Below, in pieces: positions 1 through 64,000 of a stretch of 64,000 bases of DNA. The notes below the pieces were generated by a model. The model worked only from the letters and a program-made list of their open reading frames with translations, had not been told where the DNA came from and ran no database searches. The stretch is from NCBI RefSeq assembly GCF_000523235.1, contig NZ_CP006850.1, forward strand, positions 1,550,001 to 1,614,000. The letters run 5' to 3'. This DNA is from Nocardia nova SH22a (GTDB taxonomy: Bacteria > Actinomycetota > Actinomycetes > Mycobacteriales > Mycobacteriaceae). The position numbers and the translations under genes are program-made. The first letter of the stretch is position 1. Every line of letters begins with the position of its first letter.

Positions 1-398
1 GTCGTCTGGCTGCAGCCGCGATCGTCGCGGAAGGTCGCGATGGCGGTGCCGAATTGGCTCTCCACCGCGCACAGCGGAATATCGCGCCGGTAGTGCCACA
101 GTTCATGCCCGGTCACCGGATCGAGCCCGCTGACGGTCCCGCCGTCACCGGTGACGGCCACGCCGCTCGAGGTGAGCGCCCGCGCGGCAGCGCCGTCGGG
201 CGCGTGCCAGCGTTCGGTGAGCGTTTCCGGCAGCCGGTCGGCGGCGGGCGCCGGTGTGGCCGGATGCGCCGCGGGATCCGAATCGGTCCCGCGGGCAGCG
301 CTGTTCGCCCAGACGACAACGACCGCGATCACCACGACGACGGCGATCGCGACTGCGGCATAGAGGTCGGCGCGCGTCCGCCGCTCGGGTGCGAGCAC
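1..398 (-). CDS. PQQ-like beta-propeller membrane protein, 3' part cut by window edge
   Basis: The reading frame opens at a GTG at 398 and runs off the window edge, giving about 132 residues. A single membrane helix rich in Val/Ile/Ala lies at residues 14-31, followed by an Ala/Pro-rich linker and the start of a repeat region with LDPVTGHELWHYRRD, the typical blade turn of PQQ-like/quinoprotein propellers. It is therefore probably a membrane-anchored extracytoplasmic propeller like M. tuberculosis Rv3212, which also follows rhlE. It starts 23 bp after the helicase stop on the same strand, so the two are probably co-transcribed. No substrate is known for the family. The start codon is the only in-frame one upstream of the helix. 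Confidence 0.72.
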   Translation of the reverse strand, partial: MLAPERRTRADLYAAVAIAVVVVIAVVVVWANSAARGTDSDPAAHPATPAPAADRLPETLTERWHAPDGAAARALTSSGVAVTGDGGTVSGLDPVTGHELWHYRRDIPLCAVESQFGTAIATFRDDRGCSQT

Positions 399-421
399 GT
401 CAGCGAGACTAACCGATTCGG

Positions 422-2059
422 CTACTGCACCGACGCGGCAGTCTGATCCGCATTCGCCGACGCGGCGCCGGAACCGGAGGCGCCGGAATCGTCCGCGGCA
501 CCGGAATCACCGGAGCCCGCGGCGGGCTTGCGGCGACGGCGGCGACGGCGCCGAGCGGGTTTGTCGCCCTCCGGCTTGTCGTCCGAAATATCCTGTGCTG
601 CTGCGGATTCAGGCTTGGCGGCCGAGTCGTCGGCGGCATCGGTCGCGGTGGCGGTGTTGTCGCCGTCGACCGCCTTGCCGCCACGCGTCCGGCGGCGGTT
701 GCGGGTCCGCGGCTGCCGGGCCTCGCGCTCGACCACCACGGCATCGGCCTCGTGCACCGGGGTGCGGCGCAGAGTGCCGGTGGCACTCTCCGGGATGCCG
801 AGATCGGCGCGCAGATGCTCCGACCGGGAGTAGGTCTCCACCGGCTCCGGAATGCCCAGTCCCAGTGCGGAATTGATGCTCTCCCAGCGGTGCAGCTCGT
901 CCCAGTCCACCAGGGTGACCGCGACGCCGGTGCGTCCCGCGCGGCCGGTGCGGCCGATGCGGTGCACGTAGGTCTTCTCGTCCTCAGGGCACTGGTAGTT
1001 GACCACGTGGGTGACATCGTCGATATCGATACCGCGCGCGGCCACATCGGTGGCGACCAGAACGTCGATCTTGCCCTTGCGGAACTTGTCGAGCGCCTTC
1101 TCGCGGGCGATCTGGCCCAGATCGCCGTGCACCGCGCCGACCGCGAAACCGCGCTCGGCCAGATCGTCGGCGACCTTCTGCGCGGTGCGCTTGGTGCGGG
1201 TGAAGATCATGGTCGCGCCGCGGGTCTCGGCCTGCAGGATGCGGGCGATCAATTCGCTCTTGTCCAGCGCGTGCGCGCGATAGACGAATTGCGCCGTGCG
1301 ATCGTGCACCGCCGAATCGTGCGGTTCCTCGGCCCGGATATGGGTCGGCTTGGTCAGGAATGTCCGTGCCAGCGTGATGATCGGCCCCGGCATGGTGGCC
1401 GAGAACAACATCGTCTGGCGCTTTTCCGGAACCATCGACAAAATTCGCTCGATATCGGGCAGAAAGCCCAGATCGAGCATTTCGTCGGCCTCGTCCAGCA
1501 CCAGGACGCCGACCTTGCCGAGGATCAGATGCTGCTGCTCGGCCAGATCCAGCAGGCGCCCGGGCGTTCCGACGACCACGTCGACGCCCTCGCGCAGCGC
1601 CGCGATCTGCGACTCGTACGGCCGTCCGCCGTAGATCGAGGCGACCTGCAGCGGGCCCTTCTGATTGGTCAGATATTTCCCGGCATTCTCCAGGTCCTTG
1701 GTGACCTGAATGCACAACTCGCGCGTCGGCACGATGACCAATGCGCGGGGGGTGCCGTCCAATGCGACGGTGCCGGAATCGGTGGTGGAAATCCGGTGCA
1801 GCAGTGGCACGCCGAATCCGAAGGTCTTACCCATACCGGTGCGGGCCTGGCCGATCAGATCGTCACCGGCCAGCGCCAGGGGCAGGGTCAGCTCCTGAAT
1901 CGCGAAAGTACGTTCGATTCCGATCTCGCCGAGTGCGCGCACGATTTCCGGGCGCACTCCCAATTCGGCGAATGTCGGCGGGGTGTGGGTGGTGTCGAGT
2001 TCCGCTGTCAGCAGCGTGTCCGACAACCCGGGTTCTTGTTCTACGGTGATCTTGCTCAG
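422..2059 (-). CDS. rhlE: DEAD-box RNA helicase, RhlE type
   Basis: ATP-dependent RNA helicase acting on structured RNA or ribosome assembly. Seen: Q motif around residues 30-55 (FAIQ), Walker A ARTGMGKT at about 72-79, VLDEADEML, LFSAT and HRIGRTGR motifs, then an Arg/Lys and Ala/Glu-rich tail with a run of Arg (RNA-binding extension). About 545 residues, matching Rv3211 plus a longer tail. Start: the conserved part begins at FAELG. I place the start at a CTG at 2059, 8 bp after GAGGAAGG. A TTG 11 codons further in, or an upstream start, cannot be excluded; codons upstream of 2059 encode low-quality Arg-rich sequence. It belongs to the conserved Rv3205c-Rv3212 block. Confidence 0.9.
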   Translation of the reverse strand: MSKITVEQEPGLSDTLLTAELDTTHTPPTFAELGVRPEIVRALGEIGIERTFAIQELTLPLALAGDDLIGQARTGMGKTFGFGVPLLHRISTTDSGTVALDGTPRALVIVPTRELCIQVTKDLENAGKYLTNQKGPLQVASIYGGRPYESQIAALREGVDVVVGTPGRLLDLAEQQHLILGKVGVLVLDEADEMLDLGFLPDIERILSMVPEKRQTMLFSATMPGPIITLARTFLTKPTHIRAEEPHDSAVHDRTAQFVYRAHALDKSELIARILQAETRGATMIFTRTKRTAQKVADDLAERGFAVGAVHGDLGQIAREKALDKFRKGKIDVLVATDVAARGIDIDDVTHVVNYQCPEDEKTYVHRIGRTGRAGRTGVAVTLVDWDELHRWESINSALGLGIPEPVETYSRSEHLRADLGIPESATGTLRRTPVHEADAVVVEREARQPRTRNRRRTRGGKAVDGDNTATATDAADDSAAKPESAAAQDISDDKPEGDKPARRRRRRRRKPAAGSGDSGAADDSGASGSGAASANADQTAASVQ

Positions 2060-2530
2060 GGTTCGTGCCTTCCTCGTGTGAATCGCATCCAGCGCGCACG
2101 AGGTGGATCGGGACCGGGAATTCCGGGTCACCACTTTCCGGCGTTTCCACCTGCACTCTCGCCATCTGGGACGTGGCCCGGGCGCGGCGCTGAGGTGTCG
2201 CGGATCTGGTGCGCGCACATTTTCGGCGGGCTTCGGTTACCCCTGTCGCGCCGCCTGGAACGACCGTCCCGATATGCCGGTCACGATATGGCGGCGCGAA
2301 GCAAAATTTCCGTTGCCCACAGAGATTGTAGCGTGATACCTTTCTGCGCTGGTTTTCTACCGTCGGTTCCGGGTCGGGGGAGACTGTTCCGCGCTGTGGC
2401 GCACGGTAATTCGACGTGGTCCGGGAGAAAATCACCATCGATTCGAGCGGCGATTTCCGTCCGGGCGCGCCGGGGGGACTCCGCGGTCGGTCCCTGGGCC
2501 GCGTGGCCCAGCCCACATATCTGAGACTGT
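2060..2530. promoter_or_regulatory. Divergent intergenic region with long rhlE leader
   Basis: This 470-bp region separates rhlE (leftward) from the hydrolase (rightward). On the minus strand TACAAT occurs at 2330-2325, a good -10 hexamer, with no clear -35 partner. If used, the rhlE transcript has an untranslated leader of about 260 nt. I find no convincing gene in this stretch; reading frames here are Arg/Pro-rich and lack ribosome-binding sites. Confidence 0.35.
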
Positions 2531-3604
2531 GTGTCACAGGATAAGTTGGTCGGCGTGAGCTTGGCAGACACCGTGAGCGCCGCGGCCCGCAACGCCTGGG
2601 CGCTGACCTTCGGCGATGGCATCGAGCCCCCCGATCCGGCCCCCTCGACGGTGCTGTGGGACGAACCGCACCGGCTGCTGCGCCGGTACGACATCGATCC
2701 CGGCGGCCCCCCGCCCGCCGACGACGCCGCGGTCCTGCTGGTGCCGCCGCTGGCCGCCCCCGCGGTGTGCTTCGATCTGCGGCCGGATCAGAGCATGGCC
2801 CGGTTCCTGCTCGAGATCGGCCGCCGCCCGTATCTGGTCGACTACGGCGAGATCGGCTTCGCCGACCGCCGGATGGGGTTCGAGGACTGGGTCGACGACA
2901 TCCTGTCCGAGGCCGTGCGGCGGGTCTCGGCCGATCGCGACGGCGCGCCCGTCGACCTGGTCGGCTGGTCGCTGGGCGGTGTGCTGGCGCTGCTGACCGC
3001 CGCCGCCGATGCGGCCCTGCCGATCCGCTCGATCACCGCCGTGGGCGCGCCGCTGAACTACACCCACGTCAACGGGGTTCCGCAGGTCCGGGCGCTGGCC
3101 CGGATCGACGGCGGCCTCGCCATGTCGACGCTGGTCCGCGCGGCGGGCGGCGTGCCGGCGCCGCTGACCCGCATCGCCTACCGGGCCGCCGCCTGGGACC
3201 GCGAACTGCGCCGCCCGCTGTTCCTGGCCAGCAACCTGGCCGACTCGGCGACACTGGCCCGGATGGAGACCATCGACCGTTTCCAGTCGCAGCTGCCCGG
3301 CTATCCCGGCCGCTTCTACAACCAGCTGTGGAGCCGGTTCATGCTGGCCAACGACATCGGTGAGGGCGTGGTGCACATCGGATCGCGGCCGATCGCGCTG
3401 TCCGAGGTCACCGCGCCGGTCCTGCTGGTGGGCGGGCCGCAGGACGTCATCGCGCCCGCGGCCGCCGTGGCGCACGGGCGCACCACGCTGACCGGCGCGC
3501 GCGAGGTTCGCTACGAGACCTCGCCCGGCAGCCACCTGGGGATCCTCGTCGCCCGCGACTCCACCTGGGCTCATCTCGAGAAGTTCCTGCGAGATCAGGG
3601 ATGA
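2531..3604 (+). CDS. alpha/beta hydrolase, PHA-synthase-like fold
   Basis: Alpha/beta-hydrolase of about 357 residues. The nucleophile elbow GWSLGG is at about residues 143-148, the acidic residue in GGPQDVIAP near 305 and the histidine in SPGSHLGI near 334, so the Ser-Asp-His triad is complete. The stretch LLVPPLAAPAVCFDLRP before it, the SMARFLLEIGRRPYLVDYG segment and the Ser in place of the synthase Cys resemble PhaC-like hydrolases rather than true PHA synthases. Substrate unknown, probably an ester. Start: GTG 2531 gives the longest frame; GTG 2555 (reading VSLADTV) is equally plausible and neither has a strong ribosome-binding site. The next gene follows after 54 bp with its own promoter. 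Confidence 0.8.
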   Translation: MSQDKLVGVSLADTVSAAARNAWALTFGDGIEPPDPAPSTVLWDEPHRLLRRYDIDPGGPPPADDAAVLLVPPLAAPAVCFDLRPDQSMARFLLEIGRRPYLVDYGEIGFADRRMGFEDWVDDILSEAVRRVSADRDGAPVDLVGWSLGGVLALLTAAADAALPIRSITAVGAPLNYTHVNGVPQVRALARIDGGLAMSTLVRAAGGVPAPLTRIAYRAAAWDRELRRPLFLASNLADSATLARMETIDRFQSQLPGYPGRFYNQLWSRFMLANDIGEGVVHIGSRPIALSEVTAPVLLVGGPQDVIAPAAAVAHGRTTLTGAREVRYETSPGSHLGILVARDSTWAHLEKFLRDQG

Positions 3605-3642
3605 ACCGCCCGCCACTCCGCCGCCGCCTCCGCGCGCCGACC

Positions 3643-3648
3643 TATTAG
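3643..3648 (+). promoter_or_regulatory. -10 box for leaderless ferritin-like gene
   Basis: TATTAG ends 10 bp before the ATG at 3659. Transcription would start at or within a few bases of the start codon, and no Shine-Dalgarno sequence precedes the ATG, as expected for a leaderless actinobacterial mRNA. Confidence 0.45.
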
Positions 3649-3658
3649 GCTGGACCGC

Positions 3659-4357
3659 ATGGGTGCAAACACATCTGGCGCGCTGGGTGTTTCGACCGAA
3701 TCCGACTCTCGAATCCCTGCCGACCATCTCGGTGTCACCGATCTGTTCGCGGTCCTCGCCTACGGCGAGATCTCCGCGTTCTACCGCCTGGCGGAAGAGG
3801 CGAAACTCTCGCCCACGCTGCGCGGCAAGGTCGCGGCGGCGAAGATGGCGGCCGCCGAAATGGGCCATTTCGACACGCTCGAGCGGGCGCTACAGGGCCG
3901 CGGTGTCGACGTCTTCGACGCGATGGCGCCGTTCGTGCGCGCCCTCGACGCCTATCATGCCTCGACGGATCCTTCGACCTGGCTCGAATCGATGGTCAAG
4001 TTCTACGTCGGCGACGGCATCGCGGCCGATTTCTACCAGGTCCTCGCCGACGCGCTGGCGCCCGAGGTCGCCACCGTGGTCCACGATGTGCTCGCCGAGA
4101 CCCATCACTCGGAATTCGTCGTCGAGGAGGTGCGCCGGGCGGTCACCGTCAGCCGCTCCGAACGCGACCGGCTGACGCTCTGGGGCCGCCGCCTGCTCGG
4201 CGAGGCCATCACCCAGGCGCAGTACGTGATGGCCCAGCGCGACGAGCTCACCGAGCTGGTACTGATCGCGACCGGCGATCTGAACGGCGTGGCCGCCCTG
4301 TTCGAGCGCATGCAGAACTCGCACGCCGAGCGCATGCGGGTACTCGGCCTGGGGTGA
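3659..4357 (+). CDS. ferritin-like fold protein (Rv3210c family)
   Basis: A 232-residue protein with a four-helix-bundle pattern. Glu residues and an ExxH-like pair (AEMGHFDTLE near residues 65-74; AETHHSEFVVEE near 148-159) are placed as in ferritin-like/MiaE-type diiron proteins. Length and position match M. tuberculosis Rv3210c. The reaction is not known; oxidation or iron binding is inferred from the fold only. It lies between the hydrolase and the DUF3107 gene in the conserved actinobacterial block and probably has its own leaderless transcript. Confidence 0.78.
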   Translation: MGANTSGALGVSTESDSRIPADHLGVTDLFAVLAYGEISAFYRLAEEAKLSPTLRGKVAAAKMAAAEMGHFDTLERALQGRGVDVFDAMAPFVRALDAYHASTDPSTWLESMVKFYVGDGIAADFYQVLADALAPEVATVVHDVLAETHHSEFVVEEVRRAVTVSRSERDRLTLWGRRLLGEAITQAQYVMAQRDELTELVLIATGDLNGVAALFERMQNSHAERMRVLGLG

Positions 4358-4477
4358 CGTCCGCAGCGGCCTGACCGGCCCGGAGTGTTCGCTGAGAGCA
4401 CAGGCGGGCGCATCGTCGCGGCCCCGCGCACTGCATTAGCCTGGGCACGACAGCATCTGGACTCTAGGAGGTTGGCC

Positions 4478-4705
4478 GTGGAGGTCAAGATCGGCATTTC
4501 GGATAGCCCGCGGGAACTGGTGATCGCCAGCGCGCAGACCCCCGAGGAGGTCGAGGCGCTGGTATCCGGCGCGCTGGGCGGTTCGGGTGGTGTGCTGGCC
4601 CTCGAGGACGAGAAGGGCCGCAAATACCTGATCCAGGCCAGCAAGGTCGCCTACGTCGAGATCGGCACCTCCACCTCCGGCCGCGTGGGCTTCGCCGCCG
4701 TGTAG
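4478..4705 (+). CDS. DUF3107 small protein (Rv3208A/TB9.4 family)
   Basis: A 75-residue protein beginning VEVKIGISDSPRELVIAS and ending with the YVEIGTS-RVGFAAV tail typical of DUF3107. The start is fixed by AGGAGG at 4467-4472, with a GTG at 4478. An upstream in-frame extension exists but reads through this ribosome-binding site and is not conserved in kind. Role unknown; the family is conserved in mycolata next to the TetR gene that follows, in convergent orientation here. Confidence 0.88.
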   Translation: MEVKIGISDSPRELVIASAQTPEEVEALVSGALGGSGGVLALEDEKGRKYLIQASKVAYVEIGTSTSGRVGFAAV

Positions 4706-4747
4706 GAAGCCGTGTGCCGCCGCGAGCACGCGGCCGCATCGAACCGG

Positions 4748-4784
4748 AAAGGCCCGGTCCCGCAGCTGCGGAACCGGGCCTTTT
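4748..4784. terminator. Bidirectional intrinsic terminator
   Basis: AAAGGCCCGGT (4748-4758) pairs with ACCGGGCCTTT (4773-4783) around an inner palindrome CCGCAGCTGCGG. A T run follows on the plus strand and an A run precedes it, so the hairpin can serve both the DUF3107 gene and the convergent TetR gene. Confidence 0.85.
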
Positions 4785-4795
4785 CTCGAATCTTC

Positions 4796-5614
<819 letters not shown>

Positions 5615-5644
5615 CTATTGGCAACCTGTCAGTAACTGGCCGCC

Positions 5645-5679
5645 GTGAGAAATCTCGCACAGTGGTGAGATTTCTCGCA
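5645..5679. promoter_or_regulatory. Paired near-palindromic operator repeat
   Basis: GTGAGAAATCTCGCA (5645-5659) and GTGAGATTTCTCGCA (5665-5679) are direct repeats 20 bp apart that also form a perfect 10-bp inverted repeat (GAGAAATCTC/GAGATTTCTC). A weaker third copy, GTGAGACTCT, lies at 5725-5734. They sit between the divergent TetR and DUF3152 genes, upstream of a TATTTA -10-like box at 5701. Confidence 0.6.
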
Positions 5680-5740
5680 ACCCACCCCGCTCGGGAGCGG
5701 TATTTAGGTGGGCTCGAGCAGGCTGTGAGACTCTGTTGCG

Positions 5741-6883
5741 GTGAGCGACGAACGGGGTAGACCGACCGGTGGGCCCGATTCGCCACGTCCCTCCGGTGCG
5801 GTGGTCGCACGTGCGGAGTCCGGCGGCGACCCGCCGTCCAACCCGCAGCAACCCGACGACCTCCCGGTCGTCTACGGGCCGCCGGTCCCGGATTTCCTCG
5901 CCGCCGAATCCGCGCCCGGTGCGGACGGAACCGACCGCTCCCATCAGCCGCTGCGAGCGAAATGGGATCCGACCGGCGCCGACGAAACCGCCAATCGCCC
6001 ACGCCCGGAACGGGATACGAAAAAGCAGAGTGCGCTGGGACGATTCGTCTCCACCTACGGCTGGCGTGCCTACGCTCTGCCGGTGCTCGTGGTCATCACC
6101 GTGCTGGTGGTCGTGGACGCCGTCAAGGGGGGTGGCGAGAATTCCGGCAGCGGCACCCCGGGGCTGGGAAAACTGAGCCAGAACACGGGTAATGCGGGCA
6201 TCATCGGCGCTCCGCCCAAAGGCGACGGGAAATTCGGCGATCTGCCCTCGGGTGCGCTGCCCGCGGGCGGGCCGTTCACCGAGGCCGGGGCCGGAACCTG
6301 GCATATCGTCCCGGGCACCACACCGCAGGTGGGCGCGGCACAGGAACATCTGTTCACCTACACCGTCGAGGTCGAGAACGGGATCGACACCGCTTCCCTC
6401 GGTGGTGACGGCGCCATCGCGGAAATGGTCCAGGCGACCTTGGCCAACCCCAAGAGCTGGACCCATGATCAGCGATTCGGATTCCGTCGAATCGACAACG
6501 GCGAACCCGATTTCCGGATTTCGCTGACCTCGCGGCAGAGCACCAAGAAAGCGTGCGGATTCGAAATTCCGATCGACTCCTCCTGCTACAACTCCGATCT
6601 GGACCGGGTGGTGCTCTCGGAGGTGCGCTGGGTGCGCGGGGCCACCGCCTTCGAGGGCGATATCGGCTCCTATCGCCAGTACCAGATCAATCACGAGGTC
6701 GGCCACGCCATCGGCTACCACCAACATCAGCCCTGTGAGATCGACGGCGGGCTCGCGCCGGTGATGATGCAGCAGACCTTCGGCACCCGCAACAACGACA
6801 TCGCGATTCTGGATCCGCAGGGTGTGGTGCCGATGGACGGCAAGAAGTGCCGCTTCAACCCCTGGCCGTATCCTCGGGGCTAG
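5741..6883 (+). CDS. DUF3152 membrane-anchored metalloprotease-like protein
   Basis: A 380-residue protein. A charged, Pro-rich cytoplasmic N-terminus (1-105) is followed by one membrane helix (about 108-127, VLVVITVLVVVDAV) and an extracytoplasmic DUF3152 domain. The domain carries HEVGHAIGYHQH near residues 322-333, an HExxH zinc-protease-like motif with a Gly three residues later and further His, and a CGFEI...SSCY Cys pair that could form a disulfide. Homologous to Rv3207c. Protease activity is inferred from the motif only. GTG start at 5741; the divergent TetR gene lies upstream. Confidence 0.85.
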   Translation: MSDERGRPTGGPDSPRPSGAVVARAESGGDPPSNPQQPDDLPVVYGPPVPDFLAAESAPGADGTDRSHQPLRAKWDPTGADETANRPRPERDTKKQSALGRFVSTYGWRAYALPVLVVITVLVVVDAVKGGGENSGSGTPGLGKLSQNTGNAGIIGAPPKGDGKFGDLPSGALPAGGPFTEAGAGTWHIVPGTTPQVGAAQEHLFTYTVEVENGIDTASLGGDGAIAEMVQATLANPKSWTHDQRFGFRRIDNGEPDFRISLTSRQSTKKACGFEIPIDSSCYNSDLDRVVLSEVRWVRGATAFEGDIGSYRQYQINHEVGHAIGYHQHQPCEIDGGLAPVMMQQTFGTRNNDIAILDPQGVVPMDGKKCRFNPWPYPRG

Positions 6884-6976
6884 CATCGGCGGGCCCGCCC
6901 GCCGGGAAGAACGGCCCGATTCGCGGCGTTGCACAGGTCAACGCTATCGGCGAATTCGATTCGAGGAGTCTGCGAC

Positions 6977-8161
6977 GTGTCATCACCACTGTCCCTGCCA
7001 CCGCTGGTCGAGCCGGCCGCGGAGCTGACCAGGGATGAGGTCGCCCGCTACAGCCGGCATCTGATCATTCCCGATCTGGGGATGGACGGTCAGAAACGGT
7101 TGAAGAACGCCAAGGTGCTGGTGATCGGCGCCGGCGGGCTGGGCTCACCCGCACTGCTGTATCTGGCCGCGGCCGGGGTCGGCACCCTGGGCATCGTGGA
7201 GTTCGACGAGGTCGACGCGTCGAATCTGCAGCGCCAGATCATCCACGGCGAATCCGATATCGGCCGCAGCAAGGCCGACAGCGCCCGGGACTCGATTCTG
7301 GAGATCAACTCCGGAATCGATGTGGTGCTGCACAAGATTCGGCTGGAACCGGAGAACGCGGTCGATCTGTTCGCGCAGTACGACCTGATCGTCGACGGTA
7401 CCGACAACTTCGCCACCCGCTACCTGGTCAACGATGCCGCGGTGCTGGCCGGTAAGCCGTACGTCTGGGGTTCGATCTACCGGTTCGAGGGCCAGGTGTC
7501 GGTGTTCTGGGAGGACGCACCCGACGGCCGCGGCATCAACTACCGCGATCTGTACCCCGAGGCCCCGCCGCCGGGGATGGTCCCGTCCTGCGCCGAGGGC
7601 GGTGTGCTGGGCGTGCTGTGCGCGTCGATCGGTTCGGTCATGGTCACCGAGGCGATCAAGCTCATCACCGGCATCGGCGAGACCCTGCTCGGCCGCCTGA
7701 TGGTCTACGACGCACTGGACATGAACTACCGGACGATCAAGCTGCGCCGCGATCCCGAGCGCCAGCCCATCACCGAACTCATCGACTACGAGGCGTTCTG
7801 CGGTGTGGTGTCCGAGGAGGGCCAGGCCGCGGCGCTGGGTTCCACGGTCACCGCGCGCGAGCTCAAGGACATGCTCGACGCCGGCAAGGATGTCGCGATC
7901 ATCGACGTCCGCGAACCGGTGGAGTGGGACATCGTCCGTATCGAGGGCGCGAAACTGATCCCCAAGGACCGCATCCTCTCGGGTGAGGCCCTGGCCGAAC
8001 TCCCGCAGAACACGCCCATCGTGCTGCACTGCAAGACCGGAATCCGCTCCGCGGAGGCGCTGGCGGCGCTGAAACGCGCCGGTTTCTCCGATGCCACCCA
8101 CCTGCAGGGTGGAATCATCGCCTGGGCCAACCAGATCGATCCCGCACTGCCGGTCTACTGA
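6977..8161 (+). CDS. moeZ: adenylyltransferase/sulfurtransferase MoeZ
   Basis: E1-like enzyme that adenylates and then thiolates the C-terminal Gly-Gly of small sulfur carriers (MoaD, ThiS, CysO) for molybdopterin, thiamine and cysteine synthesis. The N-terminal ThiF/MoeB domain has GAGGLG near residue 51, and the C-terminal rhodanese domain (about 290-394) has HCKTGIRSAEAL with the active Cys near 352. 394 residues, as in mycobacterial MoeZ (Rv3206c). GTG start 8 bp after GAGGAG; an upstream extension reading MHRSTL is unlikely. Molybdopterin supply also serves the nitrate reductase in this window. Confidence 0.93.
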   Translation: MSSPLSLPPLVEPAAELTRDEVARYSRHLIIPDLGMDGQKRLKNAKVLVIGAGGLGSPALLYLAAAGVGTLGIVEFDEVDASNLQRQIIHGESDIGRSKADSARDSILEINSGIDVVLHKIRLEPENAVDLFAQYDLIVDGTDNFATRYLVNDAAVLAGKPYVWGSIYRFEGQVSVFWEDAPDGRGINYRDLYPEAPPPGMVPSCAEGGVLGVLCASIGSVMVTEAIKLITGIGETLLGRLMVYDALDMNYRTIKLRRDPERQPITELIDYEAFCGVVSEEGQAAALGSTVTARELKDMLDAGKDVAIIDVREPVEWDIVRIEGAKLIPKDRILSGEALAELPQNTPIVLHCKTGIRSAEALAALKRAGFSDATHLQGGIIAWANQIDPALPVY

Positions 8162-8281
8162 CGACGACGGATGGGCCCGTGTGCTTGCGGGGCAGCCGAT
8201 TTCGCAAGCGCACGAGGTCGGGCTCCCTGCCGCCGTTCGACGCCGACCGCTCGTTCCGGTAAGCCTCGATAAGGCAACGGA

Positions 8282-9193
8282 GTGACCGACCGTCCAGCGT
8301 GGTTGCTCGGGTGGACAAGTCCGGAGAGTTACGGTACGGCCGTGACATCAGTCGAACCTCCGGAGCATGTGTGCGCCACCTTCGGGCTGCGCGAGGTGTC
8401 GCCGATCGCGCTGGGCGACTGGGACGGCGGGTGGCGATGCGGGGATGTGGTGCTGAGCCCGGTGGCCGATCATGCCCGCGCGGCGTGGTCGGCCAAGGTC
8501 CGCGAGACGTTGCGGGTGGACGGGGTGCGGCTGGCGCATCCGGTGCGCGCCACCGACGGCCGCTACGTGGTGTCGGGGTGGCGCGCCGACACCTTCCTGG
8601 ACGGCACTCCGGAACCGCGCCACGACGAGGTGGTCTCGGTGTCGCTGCGCCTGCATCACGCCACCGCGCCGCTGGAGCGGCCGCGGTTCCTGATGCAGCA
8701 GCCCATCGCGCCGTGGGTCGATGTGGATGTGTTCGTGGCCGCCGACCGGGCCGCCTGGGAGACGGTGCCGCTGCGCACTCTCAAGGCCGGGGGCATGTTG
8801 TCGGCGACCTCACCGGACGGCCGCCACAGCATCGATATGCTCGCCCAGCTCGCGACGTTGCGCAAACCCGTGCAGACGCCGTCGCAGCTGGTGCACGGTG
8901 ATCTGTTCGGCACGGTGTTGTTCTCGGGCGGGCAGGCGCCGGGGCTGACCGACATCACCCCGTACTGGCGGCCCGCGTCCTGGGCCGCTGCGGTGATCGT
9001 GGTCGACGCGCTGTCGTGGGGCGGTGCGGATCCCGGTCTGCCGGAACGGTGGTCGGATCTGCCGGAGTGGCCGCAGATGTTGTTGCGCGCGGTGATGTTC
9101 CGGCTCGCGGTGCACGCCCTGCATCCGCGGTCGACGCCGGAAGCCTTTCCGGGACTGGCGCATACGGCCGACATGATCCGCCTGATGCTGTGA
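8282..9193 (+). CDS. TIGR02569-family protein (Rv3205c-like)
   Basis: A 303-residue protein of a family confined to actinobacteria and placed after moeZ in the same order as in M. tuberculosis. The stretch VHGDLFGTVLFSGG near residues 203-216 and DITPYWRPASWAAAV behind it look like the catalytic loop (HGDL) and metal-binding loop of the APH/kinase-like fold, so a phosphotransferase-like structure is likely, with no known substrate. GTG 8282 gives the full frame. GTG 8342, behind a TACGGT box, would remove 20 residues and start just before the conserved part. Confidence 0.75.
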   Translation: MTDRPAWLLGWTSPESYGTAVTSVEPPEHVCATFGLREVSPIALGDWDGGWRCGDVVLSPVADHARAAWSAKVRETLRVDGVRLAHPVRATDGRYVVSGWRADTFLDGTPEPRHDEVVSVSLRLHHATAPLERPRFLMQQPIAPWVDVDVFVAADRAAWETVPLRTLKAGGMLSATSPDGRHSIDMLAQLATLRKPVQTPSQLVHGDLFGTVLFSGGQAPGLTDITPYWRPASWAAAVIVVDALSWGGADPGLPERWSDLPEWPQMLLRAVMFRLAVHALHPRSTPEAFPGLAHTADMIRLML

Positions 9194-9208
9194 CTTCCCG
9201 CCGTGCGA

Positions 9209-9241
9209 GGGCCCGCCGATCCGTCGATCGGCGGGCCCTTT
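9209..9241. terminator. Intrinsic terminator between convergent genes
   Basis: GGGCCCGCCGATC (9209-9221) pairs perfectly with GATCGGCGGGCCC (9226-9238) over a 4-nt loop and is followed by TTT. It separates the TIGR02569 gene from the convergent narK gene. Confidence 0.85.
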
Positions 9242-9245
9242 CGCA

Positions 9246-10709
9246 TTACACGCTCGCGTGCGCCAGCGAGGGCGCCCGTCCGACGGCGAACGACGAGCGC
9301 AGGTAGAACCACCAGGTGATACCGCCCATGACCAGGAACGCCACGGCGTAGGTCCAGAACGCCGGGGCCATCCCGCCGAAGTGGATATTGGATTCCCGCA
9401 GCGCCTGCTGCAGCACCCAGCCCCCGGCCGCGCCCACCGCGCCGACCACGCCGATCGCCGCGCCCGCCTGCCGCTTGGCCGCGGCCAGCGCCGTGTCCGG
9501 ATCCTGTCCGGACGTCACCGCCCGGCGCTTGGCCTCCGCACCGAAGATAGAGGGAATCATCCGGTAGACCGACCCGTTGCCGATGCCGGTCAGCACGAAC
9601 AGCAGCAGGAACGAGATCAGATACAGCGGGAAGTTCTTCATCGACAGTGCGGCCACGATCAGCGCGGTGGCGCCGGTCATCCCGATCAGTGCGTACAGCG
9701 TGATCTTGGCACCGGTGAATTTGTCGGCGATCCACCCTCCGAAGGGGCGGCTCAGTGATCCGACGAACGCGCCCAAGAAGGCGAGATTGCCGATCGTGGA
9801 CATCCAGCCGATCTTGGCGAGATCGGGGAAGGTGGACTTCAGCAGCGTCGGGAAGGCGAAGGAGAAGCCGATGAACGACCCGAAGGTGCCGATGTAGAGC
9901 ACCGCCATGATCCACGTGTGGCGGTTGGAGAGAGCGAGCCGATAGGAACTGCCGTCCGACTTGGCCCCGGTGATCGAATCCATGTATCGCAGTGCGCCGA
10001 ACATGGCGATCAGAATGAACGGAACCCACACCAGAACCGCCAGCGTGATGCCGAACCGGTAGCCGGCGGCGTCCTTGGCCATCAGATGCGTACCCAGGGT
10101 GATGATCAGCGGAACCAGCAACTGGGTCTGGGCGACGCCCATATTGCCGCCCGCGGCGTTGATACCCAGCGCGGCGCCCTTCTTCCCCTCGGGAAAGAAG
10201 AAGTTGATATTCGCCATCGACGAGGAGAAATTGCCGCCGCCGACACCGGCGAGCGCGGCCAGCAGCATGAACACCCAGAACGGCGTCCCGGGCTGATTCA
10301 CGAAATAGGCCAGGCCCAGCGTGGGGAGCAACAGCATGCCCGCGCTGAATACGGTGAACGCCCGCCCGCCGAATTTCGGGATGGCGAAGGTATAGGGCAC
10401 GCGCAGCGCCGCACCCACGAGGGTGGGGGTGGAGGTCAGCAACAGCGAATTGCCCACGGCGTCGGCGCCACTCAGATAATGGAAGCCCGCCGAGCCCATG
10501 GCGGTCACCACGCTGGCCCACAGCACCCAGATACTGAATCCGAGATTCTCGGAGAACACCGAGAAGGCCAAATTCTTTCGGGCGGTTCGCTTTCCGCCGT
10601 TCTCCCAGAAGGTTTCGTTGTCGGGTTCCCAGTGATCCAGCCAGCGTCCGCGCGTTCGATATTCGAACGGGGTCGATGTGCCGGTCACTGCGGCATCGGT
10701 GGCTGTCAT
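9246..10709 (-). CDS. narK: NarK-type nitrate/nitrite MFS transporter (first copy)
   Basis: A 487-residue MFS transporter with about 12 membrane helices. The nitrate-signature Gly-rich segments are present: AGVGGGNFSSSMANINFFFP near residue 155 and NAAGGNMGV, plus a C-terminal repeat, as in NarK/NasA nitrate-nitrite porters. ATG 10709 lies 8 bp after GAGAGG; three upstream Met/Val codons are not needed. About 60% similar by eye to the second narK at 13174. It follows the GntR gene on the same strand after 175 bp. That gap holds an imperfect hairpin (10798-10820) and, on the minus strand near 10832-10807, a weak GlnR-like pattern. Confidence 0.9.
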   Translation of the reverse strand: MTATDAAVTGTSTPFEYRTRGRWLDHWEPDNETFWENGGKRTARKNLAFSVFSENLGFSIWVLWASVVTAMGSAGFHYLSGADAVGNSLLLTSTPTLVGAALRVPYTFAIPKFGGRAFTVFSAGMLLLPTLGLAYFVNQPGTPFWVFMLLAALAGVGGGNFSSSMANINFFFPEGKKGAALGINAAGGNMGVAQTQLLVPLIITLGTHLMAKDAAGYRFGITLAVLVWVPFILIAMFGALRYMDSITGAKSDGSSYRLALSNRHTWIMAVLYIGTFGSFIGFSFAFPTLLKSTFPDLAKIGWMSTIGNLAFLGAFVGSLSRPFGGWIADKFTGAKITLYALIGMTGATALIVAALSMKNFPLYLISFLLLFVLTGIGNGSVYRMIPSIFGAEAKRRAVTSGQDPDTALAAAKRQAGAAIGVVGAVGAAGGWVLQQALRESNIHFGGMAPAFWTYAVAFLVMGGITWWFYLRSSFAVGRAPSLAHASV

Positions 10710-10884
10710 CGGCGCGTCCTCTCGAAAGGGTGCGACCGCCCTCATCATGGTGTGGTCTCGGCCGAAACGCCGGGCCGTGCGGTCGGATCCACCGTAGGAA
10801 CCCGGGATTACGCCCGGTTCAACCTCGGTGACGTCTACGCCAACACTCGCTCACGCCGCCGCGGACACGATGGTGACGAGTCGT

Positions 10885-11574
10885 TTACCCGAGGGGAGGT
10901 GGGCTGTCCGCGTATTCGGCGATGAGGGAGCCGAGGAAGCAGTTGGCGGCGCGGGCCGCGCGGGGGCTGTCTCCGGCGATCACGGCGTGCACCAGTTCGG
11001 CGTGTTCGTCGTGGTAGTCGTCGCCGTATCGTGTTGTGCGGGAACGGATCACGTCTTCGATCACCGGTAGCAGGGAGTCGTAGAACTCGAGGTATACGGC
11101 GTTGTGGCTGGCGGCGACGATGGCTCGGTGCAGGGCGACGTCGGCGTCGACGGCGGCGGCGTTGTCGGTGTCCCAGGCCTGTTGCCGTCGTTCCAGCAGC
11201 TCCAGCAGTGTGCGGATGTCGTCGTCGTCGCGGCGCTGGGCGGCCAGGCGGGCGGCCTGGGCGTCCAGGGCCTGGCGAAGTTCGAGGACGTCGCGTTCCC
11301 CGGCGTCGGCGAAGTATTTGGTCAGGGTGCTGCCGACGTCCGAGGCGGCGATGACGTAGGTGCCCGAGCCCTGCCTGCGTTCGAGCATGCCCGCGTGGAC
11401 GAGCGCCTGGACCGCTTCGCGCACGGTATTGCGGCCGGTGCCGGTGAGCTCGGTGAGCTCCGGCTCGGTCGGGATGCGCGATCCGATCGCCCAACGACCC
11501 GAACGGATTTCAGCGCGCAGCTGTTCGGTGACCTGAGCGATGAGGCTGGTGCGCCGGACTGGTTGCACGGCCAA
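10885..11574 (-). CDS. GntR-family regulator, FadR/FCD subfamily
   Basis: 229 residues: an N-terminal winged helix (about 5-75, ELTGTGRNTVREAVQAL) and an all-helical FCD effector domain with the metal-binding His pattern (DVALHRAIVAASHNAVY; HAELVHAV). Start: TTG 11574, 7 bp after GAGGAGGGG; a longer frame from ATG 11619 would overlap the operator. Divergent from the CynX-type transporter gene, 59 bp away, and likely its regulator. The ligand is probably a small organic acid or the transporter's substrate (inferred). Confidence 0.85.
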   Translation of the reverse strand: MAVQPVRRTSLIAQVTEQLRAEIRSGRWAIGSRIPTEPELTELTGTGRNTVREAVQALVHAGMLERRQGSGTYVIAASDVGSTLTKYFADAGERDVLELRQALDAQAARLAAQRRDDDDIRTLLELLERRQQAWDTDNAAAVDADVALHRAIVAASHNAVYLEFYDSLLPVIEDVIRSRTTRYGDDYHDEHAELVHAVIAGDSPRAARAANCFLGSLIAEYADSPPPLG

Positions 11575-11613
11575 TAGAGTACCCCTCCTCACATTTCTTG
11601 CCTGCTTTCGTCC

Positions 11614-11628
11614 AATCATCCTATGATT
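11614..11628. promoter_or_regulatory. Palindromic operator overlapping a -10 box
   Basis: AATCAT (11614-11619), 3-bp spacer, ATGATT (11623-11628) is a perfect inverted repeat. It contains TATGAT (11622-11627), which ends 6 bp before the GTG of the transporter gene, so a leaderless promoter and an operator coincide. The divergent GntR protein is the obvious candidate to bind. Confidence 0.55.
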
Positions 11629-11633
11629 TCGCG

Positions 11634-12881
11634 GTGACTGTTACCAACCAGCAGCCCAGTACCGCCTCACGCCGCCGCGCCCTGACCGAGGGCCGGATTC
11701 TGGTGCTGGCCGCGATCGTGCTCTCGGCGCTCACGCTGCGGGTGGCGGTGACGGCCTTCACCCCGCTGGCCGAGCGCATCGGCGCCGATATCGGCTACTC
11801 GACCGCGATCGTCGGCGTCTTCGGCATGATTCCGACCGCCATGTTCGCCCTCGCGGGGCTGATCACGCCGATCTTCGTGCGGCGCCTCGGCCTGGAGCGG
11901 ACCGCGCTGGTGGCCATGCTGCTGACCGGTTCCGGGCAGTTGATTCGCGCGCTGGTGCCCGACACCTGGGAACTGCTGGTGCTGTCGGCGGTCGCGCTGA
12001 CCGGTATGGGTATCGGCAACGTCGTGATCCCGCCGCTGGTCAAACGCTATTTCGCGGACCATCTGGCCGTGCTGAGTTCGGTGTACATCACGATGGTGCA
12101 GGTCGGCACGATGATCCCGGCGCTGGTCGCGGTGCCGCTGGCGGATGCGGCCGGTTGGCGGGTGTCGCTGGGGGTGTGGGCGCTGATCGGTTTCGCGGCG
12201 GTGGTGCCGTGGCTGGGCGTGCTCCGGGATCGCCGTGGCCGCGATCGCGCCGACGTCACCGCGATGGCGGAGGTCGCGGGCGGGGAACCGGAGCGGGCGG
12301 GCAGCATCCGGCGCTCGCCGCTGGCCTGGGGTATGGCCGCCATGTTCGGCATGACCTCGCTGATCACCTATTCCATGTTCACCTGGCTGCCCAAGATCCT
12401 CGCCGATGCCGGGGCCGACGACTCCTTCGGCGGCACGATGGTCGGCTTCTTCTCCTTCATCGGATTGGCGGCCGCACTCACCGCGCCCTCGTTCACCGCG
12501 CGCATCCGCAATCCGTTCCCGGTCGTGATCGGTTGTGCCGTAGCGTTTTTCGTGGCCTTCGCCGGTCTGCTGATCGCGCCCATGAGTGCACCGTGGCTGT
12601 GGGTACTGCTGCTGGGCCTGGGCCCGAGCACCTTCCCGATGGCACTCACCCTGATCAATCTGCGCACCCGCACCCAGGCGGGGTCTGCGGCGCTGTCGGG
12701 CTTCACCCAGGGCATCGGCTACACCGTCGCCTGTGTGGGACCGCTGCTGTTCGGCGTCCTGCACAGCGCCGTCGGCGGCTGGGGTGTGCCGTTCGCGCTG
12801 CTGGCCGTCGCGGTGCTGGTGTTGCTGGCCGGTGCGTGGCAGGCCTGCAAGCCGCGCATGCTCGAGGACACCTGGCACTAG
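11634..12881 (+). CDS. CynX/NimT-family MFS transporter
   Basis: 415 residues with about 12 hydrophobic helices. The layout and motifs (RVAVTAFTPLAERIGADIG near the N-terminus, GVFGMIPTAMFALAG, GFTQGIGYTVACVGPL near the C-terminus) match the cyanate/2-nitroimidazole transporter subfamily. Substrate not predictable within this broad group. GTG 11634 starts directly after the -10 box; a longer frame from 11598 would run through the operator. Its placement in a nitrogen-assimilation region makes a nitrogen compound plausible, but that is inference. Confidence 0.85.
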   Translation: MTVTNQQPSTASRRRALTEGRILVLAAIVLSALTLRVAVTAFTPLAERIGADIGYSTAIVGVFGMIPTAMFALAGLITPIFVRRLGLERTALVAMLLTGSGQLIRALVPDTWELLVLSAVALTGMGIGNVVIPPLVKRYFADHLAVLSSVYITMVQVGTMIPALVAVPLADAAGWRVSLGVWALIGFAAVVPWLGVLRDRRGRDRADVTAMAEVAGGEPERAGSIRRSPLAWGMAAMFGMTSLITYSMFTWLPKILADAGADDSFGGTMVGFFSFIGLAAALTAPSFTARIRNPFPVVIGCAVAFFVAFAGLLIAPMSAPWLWVLLLGLGPSTFPMALTLINLRTRTQAGSAALSGFTQGIGYTVACVGPLLFGVLHSAVGGWGVPFALLAVAVLVLLAGAWQACKPRMLEDTWH

Positions 12882-13009
12882 CCCGGAACGCCGGAGTTCA
12901 CCGCCCGGGTTGCGGCACGGTGAGCCCCGGGTCATGATGTGAGCCGACGGCCGTGCGGTGTGGTCCGGACCACGTGCTCACCGGCGCACGCCGTGACCGT
13001 CGGCACTTT

Positions 13010-13046
13010 GTGACGCGCGGAAACCGTTGTGTCATATGGGCGAAAC
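13010..13046 (+). promoter_or_regulatory. GlnR-like box upstream of narK-nirB
   Basis: GTGAC (13010), GAAAC (13020), GTCAT (13031) and GAAAC (13042) follow the actinobacterial GlnR pattern gTnAC-n6-GaAAC repeated twice. The spacing is 11 bp except one 10-bp step, and there is one mismatch. It lies 128 bp before the narK start, in a 292-bp gene-free gap. GlnR is known to activate nitrate/nitrite assimilation genes in Streptomyces and mycobacteria. Confidence 0.65.
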
Positions 13047-13173
13047 AAAGCCGGGGTTCTCACCGGGAATTCGCCGGATTCGTGAGCAACCGTTGATTCA
13101 CGCGTCATGTGGCGCAGCATCGCGGCAATACCCGTTTTCTACCTTGGGGCCAACCGGATTTCAGGAGGCCCTG

Positions 13174-14634
13174 TTGAGCACGCTGACGCGAAACCACGAC
13201 ATCGAGCACTGGGATGCCGAGGATGTCGCGGCCTGGGAGGCCGGCGGCAAGGACATCGCCCGTCGCAATCTGATCTGGTCGGTCGTCGCCGAACATGTCG
13301 GATTCTCGGTGTGGTCGATCTGGTCGGTGATGGTGCTGTTCATGCCGACCGAGAAGTTCGGCATCGACGCCGCCGGGAAATTCTTCCTGGTCGCGATGCC
13401 GACACTGGTCGGCGGCATCCTGCGCATTCCCTACACCGTCGCCACCGCCCGCTTCGGCGGCCGCAACTGGACCATCTTCAGCGCACTGATGCTGCTGATC
13501 CCGACGCTGCTCACGCTGTACTTCATCAACCAGCCCGGCACCTCCTACACCACGTTCATGGTGGTGGCGGCGTTCGCGGGTTTCGGCGGCGGCAACTTCG
13601 CCTCCTCGATGACCAATATCAACGCCTTCTATCCGCAGCGGCTCAAGGGCTGGGCGCTGGGGATGAACGCCGGGGGCGGCAATATCGGCGTCCCGGTCAT
13701 CCAGCTGATCGGCCTGCTGGTGATCGCGACCGTCGGCAACTCCTACGCCTCGATCGTGTGCCTGGTGTACCTGGCCTTCATCGCGGTCGCCGGAATGGGC
13801 GCGGCGCTGTACATGGACAATCTGCGCAACCAGAAGGCCGATCTCGGCTACATGCTGGAATCGCTGAAGGTGCCGCAGTCCTGGGCCATCGCCTTCCTCT
13901 ATATCGGCACCTTCGGATCGTTCATCGGATTCAGCTTCGCGTTCGGCCAGGTGCTGCAGATCAGCTTCAAGGCCGGTGGGGACACGGTCGCCCAGGCCAG
14001 CCTGCACGCCGCGCAGATCGCGTTCATCGGCCCGCTGCTCGGCTCGCTGGCTCGGCCCTACGGCGGCAAGTGGGCCGACCGGTTCGGCGGCAGCCGGGTG
14101 ACGCTGACCGCCTTCACGGGCATGATGGCCGCCGCGCTCGTGGTCGCCGGAGCGAGTGTGGTCGCCGACCGCAACCACGGGGTCGCCTCCGGCGCCACGA
14201 TGGCGGTGCTGGTGGCCGGATTCATCGCGCTGTTCGTGCTGTCGGGCATCGGCAACGGGTCGGTCACCAAGATCATCCCGTCGGTGTTCGACGCGAAATC
14301 CAAGAGCCTGCCCGGGAATTCGGCCGAACAGGCCGCGTGGTCGCGCAACACCTCGGGTGCGCTGATCGGCTTCGTCGGAGCCATCGGCGCCCTCGGCGGG
14401 GTGGGCATCAACCTGGTGCTGCGCTCGTCCTACGCCTCCACCAATTCCGCCACCACGGCGTTCTGGGTGTTCCTGGCCTTCTACGTCGTCTGCGCGATCG
14501 TCGTCTGGTCGGTCTTCCTGCGGCGGCCCGGAATCTCCACGCCGCGAACGGAATCCGCCGTGGTCACCGAAGCCGAGGCGCTGGTCCTCGACGCCGAATC
14601 CGGCCCCACCTCGTCCACCACGGCTCGCGCCTGA
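13174..14634 (+). CDS. narK: NarK-type nitrate/nitrite transporter (second copy)
   Basis: 486 residues, MFS fold with 12 helices and the nitrate signatures AGFGGGNFASSMTNINAFYP and NAGGGNIGVP. It differs from the first NarK by a longer Ala/Thr-rich C-terminal tail. Start: TTG 13174, 5 bp after AGGAGG; the frame is open further upstream but passes through the promoter region. It leads the nirB-nirD operon (28-bp gap to nirB), so it probably imports nitrate or nitrite for assimilation, under GlnR control. Confidence 0.92.
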   Translation: MSTLTRNHDIEHWDAEDVAAWEAGGKDIARRNLIWSVVAEHVGFSVWSIWSVMVLFMPTEKFGIDAAGKFFLVAMPTLVGGILRIPYTVATARFGGRNWTIFSALMLLIPTLLTLYFINQPGTSYTTFMVVAAFAGFGGGNFASSMTNINAFYPQRLKGWALGMNAGGGNIGVPVIQLIGLLVIATVGNSYASIVCLVYLAFIAVAGMGAALYMDNLRNQKADLGYMLESLKVPQSWAIAFLYIGTFGSFIGFSFAFGQVLQISFKAGGDTVAQASLHAAQIAFIGPLLGSLARPYGGKWADRFGGSRVTLTAFTGMMAAALVVAGASVVADRNHGVASGATMAVLVAGFIALFVLSGIGNGSVTKIIPSVFDAKSKSLPGNSAEQAAWSRNTSGALIGFVGAIGALGGVGINLVLRSSYASTNSATTAFWVFLAFYVVCAIVVWSVFLRRPGISTPRTESAVVTEAEALVLDAESGPTSSTTARA

Positions 14635-14662
14635 GCATCACGGAAAGCATCGGAGGACAGTC

Positions 14663-17203
14663 ATGAACACGACAGTCGAGCAGCGCAAAACCGTGGTGGT
14701 CATCGGCCACGGCATGGTCGGGCACCGGTTCGTGGAGGCGCTGCGCTCCCGCGACGAGTCCGGGCAGTGGCAGGTCGTGGTGCTGAGCGAGGAGAGCCAG
14801 GCCGCCTACGACCGCGTCGGGCTGTCGTCCTACGTCGGTAGTTGGGATCCGGCCGCGCTCGCCCTGCCGGGTAACGAGTACGCCGGTGACACGCTGGTGG
14901 ATCTGCGGCTGGGTGTCCGGGCCGAGGAGATCGACCGCGCCGCCCGCAAGGTCACCACCTCGTCGGGCGATGTGATCGGTTACGACGCACTGGTTCTCGC
15001 GACCGGATCGTACGCGTTCGTCCCGCCGGTTCCCGGACACGATCTGCCCGAATGCTTCGTCTACCGCACCCTGGAGGATCTGGACGGCATCCGCGCCGCC
15101 GCCGAATCCGCCGGACCGGGCGCGGTCGGTGTGGTCGTCGGCGGTGGTCTGCTGGGCCTCGAGGCCGCCAACGCGCTGCGGCTGATGGGTATGACCCCGC
15201 ACGTGGTCGAGTTCGCGCCGCGGCTGATGCCGGTCCAGGTCGACGAGGGTGGTGGTGCCATCCTCGAGAAGCTGGTCACCGATCTCGGCCTGCACGTGCA
15301 CACCGGCGTCGGCACCTCCGCCATCGAATCCTCGGAAGACGGTGCGGGGCTGCGGGTTTCGCTGTCGGACGAATCGACCATCGACGCCTCGCTGGTGGTC
15401 TTCTCCGCCGGTGTGCGCCCGCGCGACCAGATCGCCCGCGATGCCGGACTCGACATCGGACCGCGCGGTGGTGCGATCACCGATCTGGGCATGGTCACCT
15501 CCGATCCGCACATCTTCGCCGTCGGTGAGGTCGCGGCGGTGGAGGGCACCTGCTACGGCCTGGTCGCCCCCGGCTACACCACCGCCGAGATCGTCGCGGA
15601 CCGGCTGCTCGGCGGTGCGGGGGAGTTCCCGGGCGCGGATCTGTCGACCAAACTGAAGCTGCTCGGCGTGGATGTGGCCAGCTTCGGCGACGCGCACGCC
15701 ACCACCGAGGGCGCGCTGTCGGTGGTGCTGCACGACGCCGCCAAGGGCACCTACGCCAAGCTGGTGCTCTCCGACGATGCCAAGACCCTGCTCGGCGGCA
15801 TCCTCGTCGGCGACGCCTCGCAGTACGCGGCACTGCGCCCGCTGGTCGGTAGCGAACTGCCCGCCGAACCGGCCGCCCTGATCTCGCCCGCGGGCGCCGA
15901 ACTCGGCGCCGACGCACTGCCCGACGAGGCGCAGATCTGCTCCTGCAACAACGTCAGCAAGGGCGCGATCTGCGGTGCGATCGCGGACGGCGCGTGCGAT
16001 ATCGCCGGGGTCAAGAGCTGCACCGCGGCCGGAACCTCCTGTGGCGGTTGCGTTCCCATGATCAAGAAGCTGCTCGAGCAGTCCGGCGTCGAGATGTCGA
16101 AGGCGCTGTGCGAGCACTTCACCCAATCGCGGTCGGAACTGTTCGAGATCGTGCAGGTCACCGGAATTCGCACCTTCTCCGAACTGATCGCCAAGCACGG
16201 CACCGGAATCGGTTGCGACATCTGCAAACCCACCGTCGCCTCCATCCTGGCCTCCACCTCGAGCGATCACATCCTCGACGGTGAGCAGTCCGCGCTGCAG
16301 GACACCAACGACCACTTCCTGGCCAACCTGCAGAAGAACGGCACCTACTCGGTCGTGCCGCGGATGCCCGGCGGTGAGGTCACCCCCGAGCAACTGATCG
16401 AAATCGGCCAGATCGCCAAGGATTTCGGGCTCTACGTGAAGGTCACCGGTGGTCAGCGCATCGACCTGTTCGGCGCGCGGGTCGAGCAGCTGCCGCAGAT
16501 CTGGCAGCGGCTGGTGGACAAGGGCATGGAATCCGGTCACGCCTACGGTAAGTCGCTGCGCACGGTCAAGAGCTGTGTGGGCTCGACCTGGTGCCGCTAC
16601 GGTCAGCAGGATTCGGTGGGCATGGCCGTGCTGCTGGAGAAGCGCTACCGGGGGCTGCGGTCCCCGCACAAGCTCAAGCTGGCCGTGTCCGGATGTGCGC
16701 GCGAATGCGCCGAGGCGCGCGGCAAGGACGTGGGCGTCATCGCGACCGAGAACGGGTGGAACCTCTACGTCGGCGGCAACGGCGGCCTGACGCCCAAGCA
16801 CGCGGTCCTGCTCGCCGGTGACCTCGACGACGAGACGCTGATCCGCTACATCGACCGCTACCTGATGTTCTACATCCGCACCGCCGACCGGCTGCAACGC
16901 ACCGCGCCGTGGCAGGAATCACTCGAGGGCGGAATCGAGCACCTGAAGCAGGTCGTGTGCGAGGACTCGCTCGGTATCGCGGAGGAACTGGAGTCCGCGA
17001 TGGCCCGCCACGTCGCCGGTTACAAGGACGAATGGGCCGCTGTACTGGAGGATCCGCAGAAGCTGTCGCGCTTCGTGACCTTCGTGAACGCGCCCGAGGA
17101 AGCTGATCCCACGATCGCCTTCGACGACAGCGGGGTGCGCAAGGTGCCGGTGTTGCTCGGTTTGCCGGAAATGCCCGCTGTTACTGCCACGTCAGAGAAA
17201 TAG
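14663..17203 (+). CDS. nirB: NADH-dependent assimilatory nitrite reductase, large subunit
   Basis: Reduces nitrite to ammonium with six electrons from NADH. 846 residues. Domains: FAD/NAD(P)-binding reductase (about 8-285), BFD-like [2Fe-2S] domain with CSCNNV near 429 and TSCGGC behind it, then two nitrite/sulfite reductase ferredoxin-like half domains. The siroheme-[4Fe-4S] ligands are CVGSTWC (about 636-642) and CAREC (about 678-682), so all cofactor ligands are present. ATG 14663 behind GGAGG. Follows narK; the gap to nirD is unusually structured (GlnR-like box and stem-loop). Confidence 0.96.
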   Translation: MNTTVEQRKTVVVIGHGMVGHRFVEALRSRDESGQWQVVVLSEESQAAYDRVGLSSYVGSWDPAALALPGNEYAGDTLVDLRLGVRAEEIDRAARKVTTSSGDVIGYDALVLATGSYAFVPPVPGHDLPECFVYRTLEDLDGIRAAAESAGPGAVGVVVGGGLLGLEAANALRLMGMTPHVVEFAPRLMPVQVDEGGGAILEKLVTDLGLHVHTGVGTSAIESSEDGAGLRVSLSDESTIDASLVVFSAGVRPRDQIARDAGLDIGPRGGAITDLGMVTSDPHIFAVGEVAAVEGTCYGLVAPGYTTAEIVADRLLGGAGEFPGADLSTKLKLLGVDVASFGDAHATTEGALSVVLHDAAKGTYAKLVLSDDAKTLLGGILVGDASQYAALRPLVGSELPAEPAALISPAGAELGADALPDEAQICSCNNVSKGAICGAIADGACDIAGVKSCTAAGTSCGGCVPMIKKLLEQSGVEMSKALCEHFTQSRSELFEIVQVTGIRTFSELIAKHGTGIGCDICKPTVASILASTSSDHILDGEQSALQDTNDHFLANLQKNGTYSVVPRMPGGEVTPEQLIEIGQIAKDFGLYVKVTGGQRIDLFGARVEQLPQIWQRLVDKGMESGHAYGKSLRTVKSCVGSTWCRYGQQDSVGMAVLLEKRYRGLRSPHKLKLAVSGCARECAEARGKDVGVIATENGWNLYVGGNGGLTPKHAVLLAGDLDDETLIRYIDRYLMFYIRTADRLQRTAPWQESLEGGIEHLKQVVCEDSLGIAEELESAMARHVAGYKDEWAAVLEDPQKLSRFVTFVNAPEEADPTIAFDDSGVRKVPVLLGLPEMPAVTATSEK

Positions 17204-17223
17204 CCACGTAATCGTGCGGAAAC
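17186..17223 (+). promoter_or_regulatory. GlnR-like box at the nirB-nirD junction
   Basis: GCCAC (17186), GAAAT (17197), GTAAT (17208) and GAAAC (17219) are spaced exactly 11 bp apart, as in the double GlnR box, with 17 of the 20 consensus positions acceptable (three mismatches, counting n as free). The site overlaps the nirB stop codon. A TATTAG -10-like hexamer follows within ACCTATTAGGT at about 17236-17246, suggesting an internal promoter for nirD and the siroheme genes. Confidence 0.5.
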
Positions 17224-17260
17224 AGGACACCGGTACCTATTAGGTAAGGCGTTCGGAAGA

Positions 17261-17298
17261 GGGCCGATGATGTACCGTTTTTCCCCCATCATCGGCCC
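17261..17298 (+). other. Stem-loop in the nirB-nirD spacer
   Basis: GGGCCGATGATG (17261-17272) pairs perfectly with CATCATCGGCCC (17287-17298). The T run lies inside the 14-nt loop, not after the stem, so it is not a standard terminator. It may set nirB:nirD stoichiometry by mRNA processing, or belong to the leader of an internal nirD transcript. Confidence 0.6.
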
Positions 17299-17340
17299 GA
17301 CCGGGTGCGGGTGTCCCGCACTAGCACAGGAGATGGACCG

Positions 17341-17733
17341 ATGACCGTTATCGACACACCCGGCTTCGCACCGGCGACCACCGCGGGCTGGACCTCGGCT
17401 TGCAGGCTCGACTATTTGATTCCCGGCCGCGGCGTGGCGGTGCTGCTGCGGGGCGGGCGCCAGGCGGCGTTGTTCCTGCTGCCCGACGGCACCCTGTACG
17501 CGGTCGGCAACATCGATCCCTTCGGCCGTGCCGCGGTGATGTCCCGTGGCATCGTCGGTGACCGGGGCGGTGTGCCGGTCGTGGCCTCGCCGCTGCTCAA
17601 GCAGTCGTTCTCGCTGATCGACGGGCGCTGCCTGGACGACGACTCGGTGGCGCTGCCGGTCTACGGTGTGCGCGTCGCCGACGGCGTCGTCACGGTGTCC
17701 AACGAACCGCTCTACAGTGGCGGTACCCCGTGA
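17341..17733 (+). CDS. nirD: nitrite reductase small subunit
   Basis: 130 residues, Rieske-like fold subunit that partners NirB. The expected LFLLPDGTLYAVGNIDPFG segment is present near residues 40-58, and the Cys/His cluster ligands of true Rieske proteins are absent, as normal for NirD. ATG 17341 lies 6 bp after GGAGATGG. The next gene overlaps its stop by 4 bp, which ties nitrite reduction to siroheme synthesis. Confidence 0.93.
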   Translation: MTVIDTPGFAPATTAGWTSACRLDYLIPGRGVAVLLRGGRQAALFLLPDGTLYAVGNIDPFGRAAVMSRGIVGDRGGVPVVASPLLKQSFSLIDGRCLDDDSVALPVYGVRVADGVVTVSNEPLYSGGTP

Positions 17734-18950
17734 CCGATGTGATTCCCGCGAAGCCGCTGGACGGCTTCACCATCGGCGTGACCGCCGCCCGCCGGGCCGA
17801 CGAACTGGCGACCCTGCTCACCCGCCGCGGCGCGAATGTCGTTTCCGCTCCGGCTATTCGCATCATTCCGCTGGCCGACGACAACGAACTGGAGCGGGTG
17901 ACCCGGCAACTGGTGGTCGACCCGCCCCAGCTCACCGTGGCCACCACCGGTATCGGCTTCCGCGGCTGGATGGAGGCCGCCGAAGGCTGGGGCCTGGCCG
18001 AAAACCTCCGGGCCACACTGGATTCCACCCGGCTGCTGGCGCGCGGGCCCAAGGCCAAGGGCGCGATTCGCGCGGCCGAACTGCGCGAGGAGTGGTCACC
18101 GGCCTCGGAGTCGTCGGCCGAAGTGCTCGACCACCTGCTCGCCGAGGGCGTCGAAGGCGTACGGATCGCGGTGCAGTTGCACGGCGCGACCACCGAATGG
18201 GAGCCGGTTCCCGACTTCTGCGAGGTATTGCGCTGCGCCGGAGCGGATGTCGTTCCGGTGCCGGTCTATCGCTGGGTGCCGCCCGAGGATCGGGTGCCGA
18301 TGGACCGGCTGATCGAGGGCGTGCTGACCTCGGCCCTGGATTGCGTCACCTTCACCAGCGCGCCGGCGGTGGCCTCGATGCTGATGCGGGCCAAGGAAAC
18401 CGGTCTGCTCGAGGGCATCCTGCAGGCGATGCGCACCCGGGTGCTGCCCGCCTGCGTCGGGCCCATCACGGCGGCGCCGCTGGAGGAACTGGGCGTGCCC
18501 ACGTCGATGCCCGGCCGGGCGCGGCTCGGCGCGCTGGCCCGCCACGTCGCCGAGGAACTTCCCCGGCGCGCCAACCGGATTCACGCCGCCGGACACGAAC
18601 TGAGTGTGCGCGGCGGATGCGTCGTGGTCGACGGTGCGGTCCGGCAGCTCGCCCCCGCGCCCATGGCCCTGATGCGGGCGCTGGCCCGCCAGCCCGGCCG
18701 GGTGGTGTCCCGGGAGGACCTGCTGGCGGCCCTGCCCGGCGGCGGCGACGACACCCATGCCGTGGAGACCGGAATCGCCCGTCTGCGTGCGGGTCTCGGC
18801 ACCCCCAAGGCTATTCAGACGGTGGTCAAGCGCGGATATCGGCTGGCCATGGATCCGGCGGAGTGCGTGGACAACAACCCCCGCCCACCGCTCGGCCACG
18901 CCCCGTCGGTACGCCCGCAACGCCCCGCCCCGATGGCAGGGGTGTGGTGA
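17730..18950 (+). CDS. uroporphyrinogen-III synthase fused to winged-helix DNA-binding domain
   Basis: 406 residues. Residues about 10-275 are a HemD-type domain (FTIGVTAARRADELATLL, VTFTSAPAVASML, VLPACVGPITAAPLEELG), which closes hydroxymethylbilane to uroporphyrinogen III, the precursor of siroheme. Residues about 290-385 are an OmpR/PhoB-type winged helix (VSREDLLAALPGGGDDTHAVE, TVVKRGYRLA). This fusion is known from M. tuberculosis Rv0260c. It starts inside nirD (GTGA overlap). Whether it is an enzyme, a regulator or both is not settled; a second, single-domain HemD would be expected elsewhere in the genome. Confidence 0.88.
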   Translation: MTDVIPAKPLDGFTIGVTAARRADELATLLTRRGANVVSAPAIRIIPLADDNELERVTRQLVVDPPQLTVATTGIGFRGWMEAAEGWGLAENLRATLDSTRLLARGPKAKGAIRAAELREEWSPASESSAEVLDHLLAEGVEGVRIAVQLHGATTEWEPVPDFCEVLRCAGADVVPVPVYRWVPPEDRVPMDRLIEGVLTSALDCVTFTSAPAVASMLMRAKETGLLEGILQAMRTRVLPACVGPITAAPLEELGVPTSMPGRARLGALARHVAEELPRRANRIHAAGHELSVRGGCVVVDGAVRQLAPAPMALMRALARQPGRVVSREDLLAALPGGGDDTHAVETGIARLRAGLGTPKAIQTVVKRGYRLAMDPAECVDNNPRPPLGHAPSVRPQRPAPMAGVW

Positions 18951-19726
18951 GCGCCCCCGCGCTGGTGCTGGTGGCTCACGGCACCCGCAGCCCGCGCGGC
19001 GTCGAGATGATCGGCACCCTCGCCGACGCGGTACGAGCGGAACTGGCCGCCTCCGATGTGCACGGCGCGGCCCAGCACCCGCCGACGTGCCGCAGCACCT
19101 CTTCCGGGCCCACGATGTTCACCGAGCCGCAGGTGCGCACGGCCTTCGTAGATGTGCTCGGACCCACTCCCGCCGAGGTACTGGGCGATCTGAATGGTGC
19201 TCCGGCCGTGGTGGTTCCGGCATTCTTGGCCTCCGGCTACCACGTATATCAGGACGTCCCGCGCGAGGTCCGAGACAGCGGCCACCCGGATGTGGTGGTG
19301 ACCCCCGCGATGGGCCCGGACCGGATGCTGGCCCGAGTCATGCGCATGCGATTGCGCGAGGCCGGTATGCGCCGCGGCGATGCCGTGGTGCTGGCGGCGG
19401 CAGGCTCCTCCGATGCCCGTGCGCGCCACGACGTCCGGCGGGCGACCGCCCTGCTGGCCGAGGAACTGGGCGGTGCGGTCCGCACGGCGTATATCGCGAC
19501 CGGCGAACCCCGGGTACCGGAAGTGGTTGCCGCCCTGCGTGAATCCGGGCAGCAGCGGGTATTCGTCGGCTCGTATCTGCTGGCGCACGGCTTGTTCCAC
19601 CAACGCCTGCACGAGGCGGGGGCCGACGGCGTCGCCGAACCCCTCGGCGCCCATCCGGCGGTGGTGCGGTTGCTGATCGACCGCTACCGAACAGCCGCTC
19701 GCGAATTCCTGGTCACCGCAGCCTGA
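18947..19726 (+). CDS. sirohydrochlorin ferrochelatase/CbiX-like protein
   Basis: 259 residues, class II chelatase with two half domains. LVAHGTRSPRG near residues 7-17 carries the metal-binding His, and ASGYHVYQDVP carries the second His; the C-terminal half has LAAAGSSDARA and YLLAHGLFHQRL. It inserts iron into sirohydrochlorin to make siroheme for NirB (inferred from the operon; cobalt is the alternative). Homolog of Rv0259c. An extra stretch of about 22 residues (about 36-60, Cys/Pro/Ser-rich) precedes VRTAFVDVLGP and is not usual. GTG start overlaps the previous stop by 4 bp; the 3' end overlaps the convergent gene by 14 bp. Confidence 0.88.
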   Translation: MSAPALVLVAHGTRSPRGVEMIGTLADAVRAELAASDVHGAAQHPPTCRSTSSGPTMFTEPQVRTAFVDVLGPTPAEVLGDLNGAPAVVVPAFLASGYHVYQDVPREVRDSGHPDVVVTPAMGPDRMLARVMRMRLREAGMRRGDAVVLAAAGSSDARARHDVRRATALLAEELGGAVRTAYIATGEPRVPEVVAALRESGQQRVFVGSYLLAHGLFHQRLHEAGADGVAEPLGAHPAVVRLLIDRYRTAAREFLVTAA

Positions 19727-20120
19727 TTCGCGCATCGCTTCGAGATCCCGCGGCGAGTGCGGCGGCAAAGGCGAGGGGCGCGACGGTCTGATAGCCGATC
19801 CACAGCTCTCCGGCCCACCGGATGTCCTGTCGAGCCGATACCAGGGACACGATCGTCACCAGCACCCAGCCGCTGTCGTAGGCGATCATGAGCGGCAGGT
19901 AGGTGCGCGTAGGTCGGCTGCGCAGATATCCGAGTTCGCTACCGCCTCCGATGAGCAGGGCCGCCGCACAGGCGATCAGCAGCCACGGGGCCACATCGAG
20001 CTGCGGACTCAGCGCCCAGGCGCCGACGGCGTAGAGCCCGGCCAGTAGTACTTTGACCGCGCCGTCGGCGAGGACTCCGAAAGTTTCTGCGGTAAGCGGC
20101 ATTACGGATTCACGAGTCAT
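19713..20120 (-). CDS. small four-helix membrane protein
   Basis: 135 residues with four hydrophobic segments (VLLAGLYAVGAW, LLIACAAALLIGG, LMIAYDSGWVLVTIVSLV, APLAFAAALAAG). ATG 20120 behind GAGGAG, overlapping the DUF1772 stop by 4 bp, so it is translated with it. No family recognised beyond small SPW/DoxX-like membrane proteins; function unknown. Likely under the same TetR control as the DUF1772 gene. Confidence 0.75.
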   Translation of the reverse strand: MTRESVMPLTAETFGVLADGAVKVLLAGLYAVGAWALSPQLDVAPWLLIACAAALLIGGGSELGYLRSRPTRTYLPLMIAYDSGWVLVTIVSLVSARQDIRWAGELWIGYQTVAPLAFAAALAAGSRSDARIRLR

Positions 20121-20644
20121 GGGATCTCCTCGGGGGGAACCGGCGGCTGATGCCCGGACGGGGCAGTTGTGGCGGAGCCCCGGCGCTCGGCGGTGAATCC
20201 GGTGATCGCGGTGATCACCAGGACGAAAGCCACTACGGCACATCCGGTCCGGGTGAAGTGGAACAGCTCCCAGCGTCGCAGGATGTCAGCGTAGTCGCTG
20301 GGCGGGACGCCGACTGCCCAGCGTTTGATCTCCTGATTGATCGGCACATTCCCGAATCGGGTGATCAGGAAAGACGAGAACGTCAACGCCGAAGCCGCAG
20401 CGGCGATCCAGCGTTGCCGTCCCGCCGATCGGACCGCGAGCATCAGGGTGCCGAGTACTGCCAAGGCCATCAATGACTGCATGACCGGTCCGTTGACCTT
20501 CATCAGCGCGGTATGGAAGGTGAATCTGACATCGAGCGGCACCTCGCGAAATGCATACAGCACGTTGACGGCGCCGTATCCGAACGCTCCGGCCAATAGT
20601 CCGGAGAACAACAGTGCGGCTCCCCGCAGCGAATTCGACAGCAT
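20117..20644 (-). CDS. DUF1772 (anthrone-oxygenase-like) membrane protein
   Basis: 175 residues, four membrane helices, with the family signature FGNVPINQEIKRW at about residues 100-112. DUF1772 includes cofactor-free anthrone oxygenases, but the role here is unknown. ATG 20644 is chosen because a longer frame would read through the operator. Divergent from a TetR gene 86 bp away; two operator-like palindromes fill the gap. Confidence 0.82.
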   Translation of the reverse strand: MLSNSLRGAALLFSGLLAGAFGYGAVNVLYAFREVPLDVRFTFHTALMKVNGPVMQSLMALAVLGTLMLAVRSAGRQRWIAAAASALTFSSFLITRFGNVPINQEIKRWAVGVPPSDYADILRRWELFHFTRTGCAVVAFVLVITAITGFTAERRGSATTAPSGHQPPVPPEEIP

Positions 20645-20662
20645 CGATACTCCGATCCGAAT

Positions 20663-20683
20663 ATCGCAACATCCGGTTGCGAT
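20663..20683. promoter_or_regulatory. TetR operator, site 1
   Basis: ATCGCAAC (20663-20670), 5-bp spacer, GTTGCGAT (20676-20683): perfect inverted repeat in the DUF1772/TetR intergenic region, 18 bp before the DUF1772 start. Confidence 0.75.
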
Positions 20684-20711
20684 AGGGTCAGCATGCCCGC
20701 CTGTCGCCAAT

Positions 20712-20732
20712 ATCGCAACTAGGAGTTGCAAT
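20712..20732. promoter_or_regulatory. TetR operator, site 2, covering the ribosome-binding site
   Basis: ATCGCAAC (20712-20719), 5-bp spacer, GTTGCAAT (20725-20732) repeats site 1 with one mismatch. It covers the AGGAG and the first two bases of the tetR ATG, so binding would block the tetR gene itself. Centres of the two sites are 49 bp apart. Confidence 0.75.
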
Positions 20733-21327
20733 GAGTTCGTCTGCCCCGATCGGACGTGGGCCGAAGGTGCGTGCCGCCGTGCTCGCGGCAACTGTCGACG
20801 AACTGAGTGAACGGGGATATGCCGCGTTCACGATCGACAACGTCGCCCACCGCACCGGTGTGCACAAGACCACCGTCTACCGAAGGTGGCCCGACCGTGA
20901 GGCCCTGATCGCGGAGGCGCTGGCGGAGAGTGTCGCCGCCGAAATCCCGATACCCGATACCGGTTCGCTCGACGACGATCTGCGCGTGCTCGCCCGCGGC
21001 GTCGTGGCGTGGGCGAACAGCGCGTCCGGCCGCGCCGTGCTGGCCGTCATGGTGTCCACCGCCGCCGGGCTACCGGCTCCACCGAACTCCGCCCGGCACG
21101 TCTTCCGCGACCGGATCCGGCAGACCCTGCCGGTGGTGACCCGCGCAGTCACCCGAGGTGAGATCCCCGAGGGCGCCGATCCGGCCGAGCTGATCAAAAC
21201 GCTTGTGGCGCCGATCTATTTCCGTGTCCTGATCACCAGTGAACAGGTGGACCAGCAGACCGCCGATACGGCCGCCGCGGTCGCGCTGACCGCCGCCCGA
21301 GCCGGGGTGTTCACCCGGAACCGATAG
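20731..21327 (+). CDS. TetR-family regulator
   Basis: 198 residues. HTH at about 30-55 (NVAHRTGVHKTTVYRRWPDR), C-terminal domain of the TetR_C_16/33-like type. ATG 20731 behind AGGAG. It very likely represses itself and the divergent DUF1772/membrane-protein pair through the two matching palindromes. Ligand unknown. Confidence 0.88.
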   Translation: MSSSAPIGRGPKVRAAVLAATVDELSERGYAAFTIDNVAHRTGVHKTTVYRRWPDREALIAEALAESVAAEIPIPDTGSLDDDLRVLARGVVAWANSASGRAVLAVMVSTAAGLPAPPNSARHVFRDRIRQTLPVVTRAVTRGEIPEGADPAELIKTLVAPIYFRVLITSEQVDQQTADTAAAVALTAARAGVFTRNR

Positions 21328-21406
21328 CGATCAGTGTTCGGGTGCCTGAACCGACTACCGGTTTCTGGTACCGGCGAAATGCGTGACGACAAATCCGCCG
21401 CACCGA

Positions 21407-21450
21407 CGGCCTCGAACCTCCTCGCAGTGGGTGCGGGAGGTTCGAGGCCG
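21407..21450. terminator. Strong hairpin between convergent genes
   Basis: CGGCCTCGAACCTCC (21407-21421) pairs perfectly with GGAGGTTCGAGGCCG (21436-21450). It lies between the TetR stop at 21327 and the aldo/keto reductase stop at 21458. It lacks a T run, so termination may be Rho-assisted or rely on the hairpin alone. Confidence 0.65.
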
Positions 21451-21457
21451 GGTCTGC

Positions 21458-22522
21458 TCAGGCGCGGGGTTCGATGGTGAGGTCCCCGTTGATGACCGTC
21501 TGCGTCATCTCGCGGGCCAGCATGTTGTGCGGGAAGCCCGGTTCGACGGCGCTGGCGGCGTTCAGCCGATCCAGTTGGGCCGCATCGAATTCCACGTCCA
21601 GGGCGCCGAGGTTGTCGGACAGCTGGGCGGGGGTGCGGGCGCCGATGATGGGGGAGGTGACCGCGGGGTTCTGCAAGGTCCAGGCGAGGGCGGTCTGGGC
21701 GGGGGTGTGGCCGATTTCGGCTGCCACCTCTTTGACCACGTCGGCGATCTGCAGGCCGCGCGCGGTCAGGGAGCCGTTGGCGGCGGCCACGTCGCGGCGG
21801 GTGCCCTCGGGGGCTCCGGTGTCGGAGCCCTCCAGGTCGGCGGCGGTGTATTTGCCGGTCAGGACGCCGCTGCCCAGCGGCGACCACGGGATCACGCCCA
21901 GGCCGAGTTCGCGGGCCATCGGGAACAGGTCGTGTTCCACCGTGCGCTCGATCAGGCTGTATTCCACCTGCAATGCCACCAGCGGCGACCATCCGCGCAG
22001 GTCGGCGATGGTCTGCATGCGGGCGACCTGCCAGGCGGGGGTGTCGGAGATGGCGACGTAGAGCACCTTGCCCTGACGGACCAGATCGTCCATTCCCCGC
22101 AGGACCTCCTCGACCGGGGTCGTGAAATCCCAGGCGTGCAGGTACAGCAGATCGATGTAGTCGGTGTTCAGATTGCGCAGGCTGGCCTCGACCGAGGCGA
22201 ACATGGACTTGCGGTTGTTGCCGCCGGAGTTGGGGTCGCCGGGGCGGCGCAGCATCGTGTATTTGGTTGCCAGCACCAGACTTTCGCGATTGTCCTTGGT
22301 GAAGTCGCCGAGCAGCCGCTCCGAGCTGCCGTTGGTGTAGACGCTGGCGGTGTCGATGAAGTTGCCGCCGCGCGAGACGTAGTCGTCGAAGAGTTTGCGT
22401 GCGTCGTCGCGGTCCGCGCCCCAGCCCCAGTCGGCGCCGAAGGTCATCGTGCCCAGGGCCAGCGGGGAGACCCGCAGCCCGGAACGGCCCAGCAGCCGGT
22501 AGGTGTCGAGGGTGAGCGCCAT
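21458..22522 (-). CDS. aldo/keto reductase
   Basis: NADPH-dependent carbonyl reductase of the AKR superfamily, 354 residues. The catalytic tetrad is recognisable: Asp in FIDTASVYTNGSSE with Tyr, Lys in LVLATKYTM and His in LLYLHAWD. The C-terminal cofactor part SPIIGARTPAQLSDNL is present. ATG 22522 lies 6 bp after AGGAGGA. Divergent from an MmyB-type regulator, which may control it; substrate unknown. Confidence 0.92.
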   Translation of the reverse strand: MALTLDTYRLLGRSGLRVSPLALGTMTFGADWGWGADRDDARKLFDDYVSRGGNFIDTASVYTNGSSERLLGDFTKDNRESLVLATKYTMLRRPGDPNSGGNNRKSMFASVEASLRNLNTDYIDLLYLHAWDFTTPVEEVLRGMDDLVRQGKVLYVAISDTPAWQVARMQTIADLRGWSPLVALQVEYSLIERTVEHDLFPMARELGLGVIPWSPLGSGVLTGKYTAADLEGSDTGAPEGTRRDVAAANGSLTARGLQIADVVKEVAAEIGHTPAQTALAWTLQNPAVTSPIIGARTPAQLSDNLGALDVEFDAAQLDRLNAASAVEPGFPHNMLAREMTQTVINGDLTIEPRA

Positions 22523-22640
22523 GGTGTCCTCCTGTGGTGGATCCGATCTCGACATCGAGTCTGCGCAACCGCGGCCGCGGCGGTAAGGGAAGGATCTTCC
22601 TGGGATCGCCGGTACCAGGCTGGCCGTAGAATCGAGGACG

Positions 22641-23462
22641 ATGACCGGCACGGTGGAAATAACCCAGGAGTTGGGCGCGTTCCTGCGCGCCCGGCGCGAA
22701 CGGCTCGATCCGAGTGAATTCGGTTTGCCGCAGCGCAGGCAGAACCGCCGCACGCCCGGCCTGCGCCGCGAAGAGGTCGCGGACCTGGCCGGAGTCAGCA
22801 TCGACTATGTGGTCCGGCTGGAACAGGGCCGTGGCCTGCGCCCCTCGCCCGAGGTGCTGGACGCCCTGGCCCAGGCCCTGCGCCTGGCTCCCGACGAGCG
22901 GATGTACCTGTTCGATCTGGCCCGCCAGCGTCCGCCCGACGACGGCAAACCGGCCACGGTCGCCTCCCCGGACCTGGCCCACCTGGTCGCCGCACTGGCA
23001 CCGCTACCGGCCATGGTGATCAACCACCGCTACGACATCCTGGCCTGGAATCCGCAGATGTCGCGGCTGCTGCTGGATTTCGACACCCTGCCGCCGCGGC
23101 AGCGCAATTCCATGTGGCTGTGCCTGCTGTATCCGGGAATGTGCGATTTCTACGCCGACCGCGAACGCACCGTGCGGGAGGGCATCGCGGGGCTTCGTTC
23201 CGCCTGGGCGGCGCATCCCGACGATCGGGTGCTGGCCGATCTGATCGACGAATTCCGCACCGGCAGTGCCGAATTCGCCGAACTCTGGGAGCGCCGCGAT
23301 GTGCGGGTGCAGGGCCGCGGGAACAAGACGATGCGCCATCCGCGCGTGGGGGAGCTGACGGTGTCGTTCGAGGCGCTGATCCCCATGCAGGATCCCGATC
23401 AGCGGCTGATCATCTACCGCGCGGCAGATGAATCCAGTCAGGCGGCTCTGGACCGGCTGTAG
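22641..23462 (+). CDS. XRE regulator with MmyB-like ligand domain
   Basis: 273 residues: N-terminal HTH_31/XRE (about 10-85, RTPGLRREEVADLAGVSIDYVVRLEQGRG), then a PAS-like MmyB ligand-binding domain (about 105-265, containing LAWNPQMSRLLLDFD and HPRVGELTVSFE). Such regulators are usually divergent from an oxidoreductase they repress, as here with the aldo/keto reductase 118 bp away. Its 3' end runs directly into the remnant of a VOC gene. Confidence 0.9.
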   Translation: MTGTVEITQELGAFLRARRERLDPSEFGLPQRRQNRRTPGLRREEVADLAGVSIDYVVRLEQGRGLRPSPEVLDALAQALRLAPDERMYLFDLARQRPPDDGKPATVASPDLAHLVAALAPLPAMVINHRYDILAWNPQMSRLLLDFDTLPPRQRNSMWLCLLYPGMCDFYADRERTVREGIAGLRSAWAAHPDDRVLADLIDEFRTGSAEFAELWERRDVRVQGRGNKTMRHPRVGELTVSFEALIPMQDPDQRLIIYRAADESSQAALDRL

Positions 23463-23463
23463 G

Positions 23464-23805
23464 GTTTACCCGGACGGATCGGCGTTCATCGTCACCGCCG
23501 AACTGGCCGGACACGCGGTGACTCTCATGAACGGCGGGCCGGGCCATCCGTTCAGCGATGCCGCCTCGATTCAGGTGGTGGTGGACGGCCAGGACGAGGT
23601 CGACCGTCTGTGGGCGGCGCTGACCGACGGCGGTGAGCCCGGACCGTGCGGGTGGCTCACCGATCGCTACGGCCTGTCCTGGCAGATCGTGCCCGCCGAA
23701 CTGCCCGCATTGCTGAGCGGTGAGCACGCCGCGGCCGCCGGCGCCGCACTTCGCACCATGTCGAAGATCGATCTGGCCGCCATTCGCGCCGTGGTCGCGG
23801 GCTGA
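23464..23805 (+). pseudogene. 5'-truncated VOC/PhnB-like gene
   Basis: From 23464 the frame reads VYPDGSAFIVTAELAG and continues through VTLMNGGPGHPF, QDEVDRLWAALTDGGE, GPCGWLTDRYGLSWQIVP and a C-terminal SKIDLAAIRA segment. This is the C-terminal two thirds of a PhnB/3-demethylubiquinone methyltransferase-like VOC protein. The first about 45 residues, with WFD-EAEFY and the first metal ligand, are missing; the frame instead overlaps the end of the MmyB gene. A start at ATG 23428 inside that gene could still give a 125-residue product, but it would lack half of the fold. Confidence 0.7.
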
Positions 23806-23818
23806 CTCACCCGGTGTG

Positions 23819-23858
23819 AATCCGCACCCTCACCGGCGCGACGGTGCGGGTGCGGATT
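23819..23858 (+). terminator. Hairpin after the VOC remnant
   Basis: AATCCGCACCC (23819-23829) pairs with GGGTGCGGATT (23848-23858), with inner CACC/GGTG pairing. A short TTT follows at about 23862. Probable terminator for the MmyB transcript. Confidence 0.6.
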
Positions 23859-23944
23859 GGTGTTTCCGCGCGCGGGTACCCGGATTCCGTAGGTCAATGC
23901 CGTAGGTTTGCTCGGAACCTTGTGGAGGCGTGCTTCGGAGTGTT

Positions 23945-24091
23945 GCAGGAGGTCCGGTGAGGGATGATCGCGCAGCTGTCGACAGGGTGGTCCGGGCGTG
24001 CCGCAAGACCGCAGGAGGCCCGGTGAGTGACAATCGCGGAGCCTCTCACCGGGCCGACAGGGCGTTCCGCAAATTGCAGGAGGCCCGGTGA
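23945..24091 (+). repeat. Three tandem copies of a ribosome-binding-site/start module
   Basis: GCAGGAGGYCCGGTGA occurs at 23945-23960, 24011-24026 and 24076-24091, steps of 66 and 65 bp. The flanks also match (TGATCGCGCAGC/ACAATCGCGGAGC, GACAGGGTGGTCC/GACAGGGCGTTCC). Each copy carries AGGAGG and a correctly spaced GTG. The third GTG starts the NRPS; copies 1 and 2 are in the same frame and define a 44-codon ORF. A weaker upstream relic (GCGTGCTTCGGAG) suggests the array was longer. Confidence 0.85.
23957..24091 (+). CDS. 44-residue coupled ORF with internal 22-residue repeat
   Basis: GTG 23957 to TGA 24089-24091, preceded by AGGAGG and overlapping the NRPS start by 4 bp (GTGA). The protein is two related halves: VRDDRAAVDRVVRACRKTA and VSDNRGASHRADRAFRKLQ, basic and helical in character. 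It may be a translational coupler or leader for the NRPS, or a by-product of duplicating the start region; no known family. The shift from 66 to 65 bp in the last repeat is what puts the NRPS in another frame. Confidence 0.4.
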   Translation: MRDDRAAVDRVVRACRKTAGGPVSDNRGASHRADRAFRKLQEAR

Positions 24092-27000
24092 CACGGGTCG
24101 GAGATGATGCTGCGACGCCCGATATCGGCGGCCTGCCCGATTTTCCGTTATCGGAGGCGCAACTGCGCTGGTGGGTAGCTCAGCAGCTGTATCCGGATCT
24201 GCCCAATACCGTTGCGATGTACCTGGATCTGCGAGGACCGCTGCAGGTGGGCCCGTTGCGCGCGGCGGCTCTCGCGGCGGCGGCCGAATTGCAGTCGCCG
24301 CTGGTCCGGTTCCGGATCCGCGCGGGCGGCCCGCGGCAGTTCCTGGATCCGGACGCCTTCGCGCCCATGGCGGTGGTGGATCTGTCCGGCGCCGCCGATC
24401 CGGCGGGAGCGGCACGATCACGGATGGCCGCCGATCACGGTGCGCCGCTGGATCTGCTGGCCGATCGGCTGACGGTGGCGACGCTGTATCGGATCGGGAC
24501 CGACCGGCACCTGCTGTATCTGCGCAGCCATCACATCGCACTCGACGGGGTGGGTGCGGCGGCGGTCCTGCACCGCACCGCAGAGATCTATTCCGAGACA
24601 ACCGGATTCGGTTCGATCCGCCCCGCTCGGCGGGCCCCGCTGTCGATCGCCGAACTCGTCGCGGACGAGGCCGCCTACCGCGATTCCGATCGCGCCCGCG
24701 CCGACGCCGCCTACTGGCGCGAACAACTGGCCGGGCTGCCGCCGTCGGCGGGACTGAGCGGGACCGCCGCGCCACCCGCACCGCATCCGCACCGGGTCGG
24801 CGGCCAGCTTCCCGAGCCCACCGCGGAACGGCTTGTGGCAGTGCGTGAGCGCACCGGCGCCAGCTTCACCGAACTGACGATCGCGGCCTTCGCCGCCTAC
24901 CTCGCGGCGATGACCCACCGCGACGATCTGGTCGTCGCCGTTCCCATGGCGGTGCGCCCGACCGCGGCACTGCGCAATTCCGCCGGGTCGGTGTCGAATG
25001 TGGTTCCGTTGCGGCTGAGCGGTTTCGGCGAGATCACCGTGGGCGAACTGATCGATCGGGTGCGGGTCCGCCTGATCGGCGCCCTGCGGCATCAGCGCTA
25101 CCGCTACGAGGACATGCAGCGTGATCGCGGTGAGAATCGGGTCGCCCGAGGAGGTTTCGGCCCGGTCGTGAACGTCCTCGGTTTCGTGGAACCGCTGCGA
25201 CTGGGCCCGCTCACCGGCCGTGCGGTGCTGCTGGCACTGGGGCCGGTGGAGGATCTGCTGATCAACGGGTACCAGCTGGGCGCCGATGATCGCACCGCGA
25301 GCATCGACATCCAGGCGAACCCGGCACTGTACTCGCGCGCCGCCGTGGTCTGGCACCATGAGCGGTTCCTGCTGTACTTCGACGAATTCCTCGGCGCGGC
25401 AACGGATGACCGGGTGGCGCACCTCGGTTCTGGAGCGATTGTCGACGCGGCGCCGAAGGGTGACCTGAAGGGCGGGAGCAAACCCGGTTCCGGTCGGGCG
25501 GCCGGCACCACACCGCTTCCGGATGCCCGCGATCGCCCATCGGCACCGAACTCCGACGACCGATCGGATGTGCGCGGCGTGCGCGGGATCCCGGTGCGGC
25601 CCTGCGACGGTACGGCCTCGAGGACGGCGCCGGAGGGAGAGACGGCGATCGGGGCTGCGCGGGGTGCTGCCGCGAGCCACGCCGCACCCGGTGATGCGGT
25701 GGACCCGGCTCCGCACTCGGTTCGGTTGCTGCCCGAACTGCTTCGGTACGCGGGGCACCCGGATGGGGTGGCGGTGGTGGACGGGGAGCGGTGGTGGACC
25801 TGCCAGGCGTGGAACGGGTGGTGTGCGCGGTGGGCGCGGGAATTGATCGAATATGGTGCGGGGCCGGGTGATTCGGTCGTGGTCGCGGTTCCGCGTTCGG
25901 CGGAATCGGTGCTCGCTATCGGGGCGGTGGCGGCGACAGGCGCCGCTTTCGTTCCGGTCGATCCCTCGGATCCGCCCGCGCGGCTCGCCGCCGTGGTGGC
26001 GAATTCCGGTGCGCGCCTGGGGTTGACGGTGGCAGGGATGTGGGACCGGCTGCCGGACGGCCCGCGCTGGCTGGGGCTCGACGACCCGGATCTCCTCGCG
26101 CGCGTATCCGCCCGGCCCGCGACGCCGGTGAGTGATGCCGACCGGGTCCGGCCGCTACGTGCGGACCACACCGCCTACGTCATCCACACCTCGGGTACGA
26201 CCGGTCGGCCCAAAGCGGTGGCGGTAACCCATCGAGGTCTGGAAGCGCTCACCGATCACATCTCCGAAACCTATGCCGTACAGGCTCATTCGCGCGTGTT
26301 GCACGCGCACGCGCCCTCCTTCGACGCCCATCTGCTGGAGTTGCTCGCCGCCTCCGCCGCCGGCGCCCGTCTCGTGATCGAACCGCGGACCGTCGTCGCG
26401 GGTACCGAGCTGAGCGATTTCCTGGCCGCCAACGCGATCACCCACTTCCTCACCACACCCGCCGTGCTGGCCACCCTGCGGCCGCAGTCGCTGCCCGAGC
26501 TGCGCGTGGTGGTCGTGGGCGGGGAGGTGTGCCCGGTGGACCTCGCGCGGCGCTGGTGTTCGGCGGTGCGCTTGTTCAACGGATACGGTCCCACCGAAAC
26601 CACCGTCATGGCTGCACAATTCGAGGTTCCCACCCGGCCCGTATCCGCCGCCGTTCCGATCGGCCCGATGCTTCCGGGCGTGCGCGCACGGGTTCTCGAC
26701 GAGCGCCTGCGGCCCGTGCCGCCGGGCGGAATCGGCGAACTGTACGTCGGCGGAGCCGGTGTGGCGGCGGGTTATCGGGGCGATCCGGCGGCGACCGCCA
26801 CCTGTTTCGTGGCCGATCCCGAGGCGCCGGGCCGTCGCTGTTACCGGACCGGCGACCGGGTCCGCATCGACCCTGCGGGAGTCGCGGAATTCCTGGGCCG
26901 CGTCGACACCCAGCTGAGTCTGCGCGGGCGCCGGATCGAACCCGCCGAAATCGAATCGGCTCTCACCGAACTGCCGCGGATCGCCCAGGCGGTGGTGGCC

Positions 27001-28272
27001 ATCGACCGCGCACCACAGGGCGAACGCCTGATCGGGTATGTGGTCACGGATGCCGAAACCAGTGCGGACGAAGATGATTCGATCGTCTTCCACGACCTGA
27101 TCCGCCGGTTGCGTGACCGTTTGCCCGCCGCGATGGTCCCCGCCCAGCTGGTGCGGCTGCCCGCCCTGCCGGTCACCCGGCACGGCAAAGTCGATCGCGC
27201 CGCCCTCCCGCCGCCGCCTGCGGTGAGTCACAGCTTCCGCGCCCCGGAAACCGAGGCGCAGCGGCTGGTCGCGGCGAGTTTCGCCACGGCCACCGGCGCC
27301 GATCGGGTCGGTGTCGATGACGACTTCTTCGAACTCGGCGGCAACTCGCTGTCGGGTGTCGCGGTCGCGGCGGAAATCGCGAACGCCACCGGGCAGCCGG
27401 TGACCGTGCGCTGGCTCTACTCCGCGTCGACGGTGGGTGAACTGGCCGACCGGCTCGCGGCACCCGTGCCCGATGGTGACGACGGACTCGGGCCGGTTCT
27501 GATGTTGCGCCGCAACGGGATACGGGCGCCGCTGTTCTGCGTGCACTCGGCGGTACCGTTGGCGTGGTGCTATGCCGGACTGGCCGCGCACATCCGTGAC
27601 CGGCCGGTGATCGGCCTGCAGTCCCCGCTGCTCGATGACGCGGAACCGGTCGAAACCCCGGGCGATATCGGCGATCTCGCCGATCGCTACATCGAGCAGA
27701 TCCGCCGCATCCAACCCAACGGCCCCTACCATCTGCTGGGCTGGTCACTGGGCGGGCAGATCGCCCATGCCATAGCGGTGCGCCTGTGCCACCTCGGCGC
27801 GCAGGTCGAAACCCTCGTCATGCTGGACAGTCTCGTGTTCACCGATGAGCTGCCGCCCCCGCCGGTCCCGCGCATGCGCGATCTGCTGACCCACCTGCTC
27901 GGTGACGAGCCCGACGACGCCGACCTCCTCGAGGACGTCACCGCCGAACAGGCCGCCGTCGAATTGTCCGATGCCGCACCGTCGTTCGGCACCGGTCTCT
28001 CGGCCGCGCAATTGACTCGGCTGCACCGCGGCTACGTCGACGGGGTCCGGCTCTCGCACCGCTACCGCCCCGGCGTCTTCGACGGCGATCTGCTCTATTT
28101 CTCCGCCACCCGCGGCCCGACCGAGTTGTTCGACGCGCAGCTGTGGCGGCCGTACCTCACCGGCGCCATCGTCGAACATCCCGTCGCGGCCACCCATGCC
28201 CAGCTCACCAACAGCGATGTGGTCGCGCAGATCGGCCCGGCACTGGCCGCTCATCTACGCGCGAGGAGGTGA
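24088..28272 (+). CDS. single-module NRPS, C-A-T-TE
   Basis: 1394 residues. Condensation domain about 12-440, with active site HHIALDG near 150. A long Pro/Gly/Asp/Arg-rich linker, about 445-540, carries no domain. Adenylation domain about 550-1040: HTSGTTGRPKAV near 700, GYGPTETT near 831, YRTGDRV, and Lys in RHGKVDRAA. Carrier domain with GGNSLS near 1085 (Ser for phosphopantetheine), and thioesterase about 1140-1390 with GWSLGG near 1217 and a late His. My reading of the substrate-pocket residues (positions 235-331 of PheA numbering) is D, A, L, L, V, V, G, V, M, which suggests a hydrophobic substrate but matches no code I know. All active sites look intact. A leading C domain implies an acyl or aminoacyl donor supplied by another protein. 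Confidence 0.92.
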   Translation: MTRVGDDAATPDIGGLPDFPLSEAQLRWWVAQQLYPDLPNTVAMYLDLRGPLQVGPLRAAALAAAAELQSPLVRFRIRAGGPRQFLDPDAFAPMAVVDLSGAADPAGAARSRMAADHGAPLDLLADRLTVATLYRIGTDRHLLYLRSHHIALDGVGAAAVLHRTAEIYSETTGFGSIRPARRAPLSIAELVADEAAYRDSDRARADAAYWREQLAGLPPSAGLSGTAAPPAPHPHRVGGQLPEPTAERLVAVRERTGASFTELTIAAFAAYLAAMTHRDDLVVAVPMAVRPTAALRNSAGSVSNVVPLRLSGFGEITVGELIDRVRVRLIGALRHQRYRYEDMQRDRGENRVARGGFGPVVNVLGFVEPLRLGPLTGRAVLLALGPVEDLLINGYQLGADDRTASIDIQANPALYSRAAVVWHHERFLLYFDEFLGAATDDRVAHLGSGAIVDAAPKGDLKGGSKPGSGRAAGTTPLPDARDRPSAPNSDDRSDVRGVRGIPVRPCDGTASRTAPEGETAIGAARGAAASHAAPGDAVDPAPHSVRLLPELLRYAGHPDGVAVVDGERWWTCQAWNGWCARWARELIEYGAGPGDSVVVAVPRSAESVLAIGAVAATGAAFVPVDPSDPPARLAAVVANSGARLGLTVAGMWDRLPDGPRWLGLDDPDLLARVSARPATPVSDADRVRPLRADHTAYVIHTSGTTGRPKAVAVTHRGLEALTDHISETYAVQAHSRVLHAHAPSFDAHLLELLAASAAGARLVIEPRTVVAGTELSDFLAANAITHFLTTPAVLATLRPQSLPELRVVVVGGEVCPVDLARRWCSAVRLFNGYGPTETTVMAAQFEVPTRPVSAAVPIGPMLPGVRARVLDERLRPVPPGGIGELYVGGAGVAAGYRGDPAATATCFVADPEAPGRRCYRTGDRVRIDPAGVAEFLGRVDTQLSLRGRRIEPAEIESALTELPRIAQAVVAIDRAPQGERLIGYVVTDAETSADEDDSIVFHDLIRRLRDRLPAAMVPAQLVRLPALPVTRHGKVDRAALPPPPAVSHSFRAPETEAQRLVAASFATATGADRVGVDDDFFELGGNSLSGVAVAAEIANATGQPVTVRWLYSASTVGELADRLAAPVPDGDDGLGPVLMLRRNGIRAPLFCVHSAVPLAWCYAGLAAHIRDRPVIGLQSPLLDDAEPVETPGDIGDLADRYIEQIRRIQPNGPYHLLGWSLGGQIAHAIAVRLCHLGAQVETLVMLDSLVFTDELPPPPVPRMRDLLTHLLGDEPDDADLLEDVTAEQAAVELSDAAPSFGTGLSAAQLTRLHRGYVDGVRLSHRYRPGVFDGDLLYFSATRGPTELFDAQLWRPYLTGAIVEHPVAATHAQLTNSDVVAQIGPALAAHLRARR

Positions 28273-28276
28273 TCGG

Positions 28277-28960
28277 GTGGTATCGGGCAGTCGAACCGGA
28301 ACCCGGTGGTGGGATGTGTACGGCGACGAAAACGGCTGGCACGGTAGCCATTCCGATGCACCGACACTCACCGGCTGGATCGATGAGCATCTGATGACAC
28401 CGCATCCGGACCTCGGCCGCGACGGTGCGGTGTGCCCGTTCGTGCAGCACAGTGCCTCCCGGAACGCGCTGTGGGCCGGGATGGCGGCGGGCGAGGCGAC
28501 CGTCGACGCGATGCACGCGGTGATAGACGACGCCATCGAGGTGTACGGGGAGCTGGTCGGCGAAAGCCGGGCGAATACCGCTCTGATCACCGTCTTCCCG
28601 GGCCTCACCGACTGCGACCGCATCGATGATGTGCATCGCGCCCGCAAAACCGATGTGGTGCGGCGCGGCTGGATGCTCGGTCAGTTCTATCCCGGCTGCA
28701 CGGTGCCGGGTCTGTGGAACCGGCAGTTCCGTCCGCTGGACGCCCCGCTGCCGATGCTGGTGCTGCGGCCCATGATGAGCACCGACTTTCCGTTCCTGGT
28801 CGCCGACAGTGAATGGCTCTACGCCTACCTGACCAGGCTGGCCCCGAATCTGCCGCGGCGGTTGCGCTGGGAGATAGCCGAGCGGATGCGGATCGCCGGT
28901 CCCGAGGCCGCCGACATCACCGCCCTGCGCGCGCATTCCCCCGGTGAACACGCCCACTGA
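28277..28960 (+). CDS. DUF6875-like protein linked to the NRPS
   Basis: 227 residues beginning VVSGSRTGTRWWDVYG, start GTG 28277 behind GAGGAGG, 4 bp after the NRPS stop, so co-translated with it. GAVCPFVQHSASRNALWAG near residues 50-68 and MLGQFYPGC near 133 are the most distinctive segments. The CPFV motif resembles DUF6875 proteins found beside NRPS/PKS genes. No signal peptide or membrane helix. Function unknown; a tailoring or release role is inferred only from position. Confidence 0.65.
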   Translation: MVSGSRTGTRWWDVYGDENGWHGSHSDAPTLTGWIDEHLMTPHPDLGRDGAVCPFVQHSASRNALWAGMAAGEATVDAMHAVIDDAIEVYGELVGESRANTALITVFPGLTDCDRIDDVHRARKTDVVRRGWMLGQFYPGCTVPGLWNRQFRPLDAPLPMLVLRPMMSTDFPFLVADSEWLYAYLTRLAPNLPRRLRWEIAERMRIAGPEAADITALRAHSPGEHAH

Positions 28961-29000
28961 GTGCGCTGCGGTGATCGTGACGGGGTGCGATACTCCACGC

Positions 29001-29984
29001 ATGCACCGGCTCCCACGCTGTTTTGCTGTCCTGTTCGCCGTCTTCGCCACGATTGCCGCCATTGTGCCCGCGGTCGCGTCGGCCGATCCCGGTGGTCCGG
29101 CCATCGTCGACGTCCGGCCGCTGGGCGGTCGCCAGTATTCGGTGGTGGTCTACTCCGCGGCGATGAACAAGCAGATCACGGTGTGGATGTCGCATCCGGA
29201 TTCCCCTGCGCCCGCGCTGTATCTGCTCAATGCCGTCGACGGCGGCGAGGACGGCGGGCCGTGGACCAACCGCACCGACGTCGCGCAGTTCTTCGCCGAC
29301 AAGCCGGTGAATGTGATCGTCCCGATGGGCGGGCGTGCCAGCTACTACACCGACTGGAAATCCGACGACCCGGCCCTGGGTCGCAACGAGTGGAGCACCT
29401 TCCTCACCCGGGAACTGCCGCCGCTGCTGGAATCCCGCTTCCAGATGACCGGCCGCAATGCCGTCGCCGGAACATCGATGTCGGCCACCTCGGCACTCGA
29501 TCTGGCGATCGAAGCCCCCGGGCTGTACCAGGCGGTCGGCGCCTACAGCGGATGCCCGGTGACCGCGGGTGCCATCCCGCAGGCGTATGTGTATTCGCAG
29601 CTGGGCGTTTTCGGCGCCAATGCCGGGAACATGTGGGGCGGCCCGACCGATCCGGCCTGGGCCGCACACGATCCGGTCGCCAACGCCGATCGCCTGCGCG
29701 GCACAGCCCTCTACATCTCCTCGGGCAACGGCGCGCCGGGCCCCCACGACACCCTCACCGATCCGTCGATCAACGGCGACGTCGGCAAGCTGATCAACCG
29801 CGTCACGGTGGGCGGCGTCATGGAGAACGTGGTCGGCGCCTGCACCCGCCAACTCACCGACCGCCTTGCCGCCCTGGGCATCCCGGCCACCGTGATCCAC
29901 CGCAACGGCACCCACGCCTGGGACTACTGGCAGGACGATCTGCACGACTCGTGGTCGGTCTTCGCCCCCGCGCTGGGGGTGTAG
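29001..29984 (+). CDS. secreted antigen-85-like esterase/mycolyltransferase family protein
   Basis: 327 residues with a Sec signal peptide (about 1-29, cleavage near VASADP). Alpha/beta-hydrolase of the Ag85/esterase D type: AGTSMSATSALDLAIEAP near residues 156-173 carries the nucleophile Ser, and GTHAWDYWQ near 301-309 the catalytic His. YLLNAVDGG and GGRASYYTDW match Ag85 segments. Ag85 proteins transfer mycolates between trehalose and arabinogalactan, and a mycolated host fits. Start: ATG 29001, preceded at 28988-28993 by GATACT, so probably leaderless and separate from the NRPS operon. Confidence 0.86.
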   Translation: MHRLPRCFAVLFAVFATIAAIVPAVASADPGGPAIVDVRPLGGRQYSVVVYSAAMNKQITVWMSHPDSPAPALYLLNAVDGGEDGGPWTNRTDVAQFFADKPVNVIVPMGGRASYYTDWKSDDPALGRNEWSTFLTRELPPLLESRFQMTGRNAVAGTSMSATSALDLAIEAPGLYQAVGAYSGCPVTAGAIPQAYVYSQLGVFGANAGNMWGGPTDPAWAAHDPVANADRLRGTALYISSGNGAPGPHDTLTDPSINGDVGKLINRVTVGGVMENVVGACTRQLTDRLAALGIPATVIHRNGTHAWDYWQDDLHDSWSVFAPALGV

Positions 29985-30127
29985 GCGGCAGCTCCATTGG
30001 AGGTGGTGCCGTTCACGGTGTCGGCACTCGCGCACGGACGACACGGCAGTGAGGTGCGCAGCGAACTGCCGATCAGCACCGCTGCGGTGTCGGCGAAATC
30101 GCCGGAGTGCAAAGGGAATCCAGCGGA

Positions 30128-30538
30128 TCACTCCGCGGCAGTACCGGGAAGCTCTCCATAGCGCACGAGATAGCCGCTGTCGGTACGGCTTTGCCACCCG
30201 TACTCGGTCGGATCCAGGGCGCGTCCGCTCGCCGCCGGATCCCTCGGCCAGGGTTCGCGCACGTGGATTTGTATGTCGTCCTGAAGGATTCGCGCCAACT
30301 CCGATGCGAACCCCTCGGCCGTGGTGCTTCCTTGCTCGGTCGGGTCGAGTGCGGCGGTCGTACCGGCCTCCGAGACGGCGATGCTCACCCAGGCGCCGGG
30401 TGTGGGCCGCCCGGTCAGCTCACCGAATTCCCGCCAGTCCGGCGTGTACTCGGTGCTGACCTCGACCGTAAAGCCCAGCGACCCTTCGATGTCAGCGGCA
30501 AGAAGCCGTGCACCCCGAACTGCCTCGTCAACGTCCAC
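30128..30538 (-). CDS. hypothetical protein
   Basis: 136 residues, start GTG 30538 (VDVDEAVRGARLL), alternative starts further upstream possible. Acidic, no signal peptide, no membrane helix. The pattern GAWVSIAVSEAGTTAALDP, GFASELARILQDDIQIHV and YGWQSRTDSGYLVRY suggests an alpha/beta domain of the kind seen in immunity or orphan accessory proteins, but I do not recognise a family. It follows the secreted-protein gene on the same strand after 20 bp. 29985-30127 upstream of its stop holds nothing recognisable. Confidence 0.6.
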   Translation of the reverse strand: MDVDEAVRGARLLAADIEGSLGFTVEVSTEYTPDWREFGELTGRPTPGAWVSIAVSEAGTTAALDPTEQGSTTAEGFASELARILQDDIQIHVREPWPRDPAASGRALDPTEYGWQSRTDSGYLVRYGELPGTAAE

Positions 30539-30558
30539 GACACCATCCTGCCATTCGG

Positions 30559-31017
30559 TTACGGGACAGCGCACTCGTTCAATGGAGTGATGTAGACCGT
30601 TCCATCGGGCGCTGTATGTAGCCCATCGACATGCAGGGTGTCGCCGCTGTGCCAAAGATACTTGCCCCGGTTGTAACGGGGTTGTCCGAAGTGCAGCATG
30701 TCATCCTTCTCGGCGCTCTGTATCTTGCTGACCATTGACCCATTGACGAACAGATGCCATTCGTACTTTCCTGGTCGATGACTCAGATCATTGATGAACC
30801 ACCACCAAGTGTAGTAACCGATGGGGTCTCTCTCGTACGGCCTGATTTCCGACTTGATCGTGCCGTATTGTGTTGTGATTTCATAGTTTGCGCAGGCCGG
30901 AATGGCTGCACCAGCGGTCGCGGTCCGGGCGCCTTGACCGAATATGCCGAGCAGCGCGATCAGGCTGGCAACTGCCAGGCGGCGCGGGCGTGAACGGAGC
31001 GTTCCACCGAGATTCAT
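30559..31017 (-). CDS. small secreted protein of unknown function
   Basis: 152 residues. N-terminal signal peptide (RSRPRRLAVASLIALLGIFG, cleavage near TATAGA), then a mature part with two Cys (PACANYE and LNECAVP) likely joined by a disulfide. It has an aromatic-rich centre (YYTWWWFINDLSHRPGKYEW) and a GDTLHVDGLHTAPDG segment. Base composition is visibly less GC-rich than the neighbours, a sign of later acquisition. ATG 31017 behind GGGGGGA. Probably co-transcribed with the gene at 30128-30538. Family not recognised. Confidence 0.65.
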   Translation of the reverse strand: MNLGGTLRSRPRRLAVASLIALLGIFGQGARTATAGAAIPACANYEITTQYGTIKSEIRPYERDPIGYYTWWWFINDLSHRPGKYEWHLFVNGSMVSKIQSAEKDDMLHFGQPRYNRGKYLWHSGDTLHVDGLHTAPDGTVYITPLNECAVP

Positions 31018-31137
31018 TGTTGGTCCCCCCATGAGCTGTGGCGCCTCGACAAGCAGATCTTCCGGCGCGCCTGAATGCTGTTCAGACCAGCAGTGCGCGG
31101 CGTGCGATTTGATCAGTCGTCGAACCGTTTGTCCCCC

Positions 31138-31154
31138 ATTGACAATCAGTCAAT
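31138..31154. promoter_or_regulatory. Palindrome upstream of the secreted-protein gene
   Basis: ATTGAC (31138-31143), 5-bp spacer, GTCAAT (31149-31154): perfect inverted repeat about 120 bp before the start at 31017, in an otherwise empty 245-bp gap (31018-31262). On the minus strand it contains a TTGAC -35-like element. Candidate operator; the cognate regulator is unknown. Confidence 0.4.
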
Positions 31155-31262
31155 TTAGTACGGACCACGGTGGCGCGCAACGTATTTAATCGCGGCGCAC
31201 CCGGTGTACATGTCGCAGTCGAGGACCTGATGCCAGGCTGGCGGTCGATCCGCGGCACGTCC

Positions 31263-32963
31263 TCAGCGGCGGACCTGGCGGCGGTAGGTGAGTTTGTCGA
31301 ATTCGCGGCCGTATTCGTCTACGGCTACCACGTCCATCTCGCTGGCGAAGAAGCCTGGGCGGACGTCGACTCGGATGAACGAGTAGTTGCGGAAGCGGAC
31401 GCGGGACCAGGGGGCGGCCTCGTCCTGTTTGGTTCCGGCCGGGGTCCAGACGTAGCTGTTGGGGACGTTGGTGTCGGGGACCTCGTGGCCGCGGTAGGTC
31501 TCGGGGGAGCCGGGCTGGAAGCCGTAGCGGGGGCGGCCGCCGCCACCGACGGTGTAGTAGACGGTGCCGTCGACGTCGGGGTAGACGATGGCGTTGTCGC
31601 CCGCCGCCTTGGTGGGGCGTCCGGCGCGGATGGGGTCGGTGCGCTCGAAGATGTGGTTGTGGCCCTGCAGCACCAGATCGACCTGATAGCGGTCGAACAG
31701 GCCGCACCAGGCGTCGCGCAGGCCGCCGTCGCTGGCGTGGGAATCGGTGGTGGAGTAGGCGCAGTGGTGGAAGAAGCAGACGATGAAGTCGATATTCGGA
31801 TCCGCCCGGTAGTCCGCGAGAGTGCGTTCCACCCAACCGGTCTGGGCCCCGCCGGAATATCCGGTGTTGGCCTTGATCTCGTAGGAGACGTCGTTCGCGT
31901 CCAGGGACAGCACCGCCACATTGCCGTAGGTGAACGAGTACGCCGAGGGGCAACCGGCCGGTCCGTCGACCGGAAAGTCCAGGCGCGCAAGGTGTCCGCC
32001 GTAGCCGTGGGTGTCGTAGGCGGCTTCCATGTCGTGATTGCCGGTGGCGAACATCCACGGTGTGGTCGAGGCGCTGGCCTCGATCGCGCCGAGATACACA
32101 TCCCACACAAAGGGATTGAACTTGTCGAAGCCGTTCGGCGCGGTGCCCCCGGCGGCGACGTATTCGGGCTTCTTGCCCGCGCCCGACGGATCGGCGTAGG
32201 CGATATCGCCAGCCAGTACATGGAAATCCGGTTTGCACGCCACGATCTGATTCAGCACGTTGTCCGCGTGCGCGACCGCCGGATCGTTGTCGGCCTTGTA
32301 GTACTTGTCGTCGTAGTCACCGGGCGCGACTCCCGCGGGCTGGGCCGGGGTGGCGTCGGTGCCCTGATCGCCCATCATGGTGAAACGGAAGGGCACCACC
32401 GCATTTCGCACACTCGGCATCGCGGTGGCGGCGGCGCGGATGTCGCCGGTGAACCCGTCGGAGGTGCGCCAGCGGTAGAAATGCGGGATCCGCCCGGGCA
32501 GGCCGTCGACCGGCGCGTGCGCGTAGAACTGCTCGGCGGCCAGAACGCCGCCGTCGCTGCTGGGGATCTGGGTCACCAGATTGCGCACCTCGGCCTCGAG
32601 CGTCCCGCCGAGTGCGGGGGTGGGGCCGTGGTCCAGGAAAACCTTGGTACCGGCGGGATTACGCGACAGCTGGGCGCCGAAGCGGAGCTGGCTGGCGGCG
32701 TCGGTACCGAAGCCGACGTGCCGCCCGCCCACCGCGAGCCGGGCCTGATCGGCATAGGCGCGGGCGCCGAACGGCGTGGTCCCCACCGCCGCTACCGCTG
32801 CCGCGGCGGCCGAGCCGCGCAGGAAGTTGCGTCGCGAAACCGGCCGCGACCGCAGGTACCCCCGATGCCACTCGTGCTGTTCGGCCATCGTCATGGTGGC
32901 GGCCAGCGCCTCCGGAATTCCGGTATCGGGAACGTCACCGGCAGGATTCAAGCGATTCCGCAT
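31263..32963 (-). CDS. phoD: Tat-exported alkaline phosphatase/phosphodiesterase PhoD
   Basis: About 566 residues. Twin-arginine signal SRRNFLRGSAAAAAVAAVG near residues 44-62, then a PhoD N-terminal domain and a metallophosphatase domain with the expected metal sites: MMGDQG, LAGDIAYADPSG, ATGNHDMEAAYD, FFHHCAYS and GHNHIFERTDP. It releases phosphate from phosphodiesters or monoesters outside the cell, with Ca/Fe cofactors in the family. Start uncertain: ATG 32963 is used, but ATGs at about 32894 and 32888 (reading MTMAEQ) would place the RR motif nearer the N-terminus, as is usual. A 30-bp palindrome covers the 32963 start. Confidence 0.9.
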   Translation of the reverse strand: MRNRLNPAGDVPDTGIPEALAATMTMAEQHEWHRGYLRSRPVSRRNFLRGSAAAAAVAAVGTTPFGARAYADQARLAVGGRHVGFGTDAASQLRFGAQLSRNPAGTKVFLDHGPTPALGGTLEAEVRNLVTQIPSSDGGVLAAEQFYAHAPVDGLPGRIPHFYRWRTSDGFTGDIRAAATAMPSVRNAVVPFRFTMMGDQGTDATPAQPAGVAPGDYDDKYYKADNDPAVAHADNVLNQIVACKPDFHVLAGDIAYADPSGAGKKPEYVAAGGTAPNGFDKFNPFVWDVYLGAIEASASTTPWMFATGNHDMEAAYDTHGYGGHLARLDFPVDGPAGCPSAYSFTYGNVAVLSLDANDVSYEIKANTGYSGGAQTGWVERTLADYRADPNIDFIVCFFHHCAYSTTDSHASDGGLRDAWCGLFDRYQVDLVLQGHNHIFERTDPIRAGRPTKAAGDNAIVYPDVDGTVYYTVGGGGRPRYGFQPGSPETYRGHEVPDTNVPNSYVWTPAGTKQDEAAPWSRVRFRNYSFIRVDVRPGFFASEMDVVAVDEYGREFDKLTYRRQVRR

Positions 32964-32990
32964 GAGGTTGGATGCTGGTCCAACCTCATG
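32961..32990. promoter_or_regulatory. 30-bp perfect palindrome at the phoD start
   Basis: CATGAGGTTGGA (32961-32972), 6-bp spacer, TCCAACCTCATG (32979-32990). It overlaps or lies just upstream of the translation start, depending on which ATG is used. Either a repressor operator or an mRNA hairpin masking the start. Confidence 0.6.
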
Positions 32991-33093
32991 CCGGGAGCAA
33001 CCACCGCGGGTTCCCATAGGCGCAAATTCTCGGTGAATTCTTCGCCCCGCCGCGCCCGCGCGAATCTGTCGGTGCCCGGAGAGACAATGCCGT

Positions 33094-33429
33094 ATGGCCT
33101 ATGACGAGGTATTGGCCGATCGGATCCGCGACCTGCTCGGGCCCGCGGTCACCGAAACGGTCGAGAAGCGCATGTTCGGTGGGCTGGCCTTCCTGGTCGG
33201 CGGCAATATGGCGGTGGCGGCCAGCGGAAAGGGCGGGCTGCTGGTGCGGGTCGACCCGGCCGAGGCCGCGGGTTTGATCGACGGTGTCGCGGTGGCGCCG
33301 ATGGTGATGGGCGGCCGCGAGATGCGGAATTGGCTGCACGTCACCGCCGCCCACCTCGAGGCCGACGAGGTGCTGGGCGGGTGGATCGAACGCGGAATGG
33401 ACTACGCCCGCTCACTGCCGCCCAAATAG
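33094..33429 (+). CDS. TfoX/Sxy N-terminal domain protein
   Basis: 111 residues covering one TfoX-N domain: KRMFGGLAFLVGGNMAVAA near 27-45, LLVRVDP, and GREMRNWLHV near the end. In actinobacteria these single-domain proteins have no proven link to competence; function unknown. ATG 33094 behind GGAGAG. Its stop is 3 bp from that of the convergent TetR gene. Confidence 0.88.
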   Translation: MAYDEVLADRIRDLLGPAVTETVEKRMFGGLAFLVGGNMAVAASGKGGLLVRVDPAEAAGLIDGVAVAPMVMGGREMRNWLHVTAAHLEADEVLGGWIERGMDYARSLPPK

Positions 33430-33432
33430 CGG

Positions 33433-34056
33433 TCAGCTCTGCGGCGCCTGCAGGGCCGGGAACCAGATGTCGGTGAGGACCGCCGCGGCATCCGCCACAT
33501 CGACCTCGATCGTGCCCTGCATCGCCCAGCGGGTGAAGAAACGCTCCAATTGCGCCACCAGGAGTTCGATGCGCAATCGCGCCTCGTGGTGGCGTTCGCG
33601 CGGCCAGCGGGACAGATACTCCGGCATGCCGTCGGCGAGTTGCATGATGCCCTCGCGGGCGAGATCACGGAATTCCGGTTCCAGTGCCGTCGCCTCGTCC
33701 CAGGCCGGCAGCAGATCCTTGTTGTCGACGAACCATCCGATGGCCTGCCGCACCCAGGTCGCGAATGCCTCGCGGGAATTCAGGCTCAGCACGCGGTCCA
33801 GATCGCGGTAATAGAACCGGACGCTGGTGAGCGTCCCCTCCTGCGCGATGGCCCGCAGCACCTCGGGCTTGCCCGTGAAATGCAGATAGAACGTGGCCCG
33901 GCTGCATCCCACGGCGGCCGCGATGTCGTCCACGCGGACGCCGGTGTACCCCTCCCGGCTGAACAATCGCCGTGCTTCCTCGACGATGCGTTGGCGTGTC
34001 GCCCTTTTCTGCTCATCGCGCAGCGACCCGCGCCGGGCGGTCGATTCGGAAGGCAT
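33433..34056 (-). CDS. TetR-family regulator of the adjacent catabolic operon
   Basis: 207 residues. HTH at about 25-60 (IAAAVGCSRATFYLHFTGKP), long helical C-terminal domain with Trp-rich parts (AIGWFVDNKDLLPAWDEA). Start: ATG 34056, 6 bp after a TATGAT box on the minus strand (leaderless); ATG 34068 is an alternative. Divergent from the monooxygenase operon with a strong palindrome between them, so probably its repressor. Confidence 0.86.
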   Translation of the reverse strand: MPSESTARRGSLRDEQKRATRQRIVEEARRLFSREGYTGVRVDDIAAAVGCSRATFYLHFTGKPEVLRAIAQEGTLTSVRFYYRDLDRVLSLNSREAFATWVRQAIGWFVDNKDLLPAWDEATALEPEFRDLAREGIMQLADGMPEYLSRWPRERHHEARLRIELLVAQLERFFTRWAMQGTIEVDVADAAAVLTDIWFPALQAPQS

Positions 34057-34081
34057 GCCCTCGATCATAGACGCTTGCCAA

Positions 34082-34106
34082 CTCACTGGACACGATGTCC
34101 AGCGAG
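34082..34106. promoter_or_regulatory. TetR operator before the monooxygenase operon
   Basis: CTGGACA (34086-34092), CGA, TGTCCAG (34096-34102) is a perfect inverted repeat. It extends to CTC/GAG at 34082-34084 and 34104-34106 with one mismatched pair, giving a 25-bp operator. It lies 26 bp upstream of the TetR start and 54 bp upstream of the monooxygenase start. Confidence 0.75.
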
Positions 34107-34159
34107 TGTTACCGTGTGTGCCACGTCACGTCCGGCCGTGCGCCGAACAGGAGAACGAG

Positions 34160-35530
34160 TTGGATACACGCGAACTGCCGCGGGTGTGCGTCATCGGCGC
34201 CGGGCCCTCGGGGATCAGCGCCGCCAAGCGGCTCGCCGAATACGGCATTCCCTTCGATTGCTACGAAGCCTCCGACGAGGTCGGCGGCAATTGGTACTAC
34301 AAGAATCCGAACGGTATGTCGGCCTGCTATCAGAGCCTGCACATCGACACCTCGAAGTACCGGCTCCAGTTCGAGGATTTCCCCGCCCCCGGACACTGGC
34401 CGGATTTCCCGCACCATTCCCAGCTGTTCGAGTACTTCAAGGACTACGTCGAGCACTTCGGGCTGCGCGAGCACATTCGTTTCAACGCGAAAGTGGTCGG
34501 CGCCGAGCGGGATACGGACGGATTGTGGTCGATCACCACCGAATCCGGCGATACCGAGACCTACGACGCGCTGATCGTGTGCAACGGCCACCACTGGAAT
34601 CCCCGGCTGCCCGACTATCCGGGTGAATTCGACGGTGTCCTCATGCACAGTCACGCCTACAACGATCCGTTCGATCCGGTGGATATGCGCGGTAAGCGGA
34701 TCGTGGTGGTGGGTATGGGCAATTCGGGGCTGGACATCGCCTCCGAACTCTCGCAGCGGTTCATCGCCGAGAAACTGTTCGTGTCGGCACGGCGCGGGGT
34801 GTGGGTGCTGCCGAAGTATGTGAACGGGGTGGCCGCGGACCGCCGTTCCACACCCGCCTGGATGCCGCCGAAATTCGCCCTGAAGGTGCGGCAGCGATCC
34901 ATCCGGAAATTCCTGGGCGCGATGTCCGGATACGGCCTGCCCGACCCGGATCATCTGCCGCTGGAGGCGCATCCCTCGGCGAGCGAGGAATTCCTGCACC
35001 GCGCGGGCTGCGGTGACATCACGGCCAAACCGGCCATCACCCGCCTCGACGGCAAGCGGGTGCACTTCGCGGATGGCAGCGTCGAGGAGATCGATGTCGT
35101 GCTGTGCGCCACCGGATATCACATCAGTTTCCCGTTCTTCTCCGATCCGGCACTGCTGCCCGACGCCGAGAACCGGCTGTCGCTGTACCAGCTGATGATG
35201 AAGCCCGGCATCGACAATCTGTTCTATCTCGGACTGGCGCAACCGCTTCCGACGCTGGTGAACTTCGCCGAACAGCAGTCCAAGTTCGTCGCGGCCTATC
35301 TGAGCGGCCGCTACCATCTGCCGTCCGCGCCGGAGATGGAGACCGCGATGGCGCAGCGGGAGGCGCGGCGCGCGGCTCGCTACTATGATTCGCCGCGCCA
35401 TACCATCCAGATCGAATTCGTGTCCTACGTCGGGGGATTGACGAAGGAATTGGAATTGGGCGGCAAGCGTGCGGCCGCCGCGGGGAATACCTTGCCGGTC
35501 CCGGCTCGCGCCGCGGAGAGCGTCCGATGA
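34160..35530 (+). CDS. flavin-containing monooxygenase (FMO/BVMO superfamily)
   Basis: 456 residues. FAD site GAGPSGISAA near 14-23, NADP site GMGNSG near 185, and the FMO-type fingerprint FDGVLMHSHAY near 157-167 (the class B monooxygenase FxGxxxHxxx[YF] form rather than the BVMO form ending in W). It uses NADPH and O2 to oxygenate a carbonyl or heteroatom. TTG 34160 lies 6 bp after CAGGAGAA. First gene of a tightly packed five-gene operon; resembles MymA in a comparable mycobacterial operon. Confidence 0.9.
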   Translation: MDTRELPRVCVIGAGPSGISAAKRLAEYGIPFDCYEASDEVGGNWYYKNPNGMSACYQSLHIDTSKYRLQFEDFPAPGHWPDFPHHSQLFEYFKDYVEHFGLREHIRFNAKVVGAERDTDGLWSITTESGDTETYDALIVCNGHHWNPRLPDYPGEFDGVLMHSHAYNDPFDPVDMRGKRIVVVGMGNSGLDIASELSQRFIAEKLFVSARRGVWVLPKYVNGVAADRRSTPAWMPPKFALKVRQRSIRKFLGAMSGYGLPDPDHLPLEAHPSASEEFLHRAGCGDITAKPAITRLDGKRVHFADGSVEEIDVVLCATGYHISFPFFSDPALLPDAENRLSLYQLMMKPGIDNLFYLGLAQPLPTLVNFAEQQSKFVAAYLSGRYHLPSAPEMETAMAQREARRAARYYDSPRHTIQIEFVSYVGGLTKELELGGKRAAAAGNTLPVPARAAESVR

Positions 35531-36672
35531 GCAGCGAGGGCCTGTGTCTCGACGAATTCGCCGGGGTACGTGCGGTATTCGATGCGAATCTGGCCTCGGG
35601 CGTGGAGCTCGGCGCATCGCTGTGTGTGGTGCGCGACGGTGAGACGGTGGTGGATCTGTGGGGCGGTTACGCCGACGCGAATCGGGAAAAGCACTGGGGT
35701 GCCGACACTCTCGTCAACGTCTTCTCCGTCACCAAGACCATGACGGCGCTGTCGGCCCTGCTGCTGATCGACCGTGGTGAACTCGACCCGCATCGCCCCG
35801 TCGCCCACTACTGGCCCGAATTCGCCGCGGAGGGCAAGGGCGGCATCGAGATCCGGCATCTGCTCTCGCACACCTCGGGTGTCTCGGGCTGGAATCGGCC
35901 GATCGAGCTGGCCGACATCTACGATGTGGAGGCCGCGGCCGATCGGCTGGCCGCACAGGCGCCCTGGTGGGAGCCCGGCACCGCCTCCGGGTATCACGCG
36001 CTGACCTACGGGCACCTGATCGATGCGGTGATACGCCGCATCACCGGCCGTTCGCTGGGCCGGTTCTTCGCCGAGGAACTGGCGGGGCCACTGGGCGCCG
36101 ACTTCCATATCGGCACCGGCACAGAGCATTTCGATCGCATCGCGACTCTGGTTCCACCGCCGAGGCGGGTAGTGGATCGGACGAAACTCGATCCGGATTC
36201 CATCTCGATCAGGACGCTGACCGCACCGGTTCTCGATATCGCCGCGACCTCCTCGCCCCAGTGGCGGCAGGCCGAGTTGGGTGCGGTCAACGGGCACGGT
36301 AACGCGCGGTCGATCGCGCGAGTGCAGTCGATCGTCTCCGCCGGTGGTGAGGTGAGCGGACGACGCCTGCTGTCGGAGCGCACCCTCGAGCTGATCTTCG
36401 AACAGCACTCCGACGGAGTCGATCTGGCCTTGGGCGTTCCGGTGCGGTTCGGTCTCGGATACGGCCTGTCGCATCCGCGCACCACCGCGGCTCTGCCCGC
36501 CGGGCGGGTGTGCTGGTGGGCCGGATACGGCGGCGCGCTGGTCGTCAACGATCTCGATCGCCGAATCACTGTGGGGTACAGCATGAATCGAATGGGACCG
36601 TCCTTGCTCATCGACGAGCGCGCCGACGCTTGTGTGCGGGCGGTCTACGCGGCGATGGGAGTGTCGGCATGA
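35527..36672 (+). CDS. serine hydrolase, family VIII esterase/class C beta-lactamase fold
   Basis: 381 residues. Nucleophile motif SVTK with Ser67 and Lys70, then Tyr156 in YHALTYGHLIDAVIRRITG, and GYGGALVVN in place of KTG, as in family VIII carboxylesterases (EstB/LipR-like). It probably hydrolyses the ester made by a Baeyer-Villiger-type step, or another ester. ATG overlaps the monooxygenase stop by 4 bp. No signal peptide. Confidence 0.88.
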   Translation: MSSEGLCLDEFAGVRAVFDANLASGVELGASLCVVRDGETVVDLWGGYADANREKHWGADTLVNVFSVTKTMTALSALLLIDRGELDPHRPVAHYWPEFAAEGKGGIEIRHLLSHTSGVSGWNRPIELADIYDVEAAADRLAAQAPWWEPGTASGYHALTYGHLIDAVIRRITGRSLGRFFAEELAGPLGADFHIGTGTEHFDRIATLVPPPRRVVDRTKLDPDSISIRTLTAPVLDIAATSSPQWRQAELGAVNGHGNARSIARVQSIVSAGGEVSGRRLLSERTLELIFEQHSDGVDLALGVPVRFGLGYGLSHPRTTAALPAGRVCWWAGYGGALVVNDLDRRITVGYSMNRMGPSLLIDERADACVRAVYAAMGVSA

Positions 36673-37712
36673 TGCGCGCACTACAGCTGACCGGGCCGGG
36701 CACCCTGGAGATGCGGGAGGTTCCGGTCCCGGAGATCGGGCCGTCGGATCTGCTGTTGAAGGTCGGCGCGGCCGGTATCTGTCATTCGGACTCGTTCGTG
36801 CTCGGACTGCCCTTCCCGCTGCGCGAGGATCCGCTGACCATGGGGCACGAGATCGCGGGCACCGTCGAGCGGGTCGGCAGTCAGGTGGAAGGCCGGTCCG
36901 AGGGGGAGCGGGGGCTGGTGTATCTGTGCTGGTCCTGCGGGGTGTGCCGGGAATGCGTGAGCGGTAACGAGAACGTCTGCCTCGCGGCCGGGCGCACCGC
37001 GATGCCGCCGTGCCCGGGGCTGGGGCCCGACGGCGGGATGGCGGAATACGTTCGGATTCCGGCGAATTCGTTCGTGCCGATCGGTGATCTCGACTTCGCC
37101 GAGGCCGCGCCGCTCGCCGACGCGGCATTGACTCCGTATCACGCGATCCGCGGCGCGGCCGACCAGTTGCGGCCCGGAGCCACCGCCGTCGCGATCGGGA
37201 TCGGCGGGCTCGGACATGTGGCGGTGCAGATCCTGAAGGCCGTCACCGCCTGCCGGATCATCGCCGTCGACATCAGCGCCGAGAAGCTGGACCTGGCGAC
37301 GAAATGCGGCGCCGACCTCACCATGTCGGCCGACGCCACGACCGCCGCGCGGATCCTCGACTGCACCGGCGGCCGGGGCGCGGAGGCGGTCTTCGACTTC
37401 GTCGGCAACGACGCCACCGCGAAACTGGCCGTCGAATCGGTGGCGCCCAACGGCGCCTATCGTATGGTCGGCCTCGACGGCGGCATCCCCGGAATCGACG
37501 CCGGGCCCGCCGGTGGTCCCGGACTGCCGTGGGGCGCCACCGTCCGGAAGTCCTACGGCGGCACCCGAAGTGACCTCTACGCCTCGGTCGCGCTGGCACA
37601 GCGCGGTGCCATCGGGGTCGAGGTGGAACGCTTCGACCTCGCCGAGGGCCCCGCCGCCTTCGAACGTCTCGACCAAGGTCTGATCCGTGGTCGCGCCGTC
37701 CTCATCCCGTAA
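36669..37712 (+). CDS. zinc-dependent alcohol dehydrogenase
   Basis: 347 residues, MDR superfamily. Catalytic zinc ligands in ICHSD and GHE. Structural zinc in [18 protein letters not shown], giving four Cys in the C-x2-C-x2-C-x7-C pattern. NAD(P)-binding GIGGLGHVA near 180. It oxidises an alcohol to an aldehyde or ketone in the operon's pathway. ATG 36669 overlaps the previous stop by 4 bp; a second ATG follows at once. Confidence 0.92.
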
Positions 37713-37731
37713 ACCGCAGAAAGTGAACGAT

Positions 37732-39378
37732 ATGACAGCCGCCGCCGACCCCCAGGCGTTCGCCGCCCGGATCACCGCCGACCTCACCGGCCCCGGCGGG
37801 CCGTTCGAGATGGGCGTCGAAGAGGTTCTGGGCGCGCCGATTCCGCTCATGCGCAATCGGCGGCGCAGTATGGCCGACCTGTTCCACGCGGCCGCGGCCT
37901 GGGGCGATCACGACTACCTCGTGACCGCCGACCGGCGCCTCACCTTCGCCGAACACGGCGCTGCCGCAACGGCTCTGGCGCGCGGTCTGGCCGAGCGGTA
38001 CGGCGTCGGCAAGGCCGACCGGATCGGCATTCTCGCCGCGAACACCCCGGAATGGGTGATGACCTTCTGGGCCGCACAGCTGCTCGGGGCCATCCCGGTG
38101 GGATACAACGCCTGGTGGGCGCCGCGCGAGATCGCCTACGGCCTCGAACACACGCAGCCCACGGTGGTGGTCGCGGATGCGAAACGTGCTGCGCTGCTGA
38201 CGGATACCGGCATTCCGGTTCTCACGATGGAATCGGATCTGCCCGCCCTCGTCGCCGACCATCCCGGCCCGGCGCCGGAGGCGGCGATCGACGAGGACGA
38301 TCCGGCCGTCATCCTCTACACCAGCGGCACCAGCGGACGTCCCAAAGGGGTCGTGCACTCACATCGAAATCTGCTGGCGGTCTGCGACTATCACCGCTTC
38401 ACCGATGCCATGATGGTTGCCTTCCGTGGACAGCAACTCGGTTCCGGACCGAGCCCGCGACGCTTCCTGCTCACCTCGCCGTTGTTTCACATCGCGAGCC
38501 TGCACAACCTGATCGTGCCGCGGCTGGCCACCGGCGCGACCGTGGTCATGCATACCGGCAGCTTCGATCCGGACCGGGTGCTGGCGCTCATGGAACGGCA
38601 GCGCGTCACCAACTGGGGTGCGGTGCCGACCATGGTGAGCCGCATGCTCGATTGCGATCTGTCCCGCTACGATCTATCGAGCCTGGTGGCCTTCTCGCTC
38701 AACGCCGCACCGTCCTCACCCGCCTTCCATCAGCGGCTGCGCAGCGAACTGCCGATGGCCGAGGTGGCGCTCACCACCAGTTACGGGCTCACCGAAAGCG
38801 GCACGGCGGCAACGGTTGCCACGCCGCCGGTGCTGGCGGCCTTCCCGGACACCGTCGGGATGCCGATCATCGGGGTGAGTGTCGAGATCCGCGATCCGGA
38901 CAACAAGCCGCTGCCGGACGGAGAAGAGGGCGAGATCTGCGTGCGCAGCCCGTACGTGATGCTCGGCTACTGGAACGATCCCGCCGCCACCGCACAGGCC
39001 ATCGACGCCGAACGCTGGTTGCACACCGGCGATTTCGGCATTCTCGAGCAGGGACGGCTGCGGCTGTCGGGCCGCCGGTCGGATCTGATCCTGCGCGGGG
39101 GCGAGAACGTGTATCCCATCGAGATCGAGAACGCGCTCGACGAACATCCCGAGGTGCTGGAATCGGCGGTATTGGGTGTGCCGCACGACGATCTGGGGCA
39201 GGAGGTGGCCGCGGTCGTGGTCGTCACCGATCCGGGTGCGGTCACCGAGGAACAGTTGCGCGCGTTCACCGCCGAGCGGCTGGCCTACTTCAAGGTGCCC
39301 GCGCGGTGGGTGATCACCGCGCAACCGTTGCCGCGCAATGCCACCGGCAAGGTCGTGCGGCGCGAGATAGAGATCTGA
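37732..39378 (+). CDS. acyl-CoA synthetase (AMP-binding, FadD-like)
   Basis: 548 residues, class I adenylate-forming enzyme. [17 protein letters not shown] near residues 191-207, [49 protein letters not shown] and the catalytic Lys in [12 protein letters not shown] near the C-terminus. It activates a carboxylic acid to its CoA ester, fitting the end of an oxidation pathway from the upstream genes. ATG 37732, 19 bp after the dehydrogenase stop. Confidence 0.93.
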
Positions 39379-39420
39379 CCGCGCCCCAGCCCGGGGCCGG
39401 TGGGTGAAAGAGGCACTGTC

Positions 39421-41160
39421 ATGTACGACAGCATCATCAAGGGCGGGACCTGGTTCGACGGTACGGGCGCATCGCCCGCGGTACGCGATGTCGGTTTCCG
39501 GGACGGCCGGGTAGCCGCGGTGTCCACCGAGCCGCTGGACGAAACCGGTTGTGCGACAGTCGTGGACGCCACCGGCAAATGGGTGGTTCCCGGAATGCTC
39601 GACATCCACACCCACTACGACATCGAGGTCCTGCTCGATCCGTCGCTGTCGGAGTCGGTGCGCCACGGCGTCACCACCGTCCTGCTCGGATCCTGCTCGC
39701 TGTCGACCGTCCACGCGGACGCCGAGACCGCGGGCGATCTGTTCGGCCGGGTCGAGGCCATTCCGCGTCGCCATGTGATCGAGGCGGTCGACGGGGCGAA
39801 GACCTGGCGCGGCGCACACGATTACGCGGCGGCACTGGACGCGATGCCCCTGGGGCCGAATGTGGCCGCGTTCCTGGGACATTCGGATATTCGCGCGGCC
39901 GAGATGGGGTTGGACCGGGCCACTCGGGCCGAGGTGAAGCCGACCTCCGGCGAGCTCACCGCCATGCGCCGCCATGTGGCCGAGGCCTTGGACGCCGGAT
40001 TCGTCGGGATGTCCTCGCAGCAGTTGTTGTTCGACAAACTCGACGGTGAGATCTGCCGGTCCCGCACCCTGCCCTCCACCTACGCCACCCTGCGCGAACG
40101 GCATCAGCTCAATGCGATTCTGCGGCAGTATCGGCGGGCGCTGCAGGGAGGTCCGGATGTGGCGCATCCGCAGAGTCTGCTCGCGATGGCGCTGTCGAGT
40201 CTCGGGATGGGGCAGCCGCCGTTGAAGGTGAGCCTGCTCTCGGCGGCCGATATCAAGGCGATTCCCTTGGTGGCACATGTCTTTCCGGCGCTGGCGCGGG
40301 CGATCAACGCACTCGGCGGGGATTTCCGGTTCCAGCATCTCCCCGTGCCGTTCGAGGTGTACGCGGACGGGATCGATCTGGTGATCTTCGAGGAATTCGG
40401 TTCCGGCGCAGCGGCTCTGCATCTGGCGAATCAGCTCGATGATCGGCATCGCATGTTGCAGAGCGAGAGCTACCGCCGCCAGTTCCGCAAGGACTACGAC
40501 CGGAAGTTCGGCCCGCGTGTCTGGCACCGGGACTTCTTCGACGCAGAGATCGTGGAGTGCCCGGACGAGTCGGTGATCGGCAAGACCTTCGGGCAGGTCG
40601 GGGCACTGCGCGGCGGTGTGCACCCGGTGGACGCCTTCCTGGATCTGGTGGTGGAGTACGGAACCAAGGTGCGCTGGCGCACCACGATCTCGAATCATCG
40701 GCCGCGCGTGCTTGACCGGTTCGCCACCGATCCCGGTATGCAGCTGGGCTTTTCGGATGCGGGCGCGCACCTGCGCAATATGGCCTTCTACAACTTCGGG
40801 CTGCGGCTGCTGCGCCGGGTGCGCGATGCGCAGCGGGCCGGGCGGCCGTTCATGACGATCGAGCACGCGGTGCACCGGCTGACCGGGGAACTGGCCGACT
40901 GGTACGGACTCGACGCCGGGCATCTGCGGGTCGGTGACCGGGCCGACGCGGTGGTGATCGATCCGAACGCACTCGACGCGCGGCTCGAGCGGTACACCGA
41001 GCAGACCGTGCCCTACTACGGCAATCTGTCGCGGATGGTGAACCGCAACGACGAGACGGTGAGTGCCGTATTCGTCGGCGGGCGTTACGTTTTCGGCAAC
41101 GGTGTGGCGGCGCCCGGGTTCGGGACGGAGCGTTTCGGGCGGTTTCTCCCGGCGGCATAG
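39421..41160 (+). CDS. N-acyl-D-amino-acid deacylase-like amidohydrolase
   Basis: 579 residues of the D-aminoacylase/dihydroorotase-like amidohydrolase group. IIKGGTWFDGTGA at the N-terminus, HTHYD (metal HxH) near 61-65, GCSLSTVHAD, late Asp in FSDAGAHLRNMA near 443-454, and a C-terminal composite sheet with VGDRADAVVIDP. A Cys near 77 (LGSCSLS) matches the metal-bridging Cys of D-aminoacylase. Last gene of the operon. It would release an amino acid or amine from an N-acyl or amide substrate; the true substrate is unknown. Confidence 0.88.
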   Translation: MYDSIIKGGTWFDGTGASPAVRDVGFRDGRVAAVSTEPLDETGCATVVDATGKWVVPGMLDIHTHYDIEVLLDPSLSESVRHGVTTVLLGSCSLSTVHADAETAGDLFGRVEAIPRRHVIEAVDGAKTWRGAHDYAAALDAMPLGPNVAAFLGHSDIRAAEMGLDRATRAEVKPTSGELTAMRRHVAEALDAGFVGMSSQQLLFDKLDGEICRSRTLPSTYATLRERHQLNAILRQYRRALQGGPDVAHPQSLLAMALSSLGMGQPPLKVSLLSAADIKAIPLVAHVFPALARAINALGGDFRFQHLPVPFEVYADGIDLVIFEEFGSGAAALHLANQLDDRHRMLQSESYRRQFRKDYDRKFGPRVWHRDFFDAEIVECPDESVIGKTFGQVGALRGGVHPVDAFLDLVVEYGTKVRWRTTISNHRPRVLDRFATDPGMQLGFSDAGAHLRNMAFYNFGLRLLRRVRDAQRAGRPFMTIEHAVHRLTGELADWYGLDAGHLRVGDRADAVVIDPNALDARLERYTEQTVPYYGNLSRMVNRNDETVSAVFVGGRYVFGNGVAAPGFGTERFGRFLPAA

Positions 41161-41185
41161 GGCAGAGCCGCCGGTTCCGCCGCGG

Positions 41186-42466
41186 TCAGGTGAGGGTGTC
41201 GAGTTTGCGGCGCAGGACGGTTCGTTCGCCGTCGTTTCCGCACAGCTCGATCGCCCGCTCCCATTCGGCGCGCGCCTGCTCGGTCCGGCCCAGGCGGGCG
41301 AGCAGTTCGCCTCGAACCGTCGGCAGGAGTTGGGAATTCGGGAGGGCGCCGTCAGCGCTCAGGCGGTCCACGATCTCCAGTCCTGCGGCGGGACCGTCCG
41401 CCATCGCCACCGCGACGGCACGGTTCAGCTCGACCACCGGTGAGGGCGCGATCCGGTTCAGCGCCTCGTAGAGATCGACCACACGCGGCCAATCGGTGTC
41501 GGCCACCGAGGGCGCGACGGCATGACATTCGGCGATCGCCGCCTGCACGCCGTAGGCGCCGAGCCCGCGCCCGACCTTTCCGGCCTGGACCAGCGCGGCC
41601 CGCCCGCGCCGGATCGCCGACCGGTCCCAGCGGCGGCGGTCCTGATCCTCGAGCAGAATCGGCTCGCCCTCGGGACCGGTGCGCGCCGGGAACCGGGCCG
41701 CGGTCAGCTCCAGCAGTGCGAGCAGGCCGTGGACCTCGGGTTCGCCGGGGACCAGCCGCGCCAGTATCCGCGCCAGCCGCTGCGCCTCCCCGGCCAGATC
41801 GAAGCGGATCACCTCCGGACCCGAACTCGCCGAGGACCCTTCGGTGAAGATCAGATAGATCACGCTGAGCACCGAACCCAGTCGCCGCCCCCGATCTGCG
41901 GCCGTGGGGATCGCGAACGGAACATTCTCCGCCGCAAGGGTTTTCTTCGCCCGGGTGATCCGCGCCTGCACAGTGGCCGCCGGAACCAGGAAGGCCCGCG
42001 CTATCTCGTCACTGGTGAGACCGCCGACCACCCGCAACGTCAGCGCCACCCTGGCCTCGCGGGACAGCACCGGGTGGCAGGCGGTGAAGATCAACGCCAG
42101 CACATCGTCGTCGATACGATCGGGATCCCACAGCGGATCGGTCCGGGCGGGCCCGGAAGCCGTTGCGCCCGCGGCGATGCCGCCCTCACCGAGTTCGTGG
42201 GCGAGGGCGGCATACCGTTCGTCGAGGGCACTGCGACGGCGGAAGGCGTCGATGGCGCGGCGGCGTCCCACCGTGAGCAGCCAACCGGCCGGATTTCGCG
42301 GTGTGCCCGCCCGCGGCCAGGTCACCAGCGCCTCTGCCAGCGCCTCCTGGGCCAGATCCTCCGCGAGCGCGAAATCGCCGGTGTAGCGGGCGAGCGCGCC
42401 GACGATGTGCGCCGACTCGATCCGCCACACCGCGGCGACGGCCTCGCGCCCGCCCGGATCGGCCAT
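41186..42466 (-). CDS. ECF sigma factor of the DGPF-linked type (ECF42-like)
   Basis: 426 residues: sigma region 2 (about 1-80, DFALAEDLAQEALAEALVTWP), region 4 (about 120-180, LRVVGGLTSDEIARAFLV) and a long C-terminal DUF6596/TPR-like domain (PVVELNRAVAVAMADGPAAGLE; LGRTEQARAEWERAIEL), as in ECF42 sigma factors, which lack an anti-sigma factor. It follows the DGPF/YCII gene after 16 bp, its usual partner and probable target. ATG 42466, with GTG 42469 just before it. Confidence 0.9.
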   Translation of the reverse strand: MADPGGREAVAAVWRIESAHIVGALARYTGDFALAEDLAQEALAEALVTWPRAGTPRNPAGWLLTVGRRRAIDAFRRRSALDERYAALAHELGEGGIAAGATASGPARTDPLWDPDRIDDDVLALIFTACHPVLSREARVALTLRVVGGLTSDEIARAFLVPAATVQARITRAKKTLAAENVPFAIPTAADRGRRLGSVLSVIYLIFTEGSSASSGPEVIRFDLAGEAQRLARILARLVPGEPEVHGLLALLELTAARFPARTGPEGEPILLEDQDRRRWDRSAIRRGRAALVQAGKVGRGLGAYGVQAAIAECHAVAPSVADTDWPRVVDLYEALNRIAPSPVVELNRAVAVAMADGPAAGLEIVDRLSADGALPNSQLLPTVRGELLARLGRTEQARAEWERAIELCGNDGERTVLRRKLDTLT

Positions 42467-42482
42467 CACCCGGCCCGGCCGA

Positions 42483-42902
42483 TCAGAGCTGGCCGTTCGC
42501 CTCGCGCCACGCCCGCTCCTTCTGCACCCAGATGTTGTCCTGCGGGAACTCGTCGATCGACGGAACCCGCCGGACCTCGGTCTTGCACCCCTTGGCGATC
42601 ACCGGCATCCGCTTCGCCCACTCGACGGCCTCCTCCTGGGAGGCCACCTCGAGAATGTAGAACCCGCCGAACAACTCCTTGGTCTCACCGTACGGACCAT
42701 CGGTGACCACCGGCGGCTCGGAATCGTAATCGACCACAACCCCCTGCGCCGCGTCCTCGAGCCCCTCGGCCGCCAGCAGCACCCCGGCCCGGATCAACTC
42801 GTCGTTGAACTTACCCATCGTCTCGAGCACGGTGTCGAAATCGACATCCCCCATACTCGCGAAGGACTCGTCGGTGGCGCGCATGATCAGCATGTACTTC
42901 AT
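42483..42902 (-). CDS. YCII-related/DGPF-domain protein
   Basis: 139 residues. MKYMLIMRATDESFA at the start, TDGPYGETKELFGGFYILEV with the DGP motif in the centre, and RRVPSIDEF at the end. Ferredoxin-like fold, function unknown. In many actinobacteria it is encoded beside an ECF42 sigma factor that controls it. ATG 42902 behind AAGGAGA. Confidence 0.92.
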   Translation of the reverse strand: MKYMLIMRATDESFASMGDVDFDTVLETMGKFNDELIRAGVLLAAEGLEDAAQGVVVDYDSEPPVVTDGPYGETKELFGGFYILEVASQEEAVEWAKRMPVIAKGCKTEVRRVPSIDEFPQDNIWVQKERAWREANGQL

Positions 42903-43040
42903 GGTGTGTCTCCTTCGTAGCAGCGGTCCCGTCCGGACCTTCCACTCGGAGGTCGAACGGGAGCCCCCGTGAATCGACACGGCGGCCGGAATTTTTCGAA
43001 ATTTCTGTCCGGATCGCATTCTTGCAGGCAGCGGGTGCCG

Positions 43041-43556
43041 CTATCCCTTGTTCGATATCCGCAGGGCCCAGCCGAGTACGCCCAGGGCGGCGGTGTTGGC
43101 CAGGGCACGGGCGATGTTGAGGGTTACCCAGGGGCCCTCGAATTGCTGGCGCAGGGCGGCGAAATCGCCTGAGGAGGTATCGGCCAGGGCGTTGTTCAGG
43201 GGTACGTTGCCGCCGGAGGTGATGAGGAAACTGATCACGTTCAGGGCCAGGGCGATCAAGACCCACCAGAGTACGGTGCGCTGGTCGGTGCGCCAGTAGA
43301 GCACGGCGGCCAGGCCGGTGAGGGCGACGGAGCCGAGGAAGCTGAGCATGAACATCGGGTTGACGATGACGGTGTTGATCCGGTTCATCACATCCACGAA
43401 GGTGCGGTCGTCGAGCTGGCGCAGGGCGAGCATGACCGAGCTGGCGTAGGCGTAGAAGACTCCTGCCAGCAGGCCGGTGGTGACGGTGGCGCCGATCAGG
43501 GAGGCGGTGGCGAATCCGGAGGTGGTGGAAGTGGCGGTGGCGGTTGTCGCTGTCAT
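43041..43556 (-). CDS. DUF1772 membrane protein (second copy)
   Basis: 171 residues, four membrane helices, signature SGGNVPLNNALAD near residues 100-112. Same family as the gene at 20117-20644. The Thr/Ala-rich N-terminus (MTATTATATSTTSGF) is low-complexity. Upstream frame continuation to 43613 is Arg/Cys-rich and unlikely. No adjacent TetR gene here; function unknown. Confidence 0.82.
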   Translation of the reverse strand: MTATTATATSTTSGFATASLIGATVTTGLLAGVFYAYASSVMLALRQLDDRTFVDVMNRINTVIVNPMFMLSFLGSVALTGLAAVLYWRTDQRTVLWWVLIALALNVISFLITSGGNVPLNNALADTSSGDFAALRQQFEGPWVTLNIARALANTAALGVLGWALRISNKG

Positions 43557-43665
43557 GAACCAAGTACATCGGGAATCGGTGAGCGTTCCCATGGTTGTGA
43601 AGCTCGCCTGCATACGCGAGCGTCTACGGCCCCGCGCCGTGACCGAGGGTCACGGCGCTGGACCG

Positions 43666-44826
43666 TCACAGGTATCCGCCGTCGCCTGCCATCGGCGAAG
43701 CCGGTTCGGCCTGGATGCGAGACCTGTTGTCGCGCAGTTCGATCAGTTCCGCGAGTGACATTCCCTCGGCGGAGATCGGGTGCGGCGGTGCGTCCGGCAT
43801 CTCGCGCGCCAGCCATGCCGTCGCCTCGGTGGGGGACAGGCGGCCGACCTCGAGCTGCGCCAGGCACCGTCCCGGCCGCACAACCGCCGGGTGCAGGCGG
43901 GACAGGTTCTCGTTGGTGGTGATGGCCACCAGTACGTCCCGGCCCTGGCCGAGCATGCCGTCGGTCAGGTTCAGCAGGCGCGAAAGGCCCTGTCCGGTGG
44001 TCTCTTTCGCGGAACCGCGGATCAGCTCGTCGCAGTCCTCCAGGACCAGCAGGCGCCAGCGGCGCTTGGACTCGTCGTAGGTGTCGACGCCGATGGCGAC
44101 TTCCATCAGGTAGCCGGGGTTGGCGAACAGCGACTCGGGGTCGAGGACACAGTCGACCTGACACCAGTCCGACCACTCGCGGGCCAGCGCTCGCAGGGCG
44201 GAGGTCTTGCCGGTGCCCGGCGGACCGTGCAGCAGCACCAGCCGCCCGCGCACGTCCTCGGCGCGCACCGCCATCAACCGCTGGATGGCCGCACCCACCT
44301 CGGTGCCGTAGTTGCCGGTGATCTCCGGCCACGACGCCGCCGAGATCGTGCGCACCCGCCGATTCGGGCCGTGAGCTCCGTTGTGCCAGAAGCCCATCGA
44401 CACCTGGGCCGCGTCGGCCTCCGGTTCCGCGGTGGCATCGGCGGAGCAGGTTGCGATCACCTCGCGGGCCAATTCCTCGGTGACCGCGGTGACATCGAGG
44501 TTGGCGCTGCCGTTACCGCGCCGGACCACGCGCAGGGTCCAGCCCGGCCCTGCCGCCAGGGACGTCCGGGTGCCGTCGTCGTCGACGGTGCGCAGCACGC
44601 GGGCGTCGGCCGGGCGCAGCGGTGCGTCGGGCTTCACATGCTCCAATTCCGCTGCGACCGCATGTGGTTGGCTGCCGTCCAGATACGGCGTGAGCGCCAG
44701 CGCGTCGATCACATCGCGTGGGCTGTCCGCATCGTCGACGTTCATCACCCACGAGAGCGCCCCGGCCGCGGCGGCCGGTGACTCCTCGCGACCGATCAGC
44801 CTGAGGCGTTCCTGGGTCGGATTCAT
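43666..44826 (-). CDS. DUF5925 domain AAA ATPase
   Basis: 386 residues. The N-terminal part (about 1-170) is DUF5925-like (VDDADSPRDVIDALALTPYLDGSQ). The AAA domain has Walker A GPPGTGKT near 201-208, Walker B LLVLEDCDELI near 262-272, sensor 1 TTNEN, and Arg in PAVVRPGRC. A single-ring chaperone or remodelling ATPase in fold; partner unknown. ATG 44826. It stands alone between two leftward transcripts. Confidence 0.85.
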   Translation of the reverse strand: MNPTQERLRLIGREESPAAAAGALSWVMNVDDADSPRDVIDALALTPYLDGSQPHAVAAELEHVKPDAPLRPADARVLRTVDDDGTRTSLAAGPGWTLRVVRRGNGSANLDVTAVTEELAREVIATCSADATAEPEADAAQVSMGFWHNGAHGPNRRVRTISAASWPEITGNYGTEVGAAIQRLMAVRAEDVRGRLVLLHGPPGTGKTSALRALAREWSDWCQVDCVLDPESLFANPGYLMEVAIGVDTYDESKRRWRLLVLEDCDELIRGSAKETTGQGLSRLLNLTDGMLGQGRDVLVAITTNENLSRLHPAVVRPGRCLAQLEVGRLSPTEATAWLAREMPDAPPHPISAEGMSLAELIELRDNRSRIQAEPASPMAGDGGYL

Positions 44827-44907
44827 TGCAGCAATGATCCGGATTTCGGCATCCTCGATCCAGTGCTTTTCCCGTCGCGTTGTGAGTGACGTGCGAATCG
44901 GGTGGCG

Positions 44908-46356
44908 TCAGCTCGCCTCGCGCTGGTCGCGGTAGGTCTCCAGGAGTCGCAGCCACACCTCGCCGATGGTGGGGAACGCCGGTACCGCATGCCACAGCCG
45001 GTCGAGTGGGACCTCGCCGGTGATGGCGATGGTGGCCGAATGCAGTAGTTCGGCCACGCCGCGTCCGGCGAAGGTGGCGCCGAGGACGATCTGCCGCTGC
45101 GGGTCGATCAGGATGCGGGCCCGGCCCCGGTAGCCGGGATCGTGCTGGATCGCACCGGCCACCAGGCCGATGTCGTAGTCGACCACATCCACCGTCCGTC
45201 CGGTTCGTGCCGCGTCGGCGGTGGTGAGCCCGACCGCCGCGATCTCCGGGTCGGTGAACACGACCTGCGGCACCGCCTCGTGGTCGGCGGTCGCGACATG
45301 GCGGCCGTACCGCCCGGTGTCGAGCTCCGAGCCCAGCGCGCGGGCGGCGATCACGGCCCCGGCGACTCGCGCCTGGTATTTGCCCTGGTGGGTGAGCAGA
45401 GCGCGGCGGTTCACATCACCGACCGCGTACAACCATTCACCCTCGATACCGGCGACGGTGAAGGTGTCGTCGGTGGTGAGCCACACGCCCGGAGCGAGGC
45501 CGACGGTGCCGAGGCCGAGATCGCCCGTGCGGGGAGCGCGCCCGGTCGCGAGCAGCAACTCGTCGGCGGTCAGGTGCGTGCCGTCGGCCAAGGTGAGATG
45601 GACGACGCCGTCGGTGCGCTCGGCGGTGGTGATGGTGGTCTCGAAACGCAGATCCACTCCGGCCTCTCGCAGTCGTTCGGCGACCAGATCCGCGGCGAAA
45701 TCCTCGACCCGCCCGAGCAGTCGCGCGTCGCGGGCGATGAGGGTGACCTGTGCGCCCAGCGCCTGCCAGGCGGCCGCCATTTCGGTGGCGACCACGCCCG
45801 CGCCGAGGATCGCGAGCCGACCCGGGACTTCCTGTGCGCTGGTGGCTTCGCGACTCGTCCACGGCCGCAAGGCATCCAGGCCCGGCAGCGGCGGCAGTGC
45901 GGCGGTGGTGCCGGTGCATACTGCCACCGCGTGCCGGGCGAGCAGGCGCACTGTGTTGCCCTCCGGAGTGTGCACCGCGACCTGCTTGGGTCCTTCGAGG
46001 CGGCCGTGGCCGCGCACGAGGTCGACGCCGACCGACTCGAGCCAGTCGAGCTGACCCCGGTCGTTCCACTCGGCCGCCATCCGGTCACGATGTTTCAGGA
46101 CCGCGGCGGCGTCGAGCGGGCTCGAGATCGCGGTGCCGACGCCGGGGAAGTGCGCGGCTTCGCGGTAGAGGTGCGCCGGGCGCAGCAGCGCCTTGCTCGG
46201 TTCGCAGGCCCAGTACGAGCATTCGCCGCCGACGAGCTCGGACTCCACGATGACTGTGCGCAATCCGGCGGCGCGGGTGCGGTCGGCCACGTTCTCACCG
46301 ACCGGCCCGGCCCCGATCACGACGACGTCATAGGTCTGGATATTACTGTCGGACAT
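44908..46356 (-). CDS. FAD-dependent pyridine nucleotide-disulfide oxidoreductase
   Basis: 482 residues, class I disulfide reductase. FAD GAGPVGENVA near 16-25, redox pair in CSYWACEPSKALLRP (Cys-x4-Cys near 46 and 51), NAD(P) GAGVVATEMAAAW near 182, ATGRAPRTGDLGL, GDVNRRALLTH. The C-terminal dimer domain ends without the usual HAHPT: the sequence is WHAVPAFPTIGEVW, so the His-xx-Phe-Pro variant is present. Resembles mercuric reductase-like or dihydrolipoamide-dehydrogenase-like proteins; substrate unknown. Follows the VOC gene after 18 bp. Confidence 0.88.
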   Translation of the reverse strand: MSDSNIQTYDVVVIGAGPVGENVADRTRAAGLRTVIVESELVGGECSYWACEPSKALLRPAHLYREAAHFPGVGTAISSPLDAAAVLKHRDRMAAEWNDRGQLDWLESVGVDLVRGHGRLEGPKQVAVHTPEGNTVRLLARHAVAVCTGTTAALPPLPGLDALRPWTSREATSAQEVPGRLAILGAGVVATEMAAAWQALGAQVTLIARDARLLGRVEDFAADLVAERLREAGVDLRFETTITTAERTDGVVHLTLADGTHLTADELLLATGRAPRTGDLGLGTVGLAPGVWLTTDDTFTVAGIEGEWLYAVGDVNRRALLTHQGKYQARVAGAVIAARALGSELDTGRYGRHVATADHEAVPQVVFTDPEIAAVGLTTADAARTGRTVDVVDYDIGLVAGAIQHDPGYRGRARILIDPQRQIVLGATFAGRGVAELLHSATIAITGEVPLDRLWHAVPAFPTIGEVWLRLLETYRDQREAS

Positions 46357-46374
46357 CGGTTCTCGTATCCTCGG

Positions 46375-46821
46375 TCAGCGGCCGGGGGCGCGCTGAGTGA
46401 CTTCCTGCAGGAACCAGCCGTTACCGTCGGGATCGGTGAACGCGGCGAACGAGCCGTAGCTGCGTCGCTCGGGATCGGCGCCCGTAACCCGGCTCGCGGT
46501 CCCGGCGTGATGGAAGATGCCGGTGGCATCGCGGAACGGACCTTCGACGGCAATACCCTGCGCGGTCAACTCGGCGACCGCCTTCTCGATATCGGTGACG
46601 ATCAGGTGCAGCCCGTGCAGACTGCCGGGCGCGGCGCCGCTGACACCGGTACCCAGGATGATCGAGCATTCCGAACCGGGCGGGGTCACCTGGACCACCC
46701 GATAGCCGTCGTCGACCGGGAAATCGGCGTCGAGCCGGAACCCGAGCCGTTCGGTGTAGAAGGTCTTGGCGCGATCGACATCGGTGACGGGCAGTACGAC
46801 TACTTCGAGTTTCATATCCAT
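46375..46821 (-). CDS. VOC-family (glyoxalase/bleomycin-resistance fold) protein
   Basis: 148 residues: MKLEVVVLPVTDVDRAKTFY opens the first beta-alpha-beta unit, HGLHLIVTDIEKAVAELTA the second, and FTDPDGNGWFLQEV closes it with the late Glu. ATG 46821 lies 9 bp after AGGAGA; an ATG two codons in also fits. Precedes the flavin oxidoreductase in one transcript. Substrate unknown. Confidence 0.9.
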   Translation of the reverse strand: MDMKLEVVVLPVTDVDRAKTFYTERLGFRLDADFPVDDGYRVVQVTPPGSECSIILGTGVSGAAPGSLHGLHLIVTDIEKAVAELTAQGIAVEGPFRDATGIFHHAGTASRVTGADPERRSYGSFAAFTDPDGNGWFLQEVTQRAPGR

Positions 46822-46874
46822 GATCTGTTCTCCTGCACTATGTTTCGAGATGAGTTCACCGGCGCACGGCCGGG

Positions 46875-47069
46875 TCAGCCCGCGCGGTCGCCGGTATCGC
46901 TCCCGTGGATCCGTACGACGGCCGGACGCGCCGCATCCGCGGTGGGCCGGGCCTGGATGGCGCCGAGGCCACAGGCGAGAGCGAGACCGCCACCGGCCAC
47001 CGCGGTGACGACGACAGCGGCGGCCCGGGGCAGCGGCCACCACTTTCCGGTGCGCGAGATGTCGGCCAT
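46875..47069 (-). CDS. small single-helix exported or membrane protein
   Basis: 64 residues. MADISRTGKWWPLPR followed by a hydrophobic helix AAAVVVTAVAGGGLALACG (about 16-34), then a polar tail to GDRAG. Start ATG 47069 behind GGAGG at a spacing of 10. It lies 53 bp upstream of the VOC gene on the same strand. No family recognised; the coding call rests on the ribosome-binding site and the clean signal-anchor pattern. Confidence 0.5.
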   Translation of the reverse strand: MADISRTGKWWPLPRAAAVVVTAVAGGGLALACGLGAIQARPTADAARPAVVRIHGSDTGDRAG

Positions 47070-47185
47070 GAGCCTTCGACCTCCGAGGACGTGGAGCGGT
47101 TTGTGTGCTCTCCACTGTTCATCCGTCGAGGTCCCGCCCACATCCGTCAGATGACGCTGTCGGCGACGTAGTTGCCTGTCACACT

Positions 47186-47332
47186 ATGAACATGAGGGTC
47201 GAGAAGAGTGTGTATCTCGATGAGGAGCAGGCATTGCGGCTGAAGCAGGCGGCTGAGGCGACGGGGCGGTCCGCAGCGGATCTCATTCTGGAAGGTGTCG
47301 ATCTCGTGCTGCTACGCGCTGCGCGAGGGTGA
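47186..47332 (+). CDS. ribbon-helix-helix (CopG/antitoxin-type) protein
   Basis: 48 residues: RVEKSVYLDEEQALRLKQAAEATGRSAADLILEGVDLVLLRAARG, a complete RHH fold (beta strand, two helices). ATG 47186 or 47192; TTGCCT and CACTAT upstream may be its promoter. No toxin gene follows; the next gene is convergent and belongs to DUF2283. An orphan antitoxin or a small autonomous repressor. Confidence 0.8.
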   Translation: MNMRVEKSVYLDEEQALRLKQAAEATGRSAADLILEGVDLVLLRAARG

Positions 47333-47339
47333 GGCTCCT

Positions 47340-47561
47340 TCACCGGCCCGGGGACAGTGCCGCGCGCAGGAGCGCATCCGGCAGGACCGCGCCCGCGCCG
47401 ATGATCTCGATGCCGAGCAACACGTCCTTGTCGTCGAAGTCGAGCACCATGTCGGCACCACGAAGGGGGACAACCTGCTGCCGGACCGCCTCGCCCTCGC
47501 CGAGGGGGTGCTTCAGCGCGAGGTAGGCGGCATCGGCGTACGGGTCGTAGGTCACGTGCAT
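47340..47561 (-). CDS. DUF2283 protein
   Basis: 73 residues, MHVTYDPYADAAYLALKHP at the start and VLDFDDKDVLLGIEII in the middle, the two hallmarks of DUF2283. Its stop is 7 bp from the stop of the convergent RHH gene. It lies 26 bp downstream of narI and may be on that transcript. A longer frame on the same strand is the shadow of narI. Function unknown. Confidence 0.85.
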   Translation of the reverse strand: MHVTYDPYADAAYLALKHPLGEGEAVRQQVVPLRGADMVLDFDDKDVLLGIEIIGAGAVLPDALLRAALSPGR

Positions 47562-47587
47562 GTGGAGAGTCTCGCAGTTCCGAGCGG

Positions 47588-48325
47588 TCAGCGGGTCGGC
47601 GGTACCACCGGGGACTGCCAGGCGCGGGCGTACTTTCGCTTGTTCGTGGTGCCGGCCGGTTTGCTGCGGTAGACGACGTAGGGGCGCACGAGGTAGCCGA
47701 CGGGGGCGCTGAACATGTGGACCAGGCGGGTGTAGGGCCAGATGCCGATGAGGGTGAGCACGATCAGGCCGTGGGCCTGGAAGGTCCAGGGGGTGCCGAC
47801 CATCAGTTCGGGATGGGGGTGTGCGGTGAAAAGGCTGCGGAACCAGGGGGATACGGTCTCGCGGTAGTTGTAGGTGCCCCACAGCAGATTGCTGCCGACC
47901 GTGTTGAGCAGGCCGGTGATCAGGGCGGCGGCCAGCAGCACGTACATGAACTTGTCGTTGGTGGTGGTGGCCCTGCGGACCGCGGGGATGCTCAGGCGAC
48001 GGTAGGCGAGGATCGCGATTCCGGCGATCACGGCGAGGCCCGCGACCGAACCCGCCGAGACCGCGACCACGTGGTAGAGATGCTCGGAGATGCCGACCGC
48101 ATCGGTCCACGACTGCGGAATCAGCACGCCGAGAACATGTCCGCCGATCACACCCAGCATGCCGAAGTGGAACAGCGGACTGCCCAGCCGCAGCAGCCGG
48201 GACTCGTAGACCTGCGAAGACCTTGTGGTCCAGCCGAATTGGTCGTTGCGGTAGCGCCACAGATGCCCCAGGACGAACGAGGTGAAGGCGATGTAGGGCA
48301 GGGTCGCCCAGACGGTGGAACTCAT
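47588..48325 (-). CDS. narI: respiratory nitrate reductase gamma subunit (cytochrome b)
   Basis: 245 residues, five membrane helices. Membrane anchor that oxidises menaquinol and passes electrons through two b hemes to NarH. Heme-ligand His candidates: FHFGMLGVIGGH near 52-63 and HGLIVLTLIG near 185-194. ATG overlaps the narJ stop by 4 bp. Last subunit gene of the narGHJI operon. Confidence 0.95.
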   Translation of the reverse strand: MSSTVWATLPYIAFTSFVLGHLWRYRNDQFGWTTRSSQVYESRLLRLGSPLFHFGMLGVIGGHVLGVLIPQSWTDAVGISEHLYHVVAVSAGSVAGLAVIAGIAILAYRRLSIPAVRRATTTNDKFMYVLLAAALITGLLNTVGSNLLWGTYNYRETVSPWFRSLFTAHPHPELMVGTPWTFQAHGLIVLTLIGIWPYTRLVHMFSAPVGYLVRPYVVYRSKPAGTTNKRKYARAWQSPVVPPTR

Positions 48326-49071
48326 CGTCGGTCTCCGGAGGTGGCGAAAGGCGCTGCGGTGCCGCAGCTATCGTTCGAGGGCGGGGAATACAGGTCGGGG
48401 TTCATGGCGGGATGCATCGTCTCGCTGTTGAGCGAGTACGGCTCCAGCCCGACATCCTCGTCGGGCGGGCCCTGCGCGGCCAGTTCGGCGATCCGGCGGC
48501 GATCGGCCGTGGTGGGCGGCGGCAGCGTCGCCAGCACGGCGGCCAGGGCATCGGCGTACGGGGAGCCGCTGTCGGTGAGCGACAGCCGCAGCATCTCCAG
48601 CACCGGCACGTGCTCACCGAGCAGGCGTTCGCCGCCGACCGGATCGACGGTGGCGGCGAATTCCAGCAGCACCGGAAGATGGTCGGGCAGTTCATGATCG
48701 GAAAGCTCGGCCCCGGCGTGCCGGTAGGCGTGTTTGAATCGCAGCAGCGCCATGCCCCGTTTGCGGGTGTCGCCGTAGGCGTAGTAGGTCAGATGCAGGC
48801 TGGCCCGGCGGCGTAGATCGAAGGTCTCGACGTAGTCCCGCGCCAAGGTGTGCGCATCGGTGGCGGTGAGGTGGGCGAGCAGCCGGGACAGGTTCTCGCG
48901 CACCGGATTCGGGAGTTCGGAGATCGCATCGGACATCGTGTCGAGCAGAGCCAGCGATTCCGGCCGGGGATAGTCGAGTATCAGCGCCGAGATGCGCCAC
49001 ACCAGCAGTCGGCCGCGCTCGGACATCTCGACGACCGGGGTGGGGCGCTTGCGCAGTTTCAGCAAATTCAT
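48322..49071 (-). CDS. narJ: nitrate reductase molybdenum cofactor assembly chaperone
   Basis: 249 residues, all-helical chaperone that holds NarGH while the molybdenum cofactor is inserted and before docking to NarI. YVETFDLRRRASLHLTYYAYGDTRKRGMALLRF near 80-112 is the family core. The tail from about residue 205 is Pro/Ser/Asp-rich and variable. ATG 49071 behind GAGAGGA, overlapping a small upstream ORF by 4 bp and narI by 4 bp. Confidence 0.94.
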   Translation of the reverse strand: MNLLKLRKRPTPVVEMSERGRLLVWRISALILDYPRPESLALLDTMSDAISELPNPVRENLSRLLAHLTATDAHTLARDYVETFDLRRRASLHLTYYAYGDTRKRGMALLRFKHAYRHAGAELSDHELPDHLPVLLEFAATVDPVGGERLLGEHVPVLEMLRLSLTDSGSPYADALAAVLATLPPPTTADRRRIAELAAQGPPDEDVGLEPYSLNSETMHPAMNPDLYSPPSNDSCGTAAPFATSGDRR

Positions 49072-49322
49072 CGTCGTCCTCTCCGTGCGTGCGCCGCGTC
49101 CACCGCGATCGAGCGATGGTCGGCATCGCATCCGCACTCCAGGCTGCGCGGATCCGGAACAGTGCGGCGCCGTCCACCGACCTCACCGGACGCCGCGCCC
49201 TGCTCACCGGACGGCCTCGACCTCATCGTCGCTCCACGCGGACCCACACCGGCGGATGCCAGGCGGATACTCGCGACTGGTCGATCGGCCGGGGCGTTGT
49301 GTGCGGCAAAGGTTTTCGTCAC
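49068..49322 (-). CDS. 84-residue ORF bridging narH and narJ
   Basis: GTG 49322 overlaps the narH stop (GTGA) and its TGA overlaps the narJ ATG (ATGA), so it fills the unusual 247-bp narH-narJ gap exactly. The product (VTKTFAAHNAPADRPVASI...) is Arg/Gly/Ala-rich with two Cys (LECGCD) and no known domain. Either a real small coupled protein, or a once-longer narH C-terminus, or a translational bridge keeping ribosomes on the message. Confidence 0.35.
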   Translation of the reverse strand: MTKTFAAHNAPADRPVASIRLASAGVGPRGATMRSRPSGEQGAASGEVGGRRRTVPDPRSLECGCDADHRSIAVDAAHARRGRR

Positions 49323-51133
49323 CGAGGAGTCCCTGTGGTCTCCGGGGTGACATGCTCGTATTCAACCTCGCCACTGCCGTTGGTCCGAGCCCTCCCGTTT
49401 CCGTCGGCGCCGTGTCCATTCGCGCCCCGGTGCCCGTTCGACGCCCCGGAATCAGCGCCTGGCGCGTGACTGTTGGCGGAGACATGCCCATCGGGAGCGC
49501 TCCGATCGCCGTGCGCCGCGCCCCCACCTGCTGTCCCGTTACGCGCCGGAACCAGCCCCTCGGTCGACCCGCCGTTCCAGTTGAGCAGATTGATCCGCGT
49601 CGACTTCTCCTCCGGCGCGGCCATATTCGCATCCACCAGCGCGAACTTCTCCGATGTCACATCGAACGCCGTCATCCCCGGCCCGCCGTCGCCGTCGAGA
49701 CTGCATCCGGTGGCCAGCGAATCCAGTTCGTGCGCCCGCGAGGTCGCACCGGACGGAATCACATACCGGTGTTCGTATTTGGCGATGGCGAGCAGCCGGT
49801 ACATCGCCTCGATCTCCTCCGGTTCGAGGCCCACGGCGCCGGGAATCGACAGATCCGGTTCCTGGCCCAGATTGATCGAGCGCATGAACGCACGCATCCC
49901 CGCCAGCCGCTGCAGGGCCGCGCGCACCGGTTCGACATCACCGGCGGTGAACAGTTCGGCCAGATACTCCACCGGAATTCGCAGGGTGTCGATGGCGCCG
50001 AACAGATTCCCGGCATCCTCCCCGTCGTGCCCGGTCTCCGACAGCACATCCACCATCGGCGACAGCGGCGGCACGTACCAGACCATCGGCATGGTGCGGT
50101 ATTCCGGATGCAGCGGCAGCGCGATCTTGTAGTCCACGATCAGCTGGTAGACCGGCGAATCCTGGGCCGCCGCAATCCATTCCGGTGAGATGCTCGCGCG
50201 TTCGGCCTCCGCGATCACGCGCGGATCGTGCGGATTGAGGAATACGCCGAGCTGGGACGGGTACAGCTGCGTCTCATCGGTGACCGACGCGGCCTCGAGT
50301 ACGGCGTCGGCGTCGTAGAGCAGCACACCGATGTAGCGCAGCCGTCCCACACAGGTCTCCGAGCACACGGTCGGAATGCCGACCTCCACGCGCGGATAGC
50401 AGAACGTGCACTTCTCGGCCTTGCCCGTCTTGTGGTTGAAGTAGATCTTCTTGTAGGGACAGCCGGTGATGCACTGCCGCCAGCCCCGGCATTTGTCCTG
50501 ATCGACCAGCACGATGCCGTCCTCGGCGCGCTTGTAGATCGCGCCGGACGGGCACGAGGCGCCGCAGGACGGGTTCAGGCAGTGCTCGCAGATGCGCGGC
50601 AGATAGAACATGAAGGTCTGCTCGAACTCGAGTTTGACCTGTTCGGACAGCCGCGACAGCAGCGGGTCCCGGCCCACCTGCTCCGGACCCGAACCCAGGT
50701 CGTCGTCCCAGTTCGCACCCCAGGTGACCTTCGTATCCTCGCCGGTGATCAGCGATTTCGGCCGCGCCACCGGCGTGGTGTCCATGGCCGGCGCCGACAG
50801 CAGATTGTCGTAGTCGTAGCTCCACGGGTCGTAGTAGTCCGACACCGTGGGCAGATCGGGATTGGCGAAGATGTTGAGCAGCCGCTTCATTCGCGAACCG
50901 GACTTCAGCGTGAGCCGTCCCCGGCGGTCGAGTTTCCAGCCGCCCTTCCACTTCTCCTGATCCTGGTATCCGCGCGGATATCCCTGTCCCGGGCGGGTTT
51001 CCACATTGTTGAACCAGACGTATTCGGTGCCGCCGCGATTGGTCCACGCCTGTTTGCAGGTGACGCTGCAGGTGTGGCAGCCGATGCACTTGTCCAGGTT
51101 CATCACCATGGCCAGCTGTGCCATGACGCGCAT
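49319..51133 (-). CDS. narH: respiratory nitrate reductase beta subunit (Fe-S)
   Basis: 604 residues. Four Fe-S clusters: CIGCHTCSVTC near 16-26, CEHCLNPSCGASCP near 183-196, CRGWRQCITGCP near 216-227 (Trp replaces one Cys, as normal for the [3Fe-4S] site), and CTFCYPR...CSETCVGR. It carries electrons from NarI to NarG at the inner membrane face. Longer than usual by about 80 residues: a Gly/Ala/Asn/His-rich C-terminal tail from about 520. ATG 51133 lies 8 bp after GGAGGAG. Confidence 0.95.
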   Translation of the reverse strand: MRVMAQLAMVMNLDKCIGCHTCSVTCKQAWTNRGGTEYVWFNNVETRPGQGYPRGYQDQEKWKGGWKLDRRGRLTLKSGSRMKRLLNIFANPDLPTVSDYYDPWSYDYDNLLSAPAMDTTPVARPKSLITGEDTKVTWGANWDDDLGSGPEQVGRDPLLSRLSEQVKLEFEQTFMFYLPRICEHCLNPSCGASCPSGAIYKRAEDGIVLVDQDKCRGWRQCITGCPYKKIYFNHKTGKAEKCTFCYPRVEVGIPTVCSETCVGRLRYIGVLLYDADAVLEAASVTDETQLYPSQLGVFLNPHDPRVIAEAERASISPEWIAAAQDSPVYQLIVDYKIALPLHPEYRTMPMVWYVPPLSPMVDVLSETGHDGEDAGNLFGAIDTLRIPVEYLAELFTAGDVEPVRAALQRLAGMRAFMRSINLGQEPDLSIPGAVGLEPEEIEAMYRLLAIAKYEHRYVIPSGATSRAHELDSLATGCSLDGDGGPGMTAFDVTSEKFALVDANMAAPEEKSTRINLLNWNGGSTEGLVPARNGTAGGGAAHGDRSAPDGHVSANSHAPGADSGASNGHRGANGHGADGNGRARTNGSGEVEYEHVTPETTGTPR

Positions 51134-51165
51134 CAGTGCCGCTCCTCCTGTGAGCGTGATCTCCG

Positions 51166-51290
51166 GTGTGGTGACCTCGTCATGTCAGTACTCCACTTCC
51201 TGCGAGCGTAATCGGGCGCAGTGTGGTGGCCTCGTCATCATGTCAGTACTCCACTTCCTGCGAGCGTTTACGGATCGTGGTGACCTCGTC
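51166..51290. repeat. Tandem duplication of the narG 3' end
   Basis: The segment TGTCAGTACTCCACTTCCTG plus CGAGCG, which encodes the last residues of NarG and its stop, occurs at 51184-51208 and again at 51241-51266. GTGTGGTGRCCTCGTCAT precedes each (51166 and 51221), and a third partial copy of the latter (GTGGTGACCTCGTC) lies at 51277 inside narG. The step is about 55 bp; the outer copy is in the narG-narH spacer and is noncoding. Confidence 0.85.
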
Positions 51291-54200
51291 GCGCTGATTT
51301 CCGGTGGGCCCGTGGTAGTTCAGCGCGAACGACTGCTGCGCGTAGCCGCCGATCAGATGCGTGGGTTTGATCATGATGCGGGTGAGGGCGTTGTGGATGC
51401 CGCCGCGTTTGCCCCTGCCCGCCCGCAGTTCCGGAGTCCCCTCGATCCGCGGCACGTCGACCGCGCGGTCCTGGGCGTGATACATGAAGACCGTGCCCTC
51501 GGGCATGCGGTGGCTGACGATCGCGCGAGCCACGACCACACCGTTGCGGTTGACCGCTTCGATCCAGTCATTGTCCGCCACACCGATTTTCGCGGCATCG
51601 CGATCGGACATCCAGATCGCCTGCCCGCCCCGGGAGAGGGTGAGCATGTGCAGGTTGTCCTGATAGGCGGAGTGGATGGACCACTTCGAATGCGGGGTGA
51701 GGTAGCGGACGGTGACTCCTCGCCGGCCGACCCTGCCGATTTCGGGCTCCCGGAACAGCGCCGACATGTCCAGCGGCGGCCGGAAGATCGGAAGTTGCTC
51801 TCCCAGTTCGATCATCCAGTCGTGATCGAGGTAGAAGTGCTGGCGGCCGGTGAGGGTGTGCCAGGGCTTGAGCCGCTCGGTGTTGATGGTGAACGGCGAG
51901 TACCGGCGTCCGCCGGTTTCGGACCCGGACCATTCCGGCGAGGTGATCACCGGAACGGGCCGGGCCTGGGTGTCGGCGAAGGTTATTCGCTTGCCCTCGT
52001 GTTCGGCGGCCAGATCGGCCAACTCGGTCCCGGTGCGCTGTTCGAGCGCGTGGAACCCCTCCACCGCCAGCCGGCCGTTGGTGGTGCCGGACAGGGCCAG
52101 CACGGCCTCCGCGGCGTGGGTGTCCTTGGCCAGTGACGGGCGGCCCTGTGCGACACCGGAAACCACGGTGCCGTTGACGCCCCGGAGGTAGTCGACCTCG
52201 GCATCGGGAATCGTGGTGACGCCCTTGGTCGTGACGCCGAGTGTTTCGATCAGCGGACCCAGCGCCGCCATCTTCTCGGCCAGCTTCGGGTAATCCCGCT
52301 CCACCACTACGAGTTTCGGCATCGTGCGGCCCGGAATCGGTTCGCATTCACCGGCTTTCCAGTCCAGCACCCGCCCGCGCGCCTGGGCCAGCGCATCGGC
52401 CGAATCGTGCTGGAGCGGCATCGCCACGAGATCCTTGCGCACCCCCAGATGTTTCTCGGCCAGCCAGGAGAAGCCGCGCGCGATGCGGTGGAATGCCTCG
52501 AAATCGGTCTTCGCCTCCCACGGCGGGGAGATGGCGGGGGAGAAGGCGTGTACGAACGGATGCATGTCCGTGGAGGACAGATCGTGTTTCTCGTACCAGG
52601 TCGCGGCCGGGAACACGATGTCGGAGAACAGTGTCGTGGAGGTCATCCGGAAGTCCATCGACATCAGCAGATCGAGCTTTCCGGTCGGCGCCTGCTCACG
52701 CCAGCGCACCTCGGCCGGGCGCACACCGGCGGAATCGTCGGCCTGCAGATTGGAGTCCGCGCCCAGCAGATGCCGGTGGAAGTACTCGTTGCCCTTACCG
52801 GAGGACCCCAGCAGGTTGGCCCGCCAGACGGTGAGTACGCGCGGGAAGTTCTCCGGGGCGTCGGGATCCTCGCAGGCGAAGTTCAGCTCACCGGACTTCA
52901 GGCCGTCGACCACATAGTCCTGCGGCGTCTTGCCCGCGGCCGCCGCGTCGTCGACCAGATCGAGGGGATTGCGATCGAAGGTGGGGTAGCTCGGCATCCA
53001 GCCCAGCCGCGAGGCCAGCGCGATGTTGTCGGCGGCGGTGCGCCCGGCGAAGATGCCCGAACCCAGTGGGGAGGAGAAGGATTCGGAGGTGAACGGGTCG
53101 TAGCGCCACTGGTCGTTGGTCAGGTACCAGAACACCGTGCCCTGCATCTGGCGGGGCGGTCGCTGCCAGTCGAGACCGAAGGCGAGGGTGGACCAGCCGG
53201 TGACCGGCCGGCACTTCTCCTGACCGACGTAGTGCGCCCAGCCGCCGCCGTTGACGCCCTGGCAGCCGGTGAGCAGGGTGAGGGTGAAGAAGGCGCGATA
53301 GATCTGATCGGAGTGGAACCAGTGGTTGGTGCCCGCGCCCATCAGGATCATCGACCGGCCGCCGGAACGGTCGGCGTTGTCGGCGAATTCGCGGGCGATG
53401 CGGATCGCCTGTGCGGCGGGCACTCCCGTGATCTGCTCCTGCCAGGCGGGTGTGTAGGGCGCGGAGTCGTCGTCGTATCCGGTGGCCCAGTCACCGCACA
53501 GGCCCGGACGACCCACACCGTATTGCGCCAGCAGCAGATCGAAGACGGTGGTGACCCGGCGCCCGGCCACCGTCGTCGTGGGCACGGATCGGGTGACGAT
53601 CGCGGAGTCGGCGTCGAAACGCGGGAACTGTACGGCCGCAGCATCGTCGGTGCGGCCGTACAGAGTCGACAGGGGGTCGACCGACCCCAGGTCGAGATTC
53701 CAGCGACCGGCGCCGGAGTCGCCGAATCGGTCGCCCAGAGTTCCGTTGGGCACCACCGGATTTCCGTCGCCGTCCAGCAACACGGTCTTGTGGTCGGCAT
53801 TGTCCACATCGAATTCGGTGTGCCCGGCCGCCGCGAGATCGGCCGCGGTGAGGAACTTTCCGGGCAGCCAGGTGCGGCCCTGGTATTCGCCGTCGCCGTT
53901 CCAGCCGCCGTCGCGTTCGTCGAGTGTGACGAGGAACGGCAGATCGGTGTAGCGCTTGATGTAGTCGTCGAAGCGGGGCGTCGTGCGCTCCACGAAGAAT
54001 TCGCGGAGCACGACATGCCCCATCGCCATCGCCAGCGCCGCATCGGTGCCCGGCCGCGCGGGCAGCCACTCGTCGGCGAACTTGGTGTTGTCGGCGTAGT
54101 CGGGCGAGACCACCACGACCTTCTGACCGCGATAGCGGGCCTCGGTCATGTAGTGCGCGTCGGGGGTTCGGGTGACGGGGACGTTGGAACCCCACATGAT

Positions 54201-55022
54201 CAGGTAGCCCGCGTCGAACCAGTCGGCGGATTCGGGCACGTCGGTCTGGTCGCCGAAGACCTGCGGGGAGGCCACGGGCAGGTCGGCGTACCAGTCGTAG
54301 AACGACAGCATCGATCCGCCGAGCAGCGAGATGAAGCGGGCGCCGATCGCATGCGAGACCATGGACATAGCGGGGATCGGCGAGAATCCGGCGATGCGGT
54401 CGGGGCCGTACTTCTTGATCGTGTGAACGTGTGCGGCGGCGGCGATTTCGGCCGCCTCCCACCATTCCGCCCGCACGAATCCGCCCTTGCCGCGCGCGGA
54501 CTTGTAGATCTTCGCCCGCTCGGCGTCGGAGACGATGTCGGCCCAGGCGAGGACCGGATCCTTCCAGCGCGCCTTGGCATCTCGGTACATCTCGAGCAGA
54601 ACTCCGCGCACATACGGGTACCGCACGCGCGCGGGACTGTATGTGTACCAGGAGAAGCTGGCTCCGCGGGGACAGCCGCGCGGCTCGTACTCCGGTTTGT
54701 CGGCGCCCACCGACGGATAGTCGGTCTGCTGCGACTCCCAGGTGATCACACCGTCGGAGACATAGATCTTCCACGAACACGATCCGGTGCAGTTCACACC
54801 GTGTGTGGAGCGCACCACCTTGTCGTGGGCCCACCGGTCGCGATAGAACTCGTCGGCCTCGCGCCCGCCGACCTTGTGCACCGTGCGCAGATCCTCGGAC
54901 ACCTCACCACGCTGGAAGTACCTGCCCATCTTCAGCAGGGCGTCGGCCGCGGAGATACCGTCCGCCGGCGCTTCGTTCGCCGCTGTCGAGGGGGGCGAAC
55001 TCTTCTGGTGTGAAACGACCAC
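51243..55022 (-). CDS. narG: respiratory nitrate reductase alpha subunit (molybdoenzyme)
   Basis: About 1259 residues; reduces nitrate to nitrite at a Mo-bis-MGD centre. N-terminal [4Fe-4S] FS0 ligands in THGVNCTGSC with His and two Cys, then RGCPRGASFSWY. Mo-ligand Asp in QTDVPESADW, then WGSNVPVTRTPDAHY, all as in E. coli NarG. No Tat signal, so a cytoplasm-facing NarGHI. Start GTG 55022; the longer frame to 55106 would add a hydrophobic, Arg-rich extension that is not typical. Ends in RSQEVEY, whose codons are duplicated downstream. Confidence 0.95.
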   Translation of the reverse strand: MVVSHQKSSPPSTAANEAPADGISAADALLKMGRYFQRGEVSEDLRTVHKVGGREADEFYRDRWAHDKVVRSTHGVNCTGSCSWKIYVSDGVITWESQQTDYPSVGADKPEYEPRGCPRGASFSWYTYSPARVRYPYVRGVLLEMYRDAKARWKDPVLAWADIVSDAERAKIYKSARGKGGFVRAEWWEAAEIAAAAHVHTIKKYGPDRIAGFSPIPAMSMVSHAIGARFISLLGGSMLSFYDWYADLPVASPQVFGDQTDVPESADWFDAGYLIMWGSNVPVTRTPDAHYMTEARYRGQKVVVVSPDYADNTKFADEWLPARPGTDAALAMAMGHVVLREFFVERTTPRFDDYIKRYTDLPFLVTLDERDGGWNGDGEYQGRTWLPGKFLTAADLAAAGHTEFDVDNADHKTVLLDGDGNPVVPNGTLGDRFGDSGAGRWNLDLGSVDPLSTLYGRTDDAAAVQFPRFDADSAIVTRSVPTTTVAGRRVTTVFDLLLAQYGVGRPGLCGDWATGYDDDSAPYTPAWQEQITGVPAAQAIRIAREFADNADRSGGRSMILMGAGTNHWFHSDQIYRAFFTLTLLTGCQGVNGGGWAHYVGQEKCRPVTGWSTLAFGLDWQRPPRQMQGTVFWYLTNDQWRYDPFTSESFSSPLGSGIFAGRTAADNIALASRLGWMPSYPTFDRNPLDLVDDAAAAGKTPQDYVVDGLKSGELNFACEDPDAPENFPRVLTVWRANLLGSSGKGNEYFHRHLLGADSNLQADDSAGVRPAEVRWREQAPTGKLDLLMSMDFRMTSTTLFSDIVFPAATWYEKHDLSSTDMHPFVHAFSPAISPPWEAKTDFEAFHRIARGFSWLAEKHLGVRKDLVAMPLQHDSADALAQARGRVLDWKAGECEPIPGRTMPKLVVVERDYPKLAEKMAALGPLIETLGVTTKGVTTIPDAEVDYLRGVNGTVVSGVAQGRPSLAKDTHAAEAVLALSGTTNGRLAVEGFHALEQRTGTELADLAAEHEGKRITFADTQARPVPVITSPEWSGSETGGRRYSPFTINTERLKPWHTLTGRQHFYLDHDWMIELGEQLPIFRPPLDMSALFREPEIGRVGRRGVTVRYLTPHSKWSIHSAYQDNLHMLTLSRGGQAIWMSDRDAAKIGVADNDWIEAVNRNGVVVARAIVSHRMPEGTVFMYHAQDRAVDVPRIEGTPELRAGRGKRGGIHNALTRIMIKPTHLIGGYAQQSFALNYHGPTGNQRDEVTTIRKRSQEVEY

Positions 55023-55131
55023 AACGCCCCCAACGAGACACAGGAAACCGGGCTGACGAAACCGAGAGTAGGGACGCTCGCGGGCCCGGCAAAACCTTCG
55101 ACTCACACCGCGCCCACGACATTCGTGAACT

Positions 55132-55158
55132 GTGAGATGCGGGAAACCTGGTGGTCAC
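55132..55158. promoter_or_regulatory. GlnR-like half box upstream of narG
   Basis: GTGAG (55132), GAAAC (55143) and GTCAC (55154) are spaced exactly 11 bp apart, matching three of the four elements of a GlnR box, about 110 bp upstream of the narG start. The fourth element is absent and the box reads opposite to narG. The rest of 55023-55426 (about 400 bp) shows no gene. Confidence 0.4.
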
Positions 55159-55426
55159 TGGGCACGTGCGGACCCGTACCACGTATTCGGTGCCGACCTG
55201 CGCGGATGGTGTTTTCCGAATCCTTGCCGACCGATCCGGGAGCGGTAGCGCGCCGCCTCGGTGATGCTTTGGAAACGGCCGCTTCTCGGGCGTTTTACAT
55301 TTGTTAACACAGTTGGGGCCGGGTGAATTGCGGTGCAAAGGATAGCGATCCGGCGGCAGACGTGACGTGGACTACCGATTCGCCGTCATTGTTGCCGCGT
55401 TGTCGCCAACTCCGGTACCGACCCGG

Positions 55427-55906
55427 TTATCGGCCTGCGCGCTGTGCGCCGTCGGGCCAGACCACGTCGACCGGTACACCTCTCGCACGCGCGAACTCCA
55501 CCACCGAACCAGTTCCGCTGCGTTCGCCAGGCTGACCGTCCCACACCGCCACGAGACGATCGCATGTCCCCACCACGGCCTCATTGGCGGCCTCGTAAGC
55601 TTCGGGTCCGGTATCGGTGAACGGCATTACGTTCACCACTACGGCGCGCTGGGACAGGTCATCGAATACCGGCGCATGGTCGGGTTTGACCTTCTTCTCG
55701 CGATAATTTCGTGACGGTACAACCACCTCGAGCCGGCCGCCCGAGTCCAGGACCGCCTGGGCGAATACAGAATCCGCGCCCCGCGCAATACAACTGATGC
55801 CCGTCACATCATCGTGGACAGCCAGTAGTCGCGTGATCTCGTCGTACACCAGACGCCGCGTGTCGTCGCTGATGTCCATATGTCCGGTGACACCGATTCG
55901 AACCAT
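55427..55906 (-). CDS. SLOG-superfamily (Rossmannoid nucleotide-binding) protein
   Basis: 159 residues. RIGVTGHMDISDDTRRLVYDE at the start, ISCIARGADSVFAQAVLDSGG near 38-58, then VVPSRNYREKKVK, CDRLVAVWDGQPG near 114-126 and SGTGSVVEFARARG near 129-142: the alternating beta-alpha layout and Gly-rich loops of SLOG/DprA-LOG-like domains, which bind nucleotides or nucleotide-derived ligands. It follows the XRE-TPR regulator by 9 bp and is surely co-transcribed. It lacks the PGGxGT signature of LOG cytokinin hydrolases. Role unknown; ligand sensing for the regulator is inferred. Confidence 0.8.
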   Translation of the reverse strand: MVRIGVTGHMDISDDTRRLVYDEITRLLAVHDDVTGISCIARGADSVFAQAVLDSGGRLEVVVPSRNYREKKVKPDHAPVFDDLSQRAVVVNVMPFTDTGPEAYEAANEAVVGTCDRLVAVWDGQPGERSGTGSVVEFARARGVPVDVVWPDGAQRAGR

Positions 55907-55915
55907 GCAAGAGTT

Positions 55916-57349
55916 CTACACGGTGTCGATGATCAGTGGACGTACCCGATCCCTCAGCTCGGCGACGGACCGTACACCGGCGAGGTGATCGGTGCGGCTG
56001 TACACGTTCAGCAACTTCTTCCGGACGCGATCCGATGTGGTCTGCTCGACCGTGTTCAATGCCTCATGCCCGAGTCGCGCCGCTTCGTCCAACTCGCCTT
56101 CGAGCAGCCGCGCCTCCACAATCCCCAGCCTGTCCAGAGCCGAGCTCCGCAACCGTCCTGGGACCCTCAACTCGATTGCGCGCTCGATTTCCCTTGCCGC
56201 CTCCGCAGCGAATCCTGAGTCGTTGCGAGCGATCTCGAGCAGTCTTCCGCCCAACGTCCCAGAAAGCTCGGCTGCATCGAAGTATCGGATCCAGTACGGA
56301 TCGCAGTCGGGGTCGGCGGCGGCGAACGCCCGATGCGCCTTGTCACAGGTCCGGCGGAACGCCGACGGTCGATCGAGCTTCCCGTAAGCCCACGCCTCAC
56401 GGGTGTAGAGCATCGCGCGCACTGTCGGCGTCACCGCATCACCGAATTGGTCCTGCGCCAGCCGGATCACCTCCAGCGCGTCGACCGCTCGCTGATGTTC
56501 CAAGTCCCGGCGACCGGAGACTGTCCCGTAATGGTTCAGAGACAGCAGCTGCCTGGCCATACCTGCCATGGCGTTCGCGCACAAAGCCGGATCGCCCGCA
56601 GCCTTCGCCGACCCCACCGCCAGCATGTAGTACTCCTGGGCCGCCGTCTGCAACCCTGAATCCCAGGACATCGTTGCTGCCGCTTCGGCAAGCAATGCCA
56701 GTACGCGCCGTAGTCGGCGCTGGATCTGCGGTGGATGGCTGTCCTGCAGTAGTTCATTTACCTCGCTCAATTGGCCGACCACGGCTCTGCGACGCAATCC
56801 ACCACCGAATTGGTCGTCCCACTCGCGAAACATCCGTGCCGCGTTTTCCAACTGCTCGACCTCTTGTATGCCGATGCTGCCGTGGGTAATGGCAGCTACC
56901 GGCTCTTGACTGACGCGCTGCAGCCACTGTTCCAGCGGTTCGAGCAGCTTCGCACCGACCACCACGCCGATCAGCGCTTGGGTTGCCTGGCGTCGGTCCA
57001 GCATCAAATCTCTCCTGGTCAGTTCCGCCGTCACGGTGGCGCAATCGTTACTCCACGATTTCGAATCCCACTCGGCGATATCCATGCCCTTTCCGGCAAC
57101 GTCAGGTTCTGGGGTCGCGACCTGTTGGCGTCTCGTGTGAAAGTGCCCGCGTTGTTCCGGGGTAGCTGCGTCCAGCAGTGTCGCCATCAGCCCCGCGTAG
57201 AACTCATCGAGTTGGATCGTTGTCCCTCGGCTGGCCCACTTTTTCACTGTCTGCACATGAATGCCGAGCCGGTCGGCGAATCGCTGCTGCGGGAGTCCCA
57301 GGGCTTTTCGCAACGCGGTTGCGTCGGCACCTGTCCACGTGACATGCAT
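55916..57349 (-). CDS. XRE-family regulator with TPR-like C-terminal region
   Basis: 477 residues. N-terminal HTH (about 8-36, ALRKALGLPQQRFADRLGIHVQTVKKW) and a helical-repeat C-terminus from about 160 to the end (ALCANAMAGMARQLLSL, RAMLYTREAWAYGKLDR, RLGIVEARLLEGELDEAARLG), the layout of actinobacterial signal-responsive XRE-TPR regulators. ATG 57349; a frame to 57412 would cover the operator repeats. Divergent from the operon starting at 57590, which it probably controls through the GCGTATACC repeats. Confidence 0.88.
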   Translation of the reverse strand: MHVTWTGADATALRKALGLPQQRFADRLGIHVQTVKKWASRGTTIQLDEFYAGLMATLLDAATPEQRGHFHTRRQQVATPEPDVAGKGMDIAEWDSKSWSNDCATVTAELTRRDLMLDRRQATQALIGVVVGAKLLEPLEQWLQRVSQEPVAAITHGSIGIQEVEQLENAARMFREWDDQFGGGLRRRAVVGQLSEVNELLQDSHPPQIQRRLRRVLALLAEAAATMSWDSGLQTAAQEYYMLAVGSAKAAGDPALCANAMAGMARQLLSLNHYGTVSGRRDLEHQRAVDALEVIRLAQDQFGDAVTPTVRAMLYTREAWAYGKLDRPSAFRRTCDKAHRAFAAADPDCDPYWIRYFDAAELSGTLGGRLLEIARNDSGFAAEAAREIERAIELRVPGRLRSSALDRLGIVEARLLEGELDEAARLGHEALNTVEQTTSDRVRKKLLNVYSRTDHLAGVRSVAELRDRVRPLIIDTV

Positions 57350-57377
57350 ACCCAATCCTGGCCCCTCAGTGCTAGGT

Positions 57378-57407
57378 GCGTATACCAGCGTGAACCCAGC
57401 GTATACC
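57378..57407. promoter_or_regulatory. Direct-repeat operator of the XRE regulator
   Basis: GCGTATACC at 57378-57386 and again at 57399-57407, 21 bp (two helical turns) apart, each centred on the palindrome GTATAC. They lie 29 bp upstream of the XRE start and face the divergent operon. The gap 57350-57589 has no gene; its right half holds the leader stem-loop. Confidence 0.6.
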
Positions 57408-57465
57408 GCCATGTACCGCGTGCACCTTCTGTCGGCGGAATCCGGAAGCCACGCTGGAAATCAGC

Positions 57466-57552
57466 CCCGATGCCGGGAGCCCCAGCCCCGCAAGGGGATT
57501 GCGGCGCCAATCGAGTTCGTAGCCCAAAACGGTCGGCGTACCCGGCATCGGG
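57466..57552 (+). ncRNA. Structured mRNA leader with GCAA-tetraloop hairpin
   Basis: CCCGATGCCGGG (57466-57477) pairs perfectly with CCCGGCATCGGG (57541-57552), closing a 63-nt internal region. Inside, CCCC (57486-57489) and GGGG (57494-57497) enclose GCAA, a GNRA tetraloop. The structure ends 37 nt before the ATG at 57590, leaving GAAGG free as ribosome-binding site. No T run follows, so if it regulates it would act on RNA stability, translation or by ligand binding. Class unknown. Confidence 0.5.
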
Positions 57553-57589
57553 ACACTCAACCCGACCGACACACCAATTGAAGGTTCAG

Positions 57590-57890
57590 ATGCTGACGAC
57601 ATCGCTCCTGATCGGCGGTCTGGCCGCCGTGCTGACAGGTCTTCCCGCTGCTGCCTACCTCATGCCGGCCCGGCCACGTCCCACCAAATCCGCCCGCCAC
57701 GCCCTATGGGCACCGGACTGTTCACACCACGTACCGCTGATGCCGTTCACCGAGGCCCAAGCGCACCGGGAGATGCAACTCCACCGGGGGTGCCGCCGCG
57801 GTGATTGCGCGCAAGGACGCCGCCTGGATGGCCCTGGTCGACGCTGGTCGCATCCGCCCGTGTGTGCCCCTCATCGGAGGCATTCGGTGA
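57590..57890 (+). pseudogene. small Cys-containing membrane protein, apparently frameshifted
   Basis: From ATG 57590: an N-terminal hydrophobic helix (MLTTSLLIGGLAAVLTGLPA, about 1-25), then HALWAPDCSHHVPLMPFTEA and MQLHRGCRRGDCA. At about 57809-57813 the frame should change: the +1 frame continues with RKDAAWMALVDAGRIRPC and stops at 57888-57890, giving the CARK-AAW-LVDAG-I-P tail I associate with small actinobacterial proteins of this kind. A 2-nt loss in a GC run explains it. As the sequence stands, frame 0 reads on into the next gene. A sequencing error or real mutation cannot be told apart here. Confidence 0.5.
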
Positions 57891-58072
57891 TCCGCAGTAC
57901 GGCGCACCAGCGCGAGCAGTGGGACATCATCCACCGATTCTGCGATGACTGCCTCGCACCGATCGCCAGCCTGGAGGAGGCGCGGCGGGCCCTGACCGTT
58001 CACGCCGGTCACGGGCTGGGATGTCTGCAATATCTGGCCGCGCTGTCCCGGGTATCGGAGGTGATGGCGTGA
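57887..58072 (+). CDS. 61-residue protein with CxxC
   Basis: GTG 57887 overlaps the shifted-frame TGA of the preceding gene by 4 bp and is itself overlapped by the next gene. The product VIRSTAHQREQWDIIHRFCDDC... has a CDDC pair near 19-22, a third Cys near 48 (LGCLQYL) and a His near 41, a possible small metal-binding or redox protein. Unknown family. In the sequence as given it could also be the C-terminal part of a 160-residue fusion starting at 57590. Confidence 0.6.
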   Translation: MIRSTAHQREQWDIIHRFCDDCLAPIASLEEARRALTVHAGHGLGCLQYLAALSRVSEVMA

Positions 58073-58284
58073 CCGTCACCGACGACAGCTGGTGTGACTG
58101 GTGCGCCCTCGAGATCCGGGGAGTACCACTGCGCGTGGATGGTCGTGTCTTCTGCAACGGAACCTGTCTCAGCACATATCGCGCGGGTTTCGAGTCTCCC
58201 TCGGTGATCGAGTTGCCCTGCCGCCCCAACCCCGAGGCCATAGAAGAGTCGGCACGGTTGGAATCCGAAGGGCCACAGCGATGA
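58069..58284 (+). CDS. 71-residue zinc-ribbon protein
   Basis: VTVTDDSWCDWCALEIRGVPLR... with CDWC near 9-12 and CNGTC near 29-33, a treble-clef/zinc-ribbon pattern (C-x2-C, C-x3-C), followed by an acidic tail. GTG overlaps the previous stop by 4 bp. No family name recognised; zinc binding is inferred from the Cys spacing. Confidence 0.72.
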   Translation: MTVTDDSWCDWCALEIRGVPLRVDGRVFCNGTCLSTYRAGFESPSVIELPCRPNPEAIEESARLESEGPQR

Positions 58285-58430
58285 CCGATGAACTTCCACG
58301 CCGCAGGCCCGGTGAGTTCGGGTTCGTTCGCCACCCCACCACGCTGCCGTGTGCGGCACTGCTGATCCGTGTCGCGCAAGGGCTCGACGAGTGGAGCGAC
58401 CGCGATCGCCATGAACCCGGGCTGGAGTAG
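58281..58430 (+). CDS. 49-residue protein
   Basis: MTDELPRRRPGEFGFVRHP... to HEPGLE; ATG overlaps the zinc-ribbon stop by 4 bp. One Cys in a hydrophobic stretch (TLPCAALLIRVAQGLDEW) that could form an amphipathic helix. No known family; retained as coding because of the chain of 4-bp overlaps. A role as a peptide substrate or accessory subunit for the enzymes downstream is possible but unproven. Confidence 0.55.
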   Translation: MTDELPRRRPGEFGFVRHPTTLPCAALLIRVAQGLDEWSDRDRHEPGLE

Positions 58431-58482
58431 TCGTAGCTCACCGCGAGACATTCTGCGCACGTTCTCAGTTCTGGGAGAGTCG

Positions 58483-59853
58483 ATGACAACAGTGAATAGC
58501 TTTGCCCATCAACAGAAGTCGGATGCTGTCTACCTCGACATCGCCGCGAACGACCACGGCGACGAGAAAGGCGCACTCGTCCACCGCGCCCTCACACGTC
58601 TGCAGACGGCCAACCCTCATGTGGTCGAGATCGGTCCCGGCGGTGGCGCGGCTGTGCAATACCTCGCCTCGAAACTCACCTCCGGCGATCGGGTGCGGAT
58701 GACGTTGATCGAGGCTCCTGGCGTGATGTCGCATTCGCTGACGCAGGCCATGGATGCGTTCACGGCCGTGGGGACCTGCAACCTCATGCACGGCTGGGCG
58801 AAGGACCTTTCCACGCTGATTGCCGAGCCCGTTGACGTGATCAGCGCCTCGGCGCTCATGCACGAGGTGTACTCCTACGGCGGAGCATACGCGGGGCTGC
58901 ACACGATGATGCGGGTGCTGCCGACCGTGATCCGTCACTACGGATTCTTCGTCTACCGCGACGTCTACGCCGTCGACGCGCCGACCCTGCACGAACGCGT
59001 CGTGCACTGTTACAGTTCGCAATCCTGGCTGCAGTTCCTGCGAATGTTCGTGCCCCACTATCTCGTCGAGGGAGCGCATCCCTATCATCACCACGACGAC
59101 GAGGTCGTCGCACGCCAGAATTCGCGGATAGTGCCGGTCGCCGAACTCGACACTCACGTCTGCGCCGTCATCGAGGCACCGGTCGGGCTGTTCCGAGAAG
59201 TGCAGCGTCACTACATCACCCTGCGCGATCACGTCTGGAGGTCCGGGATCCTCGGATTCGAGCCGATATTGGATGGCGAGTTGTCGGTGGACTGGGTCGA
59301 TTTCCGCTCCGGTCACAAGCGCGTTCACTACACCCTCACGGACTCGGTGATGGCCTCACGGCACCCGACTGCGCTGCTCGCGGTCAGTGAACGATACGGC
59401 GACCATTACGTGATCGACGGCGACATCTTCGACGCCGTCACCGACGCCGCTCTCATGGCCTTCCTGGCCGGTGCCGAACTCGCCGACTCGCGATGCGAAC
59501 CGACATGGCATGGATGGCTGGCCCGCGAGGGCCGCGAGACCTACGCATACCTGACCGCGGACGATCTGCTTACCGCGTTCGCCATGAACTCACTGGAAGG
59601 GCGGCCGGATCAAGACGCGGTGTTGATGCCGGTCTGCGCCGAGGACGTATGCATGCGAGATCGTCGCTACTACAATCGTTTTCTTGCCAAGCGGCTCGCG
59701 AACCCGCTGGTCGACGCGAAACAGCTGATCCTGTTCCAGAACATCCCAGCCCATGACGCCCACACTGTGCAACGAGCGCTGGCCACACTGCAACAGCTGT
59801 GCTCCAAACGCAACGTCGCCCGCCTGCACACTGCTATCCATTGGAGAGGATGA
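58483..59853 (+). CDS. SAM-dependent methyltransferase with unknown C-terminal domain
   Basis: 456 residues. SAM motif I VVEIGPGGGAAVQYL near 47-61, motif II region RMTLIEAPG near 73-81, and DVISASALMHEVYSYGG near 115-131 in the position of motifs IV-V. The C-terminal part (about 285-456) ends with CAEDVCMRDRRYYNRFLAKRL, a separate helical domain I do not recognise. ATG 58483 behind GGGAG, 52 bp after the 49-residue gene; the CYTH gene overlaps its stop. Methyl acceptor unknown. Confidence 0.82.
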   Translation: MTTVNSFAHQQKSDAVYLDIAANDHGDEKGALVHRALTRLQTANPHVVEIGPGGGAAVQYLASKLTSGDRVRMTLIEAPGVMSHSLTQAMDAFTAVGTCNLMHGWAKDLSTLIAEPVDVISASALMHEVYSYGGAYAGLHTMMRVLPTVIRHYGFFVYRDVYAVDAPTLHERVVHCYSSQSWLQFLRMFVPHYLVEGAHPYHHHDDEVVARQNSRIVPVAELDTHVCAVIEAPVGLFREVQRHYITLRDHVWRSGILGFEPILDGELSVDWVDFRSGHKRVHYTLTDSVMASRHPTALLAVSERYGDHYVIDGDIFDAVTDAALMAFLAGAELADSRCEPTWHGWLAREGRETYAYLTADDLLTAFAMNSLEGRPDQDAVLMPVCAEDVCMRDRRYYNRFLAKRLANPLVDAKQLILFQNIPAHDAHTVQRALATLQQLCSKRNVARLHTAIHWRG

Positions 59854-60425
59854 ACCGAATGCACCTGATCGAGGTCGAGCGCAAACGCGCCGTCGCTGAC
59901 GCTGCGTCCCTGTGCGATCGACTCGTTGGCCTGGGTTACCGCGAGGACGGTCAGGTTACCGAGGTCGATGTCTACTACAGCCGACCCGACGTGGACTACA
60001 TGCAGACCGTCGAATGCCTTCGGATACGTCAAAGGGGCGACTTTTGCGAGATCACCTACAAACCGCCGTCGAATCCCGGCACCCACGGCGCGAGCCACAT
60101 TATCGCCAAACGCGAAATCAACGTTTCCCTTGCAGGAATCGAGGACGCCGATGCCGCACGCGTACTGCTCGAGGCTGTTGGGATGCGCGAACTCGCGGTC
60201 GTGGAGAAGAATCGGCGTGTTTTCCGCCATCCCGATCGTCATGACACGGTGGTCGCTCTCGACAGCGTCATCGGCGCAGGCGAATTCGTCGAATCCGAGG
60301 TGTGCGCTACCGATCCACAGGAGGCGGCCACCCGCCTCGAGCAGATCGAGCGCGAACTGGGGATCGATGCACTTCGGGTCGTCACGGTGCCGTATCGCGA
60401 CTTGGTCATGATGGCTGCGCGGTGA
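59850..60425 (+). CDS. CYTH-domain enzyme (class IV adenylate cyclase/triphosphate tunnel family)
   Basis: 191 residues covering one CYTH domain with the active-site residues in place: EVERK (ExExK) near 6-10, LRIRQRG near 57-63, ITYKPP near 69-74, VVALDSVIGAGEF and VESEV. These bind triphosphate and two metal ions. Family members are adenylate cyclases, thiamine triphosphatases or inorganic triphosphatases; which applies cannot be told from sequence. ATG 59850 (or 59859) overlaps the methyltransferase stop by 4 bp. Last gene of the operon. Confidence 0.88.
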   Translation: MNRMHLIEVERKRAVADAASLCDRLVGLGYREDGQVTEVDVYYSRPDVDYMQTVECLRIRQRGDFCEITYKPPSNPGTHGASHIIAKREINVSLAGIEDADAARVLLEAVGMRELAVVEKNRRVFRHPDRHDTVVALDSVIGAGEFVESEVCATDPQEAATRLEQIERELGIDALRVVTVPYRDLVMMAAR

Positions 60426-60465
60426 CGATCGACTCGTATCATCTTGCCCACCCTGTCACCCTGCG

Positions 60466-60545
60466 ACCAGACCGGTCTGGCCGTTGACCGTGGTTCGAGC
60501 AGGATGACAGCGGTGGTGCGGGCCGCGATCTTCATCCAAGTGACG
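60466..60545 (-). pseudogene. Degraded fragment of an ECF41 sigma factor (SnoaL part)
   Basis: On the minus strand WMKIAARTTAVILLE and, after a frame change, TVNGQTGLVAG match WMRIAARTTTATLLE and TVNGQPGLIAE of the intact sigma factor at 61285-62187. DNA similarity is high over about 80 bp and fades on both sides. No start, sigma regions or full SnoaL domain remain. A relic of a second copy beside the intact one. Confidence 0.7.
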
Positions 60546-60641
60546 TGGATTGCCGCTTCGCGCACAGTGTTTGCCTGATGGCCGCCAGGTGGTCATTCGT
60601 GGCGGCTGCCGGGACACATTGCGGAAACTAGGGTGGGGGAC

Positions 60642-61355
60642 GTGAGGATTCGACGCCTGCGGCGCGTCTATCTCGGCGCCGAGTATGCGGCACTGTTCTT
60701 CGGCGGCACCACGGTGTACAACGCATTCCTGCGCGGCCGCCCGCCGATTCCGGCGCTGCTGGCGCTGGGCCTCGGCGCCGGGGCCTATCTGCGGCGCGCA
60801 CCGGGATTCGACCGGGCGGCACTGTGGCGCAGCGGCGCCCTGCGGAACGAGGCCGCGCCGATGGCTGCGCTGGCCGGATCGAGTGCGCTGGCACTCACCG
60901 CGACCGTCGCGGCCCTGCGTCGCGACGCCCTCTTCGAACTCCCGCGCCGGAATCCGGCGCTGTGGCTGGCGGTGACGGTGCTGTATCCGGTGCTGAGCGT
61001 CTATCCCCAGGAACTGATCTTCCGCTCCTTCCTGTTCCACCGGTACGCACCGGTGTTCGGGGACGGCGCCGCACTGGTGGCGGCGAGCGCCGCGGCGTTC
61101 GGCTATGTGCACATCATCTTCGGCAGCTGGGTGTCGGTGGCGTTGAGCGGGGCGGGCGGGCTGCTGTTCGCGACCCGATATCTGCGCACCGACTCACTGC
61201 TCACCGCTTCGGTCGAACATGCGGTGTACGGCATCCTGATCTTCACCGTCGGCCTGGGGCGCTACTTCTATCACGGCGCCGCGCCTACGCGGGCCGATTC
61301 CCGTCGATCCAGGGGCGCAGTTTCTCCGGATTCCGGATCACCCAGATATCGGTGA
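60642..61355 (+). CDS. CPBP-family intramembrane metalloprotease
   Basis: 237 residues with about six membrane helices. The CPBP motif region reads YPQELIFRSFLFHRY near residues 123-137: the usual EExxxR appears as QExxxR, so one of the two Glu is replaced. FGYVHIIFG (near 161) and VEHAVYGILIF (near 193) carry the other His ligands. CPBP proteins cleave prenylated or other membrane substrates; the altered motif leaves activity open. GTG 60642, 7 bp after TAGGGT (leaderless), GTG 60633 possible. Its 3' end overlaps the convergent sigma gene by 71 bp. Confidence 0.8.
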   Translation: MRIRRLRRVYLGAEYAALFFGGTTVYNAFLRGRPPIPALLALGLGAGAYLRRAPGFDRAALWRSGALRNEAAPMAALAGSSALALTATVAALRRDALFELPRRNPALWLAVTVLYPVLSVYPQELIFRSFLFHRYAPVFGDGAALVAASAAAFGYVHIIFGSWVSVALSGAGGLLFATRYLRTDSLLTASVEHAVYGILIFTVGLGRYFYHGAAPTRADSRRSRGAVSPDSGSPRYR

Positions 61356-62187
61356 TCCGGCCGTCGGCGATATCGAAGGCGTAGACCGAGACGACCGTGC
61401 CGTCCTGCTCCGCGATCAGGCCGGGTTGCCCGTTGACCGTGCGTTCGAGCAGGGTCGCGGTGGTGGTGCGGGCCGCGATCCGCATCCAGGCGTCGGCGAT
61501 CCGCTCGCGGCCGACGATCGGGTCGCGGAAGGTCACCGCCAGGCCGCCGCCGTCGGCCGTCGCCGTCGCATTCGGATCGAGCAACCCGATCAGGGCCTCG
61601 ATATCGCTTGTCTCCCAGGCTCTTTTGAAATTCCGGACCACCTCGGCGCGTTCGGCGCCCGATGGGCGCTTCGAGGTGTCGATGCGGCGGCGGGCGCTGG
61701 TGGCGAGCTGACGGCAGGCGGCGGGGGTGCGCCCGACGACGTCGGCTATCTCGGCGAAGGGGTAGCGGAACACATCGTGCAGGACGAATGCCACCCGCTC
61801 GGCCGGTGTCATGGAATCCAGCACGACCAGGAAGGCCATGCTGATCGATTCGTCGAGTGTGACGCGGTCGGCGGGATCGGCCGGGGCGGGGCCGCCGAAC
61901 CATTCGGGACGGCCGGGCACCGGCTCCGGAATCCATTCGCCCACATAGCGTTCCCGTCTGGCGCGCGCCGAGCCGAGCAGATCGAGGCAGATCCGGCTCG
62001 CGACCGTCGTCAACCACGCCCCGGGCACGGCCACCTCCTGCCGCTGCCGTTCGGACAGCGCGTACCAGCGCGCGTAGGTCTCCTGCACGACATCCTCGGC
62101 CTCGGCCAGCGAGCCGAGCAACCGGTAGGCGAGATTGATCAGCTGCCGGCGTTCGCCGATCACCTCGGGCAGGTGCGGGTCGGTCAT
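61285..62187 (-). CDS. ECF41-type sigma factor with C-terminal SnoaL domain (SigJ-like)
   Basis: 300 residues. Region 2 (about 8-75, LLGSLAEAEDVVQETYARWY), region 4 (about 120-175, FRYPFAEIADVVGRTPAACRQL), then a SnoaL-like domain (about 185-295, WETSDIEALIGLLDPNATATADGGG; DGRITDIWVIRNPEKLRPW) that regulates the sigma activity in place of an anti-sigma factor. ATG 62187 lies 8 bp after AAGGAG. Divergent from an FMN reductase gene, the likely target, as ECF41 genes usually adjoin an oxidoreductase-type gene. Confidence 0.92.
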   Translation of the reverse strand: MTDPHLPEVIGERRQLINLAYRLLGSLAEAEDVVQETYARWYALSERQRQEVAVPGAWLTTVASRICLDLLGSARARRERYVGEWIPEPVPGRPEWFGGPAPADPADRVTLDESISMAFLVVLDSMTPAERVAFVLHDVFRYPFAEIADVVGRTPAACRQLATSARRRIDTSKRPSGAERAEVVRNFKRAWETSDIEALIGLLDPNATATADGGGLAVTFRDPIVGRERIADAWMRIAARTTTATLLERTVNGQPGLIAEQDGTVVSVYAFDIADGRITDIWVIRNPEKLRPWIDGNRPA

Positions 62188-62259
62188 GGGGCGGCTCCTT
62201 CGGGCTGGGTATTCCCTCACCGAAACCGACGAATCAGCGCACCGGAATGTGACACCGCC

Positions 62260-62284
62260 TGACATCCGGGACGGCTGTGTCGTC
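62260..62284 (+). promoter_or_regulatory. Candidate ECF41-type promoter
   Basis: TGACATC (62260-62266) and CGTC (62281-62284) lie 14 bp apart, 9 bp before the FMN reductase ATG. ECF41 promoters are described as TGTCACA and CGTC about 16 bp apart, so the -10 matches and the -35 is approximate. Confidence 0.3.
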
Positions 62285-62292
62285 GGAAGGTC

Positions 62293-62868
62293 ATGACGAC
62301 AATCGGCATCATCCTCGGCAGTACCCGGGCCGACCGCAGAGGCGCGCAGATCGCCCGGTGGGTTCTGGACTCGGCATCGCGGCGCGACGACGCGGAGTTC
62401 GAGCTGATCGACCTGCGTGACCATCCACTTCCGCACTTCGACGAGGCCGTACCGCCCATGTTCGGCCCCTCGGCCGATGAACGCACCCGTTCCTGGGCCG
62501 CGCGGATCGCCCCGTTCGACGGTTTCGTGGTGGTCACCCCCGAATACAACGGCGGTATGCCGGGAGTCCTGAAGAACGCCATCGACCACCTGTTCGCGGA
62601 GTGGACGAACAAGGCGGTCGGGTTCGTCTCCTACGGTGTGAACGGCGGCGCCCGCGCCGTGGTGCAGTTGCGCACGGTCTGCGGCACGCTGGGCCTGGCC
62701 GATGTCGGATATCAGGTCGCGATCTCGGTACTCACCGATTTCGAGAACAACACGACCTTCGTACCCGGCGATCGGCAGGTCGCGGCGCTGGACACCACGC
62801 TGGATCAGGTCCTGGCGTGGAGCACCGCACTCGCCCCACTGCGCGCCGCCACTCACGTCCGATCCTGA
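62293..62868 (+). CDS. NADPH-dependent FMN reductase family protein
   Basis: 191 residues, flavodoxin fold: GIILGSTRADRRGAQIARWV near 4-23 binds the FMN phosphate; TPEYNGGMPGVLKNAIDHL near 83-101 is the family signature. It reduces FMN, quinones or azo compounds with NADPH. ATG 62293. Followed after 10 bp by a SnoaL gene. Likely controlled by the divergent ECF41 sigma factor. Confidence 0.9.
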   Translation: MTTIGIILGSTRADRRGAQIARWVLDSASRRDDAEFELIDLRDHPLPHFDEAVPPMFGPSADERTRSWAARIAPFDGFVVVTPEYNGGMPGVLKNAIDHLFAEWTNKAVGFVSYGVNGGARAVVQLRTVCGTLGLADVGYQVAISVLTDFENNTTFVPGDRQVAALDTTLDQVLAWSTALAPLRAATHVRS

Positions 62869-62878
62869 GGAGACGACC

Positions 62879-63316
62879 ATGACCACCACATCCGACGAGG
62901 CCGAGATCCGGCGGCAGATCGACCGGATCGGCGCGGGACTGCGGGCCCGCGATCTCGACGCCGTGCGGCGGCAGTACACAGACGGTGTCGTGTCCTTCGA
63001 TGTCGAGCAACCGCTTCAGCATGTCGGGATAGCGGCGAAACTCGTGAACTGGGCGAAGGTACTCGAGGTCTTCGCCGACGTGAGCTACGAGATCCGCGAT
63101 CTCACCCTGACGGTCGGCGGCGACGTGGCCTTCGGGCACGCCTTCGCCCGGCTCAGCGGGACCACGAGCGACGGCACCACGATGGGCGGCATGTGGGTCC
63201 GGGTCACCTACGGCCTGGTGAAGTCGGGCGGCACCTGGCTGATCGCACACGACCAGGTCTCGGTGCCACTCGATGTCGCCAGTGGCAGAGGGGTGGTGGA
63301 CCTCGAGCCCGAGTAG
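62879..63316 (+). CDS. SnoaL/DUF4440-like (NTF2 fold) protein
   Basis: 145 residues: EIRRQIDRIGAGLRARDLDAVRRQY opens the NTF2 fold, then VSFDVEQPLQHVG and WVRVTYGLVKSGGTWLIAHDQVSVP, where the WLIAHDH-like end is the family hallmark. ATG 62879 behind GAGGAGA, 10 bp after the FMN reductase. Ligand-binding or small hydrolase/isomerase role possible; unknown. Confidence 0.88.
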   Translation: MTTTSDEAEIRRQIDRIGAGLRARDLDAVRRQYTDGVVSFDVEQPLQHVGIAAKLVNWAKVLEVFADVSYEIRDLTLTVGGDVAFGHAFARLSGTTSDGTTMGGMWVRVTYGLVKSGGTWLIAHDQVSVPLDVASGRGVVDLEPE

Positions 63317-63340
63317 TGACCGCCTCGGCGATCCGGTGGC

Positions 63341-64000
63341 CTACTCCGCGATCAGTTCGGCCTCGGATTCCACGGCCCGCACCACGGCCTCGGGCACCCG
63401 CGGCTGTCCCGGTGTGTAGGTGACCGCTCGCAGGGCGCCGGTGTAGCGGAACGGTCCGCGGCGTTCGCGCAGATCCCAGGCCACCGGCCCCCGGGCGTCG
63501 ACGCCCACCGAGATTCCGGTCCACGGCGCCATGCCGACGAGCTGAACCCGGTCGGTCAGCTCGGCGGCGGGGGCGCCGTCGAGAGTGAGGGTGAAGTCCC
63601 AGCGCAGCCTGGGCCGGACGGCGGCGGTCAGGGTGATCTCCCGGACGCCGTCGCCGATCGGCGCCGAGGTCTCGGTGTAGCGGCCGAACGAGTTGAACCC
63701 GAACACGATTCGTTCGTTCTCGATGTAGAGCAGATAGCCGCCCTGCGGATCACCGTGCGCGACCAGGACGCCCTCGTCGCCCGCGCGGTAGCCGTCGAGT
63801 TCGGCGGTGACGGTGAAGTCGCGGTAGGCGATGAGTTTCTGGGAGCGGTATCGCTCCAGCGTGGGTGTGCCGGGCCGGATGCGCACCGGCGCCGACAGGC
63901 GGGCCTCCTCCGGGCGGCGGCGGGCCAGATCCTGACGGGTGAGCAAGGGGAACACGGTATTTCGCCAGGCGGCGTCGTCCCAGGCCCGCGCCAATTCCGC
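63341..64000 (-). CDS. sulfatase, C-terminal part (gene continues beyond window)
   Basis: About 220 residues, open at the window edge. ELARAWDDAAWRNTVFPL at the edge and the following beta-sandwich (TVTAELDGYRAGDEGVLVAHG, GYLLYIENERIVFGFNSFGRY, FTLTLDGAPAAELTD, SVGVDARGPVAWDL) are typical of the C-terminal domain of large actinobacterial arylsulfatases (AtsD/AtsB type). The catalytic CxPxR region lies outside the window. Convergent with the SnoaL gene. Confidence 0.82.
   Translation of the reverse strand, partial: AELARAWDDAAWRNTVFPLLTRQDLARRRPEEARLSAPVRIRPGTPTLERYRSQKLIAYRDFTVTAELDGYRAGDEGVLVAHGDPQGGYLLYIENERIVFGFNSFGRYTETSAPIGDGVREITLTAAVRPRLRWDFTLTLDGAPAAELTDRVQLVGMAPWTGISVGVDARGPVAWDLRERRGPFRYTGALRAVTYTPGQPRVPEAVVRAVESEAELIAE

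Follow-up and report, generated by a model that had tools for sequence, protein, structure and literature searches.

A mobile methyltransferase-CYTH gene pair behind an interchangeable control module: a probable composite island in Nocardia nova SH22a

The locus is best explained, at moderate confidence and with the inferred functions included, as a composite island in which a mobile cassette encoding a methyltransferase (MT) and a CYTH enzyme stands behind an interchangeable control module. Sequence comparison demonstrated the pairing and co-variation of the two genes, intact catalytic residues in CYTH, occurrence on mobile elements, and exchange of the regulator, and a structure model demonstrated the class I fold of the MT. 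The locus is two modules, one made up of the regulator, SLOG protein, repeats, leader, and small proteins and the other of the MT-CYTH pair, and not one system. It occupies positions 55427..60425 of the window, the 64,000-nt stretch of Nocardia nova SH22a that was analyzed (GCF_000523235.1, NZ_CP006850.1, positions 1,550,001-1,614,000, forward strand), and has the following features.

55427..55906, minus strand: SLOG/YspA-like protein, 159 amino acids, the regulator's partner gene (ORF)
55916..57349, minus strand: NsdA-family XRE-TPR regulator, 477 amino acids (NF053720, 220 bits versus a cut-off of 75)
57379..57407, no strand: putative operator, two GTATACC direct repeats (57380 and 57401) with 21-bp spacing
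57420..57592, plus strand: structured leader, its outer helix predicted to lie over the Shine-Dalgarno sequence of the first gene
57590..58072, plus strand: open frame, frameshifted S1 running into S2
57887..58072, plus strand: small protein S2, 61 amino acids, contains cysteine
58069..58284, plus strand: small zinc-ribbon-like protein S3, 71 amino acids (weak TRASH/treble-clef matches, E 0.13)
58281..58430, plus strand: small protein S4, 49 amino acids (78-88% identity in five relatives)
58483..59853, plus strand: class I SAM methyltransferase (MT), 456 amino acids, without a named family
59074..59715, plus strand: inserted domain of the MT, residues 198-411, between MT-core elements in the model
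59850..60425, plus strand: CYTH (triphosphate tunnel) enzyme, 191 amino acids (PF01928, 69.5 bits versus a cut-off of 23.2)
60463..60563, no strand: right edge of the island, a fragment of about 100 bp with 79% identity to the tail of the sigma-factor/SnoaL-like gene near 61.4 kb

The ORF coordinates bore out the leftward SLOG-like and XRE-TPR genes, 9 bp apart and both on the minus strand, that the first-pass annotation had described. The divergent small genes in 4-bp overlaps were also found as described, except that the first overlap stems from a break in S1, which is one frame of about 100 codons in four relatives and is shifted by a small deletion in the window copy. Judging by dN/dS against relatives, the main genes of the locus look to be under purifying selection, with values of 0.09 to 0.26 across MT, CYTH, SLOG, and regulator (0.15 to 0.26 for the regulator) and of 0.32 to 0.54 for S3. 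The GC dip was weak, with 62-65% over 55.0-60.0 kb, yet 64-65% also at 50-52 kb.

The comparisons supported the conclusion that MT and CYTH belong together. MT was followed by CYTH in 32 of 35 named loci, the spacing lay between -13 and +9 bp at all but one of the 27 loci measured (a 4-bp overlap in the window), and the distance matrices of the two proteins were correlated (r = 0.90, Mantel p = 0.0001, 38 loci). The two genes are probably translationally coupled. Of 148 relatives, 26 had MT, including one weak match, and CYTH was detected in 25 genomes (146 searched, E <= 1e-20), 23 of which also had MT (148 searched). The pair occurs patchily across actinobacteria, Nocardia and Streptomyces included, the counts being lower bounds with four candidates scored per genome in the listed rows. 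The pairing is not obligate, because each gene also occurs alone, MT in L065/L154 and CYTH in G021 and G082. At four loci (L073, L084, L089, and L091) the MT was split between frames, some of these splits perhaps being draft-genome errors; gene calls in the fetched loci came from a GC-frame script and include spurious ORFs. We take the core of the island to be a mobile cassette of two overlapping enzyme genes, MT ahead of CYTH. The whole gene set had initially been described as unlike any known system; this held for the pair, of which we found no account in the open-access PMC literature (nor in the text available of PMC3702460 and PMC5217690), but not for the whole set, which is not conserved as a unit.

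The active-site residues of CYTH, noted earlier as intact, were kept in 39 of 39 sequences. Databases name the homologues class IV adenylate cyclase, and the window protein shares the CYTH fold with CyaB and scores above the cut-off of the cyaB model (TIGR00318, 70.3 bits versus 57.95). If the enzyme were such a cyclase, its cAMP might be sensed by SLOG or NsdA, and the Lys/Arg pair required in type IV cyclases, according to the available text of PMC5217690, corresponds in our reading to K120/R122, present in 39 of 39 sequences. However, CYTH departs from all three features given for class IV adenylate cyclases in the available part of PMC8233210, namely, an HFxxxxExExK motif, a small residue in place of the first Arg of xRxR, and Ala in place of the second Glu of ExE. 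Among the 120 homologues listed, the HF motif occurred in none, while the first (gatekeeper) Arg and the second (metal) Glu were kept in all; additionally, SLOG lies upstream in only 8 of 40 MT loci. We regard the cyclase reading as very improbable. The features given in the same text for TTM triphosphatases (ExExK and ExE, a pair of Arg whose W/Y slot is filled by a small residue, and no HF) were all found in CYTH, and the listed homologues retained the ExExK positions in 119 of 120 cases (one gap) and both Cys-x-Arg-x-Arg and ExE in 120 of 120. The W/YxRxR motif of thiamine triphosphatases was absent, since Cys fills the W/Y slot in all 120. By these motifs, CYTH fits a triphosphatase, and its database name of adenylate cyclase is probably wrong. 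Sequence relatives included archaeal triphosphate tunnel metalloenzymes, among them SaTTM (Saci_0718, E 3.6e-8) and, scoring higher, the uncharacterized PH1819 (E 3e-10). The ExExK, small-residue-xRxR, and ExE motifs published for SaTTM also occur in the window CYTH, for which a triphosphatase role is predicted; unlike the window CYTH, SaTTM is not mentioned with a methyltransferase partner in the available text. CYTH may take a phosphate off a triphosphate compound, such as inorganic triphosphate, an NTP, or an RNA 5' end.

The structure model of the MT has a Rossmann-like class I fold with the glycine-rich motif, and the motif residues were invariant in the alignment. The first-pass annotation had given this protein an unrecognized C-terminal domain; this domain is modeled as an insert of about 210 residues in the class I fold and not as C-terminal, because the last sheet strand (412-422) comes after it. 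Folded alone, the insert gave a low-confidence model (pLDDT 62.4; A2, 32 of 34 available rows) with no PDB match at E <= 0.001. The window MT fell below the curated Pfam cut-off (PF13649, 13.9 versus 27), and PF08242 was matched at E <= 0.1 by 46 of 72 MT members (best 1e-5), this set (A1) being 72 of the 120 matches listed from a search that scored the 7,995 candidates with the most words in common. The PDB folds with the highest Z, rows within 1 Z counting as tied, were mostly small-molecule enzymes; class I MTs of this kind (TmtA, fatty-acid O-MT, and the SABATH group) had 7-12% identity to the MT in those rows, and the MT differs from them in its long insert and its sub-cut-off Pfam score. 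A viral fold library yielded 53 matches at E <= 0.001, which were class I methyltransferases in general, capping enzymes among them, and nothing specific, with TM-scores of 0.17-0.28 by query length. The MT may use SAM to methylate the same substrate as CYTH or a linked one, small and probably phosphorylated, in a pocket that the inserted domain closes off.

MT genes were found on prophage-like, conjugative-element-like, and plasmid contigs, including four predicted viral contigs and one of 72,556 plasmid records. A portal gene adjoins MT in L065, terminase and portal genes in L157, and GntR and NUDIX genes in L156. INPHARED phages gave no match, the window contained no tRNA, and the nine locus translations scanned included no integrase, replication, or transfer genes and did not qualify as an actinobacterial integrative element (AICE). 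Apart from one weak 332-bp match in L061, the window flanks had no counterpart at the other MT loci compared, and an empty site was not demonstrable because the CPBP neighbors occur in eight relatives without narG. The available text of PMC3218068 reports NsdA-like XRE, KorSA-type GntR, NUDIX, and CutA1 genes in the regulatory zone of AICEs. MT-CYTH loci resemble these pSAM2-like elements in the NsdA-like regulator, GntR, and NUDIX gene types nearby; they differ in that the locus proteins scanned include no integrase and in that MT-CYTH is not mentioned for AICEs in that text. The front of the locus is probably an interchangeable control module such as actinobacterial integrative elements carry.

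This mobility alone suggests a possible conflict role for the pair; the net product would most likely serve element-host or element-element competition or be a small signaling or antimetabolite molecule. One version of such a role has CYTH acting as an RNA or nucleoside triphosphatase and the MT methylating the exposed phosphate or nucleotide, thereby changing the transcripts of phages or plasmids or the pools of nucleotides. It draws on the TTM motifs, on the carriage and patchy distribution described above, on the inclusion of RNA triphosphatases in the TTM superfamily (available text of PMC8233210), and on viral mRNA-capping enzymes among the structural matches of the MT, which have low TM-scores and stand within a general class I list. 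However, no RNA-binding domain was recognized, the highest-Z folds (with ties within 1 Z) were mostly small-molecule enzymes, and none of the eight locus proteins matched PADLOC at E <= 0.1; we rate this version as unlikely. Equally tentative is the broader proposal that MT-CYTH represents an unrecognized class of mobile two-enzyme conflict systems, carried by phages and conjugative elements, in which a triphosphatase and a methyltransferase with an insert jointly make methylated compounds from the 5'-triphosphates of nucleotides or RNA, with a regulator-plus-sensor module (NsdA with SLOG, NUDIX, APH kinase, HAD, or GNAT) fitted to each element. Among neighboring ORFs, PADLOC matched 20 (A3) and 61 (A4, 25 of them listed) families versus 13 in controls (A5), from 274 ORFs (138 in A3 and 136 in A4) of 305 at 31 loci, the rest being outside size limits, and from 136 of 192 called in controls. 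These matches appeared to come mostly from a few unspecific kinases, methylases, and cyclases that each hit many models; as they were reported by family and not by protein, we do not claim defense-island enrichment.

The regulator is related to NsdA/NsdB of Streptomyces, scoring far above the cut-off of the NsdA-family model, but reached only 222.7 bits versus 830 for the NsdA equivalog, and it is a family member and not NsdA itself. In Streptomyces, NsdA proteins act as repressors of antibiotic production (PMC12243394 and PMC3218068, in the text available), and the MT is similar to methyltransferases that act on the O, N, or S atoms of small molecules; MT-CYTH could on these grounds be a minimal natural-product pathway under an antibiotic-type regulator. 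We consider this doubtful, as no recurrent biosynthetic partner was seen near the pair (by eye and clustering, with non-exhaustive annotation) and the regulator varies between loci.

Such variation separates the control module from the cassette. Of 40 MT-CYTH loci, 21 had a divergent NsdA-family regulator gene upstream, with SLOG, NUDIX, APH, HAD, or GNAT as its partner; the HMM behind this count was built from nine regulators that it then recovers, three of the 21 (L066-L068) were weak, and the loci amount to about 11 groups by judgment. The random control (0 of 19 stretches) was weak, with only about 0.6 expected. That the whole locus is one dedicated system is suggested by the full ordered set in close relatives L059 and L060 and, with split MT frames, in L073 and L084. 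However, L140 keeps the operator, regulator, SLOG, and S3 and lacks MT-CYTH, while L058 keeps S3-S4-MT-CYTH under a different control pair, NsdA and HAD, and the single-system reading is largely refuted and highly improbable. Orthologues were only half scattered, since each module kept its order whereas the combination of modules did not.

The SLOG assignment derives from sub-threshold Pfam matches (PF10686, 17.5 bits versus 28.2; PF02481, 20.2 versus 29.6). Such matches are common in Nocardia, occurring in 45 of 99 relatives and four times in the genome itself, locus copy included. Together with the few MT loci that have SLOG upstream, this did not support the earlier suggestion that the product or substrate of CYTH is sensed by SLOG or the regulator; neither did 20 further SLOG places, none with MT or CYTH, in a sample biased by leaving out those already known beside MT. 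The alternative suggestion, that the two enzymes modify a peptide, gained no evidence for or against it. In the composite island that we favor, the NsdA-family regulator would repress the divergent operon at the 21-bp-spaced repeats, with the SLOG partner as its ligand sensor or modifier, and the leader would contribute translational control.

The direct repeats and structured leader reported between the divergent genes were both recovered, the former as a putative operator and the latter computationally (-73.1 kcal/mol, z = -4.13). The GTATAC core with 21-bp spacing was kept in four close relatives and in L140, a SLOG/NsdA module at greater distance with 61% identity between its regulator and that of the window; the core was absent from eight other homologous promoters inspected, two of which carry other repeats spaced by about 10 bp. 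In the predicted fold, the outer arm of the leader would mask the ribosome-binding site of the first gene. The outer arms were identical in five sequences, the covariation term was unfavorable (+0.8), and two-sided changes occurred in only 3 of 49 pairs. Rfam gave no match at gathering scores, and a covariance model found nothing significant beyond its five source sequences (best L148, E 0.047, a non-matching place; L149, E 0.42, a matching place). The idea that NsdA modules generally carry such a leader was rejected: among 12 comparable leaders, two (those of the window and L152) reached z <= -3, versus 2 of 60 controls, and close relative L059 came to only -1.93.

The cassette offers a testable unit of two adjacent genes, intact in the window, for which databases give "hypothetical protein" and a probably wrong "adenylate cyclase." The layout of the control module appears to be wider: NsdA-family genes often adjoin genes for small nucleotide- or phosphate-handling enzymes, directly so in 11 of 20 sampled places, these being the best-scoring part of a longer list and the survey counts lower bounds (<=32 candidates scored). 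This adjacency hints at a way in which such regulators, so far poorly understood, may themselves be controlled.

The conserved core of the locus at 55427 to 60425 is a gene pair, in which a class I SAM methyltransferase gene (MT) is followed by the gene for a CYTH triphosphate tunnel enzyme, and the control module facing it is separate and interchangeable. The first-pass annotation had read the whole locus as one undescribed system; the locus finding was real, but that framing was too broad for an MT-CYTH pair joined to a common regulator/SLOG module. No account of the pair was found in the open-access PMC literature.

51243-55106, minus strand, left neighbor, presumably a nitrate-reductase-alpha-like gene
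55427-55906, minus strand, SLOG-like gene
55916-57349, minus strand, XRE-TPR regulator, 220 bits with the NsdA-family model (cut-off 75)
57380 and 57401, GTATACC repeats
57420-57592, structured leader before the first of four rightward small genes (S1 to S4)
58483-59853, plus strand, MT
59850-60425, plus strand, CYTH, overlapping MT by 4 bp
about 60.6 kb, right neighbor, which we take to be a CPBP-protease-like gene

The GC content was 62 to 65% across 55.0 to 60.0 kb versus 67 to 70% immediately outside, but this dip is weak evidence because 50 to 52 kb was also low (64 to 65%). MT, CYTH, SLOG, and the regulator had dN/dS values of 0.09 to 0.26 versus relatives. S1 was a single frame in four relatives; in the window it is frameshifted and reads on into S2.

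MT had at least 227 relatives by protein search; the names seen among the 120 listed were actinobacterial, and one of these 120 had a precomputed Pfam domain. The best named relatives of the window's MT were from Nocardia (91% identity, N. africana). CYTH followed MT in 32 of 35 loci from named genomes of Nocardia, Streptomyces, and Saccharopolyspora (exceptions L065, L089, and L092). Of 27 loci in which the spacing was measured, 26 had -13 to +9 bp and L075 had 159 bp, and the distance matrices of the two proteins were correlated over 38 loci (r = 0.90, Mantel p = 0.0001). Genome-wide searches found MT in 26/148 relatives, including a weak match in G038 (31% identity), and CYTH (E <= 1e-20) in 25/146, with 23 genomes common to both lists. 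Genomes G021 and G082 had CYTH without MT, and G068 had MT without CYTH; G087 was in the MT list alone, yet its contig carries CYTH (L062), and this genome may fall outside the 146 searched. Orthologous CYTH genes with no adjoining MT lie at L131, L132, and L133 (G082 and G021). A phylum-wide search, which scored few candidates per genome, matched at least 2 of 396 genomes, the window's own and one congeneric. The MT copies split between frames in L073, L084, L089, and L091 reflect either genuine breaks or errors in draft genomes. The pair most likely dephosphorylates a triphosphate compound and carries out a SAM-dependent methylation, and it may serve in element conflict, signaling, or making a small product. 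Many of the actinobacterial homologues P0123 to P0242 are named class IV adenylate cyclase, yet fail three published cyclase criteria.

The control module is separable from this pair. SLOG matches occurred in 45/99 relatives and at four places in the window's own genome, and neither MT nor CYTH was present at any of 20 further SLOG places, which were selected away from known MT loci; homologues of the window regulator accompanied SLOG at 12 of these, three as short fragments only. Locus L140 carried the regulator (61%), SLOG (73%), S3 (46%), and the same repeat core at 21-bp spacing, with no MT-CYTH, and L058 kept S3-S4-MT-CYTH, but its control side was an NsdA-family gene and a HAD hydrolase. 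An NsdA-family gene was upstream and divergent in 21/40 MT loci (three weak), as counted with an HMM built from nine of those same regulators over loci that by our judgment form about 11 groups. Of the other loci, 5 had a GntR gene, 7 had another XRE gene, and 7 had no recognized regulator, two of these last (L086 and L155) near a contig end. SLOG lay upstream in 8 of the 40. The NsdA-family density in the window's own genome (one contig, 8.35 Mb; at least 21 matches, with 32 of 71 candidates scored) predicts that roughly 0.5 of 40 upstream 5-kb stretches hold such a gene, or fewer than 2 if all 71 are real. Random 12-kb stretches gave 0/19, with about 0.6 expected. With the curated model, 8/10 regulators tested exceeded the cut-off; L074 had no match and L069 reached 56 bits.

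The repeats lie 31 to 58 bp ahead of the regulator start, two helical turns apart, a placement that fits a putative operator. The leader folded better than 200/200 shuffles, and its outer arms, identical in five sequences, are predicted to mask the first gene's Shine-Dalgarno sequence; the covariation term was unfavorable, with both-sided changes in only 3/49 pairs, and a structured leader was not a general feature of comparable leaders.

The pair is mobile. In L065, MT shares its stretch with an SPP1-type portal gene, and the ORFs of this locus recur on L154, a predicted viral contig. L157 has terminase, portal, and DNA methylase genes alongside MT, and in L156 the neighbors of MT are GntR/UTRA and NUDIX genes. 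One of 72,556 plasmid records, a linear Streptomyces plasmid, carries MT close to its end. INPHARED phages gave no MT match, and the window flanks shared no sequence with the other MT loci compared except one weak 332-bp right-flank match in L061. The right island edge holds a fragment of roughly 100 bp (60463-60563), possibly an insertion or rearrangement scar, which shows 79% identity with the tail of the downstream sigma-factor/SnoaL-like gene (about 61411-61510).

Among 20 NsdA-family places not selected for MT, 11 had an adjacent or overlapping enzyme gene (APH-type kinase, 7; NUDIX, 3; HAD hydrolase, 1), and no partner enzyme gene was recognized in 9. An NsdA-family gene with an adjoining small-molecule enzyme gene looks like a general regulator-sensor pair, and SLOG, GNAT, and CutA-like genes (CutA by eye, L181) seem to occupy the same partner slot elsewhere. 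A control module of this kind is already known, since PMC3218068 reports that actinobacterial ICEs carry NsdA-like regulators and KorSA-type GntR, NUDIX, and CutA1 genes; that paper was the only PMC match for NsdA plus NUDIX. The NsdA-family gene adjoins or overlaps one APH kinase, NUDIX, or HAD gene in L178, L182, L184, L185, L188, L191 to L195, and L197, mostly by a few bases.

A protein of about 100 amino acids (P100) precedes MT in Nocardia loci L061 (7616-7918), L064, L066, L067, L068, L085, L086, L089, L091, and L092. The L061 copy had no Pfam match; by eye, P100 looks like a resolvase N-terminal domain. Its relatives adjoin NsdA genes in L178, L180, and L185, and in L085 (6123-7344) and L091 (6120-7341) the same P100-MT-CYTH cargo is preceded by an XRE regulator paired with NUDIX in place of the NsdA module.
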